DNA of 64,000 nt from Burkholderia ambifaria AMMD (lineage in GTDB: Bacteria > Pseudomonadota > Gammaproteobacteria > Burkholderiales > Burkholderiaceae), in the NCBI RefSeq assembly GCF_000203915.1, contig NC_008390.1, positions 1,488,001 to 1,552,000 of the forward strand, written 5' to 3'. Positions 1-64,000 of this stretch are shown here, in pieces (position 1 is the stretch's first letter; every line of letters starts with the position of its first letter). The notes beneath the pieces were generated by a model that was given only the letters and a program-made list of their open reading frames with translations, ran no database searches and was not told where the DNA came from. A program made the translations under genes and the position numbers.

Positions 1-57
1 CGGAAATCGAATGGATTATTCGAAAAAAGGAAAGGTTCGCGCGGGATCGAGGCCAGG

Positions 58-963
58 ATGCTGATCGACGATCTCCCGGCGCTCGATACCTTCGCGAGGA
101 TCGTGTCGGCCGGCAGTCTGTCGGCGGCGGCGCGCGAGCTGGACTTGTCGCTGTCCGTCGTCAGCAAGCGGCTTGCGCATCTCGAATCGCAGCTCGGCGT
201 GCGTCTGCTGCACCGGACGACGCGGCAGCAGACGCTGACCGACGACGGTGCGCAGTTCCACGCGCAGGTGCTGCGCATCCTCGCCGAAGTCGAGCGTGCC
301 GAAACGCTGATGAGCGATCGCCGCGGCACGGTCGGTGGGGTGCTGCGCGTGACGGCGCCGGGCGAGCTCGGCCGGCTGCGGATCGCGCCGCTCATCGCGG
401 CGTTTCAGCGGCGGCATCCCGAACTGATCGTGCAACTGATGCTGACCGATGCGATCGTCGATCTGCTCGCGCACGACATCGATGTCGCCGTGCGGATCGG
501 CAGCCTCGCCGATTCGACGATGATCGCGCGCGAGCTGGCGCCGAATCATCGCGTGCTTTGCGCGTCGCCGAGCTATGTCGCCGCGCACGGTTTGCCGGCT
601 GAACCGGCCGAGCTTCGTGCGCACCGATGCATCGTGATGGGCGATCAGCCGCGTGCCGAGTGGCGGTTCGACGGCGCACACGGCACGGTTGCGGTCGAGG
701 TGACGGCCGCGCTGCTGACGAACGACGGCGGCGCGGCTCGCACGTTGGCGCTGGAGGGCGCGGGCATCGCGCTGAAGTCGATCTGGGACGTCGGTGCCGA
801 TCTCGATGCCGGTCGACTGGTCCGCGTGCTGCCGGCATTCGCGGCGCCGGCGGCGCCGCTTCATGCGGTTTATCCCGGTGGTCGTCACGTGCCGTTGCGC
901 GTGCGCGCCTTCGTCGATTTCCTGCGCGAGCAGTTGCGTGGCGCGTGGGGCCGCGGCGACTGA
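58..963 (+). CDS. LysR-family transcriptional regulator
   Basis: This 301-aa protein has the usual length and layout of LysR-type regulators. A winged helix-turn-helix occupies about residues 5-63 (FARIVSAGSLSAAARELDLS, then LESQLGVRLLHRTTR), followed by a two-lobed effector-binding domain from about residue 90. The second domain reads like the CrgA/YhjC-type substrate-binding fold (VTAPGELGRLRIAPL, DIDVAVRIGSL). The ATG has a purine-rich GAGGCCAGG just upstream. It lies 130 bp before an alpha/beta hydrolase on the same strand. Many LysR genes regulate a divergent neighbour, and the sequence upstream of this one is mostly outside the window, so no target can be named. Confidence 0.93.
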   Translation: MLIDDLPALDTFARIVSAGSLSAAARELDLSLSVVSKRLAHLESQLGVRLLHRTTRQQTLTDDGAQFHAQVLRILAEVERAETLMSDRRGTVGGVLRVTAPGELGRLRIAPLIAAFQRRHPELIVQLMLTDAIVDLLAHDIDVAVRIGSLADSTMIARELAPNHRVLCASPSYVAAHGLPAEPAELRAHRCIVMGDQPRAEWRFDGAHGTVAVEVTAALLTNDGGAARTLALEGAGIALKSIWDVGADLDAGRLVRVLPAFAAPAAPLHAVYPGGRHVPLRVRAFVDFLREQLRGAWGRGD

Positions 964-1095
964 GCGCGCTGCGAGCGATGTGCCGGCGGGGGGGCGTGCG
1001 TGACGACCTGCGTTGACGAAGCGGTTTACAATCGTTTGCATCGGGCGGCGCACGCGTTGCCCGCCGCGCCGCCTCTGTTCGACAGGATCCCAACG

Positions 1096-1989
1096 ATGCC
1101 GATCACCTCAGCGAATCCCCCGGTTCCCCGTCAGCGACGCGTGCAGTGTGCAAGCGCCGCCGGCCTTCACCACGTCGCCTATACCGAATGGGGCGACCCG
1201 GCCAATCCGCGCGTGCTGGTCTGCGTGCATGGCCTGACCCGTTCGGGGCGCGACTTCGACCGGCTCGCCGCCGCGCTGTCCGATACATATCGCGTCGTCT
1301 GCCCCGACGTCGTCGGGCGCGGTCGCTCCGACTGGCTCGCCGATCCGCGGCATTACGCGATTCCGCAATACGTCGCCGACATGGTCACGCTGATCGCGCG
1401 GCTCGACGTCGAGTCGGTCGACTGGTTCGGCACGTCGATGGGCGGGCTGATCGGCATGGCGCTCGTGGGGTTGCCCGGTTCGCCGCTGCGCCGGATGATC
1501 GTCAACGACGTCGGCCCGCGCATCGAACCCGATTCGCTGACGCGCATCGGCGAATACCTCGGCGTGCAGCCGCGCTTCGCGACCGAGCAGGAAGGCGTCG
1601 ACTATCTGACGTCGCTATCGTTGCCGTTCGGGGAGTTGACCGCCGACGAATGGCGCGAGATCAACCGGCCGCTGCTGCGCGAGCTGCCCGACGGCGGCTG
1701 GACGATGCGCTACGATCCGCGCATCGCCGAGCCGTTCAAGGCGACGACGCCCGAGCTGGCCGCGCTCGGTGAGGCCACCCTGTGGCGCGCGATCGAGACG
1801 ACCGATGCGTCGCTGCTCGTCGTGCGCGGCGCCGAGTCGGACCTGTTGTCGCGCGAGACCGCCGCCGAGATGGTGCGCCGCGGCCGACATGTGACGCAGG
1901 CGGAAATTCCCGGCACGGGGCACGCGCCGGCATTCCTGAACGCCGACCAGATTGCGCTCGCGCGGCGGTTTTTCGTCGAAGGCGCCTGA
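1096..1989 (+). CDS. alpha/beta-fold hydrolase
   Basis: This is an alpha/beta hydrolase of 297 aa when started at the ATG beginning MPITSANP; the open frame extends upstream to 1000, but that stretch looks non-coding. The nucleophile elbow GTSMGG (consensus G-x-S-x-G) supplies the catalytic Ser, an oxyanion-type HG occurs in VCVHGLTRSG, and the late PGTGHAP motif supplies the catalytic His. Such enzymes hydrolyse ester, lactone or C-C bonds, and the substrate cannot be inferred. No signal peptide is seen, so it is probably cytoplasmic. It is followed after 74 bp by a RidA-family gene on the same strand. Confidence 0.9.
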   Translation: MPITSANPPVPRQRRVQCASAAGLHHVAYTEWGDPANPRVLVCVHGLTRSGRDFDRLAAALSDTYRVVCPDVVGRGRSDWLADPRHYAIPQYVADMVTLIARLDVESVDWFGTSMGGLIGMALVGLPGSPLRRMIVNDVGPRIEPDSLTRIGEYLGVQPRFATEQEGVDYLTSLSLPFGELTADEWREINRPLLRELPDGGWTMRYDPRIAEPFKATTPELAALGEATLWRAIETTDASLLVVRGAESDLLSRETAAEMVRRGRHVTQAEIPGTGHAPAFLNADQIALARRFFVEGA

Positions 1990-2063
1990 TAAACGCGTCA
2001 TAATATGCGGTTCGGCGCCGCACCGTCGCCGATTCTTCACCACTCAAACGACCGGAACATTCC

Positions 2064-2417
2064 ATGGCAGTCATTCGTCACCACGTCGGAGCCCGCCTCT
2101 CCGAAACCGCGATCCACAACGGTACCGTGTATCTGGCTGGCCAGATCGCCGAAGACACCACCCAGGACATCAAGGGCCAGACGCGCGAAGTGCTGGGCCA
2201 CATCGACCGCCTGCTCGCCGAAGCGAACAGCGACAAGGCGCATCTGCTGTCGGTGCAGATCTACATTTCGGATCTCGCGAACTTCGAAGGCATGAACGCG
2301 GAGTGGGACGCGTGGGTCGCGCCGGGCAACACGCCGCCGCGCGCGACCGTCGAGGCGAAGCTCGCGGATCCAGCGCTGCTGGTCGAGATCGTCGTCGTCG
2401 CCGCGCAGCGGAGCTGA
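2064..2417 (+). CDS. RidA/YjgF-family protein
   Basis: This 117-aa RidA-like protein has the family's compact chorismate-mutase-like fold. The signature segment NTPPRATVEA carries the conserved Arg that binds the substrate carboxylate in RidA enamine/imine deaminases. RidA members hydrolyse reactive 2-aminoacrylate-type intermediates made by PLP enzymes, although several subfamilies have other or unknown substrates. The sequence (YLAGQIAEDTTQDIKGQTREVL) resembles the RidA subgroup common in Burkholderiales rather than E. coli RidA itself. It sits 40 bp upstream of relA on the same strand, so the two may be co-transcribed. Confidence 0.9.
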   Translation: MAVIRHHVGARLSETAIHNGTVYLAGQIAEDTTQDIKGQTREVLGHIDRLLAEANSDKAHLLSVQIYISDLANFEGMNAEWDAWVAPGNTPPRATVEAKLADPALLVEIVVVAAQRS

Positions 2418-2456
2418 GCGAAGCATCACGATGACCGCAATACGCCAGGCCGTGCG

Positions 2457-4676
2457 ATGACCGAGTCCGTTACCGCTTCTTCCGTCGCGGCGCCGTCGTT
2501 CGACGACGTGCTCGCGTTCGTGCGCGAGCGGGCCGGCGACGCGCGCCTGTCGACGGGCGAACTGCTCGCCGATCACTCGGCGGGCACCGCATCGATCATG
2601 CGCACGTTGAACGTCGACCCGCACGCGATGCAGGCGGCCGCGCTGTTCGTGCTGACGCCGCATCTGAACGATCCCGAGCGGGAACTGACCGAACGGTTCG
2701 GCGAAGAGGTCGCGCGGCTCGTGTCCGACGTGCGCAAGCTGCTGCGGCTCGGCACCGTCAGCCTGCGCGCCCAGAATGCGATGCCTGAAGCCGGGCGCGA
2801 CGCGGCGGAAGAGCGGCGCACGCAGATCGAGGCGCTGCGCAAGATGCTGCTGGCGTTCGCGCAGGACATCCGCGTGGTGCTGATCCGGCTGGCGTCGCGG
2901 TTGCAGTCGCTGCGGTATTACGCGGCGGCGAAGATCGATCCGCCGCCCGACGTCGCGCGCGAGACACTCGAGATCTACGCGCCGCTCGCGAACCGTCTCG
3001 GCATCTGGCAACTGAAGTGGGAACTCGAGGATCTCGCGTTCCGCTTCGAGGATCCGGTCACCTACAAGCGCATCGCCAAGCTGCTCGACGAGAAGCGCAT
3101 CGAGCGCGAGGCGTACGTCGCGCAGGCGATCGAGCGGCTCCAGCACGAACTGGCGGAAGCGCACATCCCGGCCGACGTGAGCGGGCGGCCGAAACATATC
3201 TACAGCATCTGGCGCAAGATGCGCGGCAAGGAGCTCGACTTCGCCGAGCTGTACGACGTGCGGGCGTTTCGCGTGATCGTGCCGGACATCAAGGATTGCT
3301 ACGCGGTGCTCGGCATCGTGCATCACCTGTGGCAGCCGGTGCCGAAGGAATTCGACGACTACATCTCGCGCCCGAAGCCGAACGGCTACAAGTCGCTGCA
3401 TACGGTCGTGATCGGCGACGACGGCCGCGCGTTCGAGGTGCAGATCCGCACGCAGGAAATGCACCGCTTCGCGGAGTACGGGATCGCCGCGCACTGGCGC
3501 TACAAGGAAGCCGGCGCACGCGGCTATGGCGGCCAGTTCTCGGCGAGCGACAAGTACGACGAGAAGATCGCGTGGCTGCGCCAGCTGCTCGCATGGAAGG
3601 ACGACGTCGAAGTGTCGGGCGACCAGGCGTGGGCCCAGCTGCGCGAGACGTCGCTCGACGACGACCACATCTACGTGCTGACGCCGCAGGCGCGCGTGAT
3701 CGCGCTGCCGCAGGGGGCGACGCCGGTCGATTTCGCGTACCACCTGCACAGCGAGCTCGGCCATCGCTGCCGCGGCGCGCGCGTCGACGGCGTGATGGTG
3801 CCGCTGAACACGTCGCTCGCGAACGGCCAGACGGTCGAGATCGTCGCGGTGAAGGAGGGCGGCCCGTCGCGCGACTGGCTGAACCTGCAGCTCGGCTACC
3901 TGAAGAGTTCGCGTGCGCGACAGAAGGTGCGCGCGTGGTTCAACTCGATCGAGCAGGAAGAGAACATCGCGCATGGCCGCGCGCTCGTCGAAAAGACGCT
4001 GCAGCGCGAGGGCAAGACGTCGGTCAATCTCGACAACCTCGCCGCGAAGCTCGGCTTCAAGTCGCCCGACGAACTGTTCTCGGTCGTGGGCAAGGAAGAA
4101 TTCAGCCTGCGCCACGTCGAGCAGGCGCTGTCCGATGCGCCGCCGCCCGAGCATGCGCCCGAGGCGCCCGCCGATTTCGAGAAGCGCAGCAGCGGGGCGA
4201 GTGTCGCGCACGGCGCGTCGACCGGCGTGCTGGTGGTCGGCGTCGATGCGCTGTTGACCCAGCTTGCGCGCTGCTGCCGTCCGGCGCCGCCCGACCCGAT
4301 CAGCGGTTTCGTCACGCGCGGCAAGGGAATGTCGATTCACCGCAGCGACTGCCCCACCTTCCGGCGGATGGCCGAACGGGCGCCGGAGCGCGTGCTGCAG
4401 ACGACCTGGTCGGCCGATGTGCTGGGCGGACGCGGCGCGTCCGTCTATCCGGTCGACCTGATGATCGAGGCAAGCGACCGGCAAGGCTTGCTGCGTGACA
4501 TCTCCGAAGTGTTCGCGCGCGAAAAAATGAACGTGGTGGGCGTGAAGACGCAGAGCCGCCGCAATGCGGCGTTCATGCAGTTCACGGTCGAGGTGTCGAA
4601 TTCCGCGCAGGTGCAGCGTGCGTGCACGCTGCTTGGCGAAGTGGCGGGCGTCGTGCGGGCGGGGCGCAAGACGTGA
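2457..4676 (+). CDS. relA: RelA, (p)ppGpp synthetase
   Basis: This 739-aa RelA/SpoT homologue transfers pyrophosphate from ATP to GDP or GTP to make the stringent-response alarmone. The N-terminal hydrolase-like region (about 20-190) lacks the HD catalytic signature: the site reads AAALFVLTPHLND where hydrolases have an HDxxED box. The synthetase domain carries EFDDYISRPKPNGYKSLHT at E298-D301, which is the EXDD form of mono-functional RelA rather than the RXKD of bifunctional SpoT/Rel. A TGS domain follows (about 400-465), then a zinc-finger-like region with CCRP, and a C-terminal ACT domain (about 665-739). The protein should act on stalled ribosomes. A separate SpoT should exist elsewhere in the genome. 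Confidence 0.96.
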   Translation: MTESVTASSVAAPSFDDVLAFVRERAGDARLSTGELLADHSAGTASIMRTLNVDPHAMQAAALFVLTPHLNDPERELTERFGEEVARLVSDVRKLLRLGTVSLRAQNAMPEAGRDAAEERRTQIEALRKMLLAFAQDIRVVLIRLASRLQSLRYYAAAKIDPPPDVARETLEIYAPLANRLGIWQLKWELEDLAFRFEDPVTYKRIAKLLDEKRIEREAYVAQAIERLQHELAEAHIPADVSGRPKHIYSIWRKMRGKELDFAELYDVRAFRVIVPDIKDCYAVLGIVHHLWQPVPKEFDDYISRPKPNGYKSLHTVVIGDDGRAFEVQIRTQEMHRFAEYGIAAHWRYKEAGARGYGGQFSASDKYDEKIAWLRQLLAWKDDVEVSGDQAWAQLRETSLDDDHIYVLTPQARVIALPQGATPVDFAYHLHSELGHRCRGARVDGVMVPLNTSLANGQTVEIVAVKEGGPSRDWLNLQLGYLKSSRARQKVRAWFNSIEQEENIAHGRALVEKTLQREGKTSVNLDNLAAKLGFKSPDELFSVVGKEEFSLRHVEQALSDAPPPEHAPEAPADFEKRSSGASVAHGASTGVLVVGVDALLTQLARCCRPAPPDPISGFVTRGKGMSIHRSDCPTFRRMAERAPERVLQTTWSADVLGGRGASVYPVDLMIEASDRQGLLRDISEVFAREKMNVVGVKTQSRRNAAFMQFTVEVSNSAQVQRACTLLGEVAGVVRAGRKT

Positions 4677-4730
4677 CGTCCCTGTAATGGGGCCGGAATA
4701 CGAGCCTTTTGCTGCGGCCGCATAAAACAC

Positions 4731-4759
4731 TTGCCAAGTCGGCGCTGGCTCCATATAAT
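4731..4759 (+). promoter_or_regulatory. sigma-70 promoter of tRNA-Val
   Basis: The -35 box TTGCCA (4731-4736), an exact 17-bp spacer and the -10 box TATAAT (4754-4759) lie 12 bp before the tRNA-Val gene. Transcription would begin close to position 4766. Confidence 0.8.
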
Positions 4760-4771
4760 CTTAGCTTCTCT

Positions 4772-4848
4772 AGGCTCGTAGCTCAGCTGGTTAGAGCACC
4801 ACCTTGACATGGTGGGGGTCGTTGGTTCGAGTCCAATCGAGCCTACCA
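4772..4848 (+). tRNA. tRNA-Val (anticodon GAC)
   Basis: This 77-nt cloverleaf has a 7-bp acceptor stem AGGCTCG/CGAGCCT, a D arm with AGCTGGTTA, the anticodon stem CCACC/GGTGG enclosing the loop TTGACAT (anticodon GAC), a T arm with TTCGAGT, and an encoded ACCA end. It reads the valine codons GUC and GUU. It is preceded by its own promoter. The 195 nt after it, up to the terminator at 5043, have no other terminator with a T-run, so the transcript may extend into the thrS leader. Confidence 0.97.
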
Positions 4849-4857
4849 ACGAATTGA

Positions 4858-5008
4858 GAATGCCCGGTTTCCGGGTATTCGATGCAGTAGATAACTCAAC
4901 GCGAACAGGGCGAATACGGTTATGACACCGCGAACGTTGACCGAAACCTTTTCGGAGCGACGCTAGTCGAGGAACGTTTTCGCCCTTTCAGTCTGAGTGA
5001 AGTATCGA
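4858..5008 (+). ncRNA. structured RNA upstream of thrS (tRNA-Val tail or thrS leader)
   Basis: No gene is seen here, but the region can fold. A 10-bp hairpin GAATGCCCGG/CCGGGTATTC (4858-4880) follows the tRNA. A long-range helix pairs GGGCGAATACG (4908-4918) with CGTTTTCGCCC (4975-4985) with a single mismatch and encloses the hairpin CCGAAA/TTTCGG (4941-4955). An intrinsic terminator follows at once (5009-5043). This could be a processed tail of the tRNA-Val transcript released as a small RNA, or an attenuating leader of thrS. In E. coli thrS is autoregulated through a tRNA-like leader, but I cannot show such mimicry here. Confidence 0.4.
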
Positions 5009-5043
5009 ATGCGGCCCCTCGAAAGCGGGGCCGCATTTTTTTT
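5009..5043 (+). terminator. intrinsic terminator between tRNA-Val and thrS
   Basis: An 11-bp stem AATGCGGCCCC/GGGGCCGCATT (5009-5019 with 5027-5037) is followed by an uninterrupted T-run to 5043. It lies 75 bp before the thrS start, so it can end the tRNA transcript or act as an attenuator for thrS. Confidence 0.85.
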
Positions 5044-5118
5044 GTCGCGAAATTTCGCGCGCGACTTTTATATCGCGTACCTGGTTTGCCGCCCACTGTC
5101 GGCATCACGGAGATTGCT

Positions 5119-7026
5119 ATGGTTTCGATACGCTTGCCTGACGGCTCAGTTCGACAATACGAGCATCCGGTGACAGTTGCCGAGGTTGCAGCCTCGATCG
5201 GTCCCGGCCTCGCGAAGGCTGCGCTTGGAGGCAAGCTCGACGGCGAGCTCGTCGACACGTCCACGGTCATCGATCGCGACGCAGCGCTCGCGATCATCAC
5301 GGACAAGGATGCCGACGGTCTCGACATCATCCGTCACTCGACCGCGCACTTGCTCGCGTACGCGGTGAAGGAACTGTATCCGGATGCGCAGGTGACGATC
5401 GGTCCCGTGATCGACAACGGCTTCTACTACGACTTCTCGTATAACCGCCCGTTTACGCCCGAAGATCTGGAAAAGATCGAAAAGCGCATGCAGGAAATCG
5501 CGAAGAAGGACGAGCCGGTGACGCGCCGCGTCGTGTCGCGCGACGAGGCGGCCGGCTATTTCCGCAGCATCGGCGAGAAGTACAAGGCCGAGATCATCGA
5601 ATCGATTCCGCAAACCGACGAAATCAAGCTGTACTCGCACGGCGGCTTCACGGATCTGTGCCGCGGCCCGCACGTGCCGTCGACCGGCAAGCTGAAGGTC
5701 TTCAAGCTGATGAAGGTCGCGGGCGCGTACTGGCGCGGCGACTCGAAGAACGAGCAGCTGCAGCGCATCTACGGTACGGCCTGGACGAAGAAGGAAGACC
5801 AGGACCAATACCTGCACATGCTCGAGGAAGCGGAAAAGCGCGACCACCGCAAGCTCGGCAAGCAGCTCGACCTGTTCCACATGCAGGAAGAGTCTCCGGG
5901 CATGGTGTTCTGGCATCCGAAGGGCTGGGCGCTGTGGCAGCAGGTCGAGCAGTACATGCGCCGCCGCGTGAACGACGCCGGCTACCTCGAGATCAAGACG
6001 CCGATGATCATGGACCGCTCGCTGTGGGAAGCGTCGGGCCACTGGCAGAACTACCGCGAGAACATGTTCACGACGGAGTCGGAGAAGCGCGACTACGCGA
6101 TCAAGCCGATGAACTGTCCGGGGCACGTTCAGGTGTTCAAGCACGGTCTGCGCTCGTACCGCGACCTGCCGCTGCGCTACGCGGAATTCGGTTCGTGCCA
6201 CCGCAACGAGGCATCGGGCGCGCTGCATGGCCTGATGCGCGTGCGCGGCTTCGTGCAGGACGATGCGCACATCTTCTGTACGGAAGAGCAGTTCATCGCC
6301 GAGTCGATCGCGTTCAATACGCTGGCGATGAGCGTGTACAAGGATTTCGGGTTCGAGCACATCGACATCAAGCTGTCGCTGCGCCCCGAACAGCGTGCGG
6401 GCACGGATGAGACGTGGGATCGTGCCGAGCAGGGCCTGCGCGACGCGCTGACGGCGTGCGGCCTGTCGTGGGAAGAGCTGCCGGGCGAAGGTGCGTTCTA
6501 TGGTCCGAAGATCGAGTACCACATCAAGGACGCGCTCGGCCGGTCGTGGCAGTGCGGCACGCTGCAGCTCGACATGGTGCTGCCGGAGCGCCTCGGTGCC
6601 GAGTACGTCGCGGAGGACAACAGCCGCCGCCGGCCGGTGATGCTGCACCGTGCGATCGTCGGTTCGATGGAGCGATTCCTCGGCATTCTGATCGAGCACC
6701 ATGCCGGCGCGATGCCGGCCTGGCTCGCGCCGTTCCAGGCAGTTGTGCTCAATATCGCCGAAAGTCAGGTGGAATATGCACACTCTCTGACCCAAACGTT
6801 GCAAAAACAAGGGGTTAGGGTGGCGGGCGATTTGCGCAACGAGAAGATTAGCTATAAAATACGCGAGCACACGCTGGAAAAGGTGCCTTATCTCCTCGTC
6901 GTGGGTGATAAGGAGCGTGATGCGCAAACGGTAGCCGTGCGTGCCCGTGGCGGCGTCGATCTTGGCGTTATGCCGATCGAAGCCTTCGTTGAGCGTCTGC
7001 AGGAAGACCTGCGCTCGTTCAAGTAA
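5119..7026 (+). CDS. thrS: threonyl-tRNA synthetase
   Basis: This 635-aa class II synthetase charges tRNA-Thr. It has an N-terminal TGS domain (about 1-62), the N2 editing domain with the metal-binding H-x3-H motif (HSTAH) and later CRGPHVP, a class II catalytic core with the zinc-ligand Cys in MNCPGH, and a C-terminal anticodon-binding domain (about 535-635). The start MVSIRLPDG is chosen because an ACGGAG ribosome-binding site lies 7 bp upstream; the open frame extends to 5086 without support. It heads thrS-infC-rpmI-rplT-pheST, the classic proteobacterial order. An intrinsic terminator and a foldable leader lie directly upstream. Confidence 0.98.
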
Positions 7027-7075
7027 CCGCCCTGGCAGCGCGGCTCGTTTTTTTAATTTTTAGAGGAAACGTAAC

Positions 7076-7600
7076 ATCGCTACTGATAAGTCGTCGCATC
7101 GCATCAACGGTGAAATCTCTGCGCCGGAAGTGCGTCTGGTCGGGCTCGAGAACGAACCGCTCGGTATCGTAAAACTCGCTGATGCGTTCCGTAAATCGGA
7201 AGAACTGGATGTCGACCTCGTGGAAATCGCGCCGCAAGCGGTTCCCCCGGTCTGCCGCCTGATGGACTACGGCAAGTTCAAGTATCAGGAGTCCAAGAAG
7301 CAGCACGAAGCGAAGCTGAAGCAGAAGGTCATCCAGGTGAAGGAAGTCAAATTCCGCCCGGGTACCGATGACGGTGACTACAACGTCAAGCTCCGCAATC
7401 TCGTGCGCTTCCTCGAAGAGGGCGACAAGACGAAGATCACGTTGCGTTTCCGCGGCCGCGAAATGGCTCACCAAGAGATCGGCATGCGGATGCTGGAACG
7501 TCTGCGCACGGATCTCGAGGAAGTCGGCCAGGTCGAGCAGATGCCGAAGATGGAAGGGCGCCAGATGATCATGGTGCTCTCGCCGAAGAAAAAGAAGTAA
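7076..7600 (+). CDS. infC: translation initiation factor IF-3 (ATC start)
   Basis: IF-3 binds the 30S subunit and rejects non-canonical initiation codons and non-initiator tRNA. The conserved N-terminus ([22 protein letters not shown]) is in frame only if translation starts at the ATC codon at 7076-7078, giving 174 aa. There is no ATG, GTG or TTG in frame near the expected start, and the first such codon is GTG at 7130, which would delete 18 conserved residues. An AGAGGA ribosome-binding site (7062-7067) is well placed. Rare AUU/AUC starts on infC are known to let IF-3 repress its own translation. The C-terminal domain ends with the typical MVLSPKKKK tail. Confidence 0.96.
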
Positions 7601-7790
7601 CGGGCCCGCGCGCACGGCGCGCAGGTTCGCAAGTGGTTCGGTGCGTTGCCCGGTCAGGGCGGCGCGCCAGCAATGACGGCGGCTGCGCAAGCGGTTCGCC
7701 GTACACAAGTGGACTGGGTTTCGAAGGGCGGGTCAAGGGCGCATGCCAACCGCACACCCATCGCCATCTAATAAACTGGAGTTGTTCGTC
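7601..7790 (+). other. infC-rpmI spacer with direct repeat
   Basis: The 190-bp spacer has no gene. It holds a 13-bp direct repeat differing at one base, CGCAAGTGGTTCG (7628-7640) and CGCAAGCGGTTCG (7686-7698). In enterobacteria the region before rpmI is the site where L20 represses rpmI-rplT translation through an rRNA-like structure. Whether this spacer does the same is inference. Confidence 0.35.
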
Positions 7791-7988
7791 ATGCCTAAGA
7801 TGAAGACCAAGAAGAGTGCTGCAAAGCGCTTCGTGGTGCGTCCGGGCGGTACCGTCAAGCGCGGTCAAGCCTTCAAGCGTCACATCCTGACCAAGAAAAC
7901 CACGAAGAACAAGCGTCACCTGCGCGGCGCAACGGCAGTTCATGATTCCGATCTGAACTCCGTCCGCGCAATGCTGCCGTTCGCGTAA
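7791..7988 (+). CDS. rpmI: ribosomal protein bL35
   Basis: This is a 65-aa basic 50S protein with the L35 signature [14 protein letters not shown] and a C-terminal MLPFA. The start is the internal ATG at 7791, preceded by CTGGAG; upstream codons in the open frame do not match the family. It is followed after 30 bp by rplT, the usual pairing. Confidence 0.97.
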
Positions 7989-8018
7989 CCCCTCAACTGA
8001 TACTCTAAGGAGAGAAAC

Positions 8019-8378
8019 ATGCCTCGAGTCAAACGTGGGGTAACCGCACGGGCCCGCCACAAGAAGATCATCAAGCTGGCCAAGGGTTATCGCGGCCGTC
8101 GCAATAACGTCTACCGCATCGCCAAGCAGGCGGTGATGCGTGCTGGTCAGTACGCGTACCGCGATCGCCGCAACAAGAAGCGTGTGTTCCGCGCACTGTG
8201 GATCACGCGTATCAACGCGGCGGTTCGCCAGCACGACATGACCTACAGCGTGTTCATCAACGGCCTGAAGAAGGCGTCGATCGAACTCGACCGTAAGGTC
8301 CTGGCCGACATGGCGGTGTTCGACAAGGCTGCTTTTGCTGCGATCGTCCAGCAGGTGAAAGCCGCCGTTGCAGCCTAA
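8019..8378 (+). CDS. rplT: ribosomal protein bL20
   Basis: The protein is 119 aa, begins [17 protein letters not shown] and has the family's long basic N-terminal helix, followed by a globular domain ending in [13 protein letters not shown]20 is needed early in 50S assembly and in many bacteria represses its own operon. A strong AAGGAGAG site precedes the ATG. An intrinsic terminator follows 68 bp downstream. Confidence 0.98.
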
Positions 8379-8446
8379 TTGCGAAATTAGCACTGCGTGG
8401 TGAGTTGCAGCGATGTTCCGGTAGTTTCGGCCGCTGCAGCGAAAAC

Positions 8447-8470
8447 GGGGCTCTTCCGAGCCCCTTTTTT
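8447..8470 (+). terminator. terminator/attenuator between rplT and pheS
   Basis: The stem GGGGCTC/GAGCCCC with loop TTCC is followed by six Ts. A preceding hairpin GCAGCG...CGCTGC (8407-8437) sits just upstream. It is 56 bp before pheS and may attenuate pheST, but no Phe-rich leader peptide is visible. Confidence 0.85.
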
Positions 8471-8526
8471 GTTTGGTGGGCAGATTTGCTCGCCAAGACC
8501 GAATGACGTTGGAAATGATGGGATCT

Positions 8527-9540
8527 ATGGATCTGGACCAGATTGTCGCCGACGCGCAGCAGTCCTTCGAACAGGCTGCCGACATCACCACGCTCGAAAA
8601 CGAGAAAGCACGATTTCTCGGCAAGTCGGGTGCGCTGACCGAGTTGCTCAAGGGCCTCGGCAAGCTCGATCCCGAAGCACGCAAGACCGAAGGCGCACGC
8701 ATCAACGTCGCGAAGCAGCAGGTTGAAGCCGCGCTGAACGCACGTCGCCAGGCGCTCGCCGACGCGCTGCTGAACCAGCGCCTCGCCGCCGAGGCGATCG
8801 ACGTCACGCTGCCGGGCCGCGGCGCCGGTGCAGGCAGCCTGCACCCGGTGATGCGCACGTGGGAGCGCGTCGAACAGATTTTCCGCTCGATCGGCTTCGA
8901 CGTGGCCGACGGTCCCGAAATCGAGACCGACTGGTACAACTTCACGTCGCTGAACAGCCCGGAGAACCATCCGGCGCGTTCGATGCAGGACACCTTCTAC
9001 GTCGAAGGCAAGGATGCCGACGGCCGCCAGCTGCTGCTGCGAACGCACACGAGCCCGATGCAGGTGCGTTACGCGCGCATGAACCGTCCGCCGATCAAGG
9101 TGATCGCGCCGGGCCGCACGTACCGCGTGGACAGCGATGCGACGCACTCGCCGATGTTCAACCAGGTCGAGGGGCTGTGGATCGACGAGAACATCAGCTT
9201 CGCCGACCTCAAGGGCGTCTATACCGATTTCCTGAAGAAATTCTTCGAGCGCGACGACATCCTCGTGCGCTTCCGTCCGTCGTATTTCCCGTTCACGGAA
9301 CCGTCGGCCGAGATCGACATGATGTTCGAGCACGGCAAGAACGCCGGCAAATGGCTCGAGATCTCGGGCTCGGGGCAGGTGCATCCGACCGTGATCCGCA
9401 ACATGGGCCTCGATCCCGAGCGCTACATCGGCTTTGCGTTCGGCAGCGGCCTCGAGCGCCTGACGATGCTGCGCTACGGCGTGCAGGATCTCCGGCTGTT
9501 CTTCGAGAACGACCTGCGTTTCCTGCGCCAGTTCGCATAA
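8527..9540 (+). CDS. pheS: phenylalanyl-tRNA synthetase alpha subunit
   Basis: This 337-aa catalytic subunit of the alpha2-beta2 enzyme charges tRNA-Phe. It has an N-terminal coiled coil (about 1-85) that binds tRNA and a class II core with motif 2 ([18 protein letters not shown]) and motif 3 ([14 protein letters not shown]). The start [12 protein letters not shown] matches the family; the frame is open to 8473 through the terminator T-run, so that extension is rejected. pheT follows after 96 bp. Confidence 0.97.
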
Positions 9541-9636
9541 CGCACGCGCCGCGCCGACATGTGCCCGCGCACGCCCCGCCGGATGTTTCCGACGGGGCCC
9601 GGGCGTCGATCTAACCTGTTTCGAACGTAGACATCC

Positions 9637-12066
9637 ATGCAATTCCCTGAATCCTGGTTGAGAACCTTTGTCGACCCGCAGCTGACGACCGACGAGCTGT
9701 CGCACGCGCTGACGATGGCGGGGCTCGAAGTCGAATCGCTGAGCAAGGCTGCGCCGCCGACGTCGAAGATCGTCGTGGGCCGCGTGCTCGAAGTCGTCAA
9801 GCATCCGGATGCGGACAAGCTCAATGTCTGCCAGGTCGACGCCGGCACCGGCGCGACGCTGAATATCGTTTGCGGCGCACCGAACGTGGCGCCCGGCATC
9901 AAGGTGCCGGTCGCGCTGGTCGGCGCGGAACTGCCGCCGGCGGAAGAGGGTGGCAAGCCGTTCGCGATCAAGCTGTCGAAGCTGCGCGGCGTCGAGAGCC
10001 AGGGGATGCTGTGCTCGGCGCGCGAGCTGAAGCTGTCCGAAGACCACAGCGGCCTGCTGATCCTGCCGGAAGACACGCCGGTCGGCCAGGACATCCGCGA
10101 CACGCTCAATCTCGACGACACGATCTTCGAAATCAAGCTGACGCCGAACAAGGCCGATTGCCTGTCCGTGTTCGGTATCGCGCGCGAGACGGCCGCGATC
10201 ACCGGCGCTCCGCTGACGCCGGTCGACATCCGCCCGGTGCGCGTCGAGCTCGACGAGACGCTGCCCGTGCGCATTGCCGCGCCCGATCTGTGCGGCCGCT
10301 TCTCCGGCCGCGTGATCCGCGGCGTGAACGCGCACGCGAAGACGCCGCAATGGATGGTCGAGCGCCTCGAGCGTTCGGGCCAGCGCAGCGTGTCGGCGCT
10401 CGTCGACATCTCGAACTACGTGATGTTCGAGCTTGGCCGCCCGTCGCACGTGTTCGACCTGGACAAGATCCACGGCGGCATCGAGGTGCGCTGGGGCAAG
10501 CGCGGCGAATCGCTGAAGCTGCTGAACGGCAATACGGTCGAACTCGACGAAACGGTCGGCGTGATCGCGGACGACCGCCACGTCGAAAGCCTCGCGGGTA
10601 TCATGGGCGGCGACAGCACGGCCGTCACGCTCGACACCACCAACATCTATCTGGAAGCCGCGTTCTGGTGGCCGGACAGCATCCGTGGCCGCGCGCGCAA
10701 GTACAACTTCTCGACCGATGCGGCCCATCGCTTCGAGCGCGGCGTCGACTACGCAACCACCGTCGAGCACGTCGAGCGCATTACGCAACTGATTCTCGAG
10801 ATCTGCGGCGGCAAGGCCGGCCCGATCGACGATCAGGCGGTCAACCTGCCGCAGCGCGCGCCGGTGAAGATGCGCGTATCGCGCGCGAACCGCATCATCG
10901 GCGTGAAGATCGACGCCGACGAGATCGCGGACATCTTCACGCGCCTCGGCCTGCCGTTCGTGCGTGACGACGACGCATTCCTGGTCACGCCGCCGTCGCA
11001 CCGCTTCGACATCGAGATCGAGGAAGACCTGATCGAGGAGGTCGCGCGCATTTACGGCTTCGAGAAGATTCCGGCGCGTCCGCCGGTCGCGACGAGCGAG
11101 ATGCGCGCGACCAACGAGACGCAGCGTTCGATCCACGACATCCGTCATGCGCTCGCGGCGCGCGACTACGCGGAAACGGTCAACTTCAGCTTCGTCGATG
11201 CGGAGTGGGAGCACGATTTTGCCGGCAACGACACCCCGATTCGCCTGCTGAATCCGATCGCGAGCCAGCTGTCGGTGATGCGCACGACGCTGTTCGGCAG
11301 CCTGATCTCGGTGCTGCGCCACAACCTGAACCGTCGCGCGGATCGCGTGCGCGTGTTCGAGGCCGGCCGCGTGTTCCTCGCCGATTCGTCGGTGAAGGCC
11401 GGCGAGCTGACCGTCGAAGGCTACACGCAGCCGAAACGTGTCGGCGCGCTCGCGTACGGCCCGGCGGTCGACGAGCAGTGGGGCGTGGCCACGCGCGCAG
11501 TCGATTTCTTCGACGTGAAGGGCGATCTCGAGGCGCTGCTCGCGCCGGCCGCCGCGCGCTTCGTGAAGGCCGAACATCCGGCCCTTCATCCGGGCCGCAG
11601 CGCGCGCATCGAAGTCGATGGCCGCGCGGTCGGCTGGATCGGCGAGCTGCATCCGCGCCTGATGCAGAAGTACGAGCTGCCGCACGCGCCGGTGATGTTC
11701 GAAATCGACACGGACGCGCTGATCGCGCGTGCGCTGCCGGCTCCGACCGACGTATCGAAATTCCCGCCGGTACGGCGCGATATCGCCGTCGTGGTCGATC
11801 AGGCGGTCGAGGTTCAGGCACTTTTCGACGAAATGAAGAAGGCGCTGGCCGAAGACGCCTGCCGATTCGTTCAGAAGGTTGTACTCTTCGACGAATTTCG
11901 TGCAAAATCAAATACTTCCGGTGGCCTTGCCGCGCACGAGAAGAGCCTTGCCTTCCGCGTGACGCTGCAGGATCCGGCTGGCACGCTACAGGACGAGGTC
12001 GTCGATCAGGCGATCCAGACGCTGGTCGAGCGAATGGCTCGTGCCGGTGCCCGCCTGCGCGGCTAA
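9637..12066 (+). CDS. pheT: phenylalanyl-tRNA synthetase beta subunit
   Basis: At 809 aa this is full length. It has an N-terminal tRNA-binding EMAP-like domain (about 39-150), the B3/B4 editing domain (about 210-385) that hydrolyses mischarged Tyr-tRNA-Phe, the B5 DNA-binding-like domain (about 410-480), a catalytically inert synthetase-like core, and a C-terminal ferredoxin-fold anticodon-binding domain (about 715-808). It pairs with PheS. It ends 8 bp before a strong terminator, so ihfA may depend partly on read-through or its own promoter. Confidence 0.97.
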
Positions 12067-12074
12067 GGAGAGGG

Positions 12075-12099
12075 GCCGCCCGTTGGCGGGCGGCTTTTT
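12075..12099 (+). terminator. terminator after pheT
   Basis: The 8-bp GC stem GCCGCCCG/CGGGCGGC with loop TTGG is followed by five Ts. It sits between pheT and ihfA. Confidence 0.8.
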
Positions 12100-12129
12100 C
12101 CCCTCGCAAGTTTTGGTTTAACGCGCTGT

Positions 12130-12525
12130 ATGGCAGATATGAACGACATGACCTCGAGTGAATTCGAAGCCCTCCTGACGGCGCAACGCAGCGCCATGAA
12201 CCGCGACGCTTCGGCGCCGGCGTCCACCGAGACGCCGACGCTGACGAAAGCGGAACTGGCGGAGCTGCTGTTCGACAGCGTCGGGCTGAACAAGCGTGAA
12301 GCGAAGGACATGGTCGAGGCTTTTTTCGAAGTGATCCGCGACGCGCTCGAAAACGGTGAAAGCGTCAAGCTGTCGGGATTCGGCAATTTCCAGCTGCGCG
12401 ACAAGCCGCAGCGTCCGGGCCGCAATCCGAAGACGGGCGAGGCGATTCCGATCGCGGCCCGCCGGGTGGTAACCTTCCACGCGAGCCAGAAGCTGAAGGC
12501 GCTGGTCGAAAACGGCGTGGAATGA
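12130..12525 (+). CDS. ihfA: integration host factor alpha subunit, N-terminally extended
   Basis: IHF alpha pairs with IHF beta to bend DNA sharply at specific sites and assists recombination, replication and sigma-54 promoters. The HU/IHF fold begins near residue 38 ([17 protein letters not shown]) and holds the beta-arm [12 protein letters not shown] with the Pro that intercalates into DNA. The 131-aa protein is about 30 residues longer than E. coli IhfA because of an N-terminal Ser/Ala/Thr-rich stretch. No better internal start is evident, although ATG codons at residues 4, 7 and 23 make the exact start uncertain. It follows pheT, as in many proteobacteria. Confidence 0.95.
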
Positions 12526-12586
12526 CGCCCGCGCGTTGACGTCTCCGCGCGGCCGCCGCGCACCCTTTACCGACGGTTAACCGACG

Positions 12587-13000
12587 ATGACCACTACGGT
12601 TGAGAAAGTCGTCTTGCCTCCGATTCCCGCGAAGCGCTACTTCACGATCGGTGAGGTCAGTGAGCTGTGCGGGGTCAAGCCGCACGTGCTGCGTTACTGG
12701 GAACAGGAATTCACGCAGTTGCGGCCGGTGAAGCGGCGAGGCAATCGCCGGTATTACCAGCATCACGAAGTGCTGCTGATCCGGCGGATTCGCGAGCTGC
12801 TGTACGAACAGGGGTTCACGATCAACGGAGCGCGCAACCGGCTCGATTCGCCGGGCAGCGAACGCGGCGCCCCGGCGCCGGCCGAGCCGGACGTGGCCGG
12901 TGCCGATGAGCGTGCGCCGGGCCAGCAGGGAGAGACGGTCGATGTGAACGCGTTGCGGCAGGCGCTCCTCGACGTGATCGATGGATTGAAGCGCGACTGA
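12587..13000 (+). CDS. MerR-family transcriptional regulator
   Basis: This 137-aa protein has a MerR winged helix-turn-helix at about residues 18-85 (YFTIGEVSELCGVKPHVLRYWEQEF, then RRGNRRYYQHHEV). The MerR-type effector helix is short, and the C-terminal 50 residues are Pro/Ala/Glu-rich and unlikely to bind metal, since they contain no cysteines. A small MerR-like protein directly after ihfA is a conserved proteobacterial arrangement of unknown function. A terminator for both strands follows. Confidence 0.92.
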   Translation: MTTTVEKVVLPPIPAKRYFTIGEVSELCGVKPHVLRYWEQEFTQLRPVKRRGNRRYYQHHEVLLIRRIRELLYEQGFTINGARNRLDSPGSERGAPAPAEPDVAGADERAPGQQGETVDVNALRQALLDVIDGLKRD

Positions 13001-13030
13001 GCGTCACTGAGCGCGACGCTCGAAACAAAC

Positions 13031-13065
13031 AAAGCCCGGTTGGCGAAGTGCCACCGGGCTTTTTT
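13031..13065. terminator. bidirectional terminator between merR-like gene and lipoprotein
   Basis: The stem AAAGCCCGG/CCGGGCTTT has an inner TGGC/GCCA extension. A T-run on the plus strand and an A-run at the other side allow it to end both converging transcripts. Confidence 0.85.
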
Positions 13066-13086
13066 CATGCGCGCGGGCCCACGCTG

Positions 13087-15297
13087 TCAGCGCGATGCGA
13101 GCGGATTCGGCTTGCCCATGTCGACGACCAGCGTGCCGTCCGGCAGCATCCGCACCGAGCCTTGCGCGACCTGGCTGCGGTAGCCGTACAGGTCGAAACG
13201 CATCGGGCCGGCCTCGGCAGAGTTCCGAATCAGCGCGCGCACATTCAGTTCGAGCACGTTGAACATCTTCATGTCGCCGCCTTCCATCCACATGTAGCTC
13301 GGCGCGTCGATCTGCGGGCGCTTCGCCACGGGTGCGTCGGCGGGACGCCGGAACGTGAGGCGCAGCCCGTCGCGTTCGACCGTCGCCTGCGCGAGTTTGC
13401 CGTTCAGCACTGGCGGCGGAAATACGGTGTACTGATCGAGCACGAGCGTGTCGCCGCGCAGTTCCGCGCCGCGGCGCTGCAGCGGCGTCAGCGACGCGAG
13501 TTCGATGCCGAGCGAGCGCAGCAGCTTCGCCTGCGGAATGCCGAGCACCGACACCTGCGACGGCTTGAACGCGAGGTGCCGGTCGTCGAGCACCGACAGC
13601 GAGCCCTTCATGTCGGTCGGCAGCCACACGCCGGGCACGTGATTCCAGAGCTTGATGCCGCCCTGCACGCGCAGGTCCTGGCCATCCGCGCTCAGTTGCA
13701 GGTCGTTCAGCGAGCGCGGCGAATAGTCGAGCAGATAGTTGTTGAAGAGCGCCGACATCGCCTTCCACGATTCGACGACCGTTCCGCCGAGAATGCGGAT
13801 GTCGTACTGGTTCGGATCGTCGAGGTCGACCGGCTCGCCCGGCCGTTTCGCGATGAGCTGCACGTCGAGATCCTCGACATGGAAGCCGATGTCGCCGGAC
13901 AGGTTGAAGTCGACGTTGTGCAGGTGGATCGTCGGGTTGCGGTTCGACACGTGCCGTTCGTTGAACGGCGTGGTCGACGAGCGCCGCATCGCGACTTTCT
14001 GCATGCCGGGCTGCGCCGCGGCGGCTGCGAGCGCAAACGCTTCCCAGTGCTGGCGCAAGTCGCGCAACGCGTTCTGCTGCGCGGCGAGGAAGCTGTCGTT
14101 CAGGCGGGCGGCCGTATTGCCCAGCGCGGCGCCGCTCGCGGGCCCCGCATACGACGGCATCCGGATCGCCATCGCACCGCTTTCGTCGAAATTGAAATAG
14201 CCGGCCGATACCTGGTCGCGATAGTGATACAGGTCGAACACGAATTTCTGGTCGCGCTTCGCCGGATCGACGGGGCTGATCAGGATGTCGGCGTTCATCG
14301 GCATCGAGCGCATGAATTTCACGTCGCCGCCGCGAATGTACATCGCCTGTTGCGGCGCGTTCGCGGGCAGCGCGAAGCCGGCGTGCGAGCCGTCGTCGAG
14401 CGTCAGGTCGAGCCCGGCCGGCGTCACGCGCAGCGCGGTGATCCGAATCTTCAGCCGCGGCGGCGGCATCAGCTTGTCGACCGACATCACGAGGTCGTCG
14501 CCGACGAGGCGCGCGATCGGTGTCTCGACCTTCAGCAGGTCGGCCATCTTCACGTTGGCCGCGCGCATCACCGGCTGCGCATTGATGCCCGATACGCGCA
14601 CGCCGTTCGGGTGGAACACGAGCTGACTGCCGTCGCGGATCGCCAGCGTGCCGGTCAGCGAGAACGGCACCCAGCCGTCGCGCTGCATCTCGCCTTGCAG
14701 ATGGATCACGCCGTCGCCGGCCGAGACGGCGAGCTTGCGCAGCGGCGCGTTGCGGTAACCGAAGATGTAGGTGTCGAAGAGTGCGGTCAGCTTCGTGTTG
14801 TCGAGCGTGACCGTGCCTTCGTGCACATCGATCTCGAAGCTCGTCGGATCATCGAACACGATCGGCGCGCCTGCCTGCGTCGGCACGAGTGTCGCGGATA
14901 GCTGGTGGATGAAGAAGCCGAGGTTGTTGACGATGCGGAAATCGACATCGCGCAGAAACGTCATCGCGCCGTTCTGGCCCGAGTCGCGCAGCGTGAACGG
15001 GCGCGGCTGTGTGAGGCTGATCGACGCGAGCGAAGGCACGGTGCGGGCGATCTGCCGTTCATGGGCGAGGCGTTCGGCCTTCGCGCGCTCGATCCTGGTC
15101 GAGGCGGCCGATACGTTGCCGTCACGCTGCGCGGCTGGTTCCGCGCAGCCGGTGCAGAGCAGCGCGAGCGCTAGCGCGCCGCAGCCGAGTGCACGGGAGG
15201 TGCCGTGTGAGACCGAGGCTGCCGCGCGTCGCGGGGCAGCCATCCAGTCGAGAATTGCCAAAGGCGTGCGATGGCCGCGCCGGACCGCATTCCGCAT
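13087..15297 (-). CDS. lipoprotein with internally duplicated domain, function unknown
   Basis: I do not recognise a named function. Started at the ATG with GGAGA 8 bp upstream, it is 736 aa. A long basic n-region precedes a hydrophobic stretch ending LALLCTGC, a good lipobox, so it is probably anchored in a membrane facing the periplasm. The body holds two copies of one domain: copy 1 begins near FLRDVDFRIVNNLGFFIHQL and copy 2 near IHLHNVDFNLSGDIGFHVEDL. Each continues through an LxxxFxxYxxxYxxxxLxxL segment, a GxWVPF/PGVWLP segment and an FxPxxVxVxGI segment. The repeated beta-rich pattern is reminiscent of AsmA/DUF2993-type lipid-contacting domains, but that is only a guess. Confidence 0.75.
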   Translation of the reverse strand: MRNAVRRGHRTPLAILDWMAAPRRAAASVSHGTSRALGCGALALALLCTGCAEPAAQRDGNVSAASTRIERAKAERLAHERQIARTVPSLASISLTQPRPFTLRDSGQNGAMTFLRDVDFRIVNNLGFFIHQLSATLVPTQAGAPIVFDDPTSFEIDVHEGTVTLDNTKLTALFDTYIFGYRNAPLRKLAVSAGDGVIHLQGEMQRDGWVPFSLTGTLAIRDGSQLVFHPNGVRVSGINAQPVMRAANVKMADLLKVETPIARLVGDDLVMSVDKLMPPPRLKIRITALRVTPAGLDLTLDDGSHAGFALPANAPQQAMYIRGGDVKFMRSMPMNADILISPVDPAKRDQKFVFDLYHYRDQVSAGYFNFDESGAMAIRMPSYAGPASGAALGNTAARLNDSFLAAQQNALRDLRQHWEAFALAAAAAQPGMQKVAMRRSSTTPFNERHVSNRNPTIHLHNVDFNLSGDIGFHVEDLDVQLIAKRPGEPVDLDDPNQYDIRILGGTVVESWKAMSALFNNYLLDYSPRSLNDLQLSADGQDLRVQGGIKLWNHVPGVWLPTDMKGSLSVLDDRHLAFKPSQVSVLGIPQAKLLRSLGIELASLTPLQRRGAELRGDTLVLDQYTVFPPPVLNGKLAQATVERDGLRLTFRRPADAPVAKRPQIDAPSYMWMEGGDMKMFNVLELNVRALIRNSAEAGPMRFDLYGYRSQVAQGSVRMLPDGTLVVDMGKPNPLASR

Positions 15298-15850
15298 CGT
15301 CTGTCTCCAGGTCTTGTCGTGATCGACGTGGGCACGCGGCTCGTGCGCAGCGCGGACGTCGATGCCGTGCAGTGTGGCATAGCGCGCTAGAGCGGCGTCA
15401 CCAAACAACGGGCGTGCGGGCAAGGCCGGGCGATGCACGACAGGACAATGGATTCCAGGTGGCAGGGCGGTAAGATCAAACGGGCGTTTGGTTTTGCGGC
15501 CGGGGCGGGCGGCGCGCTGAACCGATCGTCAAACCGGGCGCCGACATGGGCTGACGCGGGTTTTCGTGCGAGGTGAGCGCGGCGACGGACGTGGTATCGC
15601 TGTCGTCGCCGGCACGGCCGATCAAACCAGCATGTGCAGCCGGACGATGCGCCGTGCGCGTCGATCTCGCGCCGGGTAAGCGCACGGTAGCGATCCGCGG
15701 CGAAACGGCCATCGTCCTTTTCGACTAGGACGCGACGTGGGTTGCCGGTGCGATTCGCGCAACTTGCCGTGGGTCCGTCGGCCGAGGCGCGGTAAGATCG
15801 GCATCAGTGGCTGGATGGATCAGCATGGTGGCCGACACGGGGGAGGCGTC
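15298..15850. other. divergent intergenic region, no gene seen
   Basis: This stretch separates the divergent lipoprotein and methyltransferase genes. It holds the ribosome-binding sites of both, but I see no RNA gene, terminator or clear promoter. Open frames crossing it have no recognisable sequence. Confidence 0.5.
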
Positions 15851-16564
15851 ATGGATCTGAAGGAACTCGACGTATTGGGAGCGGATGTAGGCGATCACTG
15901 GTACTACGCGTCGAAGGCGCGCGCGATCCGTCGGTTCCTGGGCTCGCCGGATGCGAGCCGGATCCTCGACGTCGGCGCGGGCTCGGGATTCTTTTCCAAG
16001 CATTTGCTCGAGCGCACGCAGGCGACCGAAGCGTGGTGTGTCGATACGAGCTACCCCGACGATACCGACGGCGAGGCGGCCGGCAAGCCCGTCCATTTTC
16101 GCCGCGCCGTCGATCGATTCGATGCCGATCTCGTGTTGCTGATGGATGTCCTCGAGCACGTCGATGACGATGTCGGGCTGCTTGCGCGATATGTGGAGGG
16201 TGCGCCCAAGGGCAGCCGGTTCCTGATCACGGTTCCCGCGTTTCAGTTCCTCTGGAGCGCGCATGACGATTTTCTCGAGCACAAGCGCAGGTACACGCTC
16301 GACGGTCTTGAAGACGTCGCGCGTCGCGCGGGGCTGGAGGTCGAGCACGGCGCGTACTACTTCGGCCTCACGTTTCCGCTCGCGGCGGCAATGCGGCTGA
16401 GCGAACGCGCGCGTCGGCAACCGCGTGAACCGGCGTCGCAATTGCGCCGGCACCATCCGGTCGTCAACGGTTTGCTCAAGCTGATCTGCCGGGCCGAGTT
16501 GCCGATGTTCCGGTTCAATCGGATGGCGGGCCTCACGGTCATCTGCGTCGCGCGCAAGCGGTGA
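15851..16564 (+). CDS. class I SAM-dependent methyltransferase
   Basis: This 237-aa enzyme transfers a methyl group from S-adenosylmethionine to an unknown acceptor. The SAM-binding motif I is DVGAGSGFF near residue 38, and motif IV-like LLMDVLEHVDDD follows, as in UbiG/Methyltransf_11-type proteins. The start MDLKELDVLGAD is chosen because GGGGAGG lies 8 bp upstream; the frame is open further to 15737. A late hydrophobic stretch (YYFGLTFPLAAAM) is typical of methyltransferases associated with lipid or glycan pathways, but no such genes are next to it. It stands alone between a divergent lipoprotein gene and tRNA-Pro. Confidence 0.88.
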   Translation: MDLKELDVLGADVGDHWYYASKARAIRRFLGSPDASRILDVGAGSGFFSKHLLERTQATEAWCVDTSYPDDTDGEAAGKPVHFRRAVDRFDADLVLLMDVLEHVDDDVGLLARYVEGAPKGSRFLITVPAFQFLWSAHDDFLEHKRRYTLDGLEDVARRAGLEVEHGAYYFGLTFPLAAAMRLSERARRQPREPASQLRRHHPVVNGLLKLICRAELPMFRFNRMAGLTVICVARKR

Positions 16565-16720
16565 GCAACTGGCGGATCGTATCGCCGGTTCGGGGGCGAG
16601 GCAGGATGCGCATTGCCGCTCGCGTCGAGGCCGCCACGTGGTGTCACGTCATCTCGAAAAAATTTCGCAGGAACATTCACAAAATGCATGCGACCCGTTC
16701 TAAACCGGCGAACTGTCTGT

Positions 16721-16726
16721 TATAAT
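16721..16726 (+). promoter_or_regulatory. -10 box of tRNA-Pro promoter
   Basis: A perfect TATAAT lies 10 bp before the tRNA-Pro gene. No good -35 box is found at the right spacing. Confidence 0.6.
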
Positions 16727-16736
16727 TTTTTTCTTT

Positions 16737-16813
<77 letters not shown>

Positions 16814-16820
16814 GATAAAG

Positions 16821-16854
16821 AACCCGCGTCAGTTCAGGCTGACGCGGGTTTTTT
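16821..16854 (+). terminator. terminator of tRNA-Pro
   Basis: A perfect 12-bp stem AACCCGCGTCAG/CTGACGCGGGTT with a 6-nt loop is followed by a T-run. Confidence 0.9.
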
Positions 16855-16954
16855 CTTGGCCGTCGCTTTTTTGCACATCCCGGCGCGGCCCCGGTAAAAT
16901 GCAAGGTTGATCCACGGAAAGCGCCGTGATTTAGCGGAAGAGGATTCCCCGAAC

Positions 16955-18163
16955 ATGACTGATCTTCGTCTTACCATGCGGTTCGCTGCAGTGCTCGCCA
17001 CTGGCGCGCTCGTCGCCGGTTGCGGTACGTCGTCGCCCACGAAAGTGGACTACAAGAGCGATTCGAAATCGAAGGAAGCGTCGCTCGCAGTGCCGCCCAA
17101 CATGCTTGACGAGACGGCCGATCAGCGTTCGCTGCCGCCGCAGGGCGGCGCGACTTCCCTGTCTGCGCTTCAGCAGGTCCAGCACGCGGCACCCGCGCTG
17201 GACACCGTCGCGCCCGCCGTGTCCGGCATGCATATCCAGCGCGACGGCACCGAGAGCTGGCTCGTGATCGACGGCAAGAAGCCCGCCGACATCTGGCCGC
17301 AGGTTCGCCGCTTCTGGCAGGAGCAGGGCTTCCTGCTCGTCGTCGACCAGCGCGACAAGGGCGTGATGGAAACCGACTGGAACGAGACCCATCCGCAGAT
17401 CAACGACGGCCTGATCCGTAGCGTGATCACGAAGGCGATGGGCAACTCGTACGTGACGGCCGAGCGCAACAAGTACCGCACGCGCCTCGATTCGGCCCCG
17501 AACGGCGGCACTTACGTGTTCATCAGCCAGAAGGGCATGCGCGAGGCGATCACCGGTGCGAACAACGATTCGAGCAAGTGGGAAGCGAAGCCGAACGATC
17601 CGGCGCTCGAGACGGAATACCTGAAGCGGCTGATGGCAGTGCTCGCCCAGAACGAGCAGCGCGCGAAGAACGGCGAGCCGCCGATCGCGAACATCAACGA
17701 CAACACGGTGCCGAAGGACAAGAAGGCGGACACCGACGCATCGAAGGCAGCCGCCGCGGCGATCGCCGCGCAGAACGTCGCGCGTACGTCGTCGCAAGCG
17801 AACGACGTCGACTCGGCTGCGGTGCCGTCCGAAGTCACGCTCGGCGAGCCGTACGACCGTTCGTGGCTGCACGTCGGCCTCGCGCTCGATCGCGCGAACT
17901 TCACGGTCGACGATCGCGATCGCACGAAGGGCCTGTATTTCGTGCGTTATGTCGATCCGAAGGACATCAGCGCGGCCGAGCAGGGCTTCTGGAGCCAGCT
18001 GTTCCACGGCAAGAAGGAAAAGCAGGCAAAGCAGTATCGCGTCAACGTGAAGGCGCTGTCGTCCGACCAGACGCGCGTCGCAGTCGTCGACGATTCGGGT
18101 GCGATCGATACGTCGACGCCCGCCCGGCAAATCATGGGGCTGCTCGTGAATCAGCTGCGCTGA
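16955..18163 (+). CDS. bamC: outer-membrane assembly lipoprotein BamC
   Basis: BamC is a lipoprotein of the BAM machine that inserts beta-barrel proteins into the outer membrane. The 402-aa product, started at MTDLRLTMRF (GAAGAGGA upstream), has a signal peptide with lipobox LVAGC and then an extended linker (VDYKSDSKSKEASLAVPPNMLD) like the BamC lasso that lies over BamD. Two helix-grip domains follow at about 95-215 and 295-400. It is longer than E. coli BamC (about 344 aa) because of an Asp/Lys/Ala-rich inter-domain linker. The usual neighbour dapA is not upstream here. Confidence 0.92.
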   Translation: MTDLRLTMRFAAVLATGALVAGCGTSSPTKVDYKSDSKSKEASLAVPPNMLDETADQRSLPPQGGATSLSALQQVQHAAPALDTVAPAVSGMHIQRDGTESWLVIDGKKPADIWPQVRRFWQEQGFLLVVDQRDKGVMETDWNETHPQINDGLIRSVITKAMGNSYVTAERNKYRTRLDSAPNGGTYVFISQKGMREAITGANNDSSKWEAKPNDPALETEYLKRLMAVLAQNEQRAKNGEPPIANINDNTVPKDKKADTDASKAAAAAIAAQNVARTSSQANDVDSAAVPSEVTLGEPYDRSWLHVGLALDRANFTVDDRDRTKGLYFVRYVDPKDISAAEQGFWSQLFHGKKEKQAKQYRVNVKALSSDQTRVAVVDDSGAIDTSTPARQIMGLLVNQLR

Positions 18164-18186
18164 TCGCGGCACGATCCCGGCCTTCG

Positions 18187-18216
18187 AAAAAGCCCGCCTT
18201 CCGGCGGGCTTTTTTC
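18187..18216 (+). terminator. terminator of bamC
   Basis: The stem AAAAAGCCCGCC/GGCGGGCTTTTT with loop TTCC is followed by Ts. Confidence 0.9.
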
Positions 18217-18270
18217 ATTGTCGCGCGCGTTGGCGCCGGCGTGTGCGGGATGTTCGGTCTCTTCTCGTGA

Positions 18271-18295
18271 CGTTACGTAACATCCGCGCGTTACG
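18271..18295. promoter_or_regulatory. CGTTACG motif pair, candidate enhancer-binding site
   Basis: Two copies of CGTTACG (18271-18277 and 18289-18295) lie 18 bp apart, and the first sits in the palindrome GTTACGTAAC. They are 79-103 bp upstream of a sigma-54-like promoter. The same heptamer clusters upstream of the sigma-54 promoter at 54980. Confidence 0.5.
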
Positions 18296-18373
18296 GCCGC
18301 AGGACAGGTGTTACATCGTCACGACAGCAGAAAATCTCCTTATGGATCAACGGTGTACTTTAGCAAATGTGCC

Positions 18374-18389
18374 TGGCACACAAACTGCT
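18374..18389 (+). promoter_or_regulatory. sigma-54 (-24/-12) promoter candidate
   Basis: The sequence TGGCACACAAACTGCT places GG at 18375-18376 and GC at 18387-18388, exactly 12 bp apart as sigma-54 holoenzyme requires. It matches the -24 element TGGCAC fully and the -12 element TTGC at three of four bases. Transcription would start near 18400, at the 5' end of a strongly folded RNA. Confidence 0.65.
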
Positions 18390-18399
18390 TTATAAGGTG

Positions 18400-18602
18400 G
18401 AGTCGTGAAGACAGGGAGGGTGGCGTCAGAGAGCGGGCGGCGTCTCGACCGTCCGACCGATGTCTTCAGATGCCGGTGCTCCGAGCGCCGGCGCAAAACC
18501 GATAACGATCCGCGCGATGCGCGGATCCCGATGGCCCCGTCGCCTTTCCTCGTAGGGCGACGGTTTCGCCCGCGCTTCTTCTGAAGCGCGGGCAATTTTT
18601 TT
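18400..18602 (+). ncRNA. candidate structured small RNA
   Basis: An intergenic RNA of about 203 nt is predicted from the sigma-54-like promoter to an intrinsic terminator. It can form a long-range helix TGAAGACA/TGTCTTCA (18406-18413 with 18461-18468), then the hairpins GCCGGTGCT/AGCGCCGGC (18472-18492), GATCCGCGC/GCGCGGATC (18507-18527) and CCGTCGCC/GGCGACGG (18537-18563), and the terminator stem. Unpaired stretches include a G-rich 5' segment after the first arm and CAAAACCGATAA. No open frame with a ribosome-binding site is seen, and the next gene lies on the other strand. The family is unknown to me. Confidence 0.6.
18568..18602 (+). terminator. terminator of the candidate sRNA
   Basis: A perfect 11-bp stem GCCCGCGCTTC/GAAGCGCGGGC with loop TTCT is followed by AA and seven Ts. 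Confidence 0.92.
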
Positions 18603-18821
18603 GGGGCGGCAAAGCGAATGCATGCCGATCCGGCCGCGGGATTCGTATTGGTTGAGCGCTGGGAGGGTGGGGCTGCATTGGCCGCACATGTGCATTCGCC
18701 GCACATTCCGGCTTGCCGCGGAGCGGTCGCGGACGGATCGATCGTTCCCGGATCCGCGTGCTGTGGAGGTTCGTTTGAGCTGGGCAAGGCGGCCGGACGC
18801 ATTGCCGGCCGCTGCGATCCG

Positions 18822-19079
18822 TCAGTGCGACGTGCTGGGTACGTCGAGAATCAGGATGATCGTCCAGTCGGCATCGCCGTCGTGATGATACTGGCGCTCG
18901 GCGACGATGAACGGTTGCTGCTTGCCTTGCGGGCCGAGGAAAAGCACGTCGCCCTCCATCGGCAGGCACTCGATCGGCGGCAGCGCGAGGAACGCGTCGG
19001 TCGAGCCGCGCGGCATCAGTTGCTTGATCTTGCGAGTGGCTTCTTCGGTCCACTCGATGTCGAGTTGAATGTTGCTCAT
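18822..19079 (-). CDS. conserved hypothetical small protein
   Basis: This 85-aa soluble acidic protein begins MSNIQLDIEWTEEATRKIKQLMPRG. It has no signal peptide, no cysteines and no motif I recognise. GCGGAGG lies 6 bp before the ATG, and codon use matches its neighbours, so it is probably real. The segment LFLGPQGKQQPFIVAERQYH followed by DWTIILILDVP suggests a small beta-rich fold. The competing plus-strand frame has no ribosome-binding site and no recognisable sequence. Confidence 0.7.
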   Translation of the reverse strand: MSNIQLDIEWTEEATRKIKQLMPRGSTDAFLALPPIECLPMEGDVLFLGPQGKQQPFIVAERQYHHDGDADWTIILILDVPSTSH

Positions 19080-19158
19080 GCTGTCCTCCGCACCGGGGTG
19101 CGCACGGGTGGAAAATTTCGGTGCGCGACTTTAGCACAACGCGCGGGCGCCGCAACCA

Positions 19159-19194
19159 AAAAAGCCGAACCCGGTTGCCCGGATTCGGCTTTTC
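19159..19194 (-). terminator. terminator of the small secreted protein gene
   Basis: On the minus strand the stem AAGCCGAATCCGG/CCGGGTTCGGCTT is followed by a T-run (an A-run at 19158-19163 on the plus strand). It ends the gene at 19216-19488. Confidence 0.8.
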
Positions 19195-19215
19195 GCTTGT
19201 GCGGTGCCGCCGAAC

Positions 19216-19488
19216 TTACTGGCTGGCGGCTTCTGCCGGAGCCGCCTTCTTGGCGGCCTTCTTCGCTGCCTTGTGATGCATCGCCTTCTTGACGTGGTGA
19301 TGCTCTTCCTGCGCCGCCGGCTGTGCAGCCTCGGCTGCTTGCTGCTGTTGCAGTGCCTGTGCGCGCTGCTCGATCTCGGCGATCTTTGCCGGATCGGTGA
19401 TGGTCTGGATTTGCGTGCTCTCTTGCGCATACGCTGCGCCAGTCAGCGCCGACATCGCGACCAGAATAGCCAGGGACGTCTTCTTCAT
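19216..19488 (-). CDS. small secreted Lys/Ala/His-rich protein
   Basis: This 90-aa protein starts at ATG 19488 behind GGAGG. A clear signal peptide (MKKTSLAILVAMSALTGAAYA, cleaved before QES) sends it to the periplasm. The mature part has a Gln/Ala-rich helix (IAEIEQRAQALQQQQAAEAAQ), a His cluster EEHHHVKKAMHHK and a basic AAKKAAKKAAP tail. The His cluster could bind metal and the tail could bind polyanions. I do not recognise a family, and its function is unknown. Confidence 0.75.
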   Translation of the reverse strand: MKKTSLAILVAMSALTGAAYAQESTQIQTITDPAKIAEIEQRAQALQQQQAAEAAQPAAQEEHHHVKKAMHHKAAKKAAKKAAPAEAASQ

Positions 19489-19710
19489 TGCTTTACCTCC
19501 GCTAAGTGGTGATGAACCCGAATGTTGCCGTTTTGTCTGGCGACTGCAATCGAGTGCGTGTCGAGTGTAACAAAAGTGACGGATCAATGTGCACCGGATC
19601 GAGGCGCAGCGCAAGGCCCCGTTGAAGTCGCGCAACACTTCGTGCGTTCCGTCACGCGCCTGCCATCCGGGGCGATACCGTCGCTTTCGCCTCCGGCGCC
19701 CGGGGCGCCG

Positions 19711-20427
19711 TCAGAACCAGCCGAGCCATCGATAGACGTGAAATTGCGCGATGCCGACCAGCTCGTGCAATGCCCGGTTCGCGTTTTCCAGGTTGTCCCG
19801 GCGGGGCAGCCAGCCCAGTTGTGCGCGCCGGCGATTCGAATAAACGGGCTGCGGATCGATGCCGAAGTGGCGGAAGTCGAGCAATGCGCGGCGCATCTGG
19901 TACGACGACGCGACGAGAATGCGCGTGTCGTCATGTTGTGAGCGTAGTATAGAAGCAGTGAATTTCGCGTTTTCGTAGGTCGTACGGCTGTTCGGCTCGA
20001 GCACGAGGTCGCCGGGGGCGACACCTTCCGCCACCAGCCGGCGTCCGTAGACGGCCGCCTCGGTTTCGCCGTGATGTTGCGGGTCGCCGCCCGACATCAC
20101 CACGGTGCAGCGGGTGGCCTGCTGCACGCACGTGCGATAGAGCGCGGCGGTCGTGCGGATGCGCGCTTCGCCGTCGGGCGGCGCCTGCAGGCCGGTTTCG
20201 CCGCGCCGCGTGCCGATGCCGAGCGTGATCAGCGTGGTCCGGCCGTGCATGGCGGGGTGCTCGACCGGCGTCACACCGGCCTCGGTCCACGCGATGAGCG
20301 GCGCCGCGAGCCAGCCGGTCGCGAGCAGCCAGAACACCGCGGCGCCGGCGATCGCGATCTGTCGCCGCCGCTTGCGGCAGAGCATGAAACAGATGAAGAG
20401 AAGTACAAACGAATCGAACAGAATCAA
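19711..20427 (-). CDS. YdcF-family (DUF218) membrane-anchored protein
   Basis: The protein has two N-terminal hydrophobic segments (LILFDSFVLLFICFML and IAIAGAAVFWLLATGWLAAPLIA) and then a DUF218 domain. The latter shows LGIGTRRG, MSGGD followed by ETEAAVYGRRLVAEGV, and the signature EPNSRTTYENAKF. Family members act in the envelope, for example SanA-like and ElyC-like proteins linked to envelope integrity, but their substrate is uncertain. The start is unclear. I use the TTG at 20427, which keeps the first membrane segment; the frame is open to 20556, and an ATG at 20385 would lose that segment. Confidence 0.8.
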   Translation of the reverse strand: MILFDSFVLLFICFMLCRKRRRQIAIAGAAVFWLLATGWLAAPLIAWTEAGVTPVEHPAMHGRTTLITLGIGTRRGETGLQAPPDGEARIRTTAALYRTCVQQATRCTVVMSGGDPQHHGETEAAVYGRRLVAEGVAPGDLVLEPNSRTTYENAKFTASILRSQHDDTRILVASSYQMRRALLDFRHFGIDPQPVYSNRRRAQLGWLPRRDNLENANRALHELVGIAQFHVYRWLGWF

Positions 20428-20584
20428 TTTGATTGGGGTATGGTGTCTTTTTATGGACGGCTGACGATCTGGCCCTAACGCGACGTCGAACGTCGGCCTC
20501 CAGAATCGGTGGCGGTATCGGCGGGCGGAGCTCCCGCCCGGCACGCCGCTTCGCATTGTCGCTGCACTTTAAGAAAGAATCGAG

Positions 20585-20902
20585 ATGGCCACGTATTCCA
20601 ACGAAGCGGTGCTCGACGCATTGAGACGAGTGCAGTACCGCCAGGTACCGTGGGCGCGCCGCCCGGGCGTGTTCGAGTATCTCCGGTCGCTAGGACTGAT
20701 GGACACGGTCAGGCAGAAGACCGTTGCGCCCGCACCGGGTTTTCATGCGCCGGTCGACATCGCGGTGCTGACCGACAACGGTCGAGCCGAATGCGCGCGC
20801 CTCGAGCGCGACGAGAAATTACTTTCCTGGACCGATCGCCGCATGGACGACTACGCATTGAGCGAAGCCAGCGCCGTGGCGATTCTCGAAAGCCGCCTGT
20901 AG
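20585..20902 (+). CDS. conserved hypothetical protein
   Basis: This 105-aa soluble protein begins MATYSNEAVLDALRRVQYRQVPW. It is rich in Arg and acidic residues and has no signal peptide or membrane segment. The order of helices and VDIAVLTDNGRAECARLERDEKLL faintly resembles a winged-helix end, but no family can be assigned. Its ribosome-binding site is AATCGAG. It is divergent from the YdcF gene. Confidence 0.6.
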   Translation: MATYSNEAVLDALRRVQYRQVPWARRPGVFEYLRSLGLMDTVRQKTVAPAPGFHAPVDIAVLTDNGRAECARLERDEKLLSWTDRRMDDYALSEASAVAILESRL

Positions 20903-20943
20903 CGGCGCGCGCCTGTCCTCGCGCAGCCCTGCGCGACACGCCG

Positions 20944-20973
20944 AAAAAAAGCCCGTATCGCGAGGATACGGGC
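20944..20973 (-). terminator. terminator for the minus-strand secreted protein gene
   Basis: On the minus strand the perfect 9-bp stem GCCCGTATC/GATACGGGC is followed by seven Ts. It supports a minus-strand transcript upstream, matching the gene at 21092-21343. Confidence 0.85.
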
Positions 20974-21091
20974 GTACCGGATACTTTTGCTGTTGCCACG
21001 CTGTGCTCATGGCAACGAATGTGACTCGTCGCATATCGAGCAGTTCCCGAATCGGGGAATTTTCTTTGACGAAAACCTGCAGGTTGCCGGG

Positions 21092-21343
21092 CTACGGATG
21101 GCGCGGCAGCTCGGTCGGCTGCGAGCCGATGCGCGCGCGTGCGTTGCTGGCGATGTCGCCGCGCAAGTCGCCGCGCGGCACGGTCTGCCGATTGGACGCC
21201 GTGGCGGGCGGTTGCTGGCGAAGGGAATTCCGGTGTTCTTGCTGGCGGTGAGGCTGCTTGCCGCGATCATCGGCGCGAGCGGGGGCGGTCAGCGCCAGTG
21301 AAATGACAATGCCGCATGCGACGAGCAGTGACATTGGTTTCAT
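21092..21343 (-). CDS. small secreted hypothetical protein
   Basis: This 83-aa product starts at ATG 21343 behind GGGAG. The signal peptide MKPMSLLVACGIVISLALTAPARA is likely cut before DDRG. The mature peptide is short, basic, Gln/Arg-rich and apparently disordered, with DLRGDIASNARARIG. A terminator on the same strand follows. No function is recognisable. Confidence 0.6.
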   Translation of the reverse strand: MKPMSLLVACGIVISLALTAPARADDRGKQPHRQQEHRNSLRQQPPATASNRQTVPRGDLRGDIASNARARIGSQPTELPRHP

Positions 21344-21510
21344 GGCGGGGGCTCCCTTCAAGCCGCCGGCGCAGCTTGTTGATATGACGCTAAGGTAAGC
21401 GCGGGAGTGCAGGTTTGCTGTAAATAATAGTAAAGAGATGTATCGCAGCACGACAGCGGGGATCGACGACGACGCGAGCGCCGCGCAATGAACGGGGCGC
21501 TGAAAGAAAC

Positions 21511-21530
21511 CGGGCGGCCGAAGCCGCCCG
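21511..21530 (-). terminator. weak terminator after transposase-like gene
   Basis: The 8-bp stem CGGGCGGC/GCCGCCCG is followed on the minus strand by a T-rich but interrupted tract. It lies 13 bp after the stop of the gene at 21543. Confidence 0.5.
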
Positions 21531-21542
21531 ATCGAGCATGCG

Positions 21543-21944
21543 TTACGCCATCTTCACGGGGGCGCGCCAGGATTCCGGATTGGTCCAGAAGGCGCCGCGC
21601 AGCCGGTCGCGGCTCGGCGGTGCAGGCGGCTTCGCCGCGCTTGCCCCGATGCGACCGCGCAACGAGATCTGGCGGCCGCTCGTGCCGAGTCGCTTGACGA
21701 TTTCGGCGAGCGTACCGTCTGCCTGCCATTCGTCGAAGCGACGGCGGCAGGTCGGCGGCGACGGATAGCGGCCCGGCAGTTTGGACCAGCCTTCACCCGT
21801 CGACAGTACCCACAGCACGGCATTGACCACGGAACGGGCCTCCACGCGGGGACGGCCGCGCCGTTCGCTTCGTGCGGGTTCCGAGCAAAACAGACCTTCG
21901 ACCAGCGCCCACTCGTTATCTCTCAAATCGTCGAACAGCATCAT
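21543..21944 (-). CDS. stand-alone IS5-type transposase N-terminal domain protein
   Basis: This 133-aa protein begins MMLFDDLRDNEWALVEGLF. It matches the helical N-terminal domain found in front of the DDE nuclease in IS5/IS402-type transposases (DUF4096): RGRPR, VVNAVLWVLSTGEGWSKLP, RYPSPPTCRRRFDEW and GTL. The catalytic domain is absent. The last 45 residues are basic and Pro/Ala-rich and do not match a transposase. No flanking inverted repeats are visible. A paralogue with the same layout lies at 49065-49475, which argues for a domesticated DNA-binding protein rather than a random IS scar. Confidence 0.75.
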   Translation of the reverse strand: MMLFDDLRDNEWALVEGLFCSEPARSERRGRPRVEARSVVNAVLWVLSTGEGWSKLPGRYPSPPTCRRRFDEWQADGTLAEIVKRLGTSGRQISLRGRIGASAAKPPAPPSRDRLRGAFWTNPESWRAPVKMA

Positions 21945-22373
21945 GTCCTCACCTCAGCGAAGCTAACTCCGGTGCGCTGCCCTGCGCCGCGCACTCTTCA
22001 GGCACTCGAACGTCGAGTGCCGGGTGGGGGCGTCCGGTTGGCCGGCAGCGGCGTTTCTGCCTTCCCGTCCGACGAAAACCTGCGCCCTGTGCGTCAGATA
22101 AAGCACGATGTGTGCCACGTCGGAGGCGATTCCCTCGAGAGCCGCTTGGCAGCGGGCTAACGGCTAAGTCAGCTAGGGGCGTATAAGACGCCAAAATAAC
22201 CCGGCAGCAAATCGGGACAATCACCAATCTTGTGCAATTCGCCCGTACCGCGTGCGTTCGCGCGAATATTGCACCGCAGCGAAACATGGGTGGTCGATGC
22301 CGGATTCGCACATCGAAGCGTGTTTCGCGCATTAAAATCGCGCATCGGTATCCACGATTGATGAGGTGAAGGG
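21945..22373. other. divergent intergenic region with LysR-type box
   Basis: No gene is convincing here. A small hairpin GGCGT/ACGCC around ATAAG and an interrupted palindrome, listed separately, are the only signals I see. The region separates the transposase-like gene from the LysR gene. Confidence 0.4.
22344..22358. promoter_or_regulatory. candidate LysR box (T-N11-A)
   Basis: ATCGGTATCCACGAT is an interrupted palindrome (ATCG/CGAT) of the T-N11-A type bound by LysR regulators. It lies 15 bp before the LysR gene, a fair place for autorepression. Confidence 0.35.
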
Positions 22374-23276
22374 ATGAACGTAACGCTGCGCCAGCTTCGC
22401 GTGTTCATCGAGGTAGCGCGGCTCAGGAGCTTCAGCCGCGCGGGCGACGAGATCGGGCTCACGCAGTCCGCGGTGAGCCGTTGCGTGCGCGAGCTCGAGA
22501 CGGAGCTCGGGCTGAAGCTGATCGACCGGACCACGCGCGACGTGCAGTTGACCGATGTCGGCGCAAACCTGATCGCGAGCGTGTCCCGGCTGATCGACGA
22601 TCTCGACGACACGCTGCGCGAGATTCGCGAGATCGGCGAGCAGCGGCGGGGGCGCGTGATCGTCGCCGCGAGCCCGACGATCGCGTGCCGGCTGATGCCG
22701 CGCGTTGTCGCGTCGTGCGAGCGCCAGTTCCCGTTCGTCACGCTTGGCTTGCGCGACGACGTGCAGAGCGACGTGCTGCGCAAGGTGAAGTCGAGCGAGG
22801 TCGATTTCGGCGTCGTCATCGGGCCGCTCACCGTGGCCGATCTCGTGTGCGAACCGTTGATGACCGATTCGTTCTGTTTGGTCGCGCGCGCCGATCATCC
22901 GCTTGCGGCGCGGCCCGAGGTGCCGTGGACGGCACTCGACGGCGAGCGCCTCGTGCTGCTCGACCATGCGTCCGGCAGCCGGCCGCTGATCGACGCTGCG
23001 CTGGCCACCCATCGGGTGAATGCGACGGTCATGCAGGAACTCGGGCATTCGGCGACGGTATTCGGGCTCGTCGAGGCCGGGGTCGGCGTGAGCGTGCAGC
23101 CGTGGCTGTCGCTGCCGCTGCCGGCAGGATCGACGCTGGTCGCACGGCCGCTGACGCCGCGTACCGAGCGCACCGTCGAACTGGTGCGCCGCCGCGACCG
23201 GTCGCTGTCGCCCGCCGCGCAGGCGATCTGGGAGCTCGCGCGCCAGATGCCGGCGCGGGCGGAGGACCTCGACTGA
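22374..23276 (+). CDS. LysR-family transcriptional regulator
   Basis: This 300-aa protein has the LysR helix-turn-helix at residues 3-62 (RQLRVFIEVARLRSFSRAGD, then AVSRCVRELETELGLKLIDRTTRDV) and a PBP2-like effector domain (RVIVAASPTIACRLMPRVVA onward). An AAGGG site precedes the ATG. It lies 64 bp upstream of an aminotransferase gene on the same strand, which it may control or be co-transcribed with. The inducer cannot be inferred. Confidence 0.93.
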   Translation: MNVTLRQLRVFIEVARLRSFSRAGDEIGLTQSAVSRCVRELETELGLKLIDRTTRDVQLTDVGANLIASVSRLIDDLDDTLREIREIGEQRRGRVIVAASPTIACRLMPRVVASCERQFPFVTLGLRDDVQSDVLRKVKSSEVDFGVVIGPLTVADLVCEPLMTDSFCLVARADHPLAARPEVPWTALDGERLVLLDHASGSRPLIDAALATHRVNATVMQELGHSATVFGLVEAGVGVSVQPWLSLPLPAGSTLVARPLTPRTERTVELVRRRDRSLSPAAQAIWELARQMPARAEDLD

Positions 23277-23340
23277 CGGTGCGGATCCGGCGCGCACGCC
23301 GGTACACTACGCGGATCGTGTTCCACGGGGGCAGTTCTCG

Positions 23341-24543
23341 ATGACGCATTCCGCAGATGCCGGCCCGGCGACGGGCGCGCCGGCGGCACGCAGCGCAGTC
23401 CAGGCGCTGCGTCCGTCGCTGATCAGGGAAGTGGCGAACGCCGGCTTCGACGTGCCCGACGTGCTGCCGTTCTGGTTCGGCGAATCCGATCGCGTGACGC
23501 CGGCATTCATTCGCGACGCGGCCGCGGCGGCGCTGCGCGACGGCGCAACCTTCTATACGCAGAACCTCGGCACCGTCCCGCTGCGCCGCGCGATCGCGGC
23601 CTACGTGAGCGCGCGCCACGGCGCGACGCCGGTCGATACGGTCGCCGTGACGAGTTCGGGCGTGAGCGCGCTGATGCTCGCCGCGCAACTGCTGGTCGGT
23701 CCCGGCGATCGCGTCGTCGCGGTCACGCCGCTCTGGCCGAACCTCGTCGAAATCCCGAAGATCCTCGGTGCACAGGTCGAATGCGTGCCGCTCGGCCATG
23801 GCGATGCGGGCTGGCGGCTCGATGTCGACCGGCTGCTCGCGGCGCTGACGCCCGACACGCGGATGCTGTTCGTCAATTCGCCGAACAATCCGACCGGCTG
23901 GACGATGTCCCGCGACGACCAGCAGGCCGTGCTCGCGCATTGCCGACGGCACGGCATCTGGGTGGTCGCCGACGAAGTGTACGAACGACTCGCGTTCGAT
24001 GCGGCCGGCGCGCCGTCGTTCCTCGACATCGCGTCACGCGACGAGCGGCTGATCGTCGTGAATTCGTTCTCGAAAGCTTGGGCGATGACGGGCTGGCGGC
24101 TCGGATGGCTGGTCGCGCCGGCGCCGGTCATCGGCGATCTGTCGAAGCTGGTCGAATACAACACGTCATGCGCGCCCGGTTTCATCCAGGCTGCAGGCGA
24201 AGTCGCGCTGCGCGATGGCGAGCCGTTCGTGCAGTCGTTCGTCGCGGCGCTGCGCGATGCGCGTGACCATCTCGTTGCCGCGCTGCGCACGCTGCCGGGC
24301 GTCGACGTGCCGCCTCCGCCGGGTGCGATGTATCTGTTCCTGCGCTTACCGGGCGCCGAAGACAGCCTCGCGTTCTGCAAGTCGCTGGTGCGTGAGACAG
24401 GGCTCGGACTGGCGCCGGGGCGCGCATTCGGCCCGGAGGGGGAAGGGTTCGTGCGCTGGTGCTATGCATGCGATCCGGCGCGGCTCGATGCAGGCGTCGA
24501 GCGCTTGCGCCGCTTCCTCGCGCACGGCGCGGGCGCGCGCTGA
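23341..24543 (+). CDS. PLP-dependent class I/II aminotransferase
   Basis: This 400-aa fold-type I aminotransferase shows NSPNNPTGW (substrate- and PLP-binding Asn), DEVYERLAF with the Asp that contacts the pyridine nitrogen, and NSFSKAWAMTGWRLG with the Schiff-base Lys. It swaps an amino group between an amino acid and a 2-oxo acid and resembles aspartate/alanine-type members. The N-terminal 25 residues are Ala-rich and probably disordered. Only a LysR regulator is linked to it, so the physiological substrate is unknown. Confidence 0.9.
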   Translation: MTHSADAGPATGAPAARSAVQALRPSLIREVANAGFDVPDVLPFWFGESDRVTPAFIRDAAAAALRDGATFYTQNLGTVPLRRAIAAYVSARHGATPVDTVAVTSSGVSALMLAAQLLVGPGDRVVAVTPLWPNLVEIPKILGAQVECVPLGHGDAGWRLDVDRLLAALTPDTRMLFVNSPNNPTGWTMSRDDQQAVLAHCRRHGIWVVADEVYERLAFDAAGAPSFLDIASRDERLIVVNSFSKAWAMTGWRLGWLVAPAPVIGDLSKLVEYNTSCAPGFIQAAGEVALRDGEPFVQSFVAALRDARDHLVAALRTLPGVDVPPPPGAMYLFLRLPGAEDSLAFCKSLVRETGLGLAPGRAFGPEGEGFVRWCYACDPARLDAGVERLRRFLAHGAGAR

Positions 24544-24814
24544 ACCGGGGACGGAGCGCCGCGGGGCCCGCGGAACGGCGGGCCGTTCGGCTCATCTTTA
24601 CGCACCGGGCGAATTTGCGTAATATGGCGCTCAGTCACGCGGTTCCGTCGTTGAGCCGTGCTGTTCCGTCCGGTTTGGGCCTGGCTTGAAGTTGGTTCGC
24701 CGCCCCCGGTTCGTGCTCCCATCAATATGACCGATCAGAATCGGGCGAGCGCGTCTTCCGTTACTTTCGTCTGTTTGATCCGGTTCGTTTGACCACAGGG
24801 TCTGGCCTAGCTGC

Positions 24815-25837
24815 ATGAATACCCAAGAGGCGAAGATCGTCCTCGAGACTGCTTTGATCTGCGCGCAGGAACCGCTGAAGCTCGGCGATTTGCGCAAGCT
24901 CTTTGCCGACGGCGTGTCGGCTGACACGGTCCGCACGTTGCTCGAAGATCTGAAACAGGATTGGTCCGGCCGCGGTGTCGAACTGGTGGCGCTGGCAACC
25001 GGATGGCGCTTTCAGAGCAAGCCGGCGATGCGTCACTACCTGGATCGACTGCATCCCGAGAAGCCGCCGAAATATTCGCGCGCGGTGCTCGAAACGCTCG
25101 CGATCATTGCGTATCGGCAACCCGTCACGCGCGGCGACATCGAAGAGATTCGCGGCGTCACGGTCAATACGCAGGTGGTCAAGCAGCTCGAGGACCGCGG
25201 CTGGATCGAGGTGATCGGGCATCGCGACGTGCCGGGGCGTCCGGCGCTGTATGCGACGACCAAGCAGTTCCTCGACGATCTCGGCCTAAAGGCGCTCGAC
25301 GACCTGCCCGCGCTCGAGGAGCCCGCCGCGAACATCGAGGCCGCGCTGCTCGCGCAGCAGGCGATGGACTTCGACGGCGACGTGCCGGCGCTGGAAGCGG
25401 CGCCGGAAGCCGGCGAAGCGGCGGCCGACGAACCGCACGCGCAGCCTGACGAATTGCCGGGCGACGCGGCGACGGACGTCGCGTCGACGCACGAAATACC
25501 GAACCGCGATACGCTGGAAGCTGATCGCGTTCAAACCGAACAGGGCGGCGCCGAAGCAGCGCCGGCCGGCGGGCAGTCCGAGCCGCCGCGCGCGGAGTGG
25601 AACGAGGAAGATCGCAAGCCGGCCGCCGACGCGGTTGCCGGAGACGGAGCGGAGGCGCTCGGCGACATGCCGGGCGAGCCTGGAAACGCCGGCGCCTCAC
25701 GATCCGGTCCCGCGGATGGCGAGATGCTGGACGATACGTCCGACAGCCTTGCCGATGCCGTACGCAGTGCCAGTGCGCCCATCGGCGCCGACGCGCTGCC
25801 GGACGACGAAGCAGAACCCGAACAGCGCCGCGCCTGA
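24815..25837 (+). CDS. scpB: chromosome segregation and condensation protein ScpB, long acidic tail
   Basis: ScpB is a winged-helix partner of ScpA and SMC in chromosome condensation. The two winged helices lie at about 1-165 ([18 protein letters not shown], then [28 protein letters not shown], and [18 protein letters not shown]). Residues 175-340 form an acidic Ala/Glu/Asp-rich extension absent from the roughly 200-aa family norm, so half the protein is probably disordered. scpA is not adjacent upstream. rluB follows after 60 bp, a common pairing. Confidence 0.95.
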
Positions 25838-25897
25838 TCGCGGCCGACTTCTTGCCGCGCCCGCGCCGGGCGCGAGACCTGACATTTTGAGGTTGTT

Positions 25898-27616
25898 TTG
25901 ACAGATATCCACGATATTGAATCGTCCGCGCCTGCCGCACAGGCCGCGCGTGCCGACGATGCGCCGGAGCAGGACGCTCCGGCCGCGGGTGGTGACGAGC
26001 GTCCCCGCCGCGGCCTGCGGCGCGGTCCGCGCAGCCTGATCGCGCGTCGCCGCGCGGCGGCCAAGTCGAAGGGCGCCGAGGGCGAGTCGCAGGACGGCGA
26101 AGGCGCAGACGCGCCGCCGGCCGAGGCCGCCGAAGCGCAGCCCGCACGCGCACCGCGCAAGGAAGGCGCGGCCAGGGGCGGCCGCAAGCCGGCCGCCAAG
26201 CGTGAAGGTGCACCCAAGAGTGCGCAGGGCGGACAAGGCGGCCAGGGGCGGCGTGGCAGCCCGGCGAAAGCCGAGGGCGGCGCGGCGAAGGTCGAAGGCG
26301 ATGCAGCGTCGCAGGACGATCTGTTCGCCTATGTGACGTCGCCGGCCTTCGACGCGGACAACTCCGCGGGCGGCAGCGGCGTGCGTGCACCGATGCTGCG
26401 GCGCGGTCGTGCGCAGCCGACGAACAAGCGCGTGCTGTCGCCGGACGACGACGCACCGAAGCTTCACAAGGTGCTCGCGGAAGCCGGCATGGGCTCGCGC
26501 CGCGAAATGGAAGAGCTGATCGTCGCCGGCCGCGTGTCGGTGAACGGTGAGCCCGCGCACATCGGCCAGCGCATCATGCCGACCGACCAGGTCCGCATCA
26601 ATGGCAAGCCGGTCAAGCGCAAGCTGCCGAACAAGCCGCCGCGCGTGCTGCTGTACCACAAGCCGACGGGCGAGATCGTCAGCCATGCGGATCCGGAAGG
26701 TCGTCCGTCGGTGTTCGATCGCCTGCCGCCGATGAAGACGGCGAAATGGCTCGCGGTGGGCCGCCTCGACTTCAACACCGAAGGTCTGCTGATGCTGACC
26801 ACGTCCGGCGATCTCGCGAACCGCTTCATGCATCCGCGTTATAGCGTCGAGCGCGAGTATGCGGTGCGTGTCGTCGGCGAGCTGTCCGAAGGCATGCGGC
26901 AGAAGCTGCTGCATGGCGTCGAGCTCGATGACGGCCCGGCGAACTTCCTGCGCATCCGCGACGGCGGCGGCGAAGGCACGAACCACTGGTATCACGTTGC
27001 GCTGGCCGAAGGCCGCAACCGCGAAGTGCGCCGTATGTTCGAAGCGGCCGGCCTGATGGTGAGCCGCCTGATCCGTACGCGCCACGGTCCGATCCCGCTG
27101 CCGCGCGGCCTGAAGCGCGGCCGTTGGGAAGAGCTCGACGAGGCGCAGGTGCGCAAGCTGATGGCGACCGTCGGCCTGAAGGCGCCGTCCGAGGAAAAGG
27201 GCAAGCGCGGTGGCAGTGGGCCGGCCGAGCGCCGCCAGCCGGATCCGATGCAGACGTCGATGGGCTTCATCAGCCGTGAGCCGGTGCTGACCACGCATGG
27301 TCAACTCGACCAGCCGCGTCGCGGTGGCGGTCGGCGCGGCGGCCCCGGCCTGCCGGGCCTGAGCGGCTACGGCAGCCTGCCGGTTTCGCCGTCGGGCCAT
27401 GGCAACCGCTCGGGTGGCGGTCGCGATGTCGACGGCAATCGCGCGTCGTATGGCGCGGGTCCCAAGCGTGAAGGCGGCGCGGGCGCCAAGCGTGGCGGCA
27501 GCAAGGGCGGCGGTAACCGCAACCCGAACGGCAATCGCGCCGAAGGCGGCGGCAACACCGGTGGTGGTGCACGCGGCGGTCAGCGCCCGCAGCGCAATCG
27601 CTCGCGCGGTCGCTGA
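25898..27616 (+). CDS. rluB: 23S rRNA pseudouridine synthase RluB, extended at both ends
   Basis: RluB isomerises uridine 2605 (E. coli numbering) of 23S rRNA. An S4 RNA-binding domain begins near residue 189 ([20 protein letters not shown]), and the RsuA-type catalytic motif [12 protein letters not shown] places the catalytic Asp at 291. The 572-aa protein has an N-terminal extension of about 185 residues rich in Ala/Gly/Arg/Lys and a C-terminal 140-residue Gly/Arg/Asn-rich tail with RGG-like repeats, both probably RNA-contacting and disordered. It starts at TTG behind TTTGAGG; no ATG candidate lies near. Confidence 0.94.
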
Positions 27617-27815
27617 ACGTTTCCGGCGGACGGCGGCGTGAAGCCGCCGGCGCGCCGGCGAAATCGGCGTGAATCCGGTTGGGTCGGCACCGCGCGCTGC
27701 GTGACTTGCTTTCGACTGTATATATATTGCGCTGCCGGATTGTGCCTGGTCGGACAGTCCGGTTTCGCATTTTTGGTCGGTAAATGCGGGCTGGGCGCTG
27801 CATTTACCGGCTAGC

Positions 27816-27844
27816 TTGGCGTTTGCGCCAAAAAACGCTATAAT
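27816..27844 (+). promoter_or_regulatory. sigma-70 promoter of the rimP-nusA-infB operon
   Basis: The -35 box TTGGCG (27816-27821), a 17-bp spacer and the perfect -10 box TATAAT (27839-27844) place the start near 27851, about 180 nt upstream of rimP. An attenuator-like terminator lies in the leader. Confidence 0.8.
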
Positions 27845-27850
27845 CGCAGA

Positions 27851-28032
27851 GTCGCTGGGCGTACGGATTCAATGTGCGGCTCAGGTGCGACCACCAGTAA
27901 GAAGATGGGCGTTCCGCCCATTTTTTTTTGCTGAAACGGTTAGGCATCTCGGGTAGCGCTTCCTGCGCCGGCTAAGGCGCGCGCCCGCGGGTGTAATCGC
28001 GAGCGGCGGGCGCGAACACCTGAGAGGACACT
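27851..28032 (+). other. rimP operon leader
   Basis: This untranslated leader of about 180 nt lies between the promoter and rimP. It holds a terminator at 27905-27929 and then about 100 nt before the GTG start. Structured leaders upstream of rimP are known in proteobacteria. The layout here suggests that transcription of this operon, which encodes NusA itself, is controlled by termination or antitermination; that is inference. Confidence 0.5.
27905..27929 (+). terminator. attenuator-like terminator in the rimP leader
   Basis: The 7-bp stem ATGGGCG/CGCCCAT with a TTC loop is followed by eight more Ts. It comes only about 55 nt after the predicted transcription start. Confidence 0.8.
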
Positions 28033-28491
28033 GTGCAACTGACGGAACTGATAGAAACCACGGTCACCGGGCTCGGCTACGAGCTGGTGGATCTCGAGCG
28101 CACCGGGCGCGGCATGCTTTGCATCTATATCGATCAGCTTGCCGGCATCTCGCTCGAAGATTGCGAAAAGGTCACGCGTCAGCTCCAGCACGTCTTGACG
28201 GTCGAAAACATCGATTACGAACGGCTCGAAGTCTCGTCTCCGGGGCTCGACCGCCCGTTGAAGAAACTGGCCGACTTCGAGCGCTTCGCCGGCAGCGAAG
28301 TTTCCGTGACCTTGAAAAAGCCGCTGGACGGGCGCAAGACGTACCGCGGCATTCTGCACGCGCCGAATGGCGAAACGATCGGTTTGGAATTTGAGGGGAA
28401 GAAGGGCGAGGCGGCCATGCTGGATTTCACGCTGGCAGACATCGACAAAGCCCGCCTGATTCCGCAAGTTGACTTTAGGAGCCGCAAATAA
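28033..28491 (+). CDS. rimP: ribosome maturation factor RimP
   Basis: RimP assists 30S subunit assembly. The 152-aa protein starts at GTG behind GAGAGGA and has the N-terminal alpha/beta domain ([45 protein letters not shown]) and a C-terminal SH3-like domain (about 85-152). Its stop codon overlaps the nusA start by one base (TAATG), implying coupled translation. Confidence 0.97.
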
Positions 28492-29966
28492 TGAGTCGCG
28501 AAGTGTTGATGCTGGTGGATGCGCTGGCGCGCGAGAAAAACGTCGACAAGGATGTGGTGCTGGGCGCCCTCGAGGCTGCGCTCGCGTCCGCTTCCAAGAA
28601 GCTGTTCGACGAAGGCGCCGAAATCCGCGTCCATATCGATCGCGAAAGCGGCGAGCACGAAACCTTCCGTCGCTGGCTCGTCGTCCCTGACGAGGCAGGC
28701 TTGCAGGAGCCGGATCGCGAGATCCTGCTGTTCGAAGCGCGTGAGCAGAACCCCGACGTCGAAGTCGGCGAATTCGTCGAGGAGCCGGTGCCGTCGATCG
28801 AGTTCGGCCGTATCGGCGCGCAGGCCGCCAAGCAGGTGATCCTGCAGAAGGTGCGCGATGCCGAGCGCGAGCAGATCCTGAACGACTACCTCGAGCGCGG
28901 CGAAAAGATCATGACGGGCACGGTGAAGCGCCTCGACAAGGGCAACTTCATCGTCGAATCGGGCCGTGTCGAAGCGCTGCTGCGCCGCGACCAGCTGATT
29001 CCGAAGGAAAACCTGCGCGTGGGCGACCGCGTGCGTGCGTACATCGCGAAGGTCGACCGCACCGCGCGCGGTCCGCAGATCGAACTCTCGCGCACGGCGC
29101 CCGAGTTCCTGATGAAGCTGTTCGAGATGGAAGTGCCGGAAATCGAGCAGGGCCTGCTCGAGATCAAGGCAGCCGCTCGCGATCCGGGCGTGCGCGCGAA
29201 GATCGGCGTGATCGCCTACGACAAGCGGATCGATCCGATCGGTACCTGCGTCGGCATCCGCGGCTCCCGCGTGCAGGCCGTGCGCAACGAGCTTGGTGGC
29301 GAAAACATCGACATCGTGCTATGGTCCGAGGATCCCGCCCAGTTCGTGATCGGCGCGCTCGCGCCGGCAGCCGTCCAGTCGATCGTCGTCGATGAAGAAA
29401 AGCACTCGATGGACGTCGTCGTCGACGAGAACGAGCTGGCTGTCGCGATCGGCCGCAGCGGTCAGAACGTTCGCCTTGCCGGCGAACTGACCGGCTGGCA
29501 GATCAACATCATGACGCCGGACGAATCCGCCCTGAAGCAGGGTGAAGAGCGCGATCGACTGCGTGCGCTCTTCATGGCGCGTCTCGACGTCGACGAAGAA
29601 GTTGCCGATATCCTGATCGACGAAGGCTTCACGAGCCTCGAAGAGATCGCTTACGTGCCGCTCAACGAAATGCTCGAAATCGAGGCATTCGACGAGGACA
29701 CCGTGCACGAGCTGCGCAACCGCGCACGCGACGCACTGTTGACGATGGCGATCGCCAACGAAGAAAAGGTCGAAAACGCAGCGCTGGATTTGAAGGGCCT
29801 CGACGGCGTCACGCCGGAGTTGCTCGCAAAGCTGGCCGAACACGGCATGCAGACGCGGGACGATCTCGCCGAGCTGGCTGTGGATGAACTGGTCGATATG
29901 ACCGGGATGGAAGAGGATGCCGCTAAGGCGTTGATCATGAAAGCACGTGAACACTGGTTCCAGTGA
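28491..29966 (+). CDS. nusA: transcription termination/antitermination factor NusA
   Basis: NusA binds RNA polymerase and modulates pausing, termination and antitermination. The 491-aa protein has the N-terminal RNAP-binding domain (1-130), an S1 domain (about 135-200), two KH domains (about 230-345, with [10 protein letters not shown] and [16 protein letters not shown]), and two C-terminal acidic repeats (about 365-491), as in E. coli. Translation is coupled to rimP. Because it sits behind an attenuator-like leader it may regulate its own operon. Confidence 0.98.
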
Positions 29967-30057
29967 GAAATGACCATGGCGCACTGATTTGATGGCGGCC
30001 GTATGGCCTGACCCGATGCTAACCGCAAGGAATCGGTCCTTGCACTAAGAGGAATGA

Positions 30058-32973
30058 ATGGCGAGTAACAACGTAGCCCAATTTGCCGCGGAACTGAAAA
30101 TGCCTGCTGGTGTGCTGCTCGAACAGCTGCAGGCAGCGGGCGTCCAGAAAGCGAGTGAAGACGATGCGCTGTCCGAGGCGGACAAGGCGCGTCTGCTCGA
30201 TCATTTGCGCAAGTCGCACGGCGCAACCGACGGCGACAAGCGCAAGATCACGCTGACCCGCAAGCATACGTCGGAGATCAAGCAATCTGACGCGACGGGC
30301 AAGGCTCGCACCATTCAGGTCGAGGTCCGCAAGAAGCGTACGTTCGTCAAGCGCGACGACGTGGCCGAAGGTGCGGAACAGGGTCAGGCGCAAGTCGCCG
30401 AAGCGGACGACGATGCGGAACTGAAGCGTCGCGAGGAAGAAGCGCGCCGCGAGGCCGAGCTGCTCGAGAAGCAGGCGCAGGAACTGCGCGAGCGCCAGGA
30501 GCGCCTCGAGCGCGAGGAAGCCGAGCGCCGCGCCCGCGAGGAAGCGGCCGAGGCCCAGCGTCGTCGTGCCGAGGAAGAAGCGGCAGCGAAGCGTGCCGCG
30601 GCCGCAGCCGTAGAGGCACAGCAGGTTGCCGCCCAGCAGGCCGCCGAGGCTCAGCAGGAAACGGCCGGTGCGCAGTCCGCGCAGGACGAAGCACGCGCGG
30701 CCGCCGAACGTGCGGCCCAGCGCGAAGCGGCGAAGAAGGCCGAGGACGCTGCACGCGAGGCGGCGGACAAGACGCGCGCCGAGCAGGAAGAGATTCGCAA
30801 GCGTCGCGAGGCGGCCGAGGCCGAAGCGCGCGCGATCCGCGAAATGATGAACACGCCGCGCAAGGCCATGGTCAAGGCAGTCGAGCCGCCGAAGCCGGTG
30901 GAACCGCCGAAGCCGGTCGAAGCGAAGGGCACGCTGCACAAGCCGGCAAAGCCGGCGGGCGCAAGCGCGGCACGTCCGGCCGTGAAGAAGCCGGCCGGCG
31001 CAGCGCCGGCGACCACGGCACCGGCAGGTGCGGGCGACCGCAACAAGAAGCCGGGTGGCGGCAAGGGCGGCTGGCAGGACGACGCAGCGAAGCGCCGCGG
31101 CATCAAGACGCGCGGCGATTCGAGCGGCGGCGTCGACCGCGGCTGGCGCGGCGGCCCGAAGGGTCGTGGCCGTCACCAGGACAGCGCATCGACGTTCCAG
31201 GCACCGACCGAACCGATCGTGCGTGAAGTGCACGTGCCGGAAACCGTCTCGGTTGCCGATCTCGCACACAAGATGTCGATCAAGGCCTCGGAAGTCATCA
31301 AGGTGATGATGAAGATGGGCCAGATGGTCACGATCAACCAGGTGCTGGACCAGGAAACGGCGATGATCGTCGTCGAGGAACTGGGCCACCGCGCGGTTGC
31401 CGCGAAGCTGGACGATCCGGAAGCGCTGCTGGTCGAAGGCGAGACCACCACCGATGCGGAGCAGCTGCCGCGTCCGCCGGTCGTCACCGTGATGGGCCAC
31501 GTCGACCACGGCAAGACCTCGCTGCTCGACCACATCCGCCGCGCGAAGGTTGCAGCGGGCGAAGCGGGCGGCATTACGCAGCACATCGGCGCATACCACG
31601 TCGAAACGCCGCGCGGTGTCATCACGTTCCTCGATACGCCGGGTCACGAAGCGTTCACGGCAATGCGTGCACGCGGCGCGAAGGCGACCGACATCGTGGT
31701 GCTGGTGGTGGCTGCCGACGACGGCGTGATGCCGCAGACGAAGGAAGCCATCGCTCACGCGAAGGCGGGTGGCGTGCCGATCGTCGTGGCGATCAACAAG
31801 ATCGACAAGCCGGAAGCGAACCCGGACCGCGTCAAGCAGGAACTGGTCGCGGAAGGCGTCGTGCCGGAAGAATACGGTGGCGATTCGCCGTTCGTGCCGG
31901 TGTCGGCCAAGACGGGCGTCGGTATCGACGACCTGCTCGAGAACGTGCTGCTGCAGGCCGAAGTGCTGGAACTGAAGGCACCGATCGAGGCGCCGGCCAA
32001 GGGCATCGTGATCGAAGCGAAGCTGGACAAGGGCAAGGGCCCGGTCGCGACGATCCTGGTGCAGTCGGGTACGCTGAACCGCGGCGACGTCGTGCTCGCA
32101 GGCTCGGCTTATGGCCGCGTGCGTGCGATGCTCGACGAGAACGGCAAGCCGACGAAGGAAGCCGGCCCGTCGATCCCGGTCGAAATCCAGGGTCTGTCGG
32201 AAGTGCCGGGTGCCGGTGAGGAAGTCATCGTACTGCCGGACGAGCGCAAGGCGCGCGAAATCGCGCTGTTCCGCCAGGGCAAGTTCCGCGACGTCAAGCT
32301 GGCGAAGCAGCAGGCCGCGAAGCTGGAAAGCATGCTCGAGCAGATGGGCGAAGGCGAAGTGCAGAACCTGCCGCTCATCATCAAGGCGGACGTGCAGGGC
32401 TCGCAGGAAGCGCTCGTGCAGTCGCTGCTCAAGCTGTCGACCGACGAAGTGCGCGTGCAGATCGTGCACAGCGCGGTGGGCGGCATCAGCGAAAACGACG
32501 TCAACCTCGCGACGGCATCGAAGGCGGTCATCATCGGCTTCAACACGCGTGCGGATGCACAGGCGCGCAAGCTGGCCGAATCGAACGGTATCGACATCCG
32601 CTACTACAACATCATCTACGACGCAGTGGATGAGGTGAAGGCCGCGATGTCGGGCATGCTGGCGCCGGAGAAGCGCGAGGTCATCACCGGTATGGTCGAG
32701 GTGCGCCAGGTGTTCAAGGTGCCGAAGATCGGCACGGTCGCCGGCTGTATGGTCACGGACGGTATCGTCAAGCGCTCGTCGTCGGTGCGTGTACTGCGCA
32801 ACAACGTCGTGATCTTCACGGGCGAACTCGAATCGCTGAAGCGCTTCAAGGACGACGTGAAGGAAGTGAAGCAAGGCTTCGAGTGCGGTATGTCGGTGAA
32901 GAACTTCAACGACGTCACCGAAGGCGACCAGTTCGAAGTCTTCGAAGTGACCGAAGTCGCGCGTACGCTGTAA
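30058..32973 (+). CDS. infB: translation initiation factor IF-2
   Basis: IF-2 is the GTPase that brings initiator tRNA to the ribosome. The 971-aa protein begins with an IF2_N domain ([20 protein letters not shown]), a very long Arg/Glu/Ala coiled-coil-like region (about 110-270) and a Pro/Lys/Gly linker, and then a second IF2_N domain. The G domain has GHVDHGKT at 480-487, DTPGHEAF and NKID. Domains II, III and the fMet-tRNA-binding C2 domain follow. A hairpin GCAAGGA/TCCTTGC (30025-30043) sits just before the AGAGG ribosome-binding site. Smaller IF-2 forms from internal starts are known in enterobacteria and cannot be judged here. Confidence 0.98.
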
Positions 32974-32991
32974 TCGTCGCGTATCGGCTCG

Positions 32992-33029
32992 TGGGCGGGG
33001 CAGGCTTGTGGGCCTGTCCCGCCCATTTT
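32992..33029 (+). terminator. terminator-like hairpin between infB and rbfA
   Basis: The 13-bp stem TGGGCGGGGCAGG/CCTGTCCCGCCCA (one G-T pair) is followed by only four Ts. It is probably a partial terminator that lowers rbfA-truB expression relative to infB. Confidence 0.6.
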
Positions 33030-33087
33030 CATGGCGGCGCGCCAGACGGCGGCCGCATTATCCTGATAAACGAATCAGGGATGGATC

Positions 33088-33486
33088 ATGTCCAGGAAAC
33101 GTACTTCCCCCAATCGCAACGTTCAGATCGCCGACCAGATTCAGCGCGATCTGTCCGAACTCATCATGCGCGAGGTCAAAGACCCGCGCATCGGTATCGT
33201 AACCATCCAGAGCGTGGAGCTCACGCCGGACTACGCGCACGCAAAGATCTATTTCACGGCGCTCACCGGCGATCCGGACAAGACGCAGGAAGCGCTGAAC
33301 CACGCGTCGGGTCACCTTCACAACCTGCTGTTCAAGCGCCTGCATATTCATACGGTGCCGACGCTGCATTTCCATTACGACCAGACGATCGAGAAGGCCG
33401 TGGAAATGTCGCGCCTCATCAAGGAGGCCAACTCGACGCGCGCGAAGGACGACGACGAAGCCGACGCGCCCGCGAAGGACGATTGA
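33088..33486 (+). CDS. rbfA: ribosome-binding factor A
   Basis: RbfA binds immature 30S subunits and helps 16S rRNA maturation, notably in the cold. The 132-aa protein carries the KH-like fold ([45 protein letters not shown]) and ends with a short acidic tail. It is followed after 13 bp by truB, as in most proteobacteria. Confidence 0.97.
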
Positions 33487-33499
33487 GCGCGCGCGCCCT

Positions 33500-34432
33500 A
33501 TGACGAATGCAGCCTCCCAGCGTCCGCGCGTGCCCCGGCGCGCGCTGGACGGCGTCCTCCTGCTCGACAAGCCGGTCGGCCTGTCGAGCAACGACGCCCT
33601 GATTCGCGCGAAGCGCCTGCTTCTCGCGAAGAAAGCCGGTCACACCGGCACGCTCGATCCGCTGGCCTCGGGCCTGTTGCCGTTGTGCTTCGGCGAGGCG
33701 ACGAAGTTCTCGCAGGACTTGCTGGAAGCGGACAAGACCTACGAAGCGACGATGCGTCTGGGCGTGCGCACGACCACCGGCGACGCGGAAGGCGACGTGC
33801 TCGACACACGCGCGGTCGAATGCGATCGCGCGGCGGTGGAAGCCGCACTCGCACGTTTTACCGGCGAGATCGTGCAGGTGCCGCCGATGTATTCGGCGCT
33901 CAAGCGCGACGGCAAGCCGCTGTACGAATATGCGCGCGCGGGCCAGACGGTCGAACGGGAAGGCCGCAACGTGACGATTCTTGCACTCGACCTGCTGGCC
34001 TGCGAGCTGCCGGACGTGACGTTTCGCGTGACCTGCAGCAAGGGCACGTATGTGCGTACGCTGGCCGAAGATATCGGCGAAGCGCTCGGTTGCGGCGCGC
34101 ATCTGACGATGTTGCGTCGTACGGGTGTCGGCGCGCTGACGCTCGAGCATGCGGTGACGCTCGACGCGCTGTCCGATGCGGACGAAGCGGCGCGCGATGC
34201 GTGGCTTCAGCCGGTCGACGCGCTGTTGTCGACGTTTCCGCTGGTGCGTCTCGACGAAGCCGGCGCGAAGCGGTTCCTGCATGGTCAGCGCTTGCCGCTG
34301 TCGGCGCTCGATCCGATCGATGCGGCAGAGGGCGAGCGTGTGCGCGTGTACGATGCGGCACGGCTGCTCGGCGTGGCGCGCAAGGCCAACGGCGTGCTCG
34401 CACCCGAACGCCTGGTCGTGACGGCTGCGTGA
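33500..34432 (+). CDS. truB: tRNA pseudouridine-55 synthase TruB
   Basis: TruB converts U55 in the T loop of most tRNAs to pseudouridine. The 310-aa enzyme has the motif GHTGTLDPLASGLLP with catalytic Asp53, a KGTYVRTLAEDIG motif, and a C-terminal PUA-like domain from about 250. It is the last gene of the rimP operon; a bidirectional terminator follows after 33 bp. Confidence 0.97.
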   Translation: MTNAASQRPRVPRRALDGVLLLDKPVGLSSNDALIRAKRLLLAKKAGHTGTLDPLASGLLPLCFGEATKFSQDLLEADKTYEATMRLGVRTTTGDAEGDVLDTRAVECDRAAVEAALARFTGEIVQVPPMYSALKRDGKPLYEYARAGQTVEREGRNVTILALDLLACELPDVTFRVTCSKGTYVRTLAEDIGEALGCGAHLTMLRRTGVGALTLEHAVTLDALSDADEAARDAWLQPVDALLSTFPLVRLDEAGAKRFLHGQRLPLSALDPIDAAEGERVRVYDAARLLGVARKANGVLAPERLVVTAA

Positions 34433-34465
34433 TGCGCGGCGCGCAAGCGCCGCCGTCGGAATAAA

Positions 34466-34499
34466 AAAATAGCCCGGTCGGAATCGACCGGGCTATTTT
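34466..34499. terminator. bidirectional terminator between truB and emrB
   Basis: A 15-bp stem AAAATAGCCCGGTCG/CGACCGGGCTATTTT with loop GAAT serves both convergent operons. Confidence 0.9.
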
Positions 34500-34527
34500 G
34501 TTTGGCGCGCGCGTTCGAGCGCGGTGC

Positions 34528-36087
34528 TCAGTGCGCAGCCGACGCCGCCGCCCCCGCATCGCCGCCGCCCGCGCGTTCGGGCTTCGTGATCCAGATGAGT
34601 CCGATCAGCAGCACGAAGATCGCCGCCGAGATATAGAACAGATCGTTCACGCCCAGTTGCGCGGCCTGCTGCGTGGCCATGTTGTTGATGAGGCCGTGCG
34701 CCTGATTCTGCGTCAGCCCGAGGTTGCCCATCTGAGTGACAGCCTGGTTGAACGTCGGGTTGTACGGGTTCGCCTGCTCGACCAGTTGCGCGTGGTGGAA
34801 GTTGTTCCGGTGATCCCACGCAGTCTGGAAGATCGACGTGCCGATGCCGCCGCACATGATCCGCACGAAGTTCGACAGGCCCGACGCCGCAGGAATGCGA
34901 TGGCCGGGCAGGCCGGACAGCGTGATCGACACGAGCGGGATGAAGAAGCCGGCCATCGCGATGCCTTGCACGAGCGTCGGCAGCGTCAGTGACCACTCGT
35001 CGACGCCGGTCGTGTAGCGCGAGCGCATCCAGAAGCACAGCGCGAACGTGAGGAACGCGGCGGTCGCGATGTAGCGCGGGTCCGTGCGCGGCAGGAACTT
35101 GCCGGTCAGCGGCGACAGCAGGATCGCGAACAGCCCGACGGGCGCCATCACGAGGCCCGCATCGGTGGCCGTGTAGCCGATCTGCGTCTGCAGCCACAGC
35201 GGCAGCAGCACGAGGTTGCCGAAGTAGAGCCCGTAGCCGACCGCGAGCGCAATCGTGCCGCCCGTGAAATTGCGCATGCGGAACAGCGACAGGTCGACGA
35301 CCGGATGTTCGGCCGTCAGCTCCCAGATCACGAAGAACGCGAACGAGATGACCGCGATCAGCGCGAGCGCGATGATCGTCGTCGACGCGAACCAGTCGAG
35401 ATCCTTGCCCTTGTCGAGCATGATCTGCAGCGAACCGACCCAAAGCACGAGCAGCGCGAGGCCGACGCCGTCGATCGGCGCGCGGCGCACCGTCGATTCG
35501 CGCGTGCGATAGATCGACCACGTGGCCAGCGCGGCGGCGATGCCGACCGGGATGTTCACGTAGAAGATCCACGGCCACGAATAGTTGTCGGAGATCCAGC
35601 CGCCGAGGATCGGGCCCGCGACCGGTGCGATCAGCGTCGTCATCGACCACAGCGCGAGCGCCATCGGCGCCTTCGCGCGCGGGTAGCTCGACAGCAGCAG
35701 CGATTGCGACAGCGGAATCATCGGCCCCGCGACCGCGCCTTGCAGCACGCGCGACGCGAGCAGGAACGGCAGGGTCGGCGCCAGCCCGCACATCCACGAC
35801 GAGATGACGAACAGGAGGATCGACGCGAGAAACAGGCGAACCTGTCCGAAGCGATCGGTCAGCCAACCCGTCAGCGGCACGGAGATCGCGTTCGCGACCG
35901 CGAACGACGTGATGACCCACGTACCCTGGTCGGACGATACGCCGAGGTCGCCCGAGATGGTCGGGATCGCGACGTTCGCGATGGACGTGTCGAGCACGTT
36001 CATGAACACCGCGAGCGATACCGCGATCGTCCCGAGCACGAGTTGCCCGCCCTGCAGGGGCGGGTGGGAGACTGGAGCCTGTGCCAT
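34528..36087 (-). CDS. emrB: DHA2-family multidrug efflux transporter, EmrB type
   Basis: This 519-aa inner-membrane proton antiporter of the major facilitator superfamily has about 14 transmembrane segments. Diagnostic elements are FMNVLDTSIANVAIPTISGDLG in helix 1, WVITSFAVANAISVPLTGWLTDRFG (motif A), and SRVLQGAVAGPMIPLSQSLLL (motif C region). With the EmrA-like adaptor and the outer-membrane factor encoded just upstream it should form a tripartite pump expelling amphipathic drugs or uncouplers. It is the last gene of the marR-led minus-strand operon. An Ala/Gly-rich cytoplasmic tail ends the protein. Confidence 0.95.
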   Translation of the reverse strand: MAQAPVSHPPLQGGQLVLGTIAVSLAVFMNVLDTSIANVAIPTISGDLGVSSDQGTWVITSFAVANAISVPLTGWLTDRFGQVRLFLASILLFVISSWMCGLAPTLPFLLASRVLQGAVAGPMIPLSQSLLLSSYPRAKAPMALALWSMTTLIAPVAGPILGGWISDNYSWPWIFYVNIPVGIAAALATWSIYRTRESTVRRAPIDGVGLALLVLWVGSLQIMLDKGKDLDWFASTTIIALALIAVISFAFFVIWELTAEHPVVDLSLFRMRNFTGGTIALAVGYGLYFGNLVLLPLWLQTQIGYTATDAGLVMAPVGLFAILLSPLTGKFLPRTDPRYIATAAFLTFALCFWMRSRYTTGVDEWSLTLPTLVQGIAMAGFFIPLVSITLSGLPGHRIPAASGLSNFVRIMCGGIGTSIFQTAWDHRNNFHHAQLVEQANPYNPTFNQAVTQMGNLGLTQNQAHGLINNMATQQAAQLGVNDLFYISAAIFVLLIGLIWITKPERAGGGDAGAAASAAH

Positions 36088-36115
36088 GTCGGTAGTTTTT
36101 CCGGAGTCGGAGTCG

Positions 36116-37339
36116 TTACATCATCTTGGCGGTGCCGCTCGATTTCGCTGCAGCCGCGGCCGGTGCCGCTGCGTTGCCGCCCGCGTTTTCGGCGATGATG
36201 CGTGCGATCTCGGCGTCGGCTTCATCGCCGTACTTCGCGAACACGTTGGTCTCGTAGACGGTGTTCTGCGCGTTGGCGAGCTGGTCGCCGCGCTCGTCCT
36301 TGATGTTGACGTCGACCTGCATCGACAGGCCGATGCGCAGCGGGTGCTTCTCGAGCTCCTTCGGATCGATCTCGATACGCACCGGCAGGCGCTGCACGAC
36401 CTTAATCCAGTTGCCCGTCGCGTTCTGCGCCGGCAGCAGCGAGAACGCCGAGCCCGTCCCGGCCGAGAAGCCGACGACCTTGCCGTGGTAGACCGCCGAC
36501 GAGCCGTAGATGTCGGCCGTCAGCTCGACCGGCTGGCCGATGCGCATGTGCTTGAGCTGGACTTCCTTGAAGTTCGCGTCGACCCACACCGCATTCAGCG
36601 GCACGACCGACATCAGCGGGTTGCCCGGCGACACGCGCTGGCCGACCTGCACCGAGCGCTTCGCGACATAGCCGGTGACCGGCGCGGGCAGCACGTTACG
36701 CGCGTTCGCGAGGTAGGCGTCGCGCACCTTCGCCGCGGCAGCCATCACGTTCGGGTGCGACGCGATCGTCGTGTTCGCGGTCAGCGCGCGGTTCGATGCG
36801 AGCTGCTGTTGCGCCGCGTCGACCGACGCCTGGGCGGCGCGCACCGCGTCGCGTGCGTGGGAGATTTCTTCCTGCGACACGGCGCCCGTCTGCGCGACGG
36901 CCACGCGGCGGCGCAGGTCGTCCTGCGCCTTCGACAGGTCGGACTGGCGCAGCGCGACTTGCGCACGGTATTGATCGTCGTTGACGAACAGGCCGCGCAC
37001 CTGGCGCACCGTCTGCGCGAGATTGGCCTCGGCCTGCTGCAGTGCGACCTGCGAGTCGGCCGGGTCGAGCACGACGAGCGGGTCGCCGGCCTTGACCGTC
37101 TGCGTATCGTCGGCCTTCACGGCGATCACGGTACCCGTGATCTGCGGCGTGATCTGCACGACGTTGCCGTTTACGTACGCGTCGTCGGTCTCTTCATGGA
37201 AGCGCGCGACGAGGAAGTAGTACAGGCCGTACGCGATGGCCGCGATCACGATGACCGCGATCAGCAGCGTCATCATCCGTTTGCGCTTCCCGTTGTTCTG
37301 CGGCTGTGCGCTGGCGGCGTTTTGTTGAGGGTCGCTCAT
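36116..37339 (-). CDS. emrA: EmrA/HlyD-family membrane fusion protein
   Basis: This 407-aa periplasmic adaptor has one N-terminal membrane helix (MMTLLIAVIVIAAIAYGLYYFLV), a split lipoyl domain (NVVQITPQITGTVIAVKADDTQ and VLPAPVTGYVAKRSVQVGQRV), a coiled-coil hairpin (about 95-225) and a beta-barrel domain. It links the EmrB-like pump to the outer-membrane lipoprotein encoded immediately upstream in the operon. The C-terminal 50 residues are Ala-rich and probably flexible. Confidence 0.95.
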   Translation of the reverse strand: MSDPQQNAASAQPQNNGKRKRMMTLLIAVIVIAAIAYGLYYFLVARFHEETDDAYVNGNVVQITPQITGTVIAVKADDTQTVKAGDPLVVLDPADSQVALQQAEANLAQTVRQVRGLFVNDDQYRAQVALRQSDLSKAQDDLRRRVAVAQTGAVSQEEISHARDAVRAAQASVDAAQQQLASNRALTANTTIASHPNVMAAAAKVRDAYLANARNVLPAPVTGYVAKRSVQVGQRVSPGNPLMSVVPLNAVWVDANFKEVQLKHMRIGQPVELTADIYGSSAVYHGKVVGFSAGTGSAFSLLPAQNATGNWIKVVQRLPVRIEIDPKELEKHPLRIGLSMQVDVNIKDERGDQLANAQNTVYETNVFAKYGDEADAEIARIIAENAGGNAAAPAAAAAKSSGTAKMM

Positions 37340-37391
37340 GGCGATTTTCTCCGTCCGTTATTTCGAGTGTCTGCGTAGTGGTGGCGCCGGA

Positions 37392-38888
37392 TCAGTTGGC
37401 GGCCTGTTTCGTCGGCTTGTCGGCGTCGGGCGCGGCGAGCCGCGTGCCGGTCGCGTCGAACCCGCCGCCGAGCGCCTTGATCAGCGCGAGCTGCATGTCG
37501 CGCCGGCGCATCTTCAGGTTGGTCACCGTCTGTTCCGATGCGAGGCGGTTGCTGTCCGCGGTCAGCACCTGGAGCTGGGGCGACAGGCCGGCCTTGTAGC
37601 GGATCACGGCGAGATCGTAAGCGCGCGTCGACGCGTCGAGCGCACGCTGCGCGTCGTCCATCTGGCGATCGACCGCGCGGATCGACGCGACCTGCGTCGC
37701 GACGTCGTTCAGCGCGTTGATCAGCGTCTGGTTGTAGTTCGCGACCGACAGGTCGAAGTCCGCATAACGGCCCTTGAGCTGCGCGCGCAACGCGCCGGCA
37801 TCGAAGATCGGCAGATGGATGGCCGGGCCGAACTGCGCCTGGCGGCTCGCGAAATTCAGGAATTTGCCCCAGCCGAACGCATCGAAGCCGAAGCCGGCCG
37901 CGAGGTTCACATCCGGGAAGAATTCGGCCTTCGCTTCCTTCACGTCGTGCATCGCGGCCTCGACCTGCCAGCGCGCGGCGACGATGTCGGGGCGGCGCGA
38001 CACGAGGTCGGCCGGCAGGTTGCCGGGCAGCGCGACGTCGCCCGCCGGGCTCAGCACCGGCGCGGCGATCTGCAGCCCGCGGTCCGGACCCTTGCCGAGC
38101 AGCGCGGCGAGCTGGTAGCGCACGGTCGTGATCTGGCCGTCGAGGTCGGACAGCGACGCCTGGGTCGTCGCGATATTGCCGCGCGCGGTCTGGCGTTCGA
38201 CGTTGGTGTCGAGGCCGGCCGACACGCGGCCGTCGGTGATCTTGCCGACCGTCTGGCGGTTGGTGATCTCGCGTTGCGCGATGTCGCGCAGCGCATAGAG
38301 TTGCGCGAGCGAGTTGTAGGTGCGGGCGACCGACGCCGCGAGCGTGATGCGCGCCTGCTGCATGTCGGCTTCCGCGGCCTTTTCCTGCGACACGGCCGTG
38401 TGCAGGCGCTCGCGATTCTTGCCCCACAGGTCGAGATCCCACGACGCGCTCGCGAGCGCATTGTTCTCGCTGTACCACTGGCCGCCGTACGGCGGCGGGA
38501 ACAGTGCGTTCGACGAATACAGCTCGCGCGTCCACGAGTAGCTAGCTTCGGCCTTCGGCATCAGGTTCGAGCGCGACGATTCGATGTACGACGATGCTTT
38601 CGCGATGCGCGCCTGCGCCTGCGCGATCGACGGGCTGCCCTCGAGCGCTTCGTCGATCAACTTCGGCAGCTGCGGATCGCCGAACTGGTTGGCCCAGTCG
38701 AGCGCCGGCCACTGGCCGCCCTGGGCCGGCAGGCTCTGCGTGGTGTCGAATTGCGATGCGGGCGCGATCTGCTTGTCGCTCTTGATGCCGATGTAGTTTG
38801 CGCAGCCCGCCAGCGCCAGCGCGGCAACCGCGGCGGCGACGGCGGCGCGGCACGACCCGGCGCGCACGGACAACGGGGAGGGTTTCAT
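37392..38888 (-). CDS. OprM/NodT-family outer-membrane efflux lipoprotein
   Basis: This outer-membrane channel of a tripartite pump is 498 aa when started at MKPSPLSVRAG, which gives a proper lipoprotein signal with lipobox LALAGC. A GTG at 38924 would add 12 residues before it. Two OEP repeats are visible, each with long alpha-helical barrel strands (IDEALEGSPSIAQAQARIAKAS, ITLAASVARTYNSLAQLYALRDIAQ, VEAAMHDVKEAKAEFFPDVNLAAGFG). It sits between marR and emrA with short gaps, so outer-membrane factor, adaptor and pump are co-expressed. Confidence 0.93.
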   Translation of the reverse strand: MKPSPLSVRAGSCRAAVAAAVAALALAGCANYIGIKSDKQIAPASQFDTTQSLPAQGGQWPALDWANQFGDPQLPKLIDEALEGSPSIAQAQARIAKASSYIESSRSNLMPKAEASYSWTRELYSSNALFPPPYGGQWYSENNALASASWDLDLWGKNRERLHTAVSQEKAAEADMQQARITLAASVARTYNSLAQLYALRDIAQREITNRQTVGKITDGRVSAGLDTNVERQTARGNIATTQASLSDLDGQITTVRYQLAALLGKGPDRGLQIAAPVLSPAGDVALPGNLPADLVSRRPDIVAARWQVEAAMHDVKEAKAEFFPDVNLAAGFGFDAFGWGKFLNFASRQAQFGPAIHLPIFDAGALRAQLKGRYADFDLSVANYNQTLINALNDVATQVASIRAVDRQMDDAQRALDASTRAYDLAVIRYKAGLSPQLQVLTADSNRLASEQTVTNLKMRRRDMQLALIKALGGGFDATGTRLAAPDADKPTKQAAN

Positions 38889-38972
38889 CGCGCTGTTCCC
38901 TGACTCGGAATGAATGATGGACACTGCAAGGATTTCCTTACATTAATCTGTCAAAAGTAATTGTTATGGCAA

Positions 38973-39467
38973 CTATTGCGGGGCGCCACCGCCGGCGTTC
39001 TCGCAATAATTGCTGAGAATGCGGCGCAGCATGCTCTTGAGGAACCCGACTTCTTCCGGCGTAAATCCGCCGAGCAGCTCGTCGAGCACGCTGCGGAACA
39101 CCGGCGGCAGCCGCTCGGCAAGCGCCCGGCCTTCGTCGGTCAGCTCGAGCCGCACGACCCGCCGATCCTCGATGCTGCGCACGCGGGACAGCAGCCCGCG
39201 CTTCTCGACGCGATCGAGCAGGCGCGTGACCGCGCTCGCGTCGATCCCGTATTCCCGCGCGAGCTCGGCGGCCGTCGAGCATCTGCCGACCGCGATCATG
39301 AACAGCATGCTCGCCTGCGTGCCGGTGATGCCGAGCTCTTCCTGCGTGCGCTGCGTGACGAGGTTGGTCATCACCGATTTCACACGCGACATCAGATAAC
39401 CGACGCTGTCGTTCATCTGATACGAGGACAGCGGCGAAACAGGCGGTTGGGAAGGAGAATCCGACAT
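38973..39467 (-). CDS. MarR-family transcriptional regulator
   Basis: This 164-aa winged-helix regulator has the family core LGITGTQASMLFMIAVGRCSTAAELAREYGIDASAVTRLLDRVEKRGLLSRVRSIEDRRVV, with the wing DRR typical of MarR/EmrR. It starts at ATG 39467; the upstream frame extension overlaps the promoter. It is the first gene of the efflux operon and probably represses it until a ligand, such as an aromatic acid or drug, releases it. A palindrome overlapping the -35 box is a good operator candidate. Confidence 0.93.
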   Translation of the reverse strand: MSDSPSQPPVSPLSSYQMNDSVGYLMSRVKSVMTNLVTQRTQEELGITGTQASMLFMIAVGRCSTAAELAREYGIDASAVTRLLDRVEKRGLLSRVRSIEDRRVVRLELTDEGRALAERLPPVFRSVLDELLGGFTPEEVGFLKSMLRRILSNYCENAGGGAPQ

Positions 39468-39501
39468 AAAACCCTGAGGCTGCAATAGTTGACTAGGCAG
39501 C

Positions 39502-39530
39502 AGTATAGGCACAATTGCTTGCCGCGGCAA
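39502..39530 (-). promoter_or_regulatory. promoter and operator of the marR-efflux operon
   Basis: On the minus strand the -35 box TTGCCG, a 17-bp spacer and the -10 box TATACT lie 35 bp before the marR ATG. The -35 box is half of the perfect 12-bp palindrome TTGCCGCGGCAA (39519-39530), where bound MarR would block polymerase. Confidence 0.7.
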
Positions 39531-39789
39531 ATGTTAATTGAACGGGCGAGGGCGCGCTCCGCGCCCCAAAATCCCCTTGTCGGCGTCAGGGTCTTCGGCG
39601 TGCCGCCGGGCCCGTGGATCCGGAGCGGGGCAGCCGTAGGGCGGGTGGTTTGTTGCGCTGCAACGAAGAGTCCGGCTGCCGCCACGCTCACGTGCTATAA
39701 TTTGTGGTTTCCAAGCTGCAACGCGCGCGCACGTGTCCCACGGACTGACGAGCGTGCGCGTTTGCGCGTTCAACGATTTCCAGGTTTCT

Positions 39790-41616
<1,827 letters not shown>

Positions 41617-41641
41617 GCATCGATCGTTCCCGTGCATGACG

Positions 41642-41670
41642 AAAAAAGGCTGCCTTCGGGCAGCTTTTTT
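41642..41670 (+). terminator. terminator of typA
   Basis: The stem GCTGCC/GGCAGC (41649-41664), with flanking A6 and T6 tracts, ends typA. Confidence 0.85.
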
Positions 41671-41933
41671 GCATTCTCGCGAGGTGCAACCGGAGCGGTT
41701 GCAAAACACTGTTCCCCGGTGTCGTGGCAATCGGGCAAAACCCCGTCGTACGGTGCTTCCGGGCGCATCTCGCCGTGAACTTCGGTATCGGTTCTGTGAT
41801 ATGCTGCGCGCACGCAAGTTTTAGGTCCTTCCAAGCAAGACTTGATTCGCAATCCGCTAAACGGTCAGGCCGTGTCGCGGAAGGTTGAGCAACCCGCTAT
41901 TTCTCGAGAAGCTCGAAGAAAGGTGAGCGTAAA
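41671..41933 (+). other. intergenic region upstream of sucA
   Basis: No gene is seen. A perfect inverted repeat TGCAACCG-GAG-CGGTTGCA (41685-41703) could be an operator or a hairpin. A TATGCT -10-like box follows near 41800. The sucA ribosome-binding site AAAGGTGAG ends the region. Confidence 0.4.
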
Positions 41934-44798
41934 ATGTCAGATGTAATGAAGCAGTTTCAGCTGAACTCCTATCTGTTCGGCGGCAATGCTTCGTACGTTG
42001 AAGAACTGTACGATGCATACCTCAACAATCCGGCATCGGTGCCGGAGAACTGGCGAGAGTATTTCGACGCGCTGCAGAACGTGCCTGCAACCGACGGCTC
42101 GACCGCCAATGACGTCGCTCATTTTCCGATCGTCGAATCGTTCGCCGAGCGTGCGAAGGCCAATGCCTTCATCCCGCGCGAAAGCACCAGCAATCTGGCG
42201 ACCGCGCGCAAGCAGGTCCACGTCCAGTCCCTCATCAGCGCCTATCGCTTCCTCGGCTCGCAATGGGCCAATCTGGATCCGCTGAAGCGTCGCGAACGTC
42301 CCGCCATTCCCGAGCTCGAACCCGCGTTCTACGACTTCTCCGAAGGCGACCTCGACCAGACCTACAGCGCAAGCAACCTGTATTTCGGTTTCGACCAGGC
42401 TTCGCTGCGCGACATCGTCAAGGGCCTGCGTGACACGTACTGCGGCACGATCGGCGCCGAGTTCATGTACATCAGCGATCCGGAGCAGAAGCGCTGGTGG
42501 CAGGAGCGCCTGGAATCGACTCGCGCGACGCCGGCCTTCTCGGTCGACAAGAAGAAGCACATCCTGAATCGCCTGACGGCAGCGGAAGGCCTCGAGCGCT
42601 ATCTGCACACCAAGTACGTCGGCCAGAAGCGCTTCTCGCTCGAAGGCGGCGAAAGCTTCATCGCGGCGATGGACGAAGTCGTCCAGCACGCAGGCAAGAG
42701 CGGCGTGCAGGAAATCATCATCGGCATGGCGCACCGCGGGCGTCTGAACGTGCTGGTCAACACGCTGGGCAAGATGCCGGCCGACCTGTTCGCCGAATTC
42801 GAAGGCAAGCACGTCGACGACCTGCCGGCCGGCGACGTGAAGTATCACAAGGGCTTCTCGTCGGACGTGTCGACCGAAGGCGGCCCGGTCCACCTGTCGC
42901 TCGCGTTCAACCCGTCGCACCTCGAAATCGTGAACCCGGTGGTCGAAGGTTCCGCGAAGGCGCGGATGGACCGTCGCGGCGACGAAGACGGCCTGCAGGT
43001 GCTGCCGGTGCAGATCCACGGCGACGCGGCCTTCGCCGGCCAGGGCGTCGTGATGGAAACGCTGAACCTCGCGCAGACGCGCGGTTACGGCACGCACGGC
43101 ACGCTGCACATCGTCATCAACAACCAGATCGGCTTCACGACGTCCGACCCGCGCGACGCGCGCTCGACGCTGTACTGTACCGACGTGGTCAAGATGATCG
43201 AGGCGCCGGTGCTGCACGTGAACGGCGATGATCCGGAAGCCGTCGTGCTCGCGATCCAGATCGCGATCGACTACCGGATGCAGTTCCACAAGGATGTCGT
43301 GATCGACATCGTCTGCTTCCGCAAGCTGGGTCACAACGAGCAGGACACGCCGGCCGTCACGCAGCCGCTGATGTACAAGAAGATCGCGCAGCACCCGGGC
43401 ACCCGTGCGCTGTACGCCGAGAAGCTCGTGCAGCAGGGCGTGATCACCGCGGAAGACGCCGACAACTACGTGAAGGCGTACCGCAAGGCGATGGACGACG
43501 GCCACCACACGGTGGATCCGGTCCTGTCGAACTACAAGAGCAAGTACGCGGTCGACTGGGTTCCGTTCCTGAACCGCAAGTGGACGGACGCAGCCGATAC
43601 GGCCGTGCCGCTCGCCGAACTGAAGCGCCTCGGCGAACGCATCACGACGGTCCCGGAAAACTTCAAGGTTCACCCGCTCGTCGAGCGCGTGATCAACGAC
43701 CGCCGCAACATGGCGCGCGGCGACCAGCCGCTCGACTGGGGCATGGGCGAACACCTCGCATTCGCGTCGCTCGTCGCATCGGGCTACTCGGTGCGCCTGA
43801 CGGGCCAGGACTCGGGCCGCGGCACGTTCACGCACCGTCACGCGGTGCTGCACGACCAGAACCGCGAGCGCTGGAACGACGGCACGTACGTGCCGCTGCA
43901 GAACATCGCCGAAGGTCAGGCGAAGTTCACGGTGATCGACTCGGTGCTGTCGGAAGAAGCGGTGCTGGGCTTCGAATACGGTTACTCGACCGCCGAGCCG
44001 AACACGCTCGTGTTGTGGGAAGCCCAGTTCGGCGACTTCGTCAACGGTGCGCAGGTCGTGATCGACCAGTTCATTTCGTCGGGTGAAGTGAAGTGGGGCC
44101 GCGTGTCGGGTCTCACGATGCTGCTGCCGCACGGCTACGAAGGCCAGGGTCCGGAACACTCGTCGACCCGTATCGAGCGTTTCCTGCAACTGTGTGCCGA
44201 TCACAACATGCAGGTCGTTCAGCCGACGACGCCGGCGCAGATTTTCCACCTGCTGCGTCGCCAGATGATCCGTCTGTTCCGCAAGCCGCTGATCGTCGCG
44301 ACGCCGAAGTCGCTGCTGCGCCACAAGGAAGCGGTGTCGGATCTGTCGGAACTCGCGAAGGGTTCGTTCCAGCCGGTGCTGGGCGAAACCGACGGCGGCA
44401 TCGACGCGAAGAAGGTCAAGCGCGTGCTGGCATGCTCGGGCCGCGTGTATTACGACCTCGTCGCACATCGCCGCGAAGCGAAGGCGAACGACGTCGCGAT
44501 CATCCGTATCGAGCAGCTGTATCCGTTCGCGCACAAGCAGTTCGAAGCCGAAATGAAGAAGTACGAGAACGCGACTGAAGTGGTCTGGGTGCAGGACGAG
44601 CCGCAGAACCAGGGCCCCTGGTTCTACGTCGAGCACCACCTGAAGGAAGGCATGAAGGAAGGGCAGAAGCTGGCATACAGCGGCCGTCCGGCTTCGGCCT
44701 CGCCGGCGGTTGGCTACTACGCGAAGCACTACGAGCAGCAGAAGGCACTGATCGAAGGTGCGTTCGGCCGCCTGAAGAGCGCATCGATCGCGAAATAA
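41934..44798 (+). CDS. sucA: 2-oxoglutarate dehydrogenase E1 component
   Basis: E1 decarboxylates 2-oxoglutarate with thiamine diphosphate and passes the succinyl group to the E2 lipoyl arm, in the TCA cycle. The 954-aa protein is of normal length. Its N-terminal segment (SYLFGGNASYVEELYDAYLNNPASVPENWREYF) is the E2-binding helix. The TPP-binding core includes MAHRGRLNVLVN, AFNPSHLEIVNPVVEG and GDDPEAV...AIDYRMQFHKDVVIDIVCFRKLGHNE. A transketolase-like C-terminal half follows. It leads sucA-sucB-lpd. Confidence 0.98.
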   Translation: MSDVMKQFQLNSYLFGGNASYVEELYDAYLNNPASVPENWREYFDALQNVPATDGSTANDVAHFPIVESFAERAKANAFIPRESTSNLATARKQVHVQSLISAYRFLGSQWANLDPLKRRERPAIPELEPAFYDFSEGDLDQTYSASNLYFGFDQASLRDIVKGLRDTYCGTIGAEFMYISDPEQKRWWQERLESTRATPAFSVDKKKHILNRLTAAEGLERYLHTKYVGQKRFSLEGGESFIAAMDEVVQHAGKSGVQEIIIGMAHRGRLNVLVNTLGKMPADLFAEFEGKHVDDLPAGDVKYHKGFSSDVSTEGGPVHLSLAFNPSHLEIVNPVVEGSAKARMDRRGDEDGLQVLPVQIHGDAAFAGQGVVMETLNLAQTRGYGTHGTLHIVINNQIGFTTSDPRDARSTLYCTDVVKMIEAPVLHVNGDDPEAVVLAIQIAIDYRMQFHKDVVIDIVCFRKLGHNEQDTPAVTQPLMYKKIAQHPGTRALYAEKLVQQGVITAEDADNYVKAYRKAMDDGHHTVDPVLSNYKSKYAVDWVPFLNRKWTDAADTAVPLAELKRLGERITTVPENFKVHPLVERVINDRRNMARGDQPLDWGMGEHLAFASLVASGYSVRLTGQDSGRGTFTHRHAVLHDQNRERWNDGTYVPLQNIAEGQAKFTVIDSVLSEEAVLGFEYGYSTAEPNTLVLWEAQFGDFVNGAQVVIDQFISSGEVKWGRVSGLTMLLPHGYEGQGPEHSSTRIERFLQLCADHNMQVVQPTTPAQIFHLLRRQMIRLFRKPLIVATPKSLLRHKEAVSDLSELAKGSFQPVLGETDGGIDAKKVKRVLACSGRVYYDLVAHRREAKANDVAIIRIEQLYPFAHKQFEAEMKKYENATEVVWVQDEPQNQGPWFYVEHHLKEGMKEGQKLAYSGRPASASPAVGYYAKHYEQQKALIEGAFGRLKSASIAK

Positions 44799-44812
44799 CC
44801 GACGGAAGCGAA

Positions 44813-44846
44813 ACGGGAAGGCGCGCGGCGCTTTCCCGTCTCTTTT
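44813..44846 (+). terminator. terminator-like hairpin between sucA and sucB
   Basis: The 12-bp stem ACGGGAAGGCGC/GCGCTTTCCCGT with a 3-nt loop is followed by CTCTTTT. It may set the lower level of sucB-lpd or protect the sucA 3' end. Confidence 0.55.
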
Positions 44847-44933
44847 GGCCCGCCGGGCGCGTCGCGCGCCGCTCCGGCCGAAGGAATCGCACGAACCTCG
44901 TCATTACCCAGATTAAGCATCCAGGAAAATCAC

Positions 44934-46211
44934 ATGGCTATCGTAGAAGTCAAAGTCCCCCAGCTTTCGGAGTCGGTGTCGGAAGCCACCATGCTGCAGT
45001 GGAAGAAGAAGCCGGGCGAAGCAGTCGCGCAGGACGAAATCCTGATCGAACTCGAGACCGACAAGGTCGTGCTCGAAGTGCCGGCACCGGCCGCGGGCGT
45101 GCTCGCGCAAGTGCTGCAGAACGACGGTGACACGGTCGTTGCCGACCAGATCATCGCGACGATCGACACCGAAGCGAAGGCAGGTGCTGCCGAAGCCGCC
45201 GCAGGCGCCGCCGAAGTGAAGCCGGCAGCAGCACCTGCTGCAGCCGCACCGGCAGCCCAGCCGGCTGCCGCTGTCGCATCGAGCTCGGCTGCCGCATCGC
45301 CGGCCGCGTCGAAGCTGCTGGCCGAGAAGGGCCTGTCGGCAGGCGACGTCGCAGGTTCGGGCCGCGATGGCCGCGTCACGAAGGGCGACGCGCTCGCAGC
45401 TGGCAGCGCACCGAAGGCCGCTCCGGCCGCCGCCCCGGCGAAGACCGCCGCTGCGAAGCCGGCGCTGCCGGAAGTGAAGGTGCCGGCGTCGGCAGCGACG
45501 TGGCTGAACGACCGTCCGGAACAGCGCGTGCCGATGTCGCGCCTGCGTGCGCGTATCGCCGAGCGTCTGCTCGAGTCGCAGCAGACCAACGCGATCCTGA
45601 CGACGTTCAACGAAGTGAACATGGCTCCGGTCATGGAACTGCGTAACAAGTACAAGGACAAGTTCGAGAAGGAACATGGCGTGAAGCTCGGCTTCATGTC
45701 GTTCTTCGTGAAGGCGGCCGTGCACGCGCTGAAGAAGTTCCCGCTGGTGAACGCGTCGATCGACGGTAACGACATCGTCTATCACGGCTACTTCGACATC
45801 GGTATCGCGGTCGGTTCGCCGCGCGGCCTGGTCGTGCCGATCCTGCGCAATGCGGATCAACTGAGCCTCGCCGAGATCGAGAAGAAGATCGCCGAATTCG
45901 GTCAGAAGGCGAAGGACGGCAAGCTGTCGATCGAGGAAATGACGGGCGGTACGTTCTCGATCTCGAACGGCGGCGTGTTCGGCTCGATGCTGTCGACCCC
46001 GATCATCAACCCGCCGCAGTCGGCCATCCTCGGCGTGCACGCGACGAAGGAGCGCCCGGTTGTCGAAAACGGCCAGATCGTGATCCGTCCGATCAACTAC
46101 CTGGCGCTGTCGTACGACCACCGGATCATCGACGGCCGCGAAGCCGTGCTGTCGCTCGTCGCGATGAAGGATGCGCTGGAAGATCCGGCACGCCTGCTGC
46201 TCGATCTGTAA
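44934..46211 (+). CDS. sucB: dihydrolipoyl succinyltransferase E2 component
   Basis: This 425-aa core enzyme of the 2-oxoglutarate dehydrogenase complex has one lipoyl domain (1-76) with the lipoylated Lys44 in ETDKVVLEV, and an Ala/Pro-rich flexible linker. A peripheral subunit-binding domain begins near residue 120 ([28 protein letters not shown]). The acyltransferase domain from about 195 ends with catalytic His396 and Asp400 in YDHRIIDG. Confidence 0.98.
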
Positions 46212-46292
46212 GCCGAGTCTCACTGCATTGACCCGTTCCGCACGCTCGCGCCACCGCGCGCGCGTGCGGACGTACAAGTAGAAAGGATTGTC

Positions 46293-47723
46293 ATGTCCAA
46301 GGAATTTGACGTCGTCGTGATCGGCGCCGGCCCCGGTGGCTACATCGCCGCGATTCGCGCCGCGCAGCTCGGCAAGACCGTTGCCTGTATCGAGAAGTGG
46401 AAGAACCCGGCCGGCGCGCTGAAGCTCGGCGGCACCTGCCTGAACGTCGGCTGCATTCCGTCGAAGGCGCTGCTCGCGTCGTCGGAGGAGTTCGAGAACA
46501 CGTCGCATCACCTGGCCGACCACGGCATCACGGTCGACGGCGTGAAGATCGACGTCGCGAAGATGCTCGGCCGCAAGGACGCGATCGTCGAGAAGATGAC
46601 GAGCGGGATCGAGTTCCTGTTCAAGAAGAACAAGATCACCTGGCTGAAGGGCCATGGCAAGTTCACCGGCAAGACCGACGCCGGTGTGCAGATCGAAGTG
46701 AGCGGCGAAGGTGAAACCGAAGTCGTCACCGCGAAGAACGTGATCATCGCGACGGGCTCGAAGGCGCGTCACCTGCCGAACGTCCCGGTCGACAACAAGA
46801 TCGTGTCGGACAACGAAGGTGCGCTGACGTTCGAGTCGGTGCCGAAGAAGCTCGCCGTGATCGGCGCGGGCGTGATCGGCCTCGAGCTCGGCTCGGTGTG
46901 GCGTCGCCTCGGTGCCGAAGTGACGGTGCTCGAAGCGCTGCCGGCGTTCCTCGGCGCGGCCGACGAAGCGCTCGCGAAGGAAGCGGCCAAGCTGTTCAAG
47001 AAGCAGGGCCTCGACATCCATCTCGGCGTGAAGATCGGTGACGTGAAGACGACCGCAGATGGCGTGTCGATCGCTTACACGGACAAGGACGGCAACGCGC
47101 AGACGCTCGACGCCGACCGCCTGATCGTGTCGGTCGGCCGCGTGCCGAACACCGACAACCTCGGCCTCGAGGCAATCGGCCTGAAGGCGAACGAGCGCGG
47201 CTTCATCGACGTGGACGACCACTGCCGTACGGCCGTGCCGAACGTCTACGCGATCGGCGACGTGGTGCGCGGCCCGATGCTCGCGCACAAGGCGGAAGAC
47301 GAAGGCGTGCTGGTCGCGGAAGTGATCGACGGCCAGAAGCCGCACATCGACTACAACTGCATTCCGTGGGTGATCTACACGTACCCGGAAATCGCCTGGG
47401 TCGGCAAGACGGAGCAGCAGCTGAAGGCCGAAGGCCGCGAGATCAAGTCGGGCAAGTTCCCGTTCTCGATCAACGGTCGCGCGCTCGGCATGAACGCGCC
47501 GGACGGTTTCGTGAAGATGATCGCGGACGCGAAGACCGACGAACTGCTCGGCGTGCATGTGATCGGGGCGAACGCGTCGGACCTGATCGCCGAAGCCGTG
47601 GTGGCGATGGAGTTCAAGGCGGCGTCGGAAGACATCGCACGCATCTGCCATCCGCACCCGTCGATGTCGGAAGTGATGCGCGAAGCGGCGCTCGCCGTCG
47701 ACAAGCGCTCGCTGAACAGCTGA
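46293..47723 (+). CDS. lpd: dihydrolipoyl dehydrogenase E3
   Basis: This 476-aa flavoenzyme reoxidises the E2 dihydrolipoyl groups with NAD. The FAD-binding GAGPGGY lies at 11-17, the redox-active cysteines in [13 protein letters not shown] are Cys49 and Cys54, an NAD-binding [13 protein letters not shown] and an FAD-contacting [14 protein letters not shown] follow, and the C-terminal catalytic HPHPSMSE supplies the His-Glu pair. Its place after sucA-sucB marks it as the E3 of this complex; other E3 copies may exist elsewhere. A strong terminator follows. Confidence 0.97.
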
Positions 47724-47770
47724 GTGCGGTATAGCGGCGGCCGGCCTTTGGTCGGCGTAGCCGTCTCATG

Positions 47771-47810
47771 ACGAAGGCGGGCGGGAGTTTCCCGCTCGCC
47801 TTCGTTTTTT
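47771..47810 (+). terminator. terminator of sucAB-lpd
   Basis: The 15-bp stem ACGAAGGCGGGCGGG/CCCGCTCGCCTTCGT is followed by a T-run. Confidence 0.9.
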
Positions 47811-47822
47811 CCGGTTTGCCCG

Positions 47823-48920
47823 ATGAACGTCACCGAATACTACACGCGCGAATTGACCACGCGCGGCTATCAGTCCGATCCCGCGCAGCGCGCGGCCGTC
47901 GACCGCCTGCAGCACTGCTTCGACGAGTGGGTCGACTACAAGGCGCGCCGCTCGAACGCGTTCAAGAAGCTCATCAATCATCCGGACCTGCCGCGTGGTG
48001 TCTACATGTGGGGCGGCGTCGGCCGCGGCAAGAGCTTCCTGATGGACAGCTTTTACGCGGTGGTGCCCGTGCAGCGCAAGACGCGCCTGCACTTCCACGA
48101 ATTCATGCGCGAAGTGCACCGCGAACTCGAGGAGCTGAAAGGGCAGGCCGATCCGCTCGACGAACTCGCGCGACGCATCGCGAAGCGCTACCGGCTGATC
48201 TGCTTCGACGAATTCCACGTGTCGGACATCGCGGACGCGATGATCCTGTACCGGCTGCTCGATCGCCTGTTCAACAACGGCGTGCAGTTCGTGATGACGT
48301 CCAACTACGATCCCGACGACCTGTATCCCGATGGCCTGCATCGCGACCGCATGCTGCCGGCGATCGCGCTGATCAAGGAAAAGCTCGCCGTGCTGAACGT
48401 CGACGCGGGCGTCGACTATCGCCAGCGCACGCTCGCGCAGGTGCGGATGTATCACACGCCGCTCGGCGCGGACGCCGATCGCGAACTGCGTCATGCATTC
48501 GCGAAGCTCGCCGCGGTGCCCGACGAAAGCCCGATCCTGCATATCGAGAAGCGTGAACTGAAGGCGTTGCGCAAGGCCGACGGGGTCGTCTGGTTCGATT
48601 TCGCGACGCTCTGCGGCGGCCCGCGTTCGCAGAACGACTATCTCGAGCTGGCGAGCCGTTTTCACGCGATCGTGCTGTCCGAAGTGCCGCAGATGTCGCC
48701 GCGCATGGCATCGGAGGCGCGGCGCTTCACGTGGCTCATCGACGTGCTGTACGACCACAAGGTCAAGCTGCTGATGTCGGCGGCGGTGCCGGCGGAGCAA
48801 CTGTACATCGAAGGGCCGATGGCGAACGAGTTCGCGCGCACGGTGTCGCGGATCGTCGAGATGCAGTCGAAGGAATACATTGAAACGCCGCGTCGCATCG
48901 TCGATACTTCGCTGACCTGA
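47823..48920 (+). CDS. zapE: AFG1-family ATPase, cell division protein ZapE
   Basis: ZapE is a peripheral membrane P-loop ATPase that associates with FtsZ rings in E. coli; the mitochondrial relative is AFG1. The 365-aa protein has Walker A GGVGRGKS at 64-71, Walker B LICFDEFHV, and a sensor-like FVMTSNYDPDDLYPDGLHRDR. The ATG follows the terminator by 12 bp, so the gene needs its own promoter, read-through or processing. It lies directly after lpd, an arrangement common in beta-proteobacteria. Confidence 0.96.
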   Translation: MNVTEYYTRELTTRGYQSDPAQRAAVDRLQHCFDEWVDYKARRSNAFKKLINHPDLPRGVYMWGGVGRGKSFLMDSFYAVVPVQRKTRLHFHEFMREVHRELEELKGQADPLDELARRIAKRYRLICFDEFHVSDIADAMILYRLLDRLFNNGVQFVMTSNYDPDDLYPDGLHRDRMLPAIALIKEKLAVLNVDAGVDYRQRTLAQVRMYHTPLGADADRELRHAFAKLAAVPDESPILHIEKRELKALRKADGVVWFDFATLCGGPRSQNDYLELASRFHAIVLSEVPQMSPRMASEARRFTWLIDVLYDHKVKLLMSAAVPAEQLYIEGPMANEFARTVSRIVEMQSKEYIETPRRIVDTSLT

Positions 48921-49064
48921 GCGTAGTTTTCGATAAATGACGGGCTTTAAACGTCAATTCCGGTCAAATTATCGCGATCCCCGGGTATTTTCGGACTTGT
49001 CTTATATTCATCGTTGAAGTCGGCCGATATCGTTGTGTCATGGTTCCTAAGGCTGGAGATATCC

Positions 49065-49475
49065 ATGACACCGTATCGCGATCTGACCGACCACGAGTGG
49101 CACTGCGTCGTGCCGCTTCTGCCCGAAATGCAGCCGCGCACCGAGTTGCGCGGCCGGCCGTTGGCCAACACGCGCGCCGTCCTGAACGGCGTTCTATGGG
49201 TCATCTATAGCGGCGCGACCTGGTCCGCGATGCCGCGTCGTTACCCTTCATATCAGACATGCCATCGCCGCTTTAAGGTCTGGCACGAGACCGGCACGTT
49301 GATGCAAGTGATGCGTGAGCTGTATGGCGACGCAGGCGTGAATCTGTGCAACGAACTGTCCACGCGGATGCGCAAGCACACGCAATCGAAGGCGGCAGAG
49401 GCGCGGGGTGCCGCGGCGCCGGTGTATCGTGCACCGGGCAGCTATGCGTCGGATACGCTGAAGCACGCAGCGTGA
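49065..49475 (+). CDS. stand-alone IS5-type transposase N-terminal domain protein (second copy)
   Basis: This 136-aa protein begins MTPYRDLTDHEWHCVVPLLPE behind CTGGAGAT. It has the DUF4096 pattern of IS5/IS402-type transposase N-termini: LRGRPLANTRAVLNGVLWVIYSGATWSAMP, RYPSYQTCHRRFKVW and GTL. The DDE domain is missing, and a Lys/Ala-rich tail with RMRKHTQSKAAEARG replaces it. It is a distant paralogue of the protein at 21543-21944, sharing motifs in the same order. A terminator follows, and no terminal inverted repeats or target duplications are visible. A domesticated DNA-binding role is inferred. Confidence 0.78.
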   Translation: MTPYRDLTDHEWHCVVPLLPEMQPRTELRGRPLANTRAVLNGVLWVIYSGATWSAMPRRYPSYQTCHRRFKVWHETGTLMQVMRELYGDAGVNLCNELSTRMRKHTQSKAAEARGAAAPVYRAPGSYASDTLKHAA

Positions 49476-49509
49476 TGTCGCCCGGTTTCATTCACGCACG
49501 CACCCAAAC

Positions 49510-49543
49510 AAAATCGGCCTGACTACATCGCAGGCCGATTTTT
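49510..49543. terminator. bidirectional terminator
   Basis: The 12-bp stem AAAATCGGCCTG/CAGGCCGATTTT with a 9-nt loop separates the convergent transposase-like and DUF2147 genes. Confidence 0.88.
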
Positions 49544-49574
49544 CATTGCATCGCGCGTATCGACGCGCGTCGCG

Positions 49575-50036
49575 TTATTGTGCGCGAACCCAGGTCTGCG
49601 ACCGGCCGAGCAGCGATACGCCGATGTAGCCGCGCACGACGAGCTTCTGGCCGCCGTCTGCCAGCGACATCTTGCACTTGTAGACCTTGCCGTTTTCCGG
49701 GTCGAGAATGTTGCCGCCGTCCCAGTGGTCGCCGTCCTTCTTCATCGCCTTGATGATCGTCATGCCTTTGATGAGCTGATCCTTGCGCTCGTCCGTGCAC
49801 GCGGTGCAGCGGCGATCGGGCGTGTCGTTGGCGCCGAGGCCCTTGACGACCTTGCCCGACAGCGTACCGTCGCCGTCTTCGGCGATCTGCACGAGTGCCT
49901 TCGGCTGATGCGTGTTGTCGTCGATCGTCTGCCACATGCCGACGGGGTTGTCGGCCTGCGCGTAGGTGGGGGCGGCGCAAGCGAGCAGTGCGCTTGCGAC
50001 GGCCAGTGCGCGCAACGGGCGGGTCAGTTGAATCAT
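49575..50036 (-). CDS. DUF2147 secreted protein
   Basis: This 153-aa protein starts at ATG 50036 behind AAGGAGGAAG. A signal peptide (MIQLTRPLRALAVASALLACAAPTYA) is cut before QAD. The mature part shows the DUF2147 layout: GMWQTIDDNTHQPKALVQIAEDGDGTLSGKV, a CTACTD pair of cysteines probably forming a disulphide, DGGNILDPENGKVYKCKMSL and a final GRSQTWVR. These proteins form small lipocalin-like beta barrels in the periplasm, with unknown ligands. It lies downstream of the TpsB gene on the same strand but 165 bp away, so it is probably separate. Confidence 0.88.
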   Translation of the reverse strand: MIQLTRPLRALAVASALLACAAPTYAQADNPVGMWQTIDDNTHQPKALVQIAEDGDGTLSGKVVKGLGANDTPDRRCTACTDERKDQLIKGMTIIKAMKKDGDHWDGGNILDPENGKVYKCKMSLADGGQKLVVRGYIGVSLLGRSQTWVRAQ

Positions 50037-50201
50037 TGTCTTCCTCCTTGTTTCATGTCGTGTTCGATTCGCCCGCACGACCGCCTGCATGGGGCGTGGC
50101 ATGTTGCGAGCTTTCCCAGAATACGTGAAACGACGCGCTGCGTTTGATAGAGGGGGCTCTAATCCAAACAGCCCGCGAGACGCGCGCTGTCTGGTGACCG
50201 A

Positions 50202-51887
50202 TCAGTTCAACTGATACGAGAACGCGGCATTCACGCGCGGGCTGCGCGATGCGCTTTCAACGGGTGCATCGCCGACCGGCTTCGCGATATTCAGGTCGAG
50301 ACTGTAGTAGCGGCTGTCCGAAAACCGTACGCCGATACCGACCGACGACAAGCGGCTCGGCGACGGCGTGCCCGTATGCAGGTACACACGTGCCCTGTCA
50401 TAAGCGATGTACGGCGTGATCGACTTCATGTACGTCCAGCCCGGCGTGAAGGCGCGATTGACCTCCAGCGACATCCCCCATCCCGAGTCGCCCGACGTTT
50501 CGCCCGGTTGGTAGCCGAGCGCATAGCGTGTCGAACCGAACGAGATCTGTTCGGACGTCGGCAGCGAATCGGGGCTGTACTGGCCGGTCAGCGACACCGA
50601 CGTGCCGATCTTGAACGGCCATTCGTTGGTCTGCGTGAAGGTCGCACCGGTGCGCACGAACGTCAGCGAAATCGGGCTGTCCACCGATGTCGTGTTCGAG
50701 CCGATCGTGATGTCCTGCGATTTCGACGCGCCGAGAATGTTGAAGCCCTTCGCGACGTTGACGCTGAGTTTCTGAACCTGCTTGGCCGACACGCTCGTGT
50801 AGTCGAGCTGCATCTGCAGCACGCGGACCTGCGAGCGCGTGTCGATGCTGTTGCCGGTGATCGTGTTCTGGTAGCGGTCTTCGTTGTGCGACGCATAGCC
50901 CGACACGGTGCCGAGCAGGCTGCGCTGGTTGTTCAGCAGCAACGGATAGGATGCCGAAAGACCGAGCTTCTCGTTCTTGACCGTCCGCTCGACGGTCGAC
51001 GGCAGGCCCGGGTTGTCGGTCGGCTTGCCGCGATACGTGCTGGCGTCGAGGCGCGTGACCAGGCCGCTGCTGCCGACCGGCACCGCGCCGCTGAATGCGA
51101 CGTAGGTCTGCTTGTCGCGGCCGGGCGGCACCAGTGCGGAAATGCTCAATTGCTCGCCAAACGACGTGAGGCCATTCTCGGTCGCGGTGATGAGCCCCTG
51201 GACGCCCGGGTGATTGAAATCGATGCCGGTGCTGATGTTGAATGCCTTGCGGTCGACGGCGAGTTCGAGCGTCGTCGCGCCGTCGGTCGTTTGCGGCGGC
51301 GGCACGTTGGCCTTCACCGTGACGCCGGGCAGGAGGCCGAAGGTGTTCACGTAGCGTTCGAACGTCGCGCGGCGCAGCGGGCGATCGGCCGTGATGTGCG
51401 CGGCGATCGCGCGGATCTTCGATTCCATCGCGCCGGGCTTGCCGGTGACCTTGACGTCCGACACGTAGCCTTCGACGACCGTGACGCGCACGACGCCGTT
51501 CTCGAACGTCTGCGCGGGAATGAACGCGAACGACAGCGCATAGCCGCGATCCTGGTACAGCTTGGTCACGCCGTTGGCGGTTTCGATAAGCTCGCCGATC
51601 GTGATGTCCTTGCCGACGAGGGGCGTGAAGCGACGCGAGATTTCGTCGAACGGCACCGACTTCACGCCTTCGACCTGGAACGTTGTCGGTGTCACGTGCC
51701 GCGACAGCAGCTCCTGCAACTGCGGTGCCTGCGGCGCGACCTGCACGGTGACGCTCGGCCCTTTCTTCGGCGCGTTGATCTGGGGGAGGGAATCGAGCGG
51801 GTTGCCTGCTGCGCGCGTCTGTGCCTGTGCCGTGCCTGCTGCTGCGATGGCGAGCAGCATCATCCATGTATCGAATCTGGATTTCAT
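50202..51887 (-). CDS. TpsB-type outer-membrane transporter (ShlB/FhaC family)
   Basis: This 561-aa protein resembles the two-partner secretion pores that translocate large adhesins or haemolysins. It has a signal peptide (MLLAIAAAGTAQA), a Pro-rich N-terminus, and POTRA domains at about 65-215 (TTFQVEGVKSVPFDEISRRF, VVRVTVVEGYVSDVKV). A 16-stranded barrel follows (about 215-561), with the conserved loop-6 region GSTRYALGYQPGETSGDSGW. It ends FSYQLN, so the last residue is not aromatic as is usual. No TpsA gene with a filamentous-haemagglutinin domain is present; instead two repetitive lipoproteins precede it in the operon. Confidence 0.88.
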   Translation of the reverse strand: MKSRFDTWMMLLAIAAAGTAQAQTRAAGNPLDSLPQINAPKKGPSVTVQVAPQAPQLQELLSRHVTPTTFQVEGVKSVPFDEISRRFTPLVGKDITIGELIETANGVTKLYQDRGYALSFAFIPAQTFENGVVRVTVVEGYVSDVKVTGKPGAMESKIRAIAAHITADRPLRRATFERYVNTFGLLPGVTVKANVPPPQTTDGATTLELAVDRKAFNISTGIDFNHPGVQGLITATENGLTSFGEQLSISALVPPGRDKQTYVAFSGAVPVGSSGLVTRLDASTYRGKPTDNPGLPSTVERTVKNEKLGLSASYPLLLNNQRSLLGTVSGYASHNEDRYQNTITGNSIDTRSQVRVLQMQLDYTSVSAKQVQKLSVNVAKGFNILGASKSQDITIGSNTTSVDSPISLTFVRTGATFTQTNEWPFKIGTSVSLTGQYSPDSLPTSEQISFGSTRYALGYQPGETSGDSGWGMSLEVNRAFTPGWTYMKSITPYIAYDRARVYLHTGTPSPSRLSSVGIGVRFSDSRYYSLDLNIAKPVGDAPVESASRSPRVNAAFSYQLN

Positions 51888-52032
51888 TGTTCTTCCTCGT
51901 AGGCCTTTCTTTTCGTCTTCGTTCTAATGCGGGCGCGCGACATTCGGGTGTCGTGCGCCGCGTGCCGCATCGCCGGTTGTGTTTTGTACGGCCGCGCCTC
52001 CTGCTCCGGCTGCAAAGGCGCGACCGTCCTCC

Positions 52033-53304
52033 TTACTTGCCGACGCTACCCAGCGTGCCCAGCAGCCCCGTTACCGGCGCCAGCAGGCCCGTCGAGCCGC
52101 CCGACGAGGCCGTCCCCGACACCCCGCCGACGAGCGACGTGACCGGCGCGAGCGGATTCGACGAAGCCCCGGATCCCGCCGCGCCACCCACTGCTGCGGT
52201 GACAGTATTCAGCAAACCGGTGACCGGCGCGAGAGGGTTTGCCCCGCCTGCGCCACCCGTCGCGCCGCCCACGGCGCCCGTGAGCGAACCGAGCGGCGTC
52301 GAGCCGAGGCCGGACAGCAGGCCGCCGAGCGGGTTCGTCGCGCTGGAACCCGACGATGAGCCGTTCTGAACGGCCGTGGTCGAGCCGCCGACGAGGCTCG
52401 TGATCAGGCCGGGGATGGGTGCCGCGCCGTTCGGGCCGTTCGGGTTCACGAGGCCGCCCGCGTTCGTCACGGTGTTGCCGACCGCGGTGACGAGCTGGCC
52501 GACGTCGCCGACGAGCGGTTGATTCGACGTGCTACCCACTTGCTTGCCCGCCGAGCTGATCGCGCCGCCGACCTGACCGAGCAGGCCCGATACCGGTTGA
52601 CCGAGGCCCGTGGTCGTGCCGACTTGTTGCGTGACCTGACCCGCGGTGATCACCAGCGGCGTGATTGCCGAGCTGAGCGGTTGCGTCACTTGCTGCACGG
52701 CGCCCGATGACAGCGTCGAGCCGATCGTCGTGCCGGCGGCCGTCAGACCGTTGGCGACGGTGTCGAGCACGGTGCCGACCGGTGTCGTCACCGGGGCGAG
52801 CGGCGAGAGCTGCCCGGTGCCGAGCGCCTTGACCGTCGAGCTCAGCCCCGACACGGTGTTGCTCGTCGCGCCGACGACGTTCCCGAGGCCGGCGACCGTC
52901 GTGCCGACCGGGTCCTTGATCGTGCCGGTCTGTCCCAGCCCGTTGCTCAACGCATCGGCGGCCGCGCCGACGATCGTGCCGGTGCTCGAGATGGTGCTGC
53001 CGACGCCCTTCGTCACGCCGTCGCCGAGGCCCGGCACGCTGATGTTGCCGACAGTGCTGCCGAGGTCGGTCGCGGTCTGGCCGACCGTGCTGACAACGCC
53101 GTTGGTGCCGGTCGCCGTACCGCTGGTGCCACTCGTGCCGGTAGTACCGCTCGTGCCGCTGGAGCCGCCGCCGTTGTTGGCGGTCGGCGGCGTGCTGACG
53201 CTGTTGCCGCCGCAGGCGGCCAGCAGGCACGCAGCGGCGAATACGGTGACGGGCATGCGCCACTGGCGCGGCGCGACTGTCGTGAAGGAACGTTGCTGGG
53301 ACAT
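52033..53304 (-). CDS. repetitive Gly/Thr/Ser/Val-rich lipoprotein B
   Basis: This 423-aa protein starts behind GAGGAG. The signal peptide has a lipobox CLLAAC, so it is a lipoprotein. The mature part begins with a low-complexity GTSGT tract and continues with degenerate repeats of about 10-25 residues rich in Gly, Thr, Val and Leu (VGSTISSTGTIVGAAADAL, PLAPVTGLLNTVTAAVGGA). Similar genes are sometimes called collagen-like, but there is no Gly-X-Y periodicity. It shares its architecture and repeat phrases with the upstream lipoprotein A, so the two are tandem paralogues. A surface or adhesive role is inferred from the TpsB and Tad neighbours. Confidence 0.8.
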   Translation of the reverse strand: MSQQRSFTTVAPRQWRMPVTVFAAACLLAACGGNSVSTPPTANNGGGSSGTSGTTGTSGTSGTATGTNGVVSTVGQTATDLGSTVGNISVPGLGDGVTKGVGSTISSTGTIVGAAADALSNGLGQTGTIKDPVGTTVAGLGNVVGATSNTVSGLSSTVKALGTGQLSPLAPVTTPVGTVLDTVANGLTAAGTTIGSTLSSGAVQQVTQPLSSAITPLVITAGQVTQQVGTTTGLGQPVSGLLGQVGGAISSAGKQVGSTSNQPLVGDVGQLVTAVGNTVTNAGGLVNPNGPNGAAPIPGLITSLVGGSTTAVQNGSSSGSSATNPLGGLLSGLGSTPLGSLTGAVGGATGGAGGANPLAPVTGLLNTVTAAVGGAAGSGASSNPLAPVTSLVGGVSGTASSGGSTGLLAPVTGLLGTLGSVGK

Positions 53305-53344
53305 GATGGACTCCTCGCTGTCTTGTCGATGAATGGATGTCTGA

Positions 53345-54928
53345 TTACTTGCCGCGCGTGCCGCCGAGCAGGCCGCCGATCAGCGACGTGACAGGTGCGA
53401 GCAGATTCGAACCCGAGCCCGAGTTCGTGACGGCGCCCGTGGTGCCGCTCAGTGACGGTGCGCCGCCCGTGCTGGTGACTGCGGTGACCGGAGCGGCGAT
53501 TGGATTGCCACCGCCGGTTGCGCTGCCGAGCGCGCCGGTGACCGTGGAGAGGAGGCCCGTGACGGGGGCGAGCGGGCCGCCGCTCGTGCCGCCGGCCGCG
53601 CCACCCAGTGCACCGGTAACGGTGGAGACGAGGCCGGTGACCGGAGCGAGCGGACCGCCGCTCGTGCCGCCGGCTGCGCCACCGAGTGCACCGGTGACGG
53701 TGGAGACGAGGCCGGTGACCGGAGCGAGCGGGCCGCCGCTGGTGCCGCCGGCTGCGCCGCCGAGTGCGCCGGTGACGGTGGAGACGAGGCCGGTGACCGG
53801 AGCGAGCGGGCCGCCGCTCGTGCCGCCCGTTGCGCCGCCGAGCGGGCCGCTGACCGTCGAGAGGAGGCCGGTGAGCGGGGCGAGCGGGTTGGTCGCGCCG
53901 CCGGTGCTGCCCGTGAGCAGGCCGCCGACTGCCTTGACGGTATTGCCGGTCGACGAGACGGTGTTGCCGAGGCCGGTCGTGACGGGGTTGCCGCCCGTCG
54001 AGGCGATCAGCGCGCCGCCCTGGTTCAGGCCGTTGCCGATCGTGCCGAGCAGCGTGTTGACCGGCGCGCCGAGGCCGGTGGCCGTCCCGATCGTCTGCGT
54101 CGTCTGGCCGACCATCGTCGTGATCGGCGTGATGGCCGAGCTGACCGTCTGCGTGATCTGCTGGATCGGGCCGGTCGACAGCGCGTTGGACAGCGTGGTG
54201 CCACCGTTCGATACCGCGTTGCCGACTTGCGTCACGAGGCCGCCGACGGCGCCGGTGACGGGGGCGAGCGGCGACAGCGGGCCGCTGCTGAGGCTCGTGA
54301 CCAGGTTGCCTGTTTGCGTGACCGCGCCGCCGAGCTGGTTGACGACGCCGCCCGTGCTCGAGACCGTGACGCCGACCGGGTCTTTCGTCGCACCGAGCTG
54401 GCCGAGGCCGCCGCCCACGCCAGTGCCGAGCGCCGTGACCGCGCCGCCGACGTACTGGATGATGCCGCCGGCGGCCTGCGTCGTGGCCGGATCGACGCCG
54501 GGCAGCGACTGGTTCGCGATGGTGCTGCCGAGGCCCGACGCGGTTCCACCGAGACTCGTGATGACGTTGCCGCCTTGTGCGAGGACATTCCCTACCGGGT
54601 TCGCCGACACACCGGAGGTGCCGCTCGTACCGCTGGACGTTCCACTCGTCGTTCCGCTGGTGCTGCCGCTCGTCGAACCGCTCGTGCTGCCGCTGGTCGA
54701 GCCGCTGGTGCTGCCCGAGGTGCCGCCGCTCGTCGAACCGGACGTGCCGCCCGACGTGCCGCCGCCCGACGTGGAGATCGAGTCGCTGCCGCCGGAACCG
54801 GAGCCGCCGCTGATCCCCTTGCTGATGGAACCCGAGCCGCCGCACGCGGAGAGGGAAAGCATGGCTGCCACGGTGGCCGCGATCATAGTCGTCCGAAGCA
54901 TGCCATGAGGGATAACCTGAATGTCCAT
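53345..54928 (-). CDS. repetitive Gly/Ser/Thr-rich lipoprotein A with 26-aa tandem repeats
   Basis: This 527-aa protein is the first gene of the operon. The start at 54928 has GAGGA 6 bp upstream; an ATG at 54901 is a weaker choice. The lipobox is LSLSAC. The mature N-terminus has about a dozen STSG-type tetrapeptides, then Val/Thr/Gly-rich segments like those of lipoprotein B (SSAITPITTMVGQTTQTIG), and then about 4.5 nearly identical 26-aa repeats (GLVSTVTGALGGAAGGTSGG then PLAPVT). No family function is known to me. A sigma-54 promoter lies about 50 bp upstream. Confidence 0.8.
   Translation of the reverse strand: MDIQVIPHGMLRTTMIAATVAAMLSLSACGGSGSISKGISGGSGSGGSDSISTSGGGTSGGTSGSTSGGTSGSTSGSTSGSTSGSTSGSTSGTTSGTSSGTSGTSGVSANPVGNVLAQGGNVITSLGGTASGLGSTIANQSLPGVDPATTQAAGGIIQYVGGAVTALGTGVGGGLGQLGATKDPVGVTVSSTGGVVNQLGGAVTQTGNLVTSLSSGPLSPLAPVTGAVGGLVTQVGNAVSNGGTTLSNALSTGPIQQITQTVSSAITPITTMVGQTTQTIGTATGLGAPVNTLLGTIGNGLNQGGALIASTGGNPVTTGLGNTVSSTGNTVKAVGGLLTGSTGGATNPLAPLTGLLSTVSGPLGGATGGTSGGPLAPVTGLVSTVTGALGGAAGGTSGGPLAPVTGLVSTVTGALGGAAGGTSGGPLAPVTGLVSTVTGALGGAAGGTSGGPLAPVTGLLSTVTGALGSATGGGNPIAAPVTAVTSTGGAPSLSGTTGAVTNSGSGSNLLAPVTSLIGGLLGGTRGK
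53538..53893. repeat. 78-bp tandem repeat array inside lipoprotein A gene
   Basis: About 4.5 head-to-tail copies of a 78-bp unit start at 53538, 53616, 53694, 53772 and 53850. The middle copies differ at only a few bases. The period is a multiple of three, so gain or loss of units keeps the frame and would vary protein length. Confidence 0.88.
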
Positions 54929-54979
54929 TTCGTCCTCGCATTGAAGCTGATGTTGTGTTGAGTGCTGCGAGGATTACTC

Positions 54980-54995
54980 TGCAACTGTCGTGCCA
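54980..54995 (-). promoter_or_regulatory. sigma-54 (-24/-12) promoter of the lipoprotein/TpsB operon
   Basis: On the minus strand the sequence reads TGGCACGACAGTTGCA, a full match to the consensus TGGCACG-N4-TTGCA. The GG and GC dinucleotides are 12 bp apart. Transcription would start near 54969, giving a leader of about 40 nt before lipoprotein A. Expression should need RpoN and an enhancer-binding protein. Confidence 0.85.
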
Positions 54996-55124
54996 TTTCG
55001 AGAGCCGTCGGCTCGACGATTGGTTTTAAACGACGCAATTCCTTGTCGGAAAAGGAATTTGGGGAAATTGAAAGATTGTTGAAACTGTTTAAAAGCCGTC
55101 AGATGAGAACGGTTTCGGTCGCTT

Positions 55125-55169
55125 CGTAACGTAACGTCACAACATTGGCGTTACGCGTGCGGCGTAACG
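55125..55169. promoter_or_regulatory. CGTTACG/CGTAACG motif cluster, candidate enhancer-binding site
   Basis: Four copies of CGTAACG or its complement CGTTACG occur at 55125-55131, 55130-55136, 55149-55155 and 55163-55169. They are 130-190 bp upstream of the minus-strand sigma-54 promoter, a typical distance for an activator of that promoter. A fifth copy lies at 55489-55495. The same heptamer precedes the sigma-54-like promoter at 18374. Confidence 0.6.
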
Positions 55170-55437
55170 TAGGGCCGGTACAGGCCCCGCGGGCGGTCTG
55201 TTGTTTTACTGGTGGATTAGGCGTGCACGTCTAACCTATCGTAAATCCTATGTGTAAGTCGTACCGAAACGCCGTACAAATGCGTTGTGCTCTCGGAAAG
55301 TTTTTTCGACCCGTCCTGAAAGAGGTTGGAACTTAAATAGGAACGGATATAGAATCCGGAGAAGATGTAAGGAAATGTACGGATTGGTACACGACGTTCG
55401 AGGAGGGGCACTATCGCGAATGTTAACTTCCATCAAA

Positions 55438-55470
55438 TTGTGATACTCACCCCTCGGGGTGACATATAAA
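55438..55470 (+). promoter_or_regulatory. candidate flp promoter with palindrome in the spacer
   Basis: TTGTGA (55438-55443) and CATATA/TATAAA (55463-55470) are separated by an overlong spacer of 19-21 bp. The spacer contains the palindrome TCACCCC-TC-GGGGTGA (55447-55462). Long spacers with a central palindrome are the hallmark of MerR-type activation; this is inference. Confidence 0.4.
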
Positions 55471-55591
55471 GAAAGCGCACCCGCTTGTCGTTACGCAGAT
55501 AACGAACGGCGCGGGGCACGGGCCAGATATACGGGGATGTACAACGTATAAAAGGCCAAAAAACGTACATACAGGCACGAGGAATTAAAAA

Positions 55592-55756
55592 ATGAAAGCA
55601 CTTATCAAGCGCTTCCTCAAGGAAGAAGACGGGGTGACCGCGATCGAGTATGGGCTGATTGCGGGTCTGATTGCGGCCTTGATCATTACCAGCGTGACGA
55701 CCATCGGCACGAAGATCGCGGCTCTGTTCTCCACGATTGCCAGTTCGCTGCCCTAA
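55592..55756 (+). CDS. flp: Flp/Fap-type pilin subunit
   Basis: This 54-aa prepilin of the tight-adherence (Tad) pilus starts at ATG 55592 behind CGAGGAA. It has a basic leader MKALIKRFLKEEDG cut after Gly14 by the TadV peptidase. The mature hydrophobic helix VTAIEYGLIAGLIAALIITS carries the conserved Glu at +5 followed by Tyr, the Flp motif. The gene leads the Tad cluster. Flp pilins are polymerised by TadA into bundled pili for adhesion and biofilm. Confidence 0.95.
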   Translation: MKALIKRFLKEEDGVTAIEYGLIAGLIAALIITSVTTIGTKIAALFSTIASSLP

Positions 55757-55836
55757 CCATTGCGGTTCGTTGGGGGCGAGCGAGTCGCGGTCGCGGCTCG
55801 CTCGCCGTTACATCGGCATGCGCAGTCGTTCGCGAT

Positions 55837-56337
55837 ATGGCACATCTCCTCAGCACCAGCATTTTTTTTGCCTGGGCCGCTCTCGTTGCTGCCGGTGATA
55901 TTCGATTTCGGCTCGTTCGGAATTCGCTTGTCATCTGCGGAGGCACTGCTGCGCTCGTCAGTTCACTGATACACGCAAATCCATTTGGTATTTCAACCGG
56001 GCAGGCATTGATCGGCATGCTGGTCGGTTTGGTCAGTTTCTTCCCGCTTTTTGCGATGCGCGTCATGGGTGCGGCGGACGTCAAGGTATTCGCGGTCCTC
56101 GGTGCGTGGTGCGGTTTGCCGATATTGCTTTGGCTGTGGGTGATTGCCAGCCTTGCCGCCGGCGTGCACGTCCTGGGATTGATGCTGCTCACTCGCACGC
56201 CGCTCGGCGCGTTATGGGTGCGCGGATTGCCGGCAATGGCGCTCGCCGGACGGCGCTCGACACCGTACGCGGCGTGTCTCGTCGTTCCCGCGGCCATTTG
56301 GCTGGGCTATCTGGTCGTTACCTGGAGCGGGCGATGA
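55837..56337 (+). CDS. tadV: Flp prepilin peptidase TadV (CpaA)
   Basis: This 166-aa inner-membrane aspartic protease of the A24 family cleaves Flp and the TadE/F pseudopilins. The two catalytic aspartates lie in AAGDIRFR (about residue 21) and in the GxAD-type motif MGAADVKVFA. About five transmembrane helices are evident. It lacks the N-methylation domain of PilD, as is usual for TadV. Its stop overlaps the tadE start by four bases (ATGA). Confidence 0.93.
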   Translation: MAHLLSTSIFFAWAALVAAGDIRFRLVRNSLVICGGTAALVSSLIHANPFGISTGQALIGMLVGLVSFFPLFAMRVMGAADVKVFAVLGAWCGLPILLWLWVIASLAAGVHVLGLMLLTRTPLGALWVRGLPAMALAGRRSTPYAACLVVPAAIWLGYLVVTWSGR

Positions 56338-56804
56338 AACGTCAGTATCGACCGGCCGCGTGCTCGAGGGAGCGAGGAGCGACTGCCGTCGAATTCGCGC
56401 TGGTATTTCCGCTGTTTTTCCTGATTCTGTACGCGATCGTGACCTTCGGGCTCATTTTCGCGGTTCAGCAGAGCCTCACGCTTGCGGCGACCGAGGGCGC
56501 GCGTTCGGCACTGAACTATGTGTATGAGGCCAACGGTTCGGGCTCGCAGGCGCTGACGGACCGGGCGAGCGCGGCAAAGACGACGGCTGCCGGCCTCACG
56601 TCATGGCTGGCCCATGTCCAGATCCCCACGCCGGTATCAGGAGCCTGCAGCTACGACCCGGCGATGTATTGCGTGACAGTCACGGTGACCTATCCGTACC
56701 AGGCGCATCCGCTGGTTCCGTCGCTGCCGTTGCTGGGTCTCGTCACGCCGGCGCAGCTTACCGGCACGGCCACCGTCCAGATCAATCCGGCAACCATCCT
56801 ATGA
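56334..56804 (+). CDS. tadE: TadE-like pseudopilin
   Basis: This 156-aa protein starts MKRQYRPAACSRERGATAVEFALVFPLFFLILYAI. The TadE signature ERG-ATAVEFALV, with Glu at +5 after the Gly cleavage site and a single hydrophobic helix, marks it as a minor pseudopilin processed by TadV. It has two cysteines (CSYDPAMYC) in the periplasmic part. ATG overlaps the tadV stop. The companion TadF/TadG is not yet seen in this window. Confidence 0.9.
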   Translation: MKRQYRPAACSRERGATAVEFALVFPLFFLILYAIVTFGLIFAVQQSLTLAATEGARSALNYVYEANGSGSQALTDRASAAKTTAAGLTSWLAHVQIPTPVSGACSYDPAMYCVTVTVTYPYQAHPLVPSLPLLGLVTPAQLTGTATVQINPATIL

Positions 56805-56892
56805 GCCGGGCAGCATACACAGCGGGTCACATGCACACAGCGGTGTCCACGCGCGAACATAACAACATCAATCTACGGCACCGACATTCACC

Positions 56893-57798
56893 ATGGCCAA
56901 CAACTTGACGAAGATCATCGCCGGGCTGCTGATCGCAATCGCAGTCCTGCTCGGGATCTATGCATGGACGCTTGGCCGCGCGCCGGCTCATCCGCCGGTT
57001 GTGGCAACGCCGACCGTCGCGGCGCAATCGGTGCCGCTCGTCGTGGCCGCGCGCGTGCTGCCGGCCGGCCAGCCGATTCCCGCCGATGCATTGAAGCTGG
57101 CACAGGTGCCGATGATGCCGACTGGCGGGTTCAGCGATCCGACGGCCCTTGTCGGTCGCGTGCCGGCGAACGACATTCTTGCCGCAGCGCCGGTGCTCGA
57201 AGGCGCGTTGACCTCCGGACTGGCCGACCAGGTGGCGCTTGGTGAGCGTGCCGTCGCCGTGAAGGTCGACGAATCGAACGCGGTCGGCAACCGGCTGCGG
57301 CCCGGCAACTTTGTCGACGTGTTCCTGAATCTGCGGCGTGACGGATCCGGCGGCGCCCAAGTGAATTCGGAGATTCCCGCTACGCAGGCGCGCCTGCTGC
57401 TGTCGAGGGTCCGTGTGCTGTCGTTCGGCGATGCGACCTCCGATCGCGACGGCGGTGGCGGACCGGGCGGCGCGGTACGGACCGCGGTGCTCGCCGTGCC
57501 GACCGCACAGGTCGATGCGCTCACGCTCGCCGAGGCAAGCGGTCGTCTGACGCTCGCGCTGCGCAATCCGCGCGACACCGAAATCGCGACACAGACGGTC
57601 GCGGTTCGTACGGGGGGCGGGGGCGCGACGCCGTCGGCGCAGGCCGCGAGCGGCGTATGGCTGGACGACCTGTCGGGTGGGCGTGCGCGTGCTACACCCC
57701 GCGCGCCGGTTGTCCCGCGCGCGCCTGTGATGGCCCGGGGGAGCGGCAGCAGTATCGAAGTCATTCGTGGCGGGCGTGCCGAAACGGTTGCCTATTGA
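56893..57798 (+). CDS. rcpC: Flp pilus assembly protein RcpC/CpaB
   Basis: This 301-aa periplasmic or membrane-anchored protein has an N-terminal helix (IIAGLLIAIAVLLGIYAW) and a SAF domain (about 45-110, VPLVVAARVLPAGQPIPADALKLAQV), followed by a CpaB-type domain (RAVAVKVDESNAVGNRLRPGNFVDVFLNL). CpaB is thought to help assemble or gate the RcpA secretin. The C-terminal 60 residues are Gly/Ala/Arg-rich. It is followed by rcpA after 64 bp. Confidence 0.93.
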   Translation: MANNLTKIIAGLLIAIAVLLGIYAWTLGRAPAHPPVVATPTVAAQSVPLVVAARVLPAGQPIPADALKLAQVPMMPTGGFSDPTALVGRVPANDILAAAPVLEGALTSGLADQVALGERAVAVKVDESNAVGNRLRPGNFVDVFLNLRRDGSGGAQVNSEIPATQARLLLSRVRVLSFGDATSDRDGGGGPGGAVRTAVLAVPTAQVDALTLAEASGRLTLALRNPRDTEIATQTVAVRTGGGGATPSAQAASGVWLDDLSGGRARATPRAPVVPRAPVMARGSGSSIEVIRGGRAETVAY

Positions 57799-57862
57799 CA
57801 TCAACGTACGATCATCGACAGCAGCTACGGAACAGAGAAGGCCGCGCGACGGCCCCGACACA

Positions 57863-59197
57863 ATGACAAACAAACTGATTGCATACGCGATTGCTATCTG
57901 GGCCATGACCTTTGGTGTCCTGACGGAGGCTGCCGGTACAAACGCGTCGATTGACCTTGCGGTCGGCTCGCAACGACAGGTCGCTGCCGGCCGCACGCTG
58001 CAACGGATCGCGGTTGGCGATCCCGCCGTCGTCGACGTGCTGGTCATGAAGGGGAGCCATGCCGGATCGGTACTGCTGGTTGCGAAGGCACCGGGTTCGA
58101 CGAACGTGTTGTTGTGGGAGCGGGGCCGCGACGAGCCGACGGTGTGGAACGTCAATGTCGTCGATGCGGCCGCTCAGGCGGCACTGGATGGTTCGGCGCC
58201 GAAGGTCAAGGGATACGGCGGAGCCGCGGTCCTGTCCGGCTCCTCCGCGTCGCTCGACGCGCATGAACGGGCCGTGGCCGTCGGCAAGCGGATGGGTGGC
58301 AAGGACGGCACGGTAATCGATGCGTCGACGGTCGGTAACCGGAGCGTCGTGCAGGTCGACGTGCGCGTCGTCGAATTCAGCCGCTCGGTGCTGAAGGAAG
58401 CGGGGCTGAACTTCTTCAAGCAGAGCAACGGATTCGCGTTCGGTGCGTTTTCGCCGGGCGGTCTTCAGTCCGTGACGGGCGGCGCGACGTCGGCCTTCGC
58501 GGCGACGGGCGGCATTCCGATTGCGTCGGCGTTCAACCTGGTCGTGAATTCCGCCGGCCGCGGCATTTTCGGCAATATTTCGATTCTCGAAGCGAACAAC
58601 CTGGCCCGCGTGCTTGCGCAGCCGACGCTGGTAGCGCTGTCGGGCCAGAGCGCGAGTTTTCTCGCAGGCGGCGAAATTCCGGTACCGGTGCCGCAGGCAC
58701 TGGGCTCGACAGCGATCGACTGGAAGCAGTACGGCGTTGGTCTCACGCTGACGCCGACCGTGCTGAGCCAGCACCGGATCGCGCTCAAGGTCGCGCCCGA
58801 ATCGAGTCAGCTCGACTTTCAGCACGGCGTGACGATCAACAGCGTGTCGGTGCCGGCCATCACGACCCGGCGCGCGGATACGACGGTCGAACTGGGCGAT
58901 GGCGAGAGCTTCGTGATTGGCGGCCTGATCGACCGCGAAACGATGTCGAACATCAGCAAGGTGCCGGTCCTGGGCGATCTGCCGATCATCGGTGCGTTCT
59001 TCAAATCGTTGAATTACCAGCAGAACGACAAGGAGCTGGTGATCATCGTGACACCGCATCTGGTGGCGCCGATCGCGAAGGGCGCACCGCTGCCGGCGAC
59101 GCCGGGTGAGCTGTCCGAGCAGCGCGACGGGCCTGTCTGGCGCTCGTATCTTGGCGGTATCGCGTCGCCGGATGCCGCGCCGGGATTTTCGAAATGA
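57863..59197 (+). CDS. rcpA: Tad outer-membrane secretin RcpA/CpaC
   Basis: This 444-aa secretin forms the outer-membrane channel for the Flp pilus. It has a signal peptide (MTNKLIAYAIAIWAMTFGVLTEAAG), an N-terminal BON/T2SS-type domain with the CpaC motif QRIAVGDPAVVDVLVM, and the secretin core with VEFSRSVLKEAGLNF, LLAQPTLVALSGQSASFLAGGEIPVPVPQ-like elements and a late VPVLGDLPIIGAFFKS. The start 57863 is used since the upstream frame overlaps rcpC. It is shorter than many secretins, as typical for Tad. Confidence 0.93.
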   Translation: MTNKLIAYAIAIWAMTFGVLTEAAGTNASIDLAVGSQRQVAAGRTLQRIAVGDPAVVDVLVMKGSHAGSVLLVAKAPGSTNVLLWERGRDEPTVWNVNVVDAAAQAALDGSAPKVKGYGGAAVLSGSSASLDAHERAVAVGKRMGGKDGTVIDASTVGNRSVVQVDVRVVEFSRSVLKEAGLNFFKQSNGFAFGAFSPGGLQSVTGGATSAFAATGGIPIASAFNLVVNSAGRGIFGNISILEANNLARVLAQPTLVALSGQSASFLAGGEIPVPVPQALGSTAIDWKQYGVGLTLTPTVLSQHRIALKVAPESSQLDFQHGVTINSVSVPAITTRRADTTVELGDGESFVIGGLIDRETMSNISKVPVLGDLPIIGAFFKSLNYQQNDKELVIIVTPHLVAPIAKGAPLPATPGELSEQRDGPVWRSYLGGIASPDAAPGFSK

Positions 59198-59242
59198 CCG
59201 CACGGCGCGGCATCGCGCGATACGGATTCGGGGGTATTCAAC

Positions 59243-60523
59243 ATGAACGCGAGAACCCTTTCATTGGCTGAGCCCGCCGTGACTGATTATTTTGTATGCG
59301 CATCCCACCAGGACGAGCATCTGCGCTGGCTGCGGGATACGCTCGTCTCGGCCGGCATGGTGGAAGCGGTATCGCTGGAGCCCGGCGCGCTGGCCCAGCG
59401 CATCCTCGGGCTCAACCCGGCGATCGTCTTCATCGATTTTTCCCGTGCCCAGGCCGAAGCGAGTGCTGCCGCCGCGGCGGTGCGTCTTGCACATCCGAGC
59501 CTGCCGGTGGTCGCGCTCGGTACGTTGGCGCAGCCGGAAAGCGCGCTCGCGGCGCTCCGGGCCGGCGTGCGCGATTTCATCGACGTTTCTGGCAGCGCGG
59601 AAGACGCATTGCGTATCACGCGCGGACTGCTCGAGCACGCCGGCGCGGAACCGGCCAATCGCCACGGCAAGCTGGTCGCGCTGCTCGGTGCGCGCGCCGG
59701 GATGGGCGTGAGTACGCTCGCATCGAATCTCGCCGTATGGCTGCACAAGCGCGGCGCTGCCGGCATCGTCGCCGGCGACGCGCCTGCCTTCGGTGTTGCC
59801 ACGCCGCATGCCCGGCAAACGGCGCTCGTGGATCTGGGTCTGCCGGCGGGCGATAGCGCACTCTTTCTCAACACGCGTTGCGAATTCCATTTTGTCGAGG
59901 CCGTGCGCAACCTGCGCCGCATCGACCGGACCTTCGTCAACACGGCCCTCGCACGACACGCGAGCGGCGTCGCGTTGACGACGCTGCCGCCGAACCTCGC
60001 CGATTTGCGCGACGTGTCGTACGCGGCCTGCGTCGGCCTGCTGAACCGGCTGCGCGCCTTCTTCGATCAGCAGATCGTCGATCTGGGCGGCTTTACCAAC
60101 CTGGAGTTCGTCGCGCAGATCGCGGCGGTTGCCGACGAGGCGTGGCTGGTCTGCGATCAGGGCGTCGCGTCGATCGTCTCCGCGGTCGATCTGCTCGAGG
60201 GGCTGCGCGATGCAGGGATGGACCTCGGCAAGATGCGTCTCGTCGTCAACCAGTACGACGCGGCACTGAGCCTGACGCCGGCCCAGATCGCAGACCGGCT
60301 CGGCATCGCGTTGCTGGCGACGCTGCCTGCGCGGCGCGTGTCGATCGGGCAGGCGGCCAACCAGGGGCGACTCATCGTCGACATGGCCGAGCGCGACCCG
60401 TATGTGCGTGCGCTAGAGCCGCTCGCGGAGCGACTGGCAGGCACGGTGGCGCCGGCAAAGAGCGCCGCTTCGGGCCTGTCCGTGCTCAAGCGTTTCATTC
60501 AACCTTCGTCCAAGCGTTCGTAA
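59243..60523 (+). CDS. tadZ: Tad localisation ATPase TadZ/CpaE
   Basis: This 426-aa protein of the MinD/ParA superfamily sets the polar site of the Tad apparatus. Residues about 12-130 resemble a receiver domain (AIVFIDFSRAQAEAS, LPVVALGTLAQPESAL, GVRDFIDVSGSAEDAL) that probably is not phosphorylated in the usual way. The ATPase part shows a deviant Walker A GARAGMGVSTLASNLA without the usual GKT Lys, then TALVDLGLPAGD and VDLGGFTNLEF. It ends 3 bp before tadA. Confidence 0.92.
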   Translation: MNARTLSLAEPAVTDYFVCASHQDEHLRWLRDTLVSAGMVEAVSLEPGALAQRILGLNPAIVFIDFSRAQAEASAAAAAVRLAHPSLPVVALGTLAQPESALAALRAGVRDFIDVSGSAEDALRITRGLLEHAGAEPANRHGKLVALLGARAGMGVSTLASNLAVWLHKRGAAGIVAGDAPAFGVATPHARQTALVDLGLPAGDSALFLNTRCEFHFVEAVRNLRRIDRTFVNTALARHASGVALTTLPPNLADLRDVSYAACVGLLNRLRAFFDQQIVDLGGFTNLEFVAQIAAVADEAWLVCDQGVASIVSAVDLLEGLRDAGMDLGKMRLVVNQYDAALSLTPAQIADRLGIALLATLPARRVSIGQAANQGRLIVDMAERDPYVRALEPLAERLAGTVAPAKSAASGLSVLKRFIQPSSKRS

Positions 60524-60526
60524 GCG

Positions 60527-61891
60527 ATGGCACACGACATTCAATTTGCGGACGGCGCCGCGCCGTTCTCCCAGTCGCAGCAGTTCCATGACATCAAGAA
60601 TGCCGCGCACGAACATTTGCTGACGCGCATCGAGGAACTGGGGGCCGAGTTCGGTCGTTGGTCGCGCCAGGCAATCAACCAGTTCGTCGACCTGGAAATC
60701 GACAGCTTCGTGCGTTTGCGGCGCATCCCGCTCAACGAGAACGAGGTCAGGACGATTGCCGAGGCGCTGACCAAGGAGCTTGCCGGGTTCGGGCCGATCG
60801 AGGACTTGCTCGCCGATCCGCATGTCGAGGACATCCTGATCAACGGCTACAACGACATCTACGTGTCGCGCCACGGGATCCTGGCCAAGCTGCCGATCCG
60901 CTTTACCGATAACGCGCACCTGCTGCGTATCGTGCGACGCATCCTTGCGCCGATCGGCCGACGCCTGGACGAATCGAATCCGATGGTCGATGCGCGCCTG
61001 CCGGACGGCGGGCGTGTCAACGTGGTGATCGAGCCGCTGTCGATCGACGGGCCGGTCGTGTCGATCCGGAAATTCCGCAAGGATCCGCTCAAGCCGGCCG
61101 ATCTGCTCGGCAACGGCACGTTCAATGCGGAGCTCGGCGCGCTGCTCGAGGCGGCGGTCGAGGCTCGCTGCAACATCCTCGTGTCGGGCGGCACGAGCTC
61201 GGGCAAGACTTCGCTGCTCAATGCGCTCGCGTTCCACATTCCCGAGCCGGAACGCGTCGTGACGATCGAGGATACGGCCGAACTGTCGCTGAATCACCCG
61301 CATGTCGTGCGCCTCGAAAGCCGGCCCGGTGGCTTCGACGGCACCGGCGTCGTGTCGATTCGCGATTTGCTGCGCAATACGTTGCGGATGCGCCCGGACC
61401 GGATCATCGTGGGCGAAGTGCGCGGCGGCGAGGTGCTCGAAATGCTGCAGGCCATGAACACGGGCCACGACGGCTCGATGGGAACCGTGCATGCGAGTTC
61501 GCCGCGCGAGTGCCTCTATCGTCTCGAGATGCTGGCCGGCTTCGCCGGGTTCCAGGGCACCGAGTCGAGCCTGCGCCGGCAGATCGCGAACGCGATCGAC
61601 TTCATCGTGCAGATTGGCCGTCTGTCCAACGGCCGGCGCCGGATCCTGTCGATTACCGAGGTAACCGGCCTGTCGGACAACATCATCGCGACGCAGGAAC
61701 TGTATCGCTACGAGGCGCGCGTGACGCCCGAAGGCGAAGAAGTCGACACCTGGGAATCGCTCGGCATTCATCCGCACTCGCCGAAGCTCGCCCGCTTCCG
61801 TCAGACACTGCAGGGCGGCTTCGGCGGTAGCGGCGGCGGTGGCGGATTCGGCGGCGGATTCGGCCGCGGCGGCGGGGGTTTCAATGTATAG
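60527..61891 (+). CDS. tadA: Tad pilus assembly ATPase TadA/CpaF
   Basis: TadA is the hexameric type II/IV secretion ATPase that powers Flp pilus extension. The 454-aa protein has an N-terminal domain ([25 protein letters not shown]), Walker A GGTSSGKT at 221-228, the Asp box IEDTAELSL, the Walker B region [14 protein letters not shown] and the His box [13 protein letters not shown]. The last 25 residues form an almost pure Gly/Phe tail ([20 protein letters not shown]). Its stop overlaps the tadB start. Confidence 0.95.
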
Positions 61892-62852
61892 CGTGCTGGC
61901 AATGGCGCTTCTGCTCGTGGCCGCCGCGCTGATGCTGTGGCGGCACGGCGAGATGAAGCGCGATCGCGCCGACGTGCAGCGCTTCATCGACAGCCGGATC
62001 GAACCCGGCGCGCGAGCGGGCGGTGTGCGTCAGCAGCAAGCCCGGCCGGCGGCGCCCGCCGCGGCGCGCGCGTCAGCCGGCGTGCCCGCTTCGCAATGGG
62101 CACGCTGGCGTGCCGTCGCGACCGAGTATTTCGCCAACGTGGCAAGCCGCGCGGGAATCGAGGACGCGCGCGGCAAGGCGCTGCTTGCGCTGCTGGCGTT
62201 GACCGGGGCGGCGTTTGCCGCCGGCGATCGGGGCGGCTGGCTCGGCGGCATCGCCGCGCTCGTCTGCGGCGCCGCGCTGCTCGTGTTCTGGCTGGTGTCG
62301 CGCATACATCGGCGGCGCCAGATGATCGTTCGTCAGTTGCCGTCGTTTCTGGACGGCATCGTGCGGCTGGTGACGCTGGGCAATAGCGTGCCGGCCGCGT
62401 TCCAGGCCGCGCTGCAGACCACCGAGGCGCCATTGCGCGGCTGCCTGGACCATGTGTCGAGGATGCTGCGCACGGGCGTCGAGATCGACCGCGCGATGAT
62501 GCATATCGCGAACGTGTACCACACGAAGGAGTTCGAACTGGTCGGGTCGGTGCTGCGGCTGTCGGTGCGGTACGGCGGTCGCGCGGACATCATGCTCGAC
62601 CGGATGTCGACGTTCATGCGCGACCTCGAACAGGCCGAGCGGGAACTGGAGGCGATGTCGTCGGAAACGCGTTTGTCTGCATGGGTGCTCGTCATGCTGC
62701 CGATCGCGATCGGCAGCTTCGTCATCGCGACCAATCCGCTCTACCTCCAGTCGATGTGGAACGATTACACCGGTCGCCAGTTGCTGGTCCTCGCTTTCAT
62801 GCTGCAGGCAGCGGGCGGGATCTGGCTTTATCACATGGCCAAACTCAGGTGA
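61884..62852 (+). CDS. tadB: Tad inner-membrane platform protein TadB
   Basis: This 322-aa polytopic membrane protein of the T2SSF/GspF superfamily has an N-terminal helix, a soluble linker with an Ala/Gln-rich tract, helices near 115-165, and the GspF domain (FLDGIVRLVTLGNSVPAAFQAAL, GRADIMLDRMSTFMRDLEQAERELEAMSSETRLSAWVL), then two C-terminal helices. It forms the platform with TadC on which TadA acts. The start overlaps the tadA stop by 8 bp, so translation is probably coupled. Confidence 0.92.
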   Translation: MYSVLAMALLLVAAALMLWRHGEMKRDRADVQRFIDSRIEPGARAGGVRQQQARPAAPAAARASAGVPASQWARWRAVATEYFANVASRAGIEDARGKALLALLALTGAAFAAGDRGGWLGGIAALVCGAALLVFWLVSRIHRRRQMIVRQLPSFLDGIVRLVTLGNSVPAAFQAALQTTEAPLRGCLDHVSRMLRTGVEIDRAMMHIANVYHTKEFELVGSVLRLSVRYGGRADIMLDRMSTFMRDLEQAERELEAMSSETRLSAWVLVMLPIAIGSFVIATNPLYLQSMWNDYTGRQLLVLAFMLQAAGGIWLYHMAKLR

Positions 62853-62856
62853 CGGC

Positions 62857-63870
62857 ATGACAGCCAATCAACTTGGTTCGCTCGCACTGGTGCTTGGGGC
62901 GCTGGGCATCCTGTTGCTGGCGCTGCTCGCGATCCGCAGCGCGCATGCGCAATCGCGCAGCGGCCGGACACTGACCGACGCACTCGAGCGGCGGCTTGCA
63001 GCGCTGGCGGCCGCGAGCGGGCGGGCGGCCCAGGATGCGGACGAATCGTTGCGGAAGGAGCCGGCCGGCCGGCAGGCACCCGGTCAGCCGTCGCGACTCG
63101 CGCAAATGCAGGCACGTCTGTCGGTGTTCGGGATGCGCTGGCTGGATACCGGTGTCGGTCGGCTGGTCGTGGCCGAAGAGGATCGGCTGCTGCTCGAGCA
63201 ATGCGGTTTTGTCGATACGCGCACGCGCGGCTTGTTCCTGAGTGCGCGGATCGCCTGCTCGATCGTCATTCCGCTCGCATACATCGGCGTGGTCGGGCCG
63301 CATGTGAGTGGCACGCAGTGGTGGCTGGGCGTGGGTATTTCGTTCATCGTCGGATTCATGGTGCCGAAGCTCTACCTGAGGCGCCGTGCCGCGAAGCGTC
63401 GACAAGCGGTGACCGACGAGTTGCCGCTGCTGGTCGACATGCTGCGTCTGCTTCAAGGGGTTGGCCTGTCGCTCGATCAGAGTATTCAGGTCGTCACCAA
63501 CGACTTCAAGGGCATGATGCCCGTGCTCTCGTCGGAAATGGAAATCGCCCAACGGCAGTTCGCGGCGGGGCGAACACGCGAGCAGTCGTTGCAGCGGTTG
63601 TCTTCGGGCTTTGAAAACGAGGATCTGCGCGCCATCGTGCGATTGCTGATACAGGTCGACAAGCACGGCGGCGCGGTCCAGGAGCCGCTCAAGCAGTTCG
63701 GCGAGCGCTTGCGCGAGGCCCGTCGCGCGATGCTGCGCGAGCGCATCGGTCGGTTGACGGTCAAGATGACGGGCGTGATGATCGTGACGCTTCTGCCCGC
63801 GCTGCTGATCGTGACGGCCGGGCCGGGGATGATTTCGGTGTTGCGTGCGCTGAACCAGGCGCAGCACTGA
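62857..63870 (+). CDS. tadC: Tad inner-membrane platform protein TadC
   Basis: This 337-aa partner of TadB has the same GspF-type domain (ELPLLVDMLRLLQGVGLSLDQSIQVV, RAIVRLLIQVDKHGGAVQEPLKQFGERLREARRAMLRERIG) and four or more membrane helices. It lies 4 bp after tadB, the canonical order. Confidence 0.92.
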   Translation: MTANQLGSLALVLGALGILLLALLAIRSAHAQSRSGRTLTDALERRLAALAAASGRAAQDADESLRKEPAGRQAPGQPSRLAQMQARLSVFGMRWLDTGVGRLVVAEEDRLLLEQCGFVDTRTRGLFLSARIACSIVIPLAYIGVVGPHVSGTQWWLGVGISFIVGFMVPKLYLRRRAAKRRQAVTDELPLLVDMLRLLQGVGLSLDQSIQVVTNDFKGMMPVLSSEMEIAQRQFAAGRTREQSLQRLSSGFENEDLRAIVRLLIQVDKHGGAVQEPLKQFGERLREARRAMLRERIGRLTVKMTGVMIVTLLPALLIVTAGPGMISVLRALNQAQH

Positions 63871-63894
63871 TGCAGGGAAGGGAAAGGACGGAAA

Positions 63895-64000
63895 ATGAAA
63901 CGCATCGATGAAGTCGCGAAAGTGGCCGGCATGGTGGCGATGGCTGGCCTGCTCTGCGCGTGTTCGGCGTTCAAGGAAAGCGGGTACGGTGTTGGCCCGC
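63895..64000 (+). CDS. lipoprotein, probably TadD (partial, runs off the window)
   Basis: Only the first 35 codons are present. MKRIDEVAKVAGMVAMAGLLCACSAF has a lipoprotein signal with lipobox LLCAC, behind AAAGGACGG. TadD, a TPR lipoprotein needed for Flp pilus assembly, usually follows tadC, so this is the likely identity. No TPR repeat is visible in the part shown. Confidence 0.6.
   Translation, partial: MKRIDEVAKVAGMVAMAGLLCACSAFKESGYGVGP

Follow-up and report, generated by a model that had tools for sequence, protein, structure and literature searches.

A Conserved Small RNA Gene of Burkholderia with a Predicted Sigma-54 Promoter and Its Proposed Link to a Collagen-Like/ShlB Operon beside the Flp/Tad Cluster

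The locus described here is situated between bamC and a minus-strand gene of 85 amino acids, within a 64,000-nucleotide stretch of the Burkholderia ambifaria AMMD genome that was analyzed as a whole and is referred to below as the window. An earlier note on this DNA had read the interval as an orphan small RNA gene with a sigma-54 promoter, and its coordinates proved to be correct. The -24/-12 element TGGCACACAAACTGCT (18374-18389, plus strand) has the GG-N10-GC spacing that had been claimed, with GG at 18375-18376 and GC at 18387-18388, and its TGGC and TGCT blocks are identical in all 65 aligned loci of the genus. The pattern TGGCAYNNNNNYTGCW, which was drawn up only after the site had been seen, matches twice in the 64 kb against an expectation of 0.22, a count of two being reached in 3 of 100 shuffles. 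Further upstream (18272-18295, plus strand) are putative activator sites: GTTACGTAAC at 18272-18281, which is identical in 65 of 65 genus loci in the alignment and occurs a single time in the whole genome, and the half-site GTTACG at 18290-18295, so that half-sites begin at 18272 (GTTAC), 18277 (GTAAC), and 18290 (GTTAC). Between these sites and the promoter lies a putative IHF-like site, GATCAACGGTGTA (18345-18357, plus strand), named for its resemblance to the IHF motif; its ATCA (18346-18349) is also identical in 65 of 65 loci. Such an arrangement of upstream sites, IHF-like site, and -24/-12 element is typical of sigma-54 promoters that depend on an activator. The assignment of a sigma-54 promoter to the RNA gene is supported by comparison, both the conserved GG-N10-GC element and the upstream activator sites being present at the locus, and in two other genera, designated g20 and g25, the promoter and a GTTACG or CGTAAC half-site were found at every locus read (8 of 8 and 7 of 7, respectively).

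Transcription is predicted to start near 18400, giving an RNA of ~203 nt that ends at 18602. Alignment and the structure test divide the predicted primary transcript into a leader (18400-18531, plus strand), in which 18507-18527 forms a hairpin that covaries and a GGGAGG (18414-18419) is conserved, and a near-invariant 3' module (18532-18602, plus strand), also evident from its fold, that comprises a single-stranded UGGCCCC, a seed hairpin (18537-18563), and an intrinsic terminator. The 11-bp terminator with seven T residues described earlier is present as an 11-pair stem at 18568-18593 followed by the T tail at 18596-18602. The fold z score is -3.96 for 18400-18608 and -6.88 for 18532-18602. 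From the end of the -12 element to the end of the terminator, the distance is 212 to 232 nt across loci and 111 nt in one locus, L053. Because the 3' module is nearly invariant, in contrast to a leader that differs among loci in both sequence and length and has largely been lost from L053, the 3' ~70 nt look like the functional core, the working part of the RNA; by analogy with S17 of Bordetella, and given the conservation of these last ~70 nt, a form of this length is probably released by processing. The GGGAGG of the leader, next to which many loci have A or G and then TG, is absent from four (L062-L065) and is partly complementary to the RNA's own loop; it is possibly a means of self-sequestration or a remnant of a ribosome-binding site.

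The structure was tested on 64 of the 65 loci, L053 having been excluded from the fold alignment since most of its leader is missing. In the consensus structure, 97.1% of cells were paired, compared with 31 to 44% when it was slid, and this figure, together with the presence of the locus in 65 of 65 genus genomes searched, supports the existence of a small RNA. Covariation had been proposed as a check on four helices, and the outcome was uneven: the hairpin 18507/18527 has two-sided changes in six of nine pairs and the best covariation support of all, less support comes from the hairpin 18472/18492 (88.8 and 95.1% paired) and least from the long-range region 18406/18461 (87.5% paired, five pairs), and the seed hairpin 18537/18563 never varies across the 64 loci and therefore gives no covariation evidence. 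The emphasis of the earlier note on several hairpins requires partial amendment, the near-invariant part being confined to the last ~70 nt.

Of the flanking genes, bamC has matches at 61 and the 85-amino-acid gene at 63 of the 65 genus loci and at 17 and 12, respectively, of 20 loci from other genera; some of these loci end too early for both flanking genes to show. A covariance model of the 3' module, searched against the 177 other-genus genomes in a 200-genome sample of the family, scored at least 75 bits in 39 genomes (20 in genus g10, 10 in g20, and 9 in g25, these being carriers counted and not fractions of genus totals) and 36 to 56 bits in six more. Among 18 loci with model matches of 30 bits or less that were read, 17 resemble mere terminators. 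Carriers include Burkholderia, Paraburkholderia, and Trinickia records, among them Paraburkholderia xenovorans LB400 (L187). Elsewhere in the window, Rfam matches above threshold were obtained for the Bp1_162 small RNA (27832-27928, minus strand) and the sucA RNA motif (41847-41929, plus strand), and two short frames resembling pieces of IS5-type transposases (21543-21944, minus strand; 49065-49475, plus strand) were noted by eye.

The RNA was called an orphan in the earlier note, a description not supported by its upstream half-sites, which it has in common with a region of the window at a distance of 37 kb. The window contains 39 GTWAC half-sites; three of them fall within 26 nt of one another at only two places, the RNA and 55126-55168, and no such cluster formed in 200 simulated sequences. 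The second cluster, recognized by half-site scan and comparison of loci, contains four half-sites and lies between a Flp pilin gene (55592-55756, plus strand; Pfam Flp_Fap), which is the start of a Flp/Tad cluster, and a divergent operon. The three minus-strand genes of this operon encode two collagen-like proteins, p1 (53348-54928) and p2 (52033-53304), both with Pfam Collagen_mid, and an outer membrane transporter of the ShlB/FhaC type, p3 (50202-51887; Pfam POTRA_2 and ShlB). It is headed by a sigma-54 element, TGGCACGACAGTTGCA (54980-54995, minus strand), a perfect site in the pattern scan; a scan of 23 genus loci for forward sigma-54 matches directed towards flp found none. The flp region was read in 46 of 65 genus genomes, the loci having been found with a looser pattern, and the half-site cluster and divergent sigma-54 site occur together in all 46. 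In 17 flp regions from other genera, four half-sites are present in 13 and a sigma-54 site, as judged by pattern, in 7.

A candidate for the protein that binds these sites is encoded by the last gene of the Flp/Tad cluster, which lies beyond the end of the window, 49 kb from the RNA. It is a sigma-54 activator of 463 amino acids with Pfam Sigma54_activat and HTH_8 domains; its first ~130 residues have no Pfam match. A long gene with an Hfq domain adjoins it (L206:4272-4859, minus strand), 5 to 6 kb past the window end. The activator is found in 64 of 65 genus genomes, the genome from which it is missing being 82% complete. The 10 genomes of g20 and the 9 of g25 that have the RNA at 75 bits or above are exactly those in which an activator ortholog of at least 74% identity occurs; because the genomes are related, such co-occurrence counts are not independent events. 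Genus g10 presents a different picture, with the activator in 4 of the 20 RNA-bearing genomes. The GTTACG site is found in 2 of the 18 g10 loci with a readable core, both of them activator positive (G215 and G225, in which the core pattern did not match, are left out of this count), and 9 of the 16 loci lacking it have another GG-N10-GC sequence, GGACAGTACATTGC. In six sequences that were read (L127, L129, L133, L208, L210, and L212), GGACAGTACATTGC is accompanied by TTGCGCA...TGCGCA half-sites. The altered promoter in g10 possibly reflects a change to a different sigma-54 activator.

A transporter ortholog is present in five of five activator-positive genomes (four of four from g10, plus G079). 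Among the 23 activator-negative genomes tested, two have one, each a g10 genome with an internal stop in the gene. Neither activator nor transporter accompanies the RNA, scored at 75 bits or above, in 14 of the 20 g10 genomes, and three further genomes (G102, G125, and G194) are, by the searches made, without activator, transporter, and intact RNA. A decayed copy of the RNA is seen in G125 (locus L276). There are exceptions in several directions: half-sites are present in G112 and G099 without an activator ortholog or transporter, the activator is present in G093 and G122 with no half-site at the RNA, and G114, a genome 83% complete, has the activator and no RNA match. Locus L253 of G112 encodes a different activator with a similar DNA recognition helix (GISRK-LWEKMR), a possible stand-in for the Tad-cluster protein. 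Two relatives with small genomes, G143 and G200, also share four other activators, two of which are presumably NtrC-like and DctD-like; we prefer the Tad-cluster activator over these on the basis of the shared sites and the co-occurrence.

The predicted target of the RNA lies in the same operon. A search of the window for complements of the seed TCCTCGTAGG (18547-18556, plus strand), which spans the hairpin loop UUUCCUCGUA and the first bases of the stem, returned only the RNA itself and the ribosome-binding site of the transporter gene, CCTACGAGGA (51894-51903, minus strand). This site was read in 20 of the 65 genus genomes, where the 10-nt complement is perfect in 16 and has one mismatch in 4. 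Across 20 genomes of other genera, the full 10-mer is perfect in only 2, and ACGAGG is kept in all 20, a conservation of limited weight since GAGG alone is expected of any ribosome-binding site and the choice of start at the transporter gene favored starts after GAGG or AGGA. When 36 genes of the window were co-folded with the RNA, the transporter ranked first, and none of 300 shuffles matched it; p2 and p1 did not rise above the shuffles, of which 257 and 242 of 300, respectively, matched them, and flp was weak (71 of 300). CGAGGA is found ahead of a potential start in 3 of the 37 genes in the window, all of them members of the collagen-like/transporter operon (Fisher test, 1.4e-5, the test having been chosen after the fact), and it is likewise found ahead of flp, a gene included by hand. 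By its predicted pairing at the ribosome-binding site, the RNA would repress translation of the transporter.

We suggest that these elements form a single regulon with an incoherent feed-forward brake. The activator encoded by the last gene of the Flp/Tad cluster, bound to the GTWAC half-sites, would drive sigma-54 polymerase to transcribe the ~203-nt RNA from near 18400 to 18602, and the same activator and sigma-54 would transcribe the divergent operon for the two collagen-like proteins and the transporter. Processing would free the last ~70 nt, a hairpin with the seed UCCUCGUAGG in its exposed loop followed by the terminator, and the seed would pair with the transporter ribosome-binding site CCUACGAGGA and block translation. 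We regard it as fairly probable that operon and RNA are switched on together in this way and that the RNA limits transporter translation, and we hold with the same degree of confidence, jointly with this regulon model, that the gene encodes a trans-acting small RNA conserved in Burkholderia and in some of the related genera. The promoter, the upstream sites, the RNA family, the sharing of sites, the complementarity, and the co-occurrence emerge from sequence comparison, to which the model adds, by inference, the identity of the activator that binds, the processing, a part for Hfq, and the direction of the effect. We are evenly divided over the broader proposition, that this is a hitherto undescribed sigma-54 regulon of the Burkholderiaceae in which a Tad-end activator governs the collagen/ShlB operon and an RNA 37 to 49 kb away that restrains the transporter, and in which, in another genus, the promoter has changed, activator and transporter have mostly been lost, and an RNA with the same seed has been rewired. 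To our knowledge, few sigma-54-driven small RNAs have both a named activator and a named target. Since the promoter, the activator candidate, the coregulated operon, and the target site are all predicted and conserved, the circuit is readily testable; if it is correct, it would provide a role for an activator whose gene neighbors both a Tad pilus cluster and a gene with an Hfq domain, as well as an example of a small RNA that switches its promoter while its seed stays fixed.

The persistence of the RNA in the 14 g10 genomes lacking both the activator and the transporter indicates that it has further targets or roles, and it lends some weight to a different reading, in which the RNA is a general, sigma-54-controlled regulator of metabolism acting against ribosome-binding sites, with the transporter at most one of many targets and with some other activator in control. 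Also in favor of this reading are the four other activators common to the small-genome relatives and the layout of the RNA, which equals that of the double-hairpin RNAs of RF02278 and of Bordetella S17, the targets of which, in the available portions of the reports, are mostly transport and metabolism genes (PMC5688073, PMC11722255). Against it stand the upstream sites shared with the Flp/Tad region, the conserved 10-nt complement inside that region, and the co-occurrence of RNA and activator in g20 and g25, and we consider it rather unlikely. The nitrogen limitation and biofilm conditions under which the earlier note proposed to test for a transcript found no support in the sequence; an RNA driven by NtrC in response to nitrogen limitation is improbable, for although a presumably NtrC-like activator and a sigma-54 promoter are present, the conserved upstream site is a GTWAC palindrome, unlike the usual NtrC site, and it recurs at the Flp/Tad region. 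Least credible is a short translated leader or a product of the bamC 3' untranslated region in place of an independent RNA, since the 65-amino-acid frame at 18308-18505 begins upstream of the promoter and is poorly conserved (tblastn matches, many of them partial, in 41 of 65 loci), leaving the unit without a conserved open reading frame as had been stated, and since bamC, which the locus follows, is itself provided with a repeat resembling a terminator and with a T run, both near 18190-18215 (by eye), and the sigma-54 promoter is invariant in 65 of 65 loci.

Our preferred reading, a small RNA within the Tad-associated regulon, may be set against RNAs already described. A published description of this RNA was not found in the article text searched, and an entry in the RNA lists of B. 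thailandensis or B. pseudomallei may exist. Two named RNAs were considered and rejected, both from the accessible parts of the reports. NcS25 is 84 nt long, lies between BCAL3007 and BCAL3008, and has no sigma-54 motif upstream there (PMC10117139). The 208-nt ncS11 of B. cenocepacia has the same relative orientation as the present RNA but lies between BCAL2293, which belongs to a ferredoxin/TonB cluster, and BCAL2294, and its distance from ncS63, an RNA linked to hemP, is 3 kb (PMC4603805, PMC5681537, PMC7377471). At locus L205 of B. cenocepacia, no hemP was recognized by eye among the frames around bamC.

The Rfam covariance search of the RNA locus returned no family at threshold, in agreement with the statement that the RNA belongs to no known family. 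The best scores, which place it outside both families, were for anti-hemB RNA (RF02837; 33.6 bits at 18537-18602 against a gathering threshold of 49.5) and for the Betaproteobacteria toxic small RNA (RF02278; 28.4 bits at 18532-18601 against 50). Anti-hemB RNA (ncS04) has a two-hairpin 3' module of similar layout. The RF02278 double-hairpin RNAs (ncS03, ncS05, ncS27, and ncS62; bdhR1) share with the present RNA a short 3' module of one hairpin, a CU-rich unpaired stretch, and a terminator, as well as complementarity to ribosome-binding sites, but the seed differs, and the present RNA has an invariant sigma-54 promoter and a long leader. CrcZ of Pseudomonas acts by titration of Hfq/Crc, whereas the present RNA is predicted to act by seed pairing. 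The likeness to CrcZ and CrcY lies in the promoter, these genes having, in the available text, a sigma-54 promoter, an IHF site, and upstream GTTAC/GTAAC half-sites (PMC6296734, PMC8871633). Nevertheless, half-sites starting at 18272, 18277, and 18290 do not fit the CbrB consensus TGTTAC-N12-14-GTAACA-N15-19-GTAACA given in the accessible part of PMC8871633, and CbrB was rejected as the activator on this spacing; CbrAB is described in those same portions as limited to pseudomonads (PMC6296734, PMC8871633). S17 of Bordetella, as described in the available sections of PMC11722255, is a 190-nt RNA cut to 67 nt and resembles the present RNA in its conserved seed against ribosome-binding sites and in its long and short forms, both of them predicted in the present case. 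It differs in having a sigma-A promoter, in its position between BP3151 and coq7, and in repressing a sigma-54 activator, whereas the present RNA is predicted to depend on sigma-54 (PMC11722255). While it falls outside the families against which it was compared, the present RNA appears from its sequence to resemble S17 and the RF02278 RNAs at the level of the RNA and the CrcZ type at the level of the promoter.
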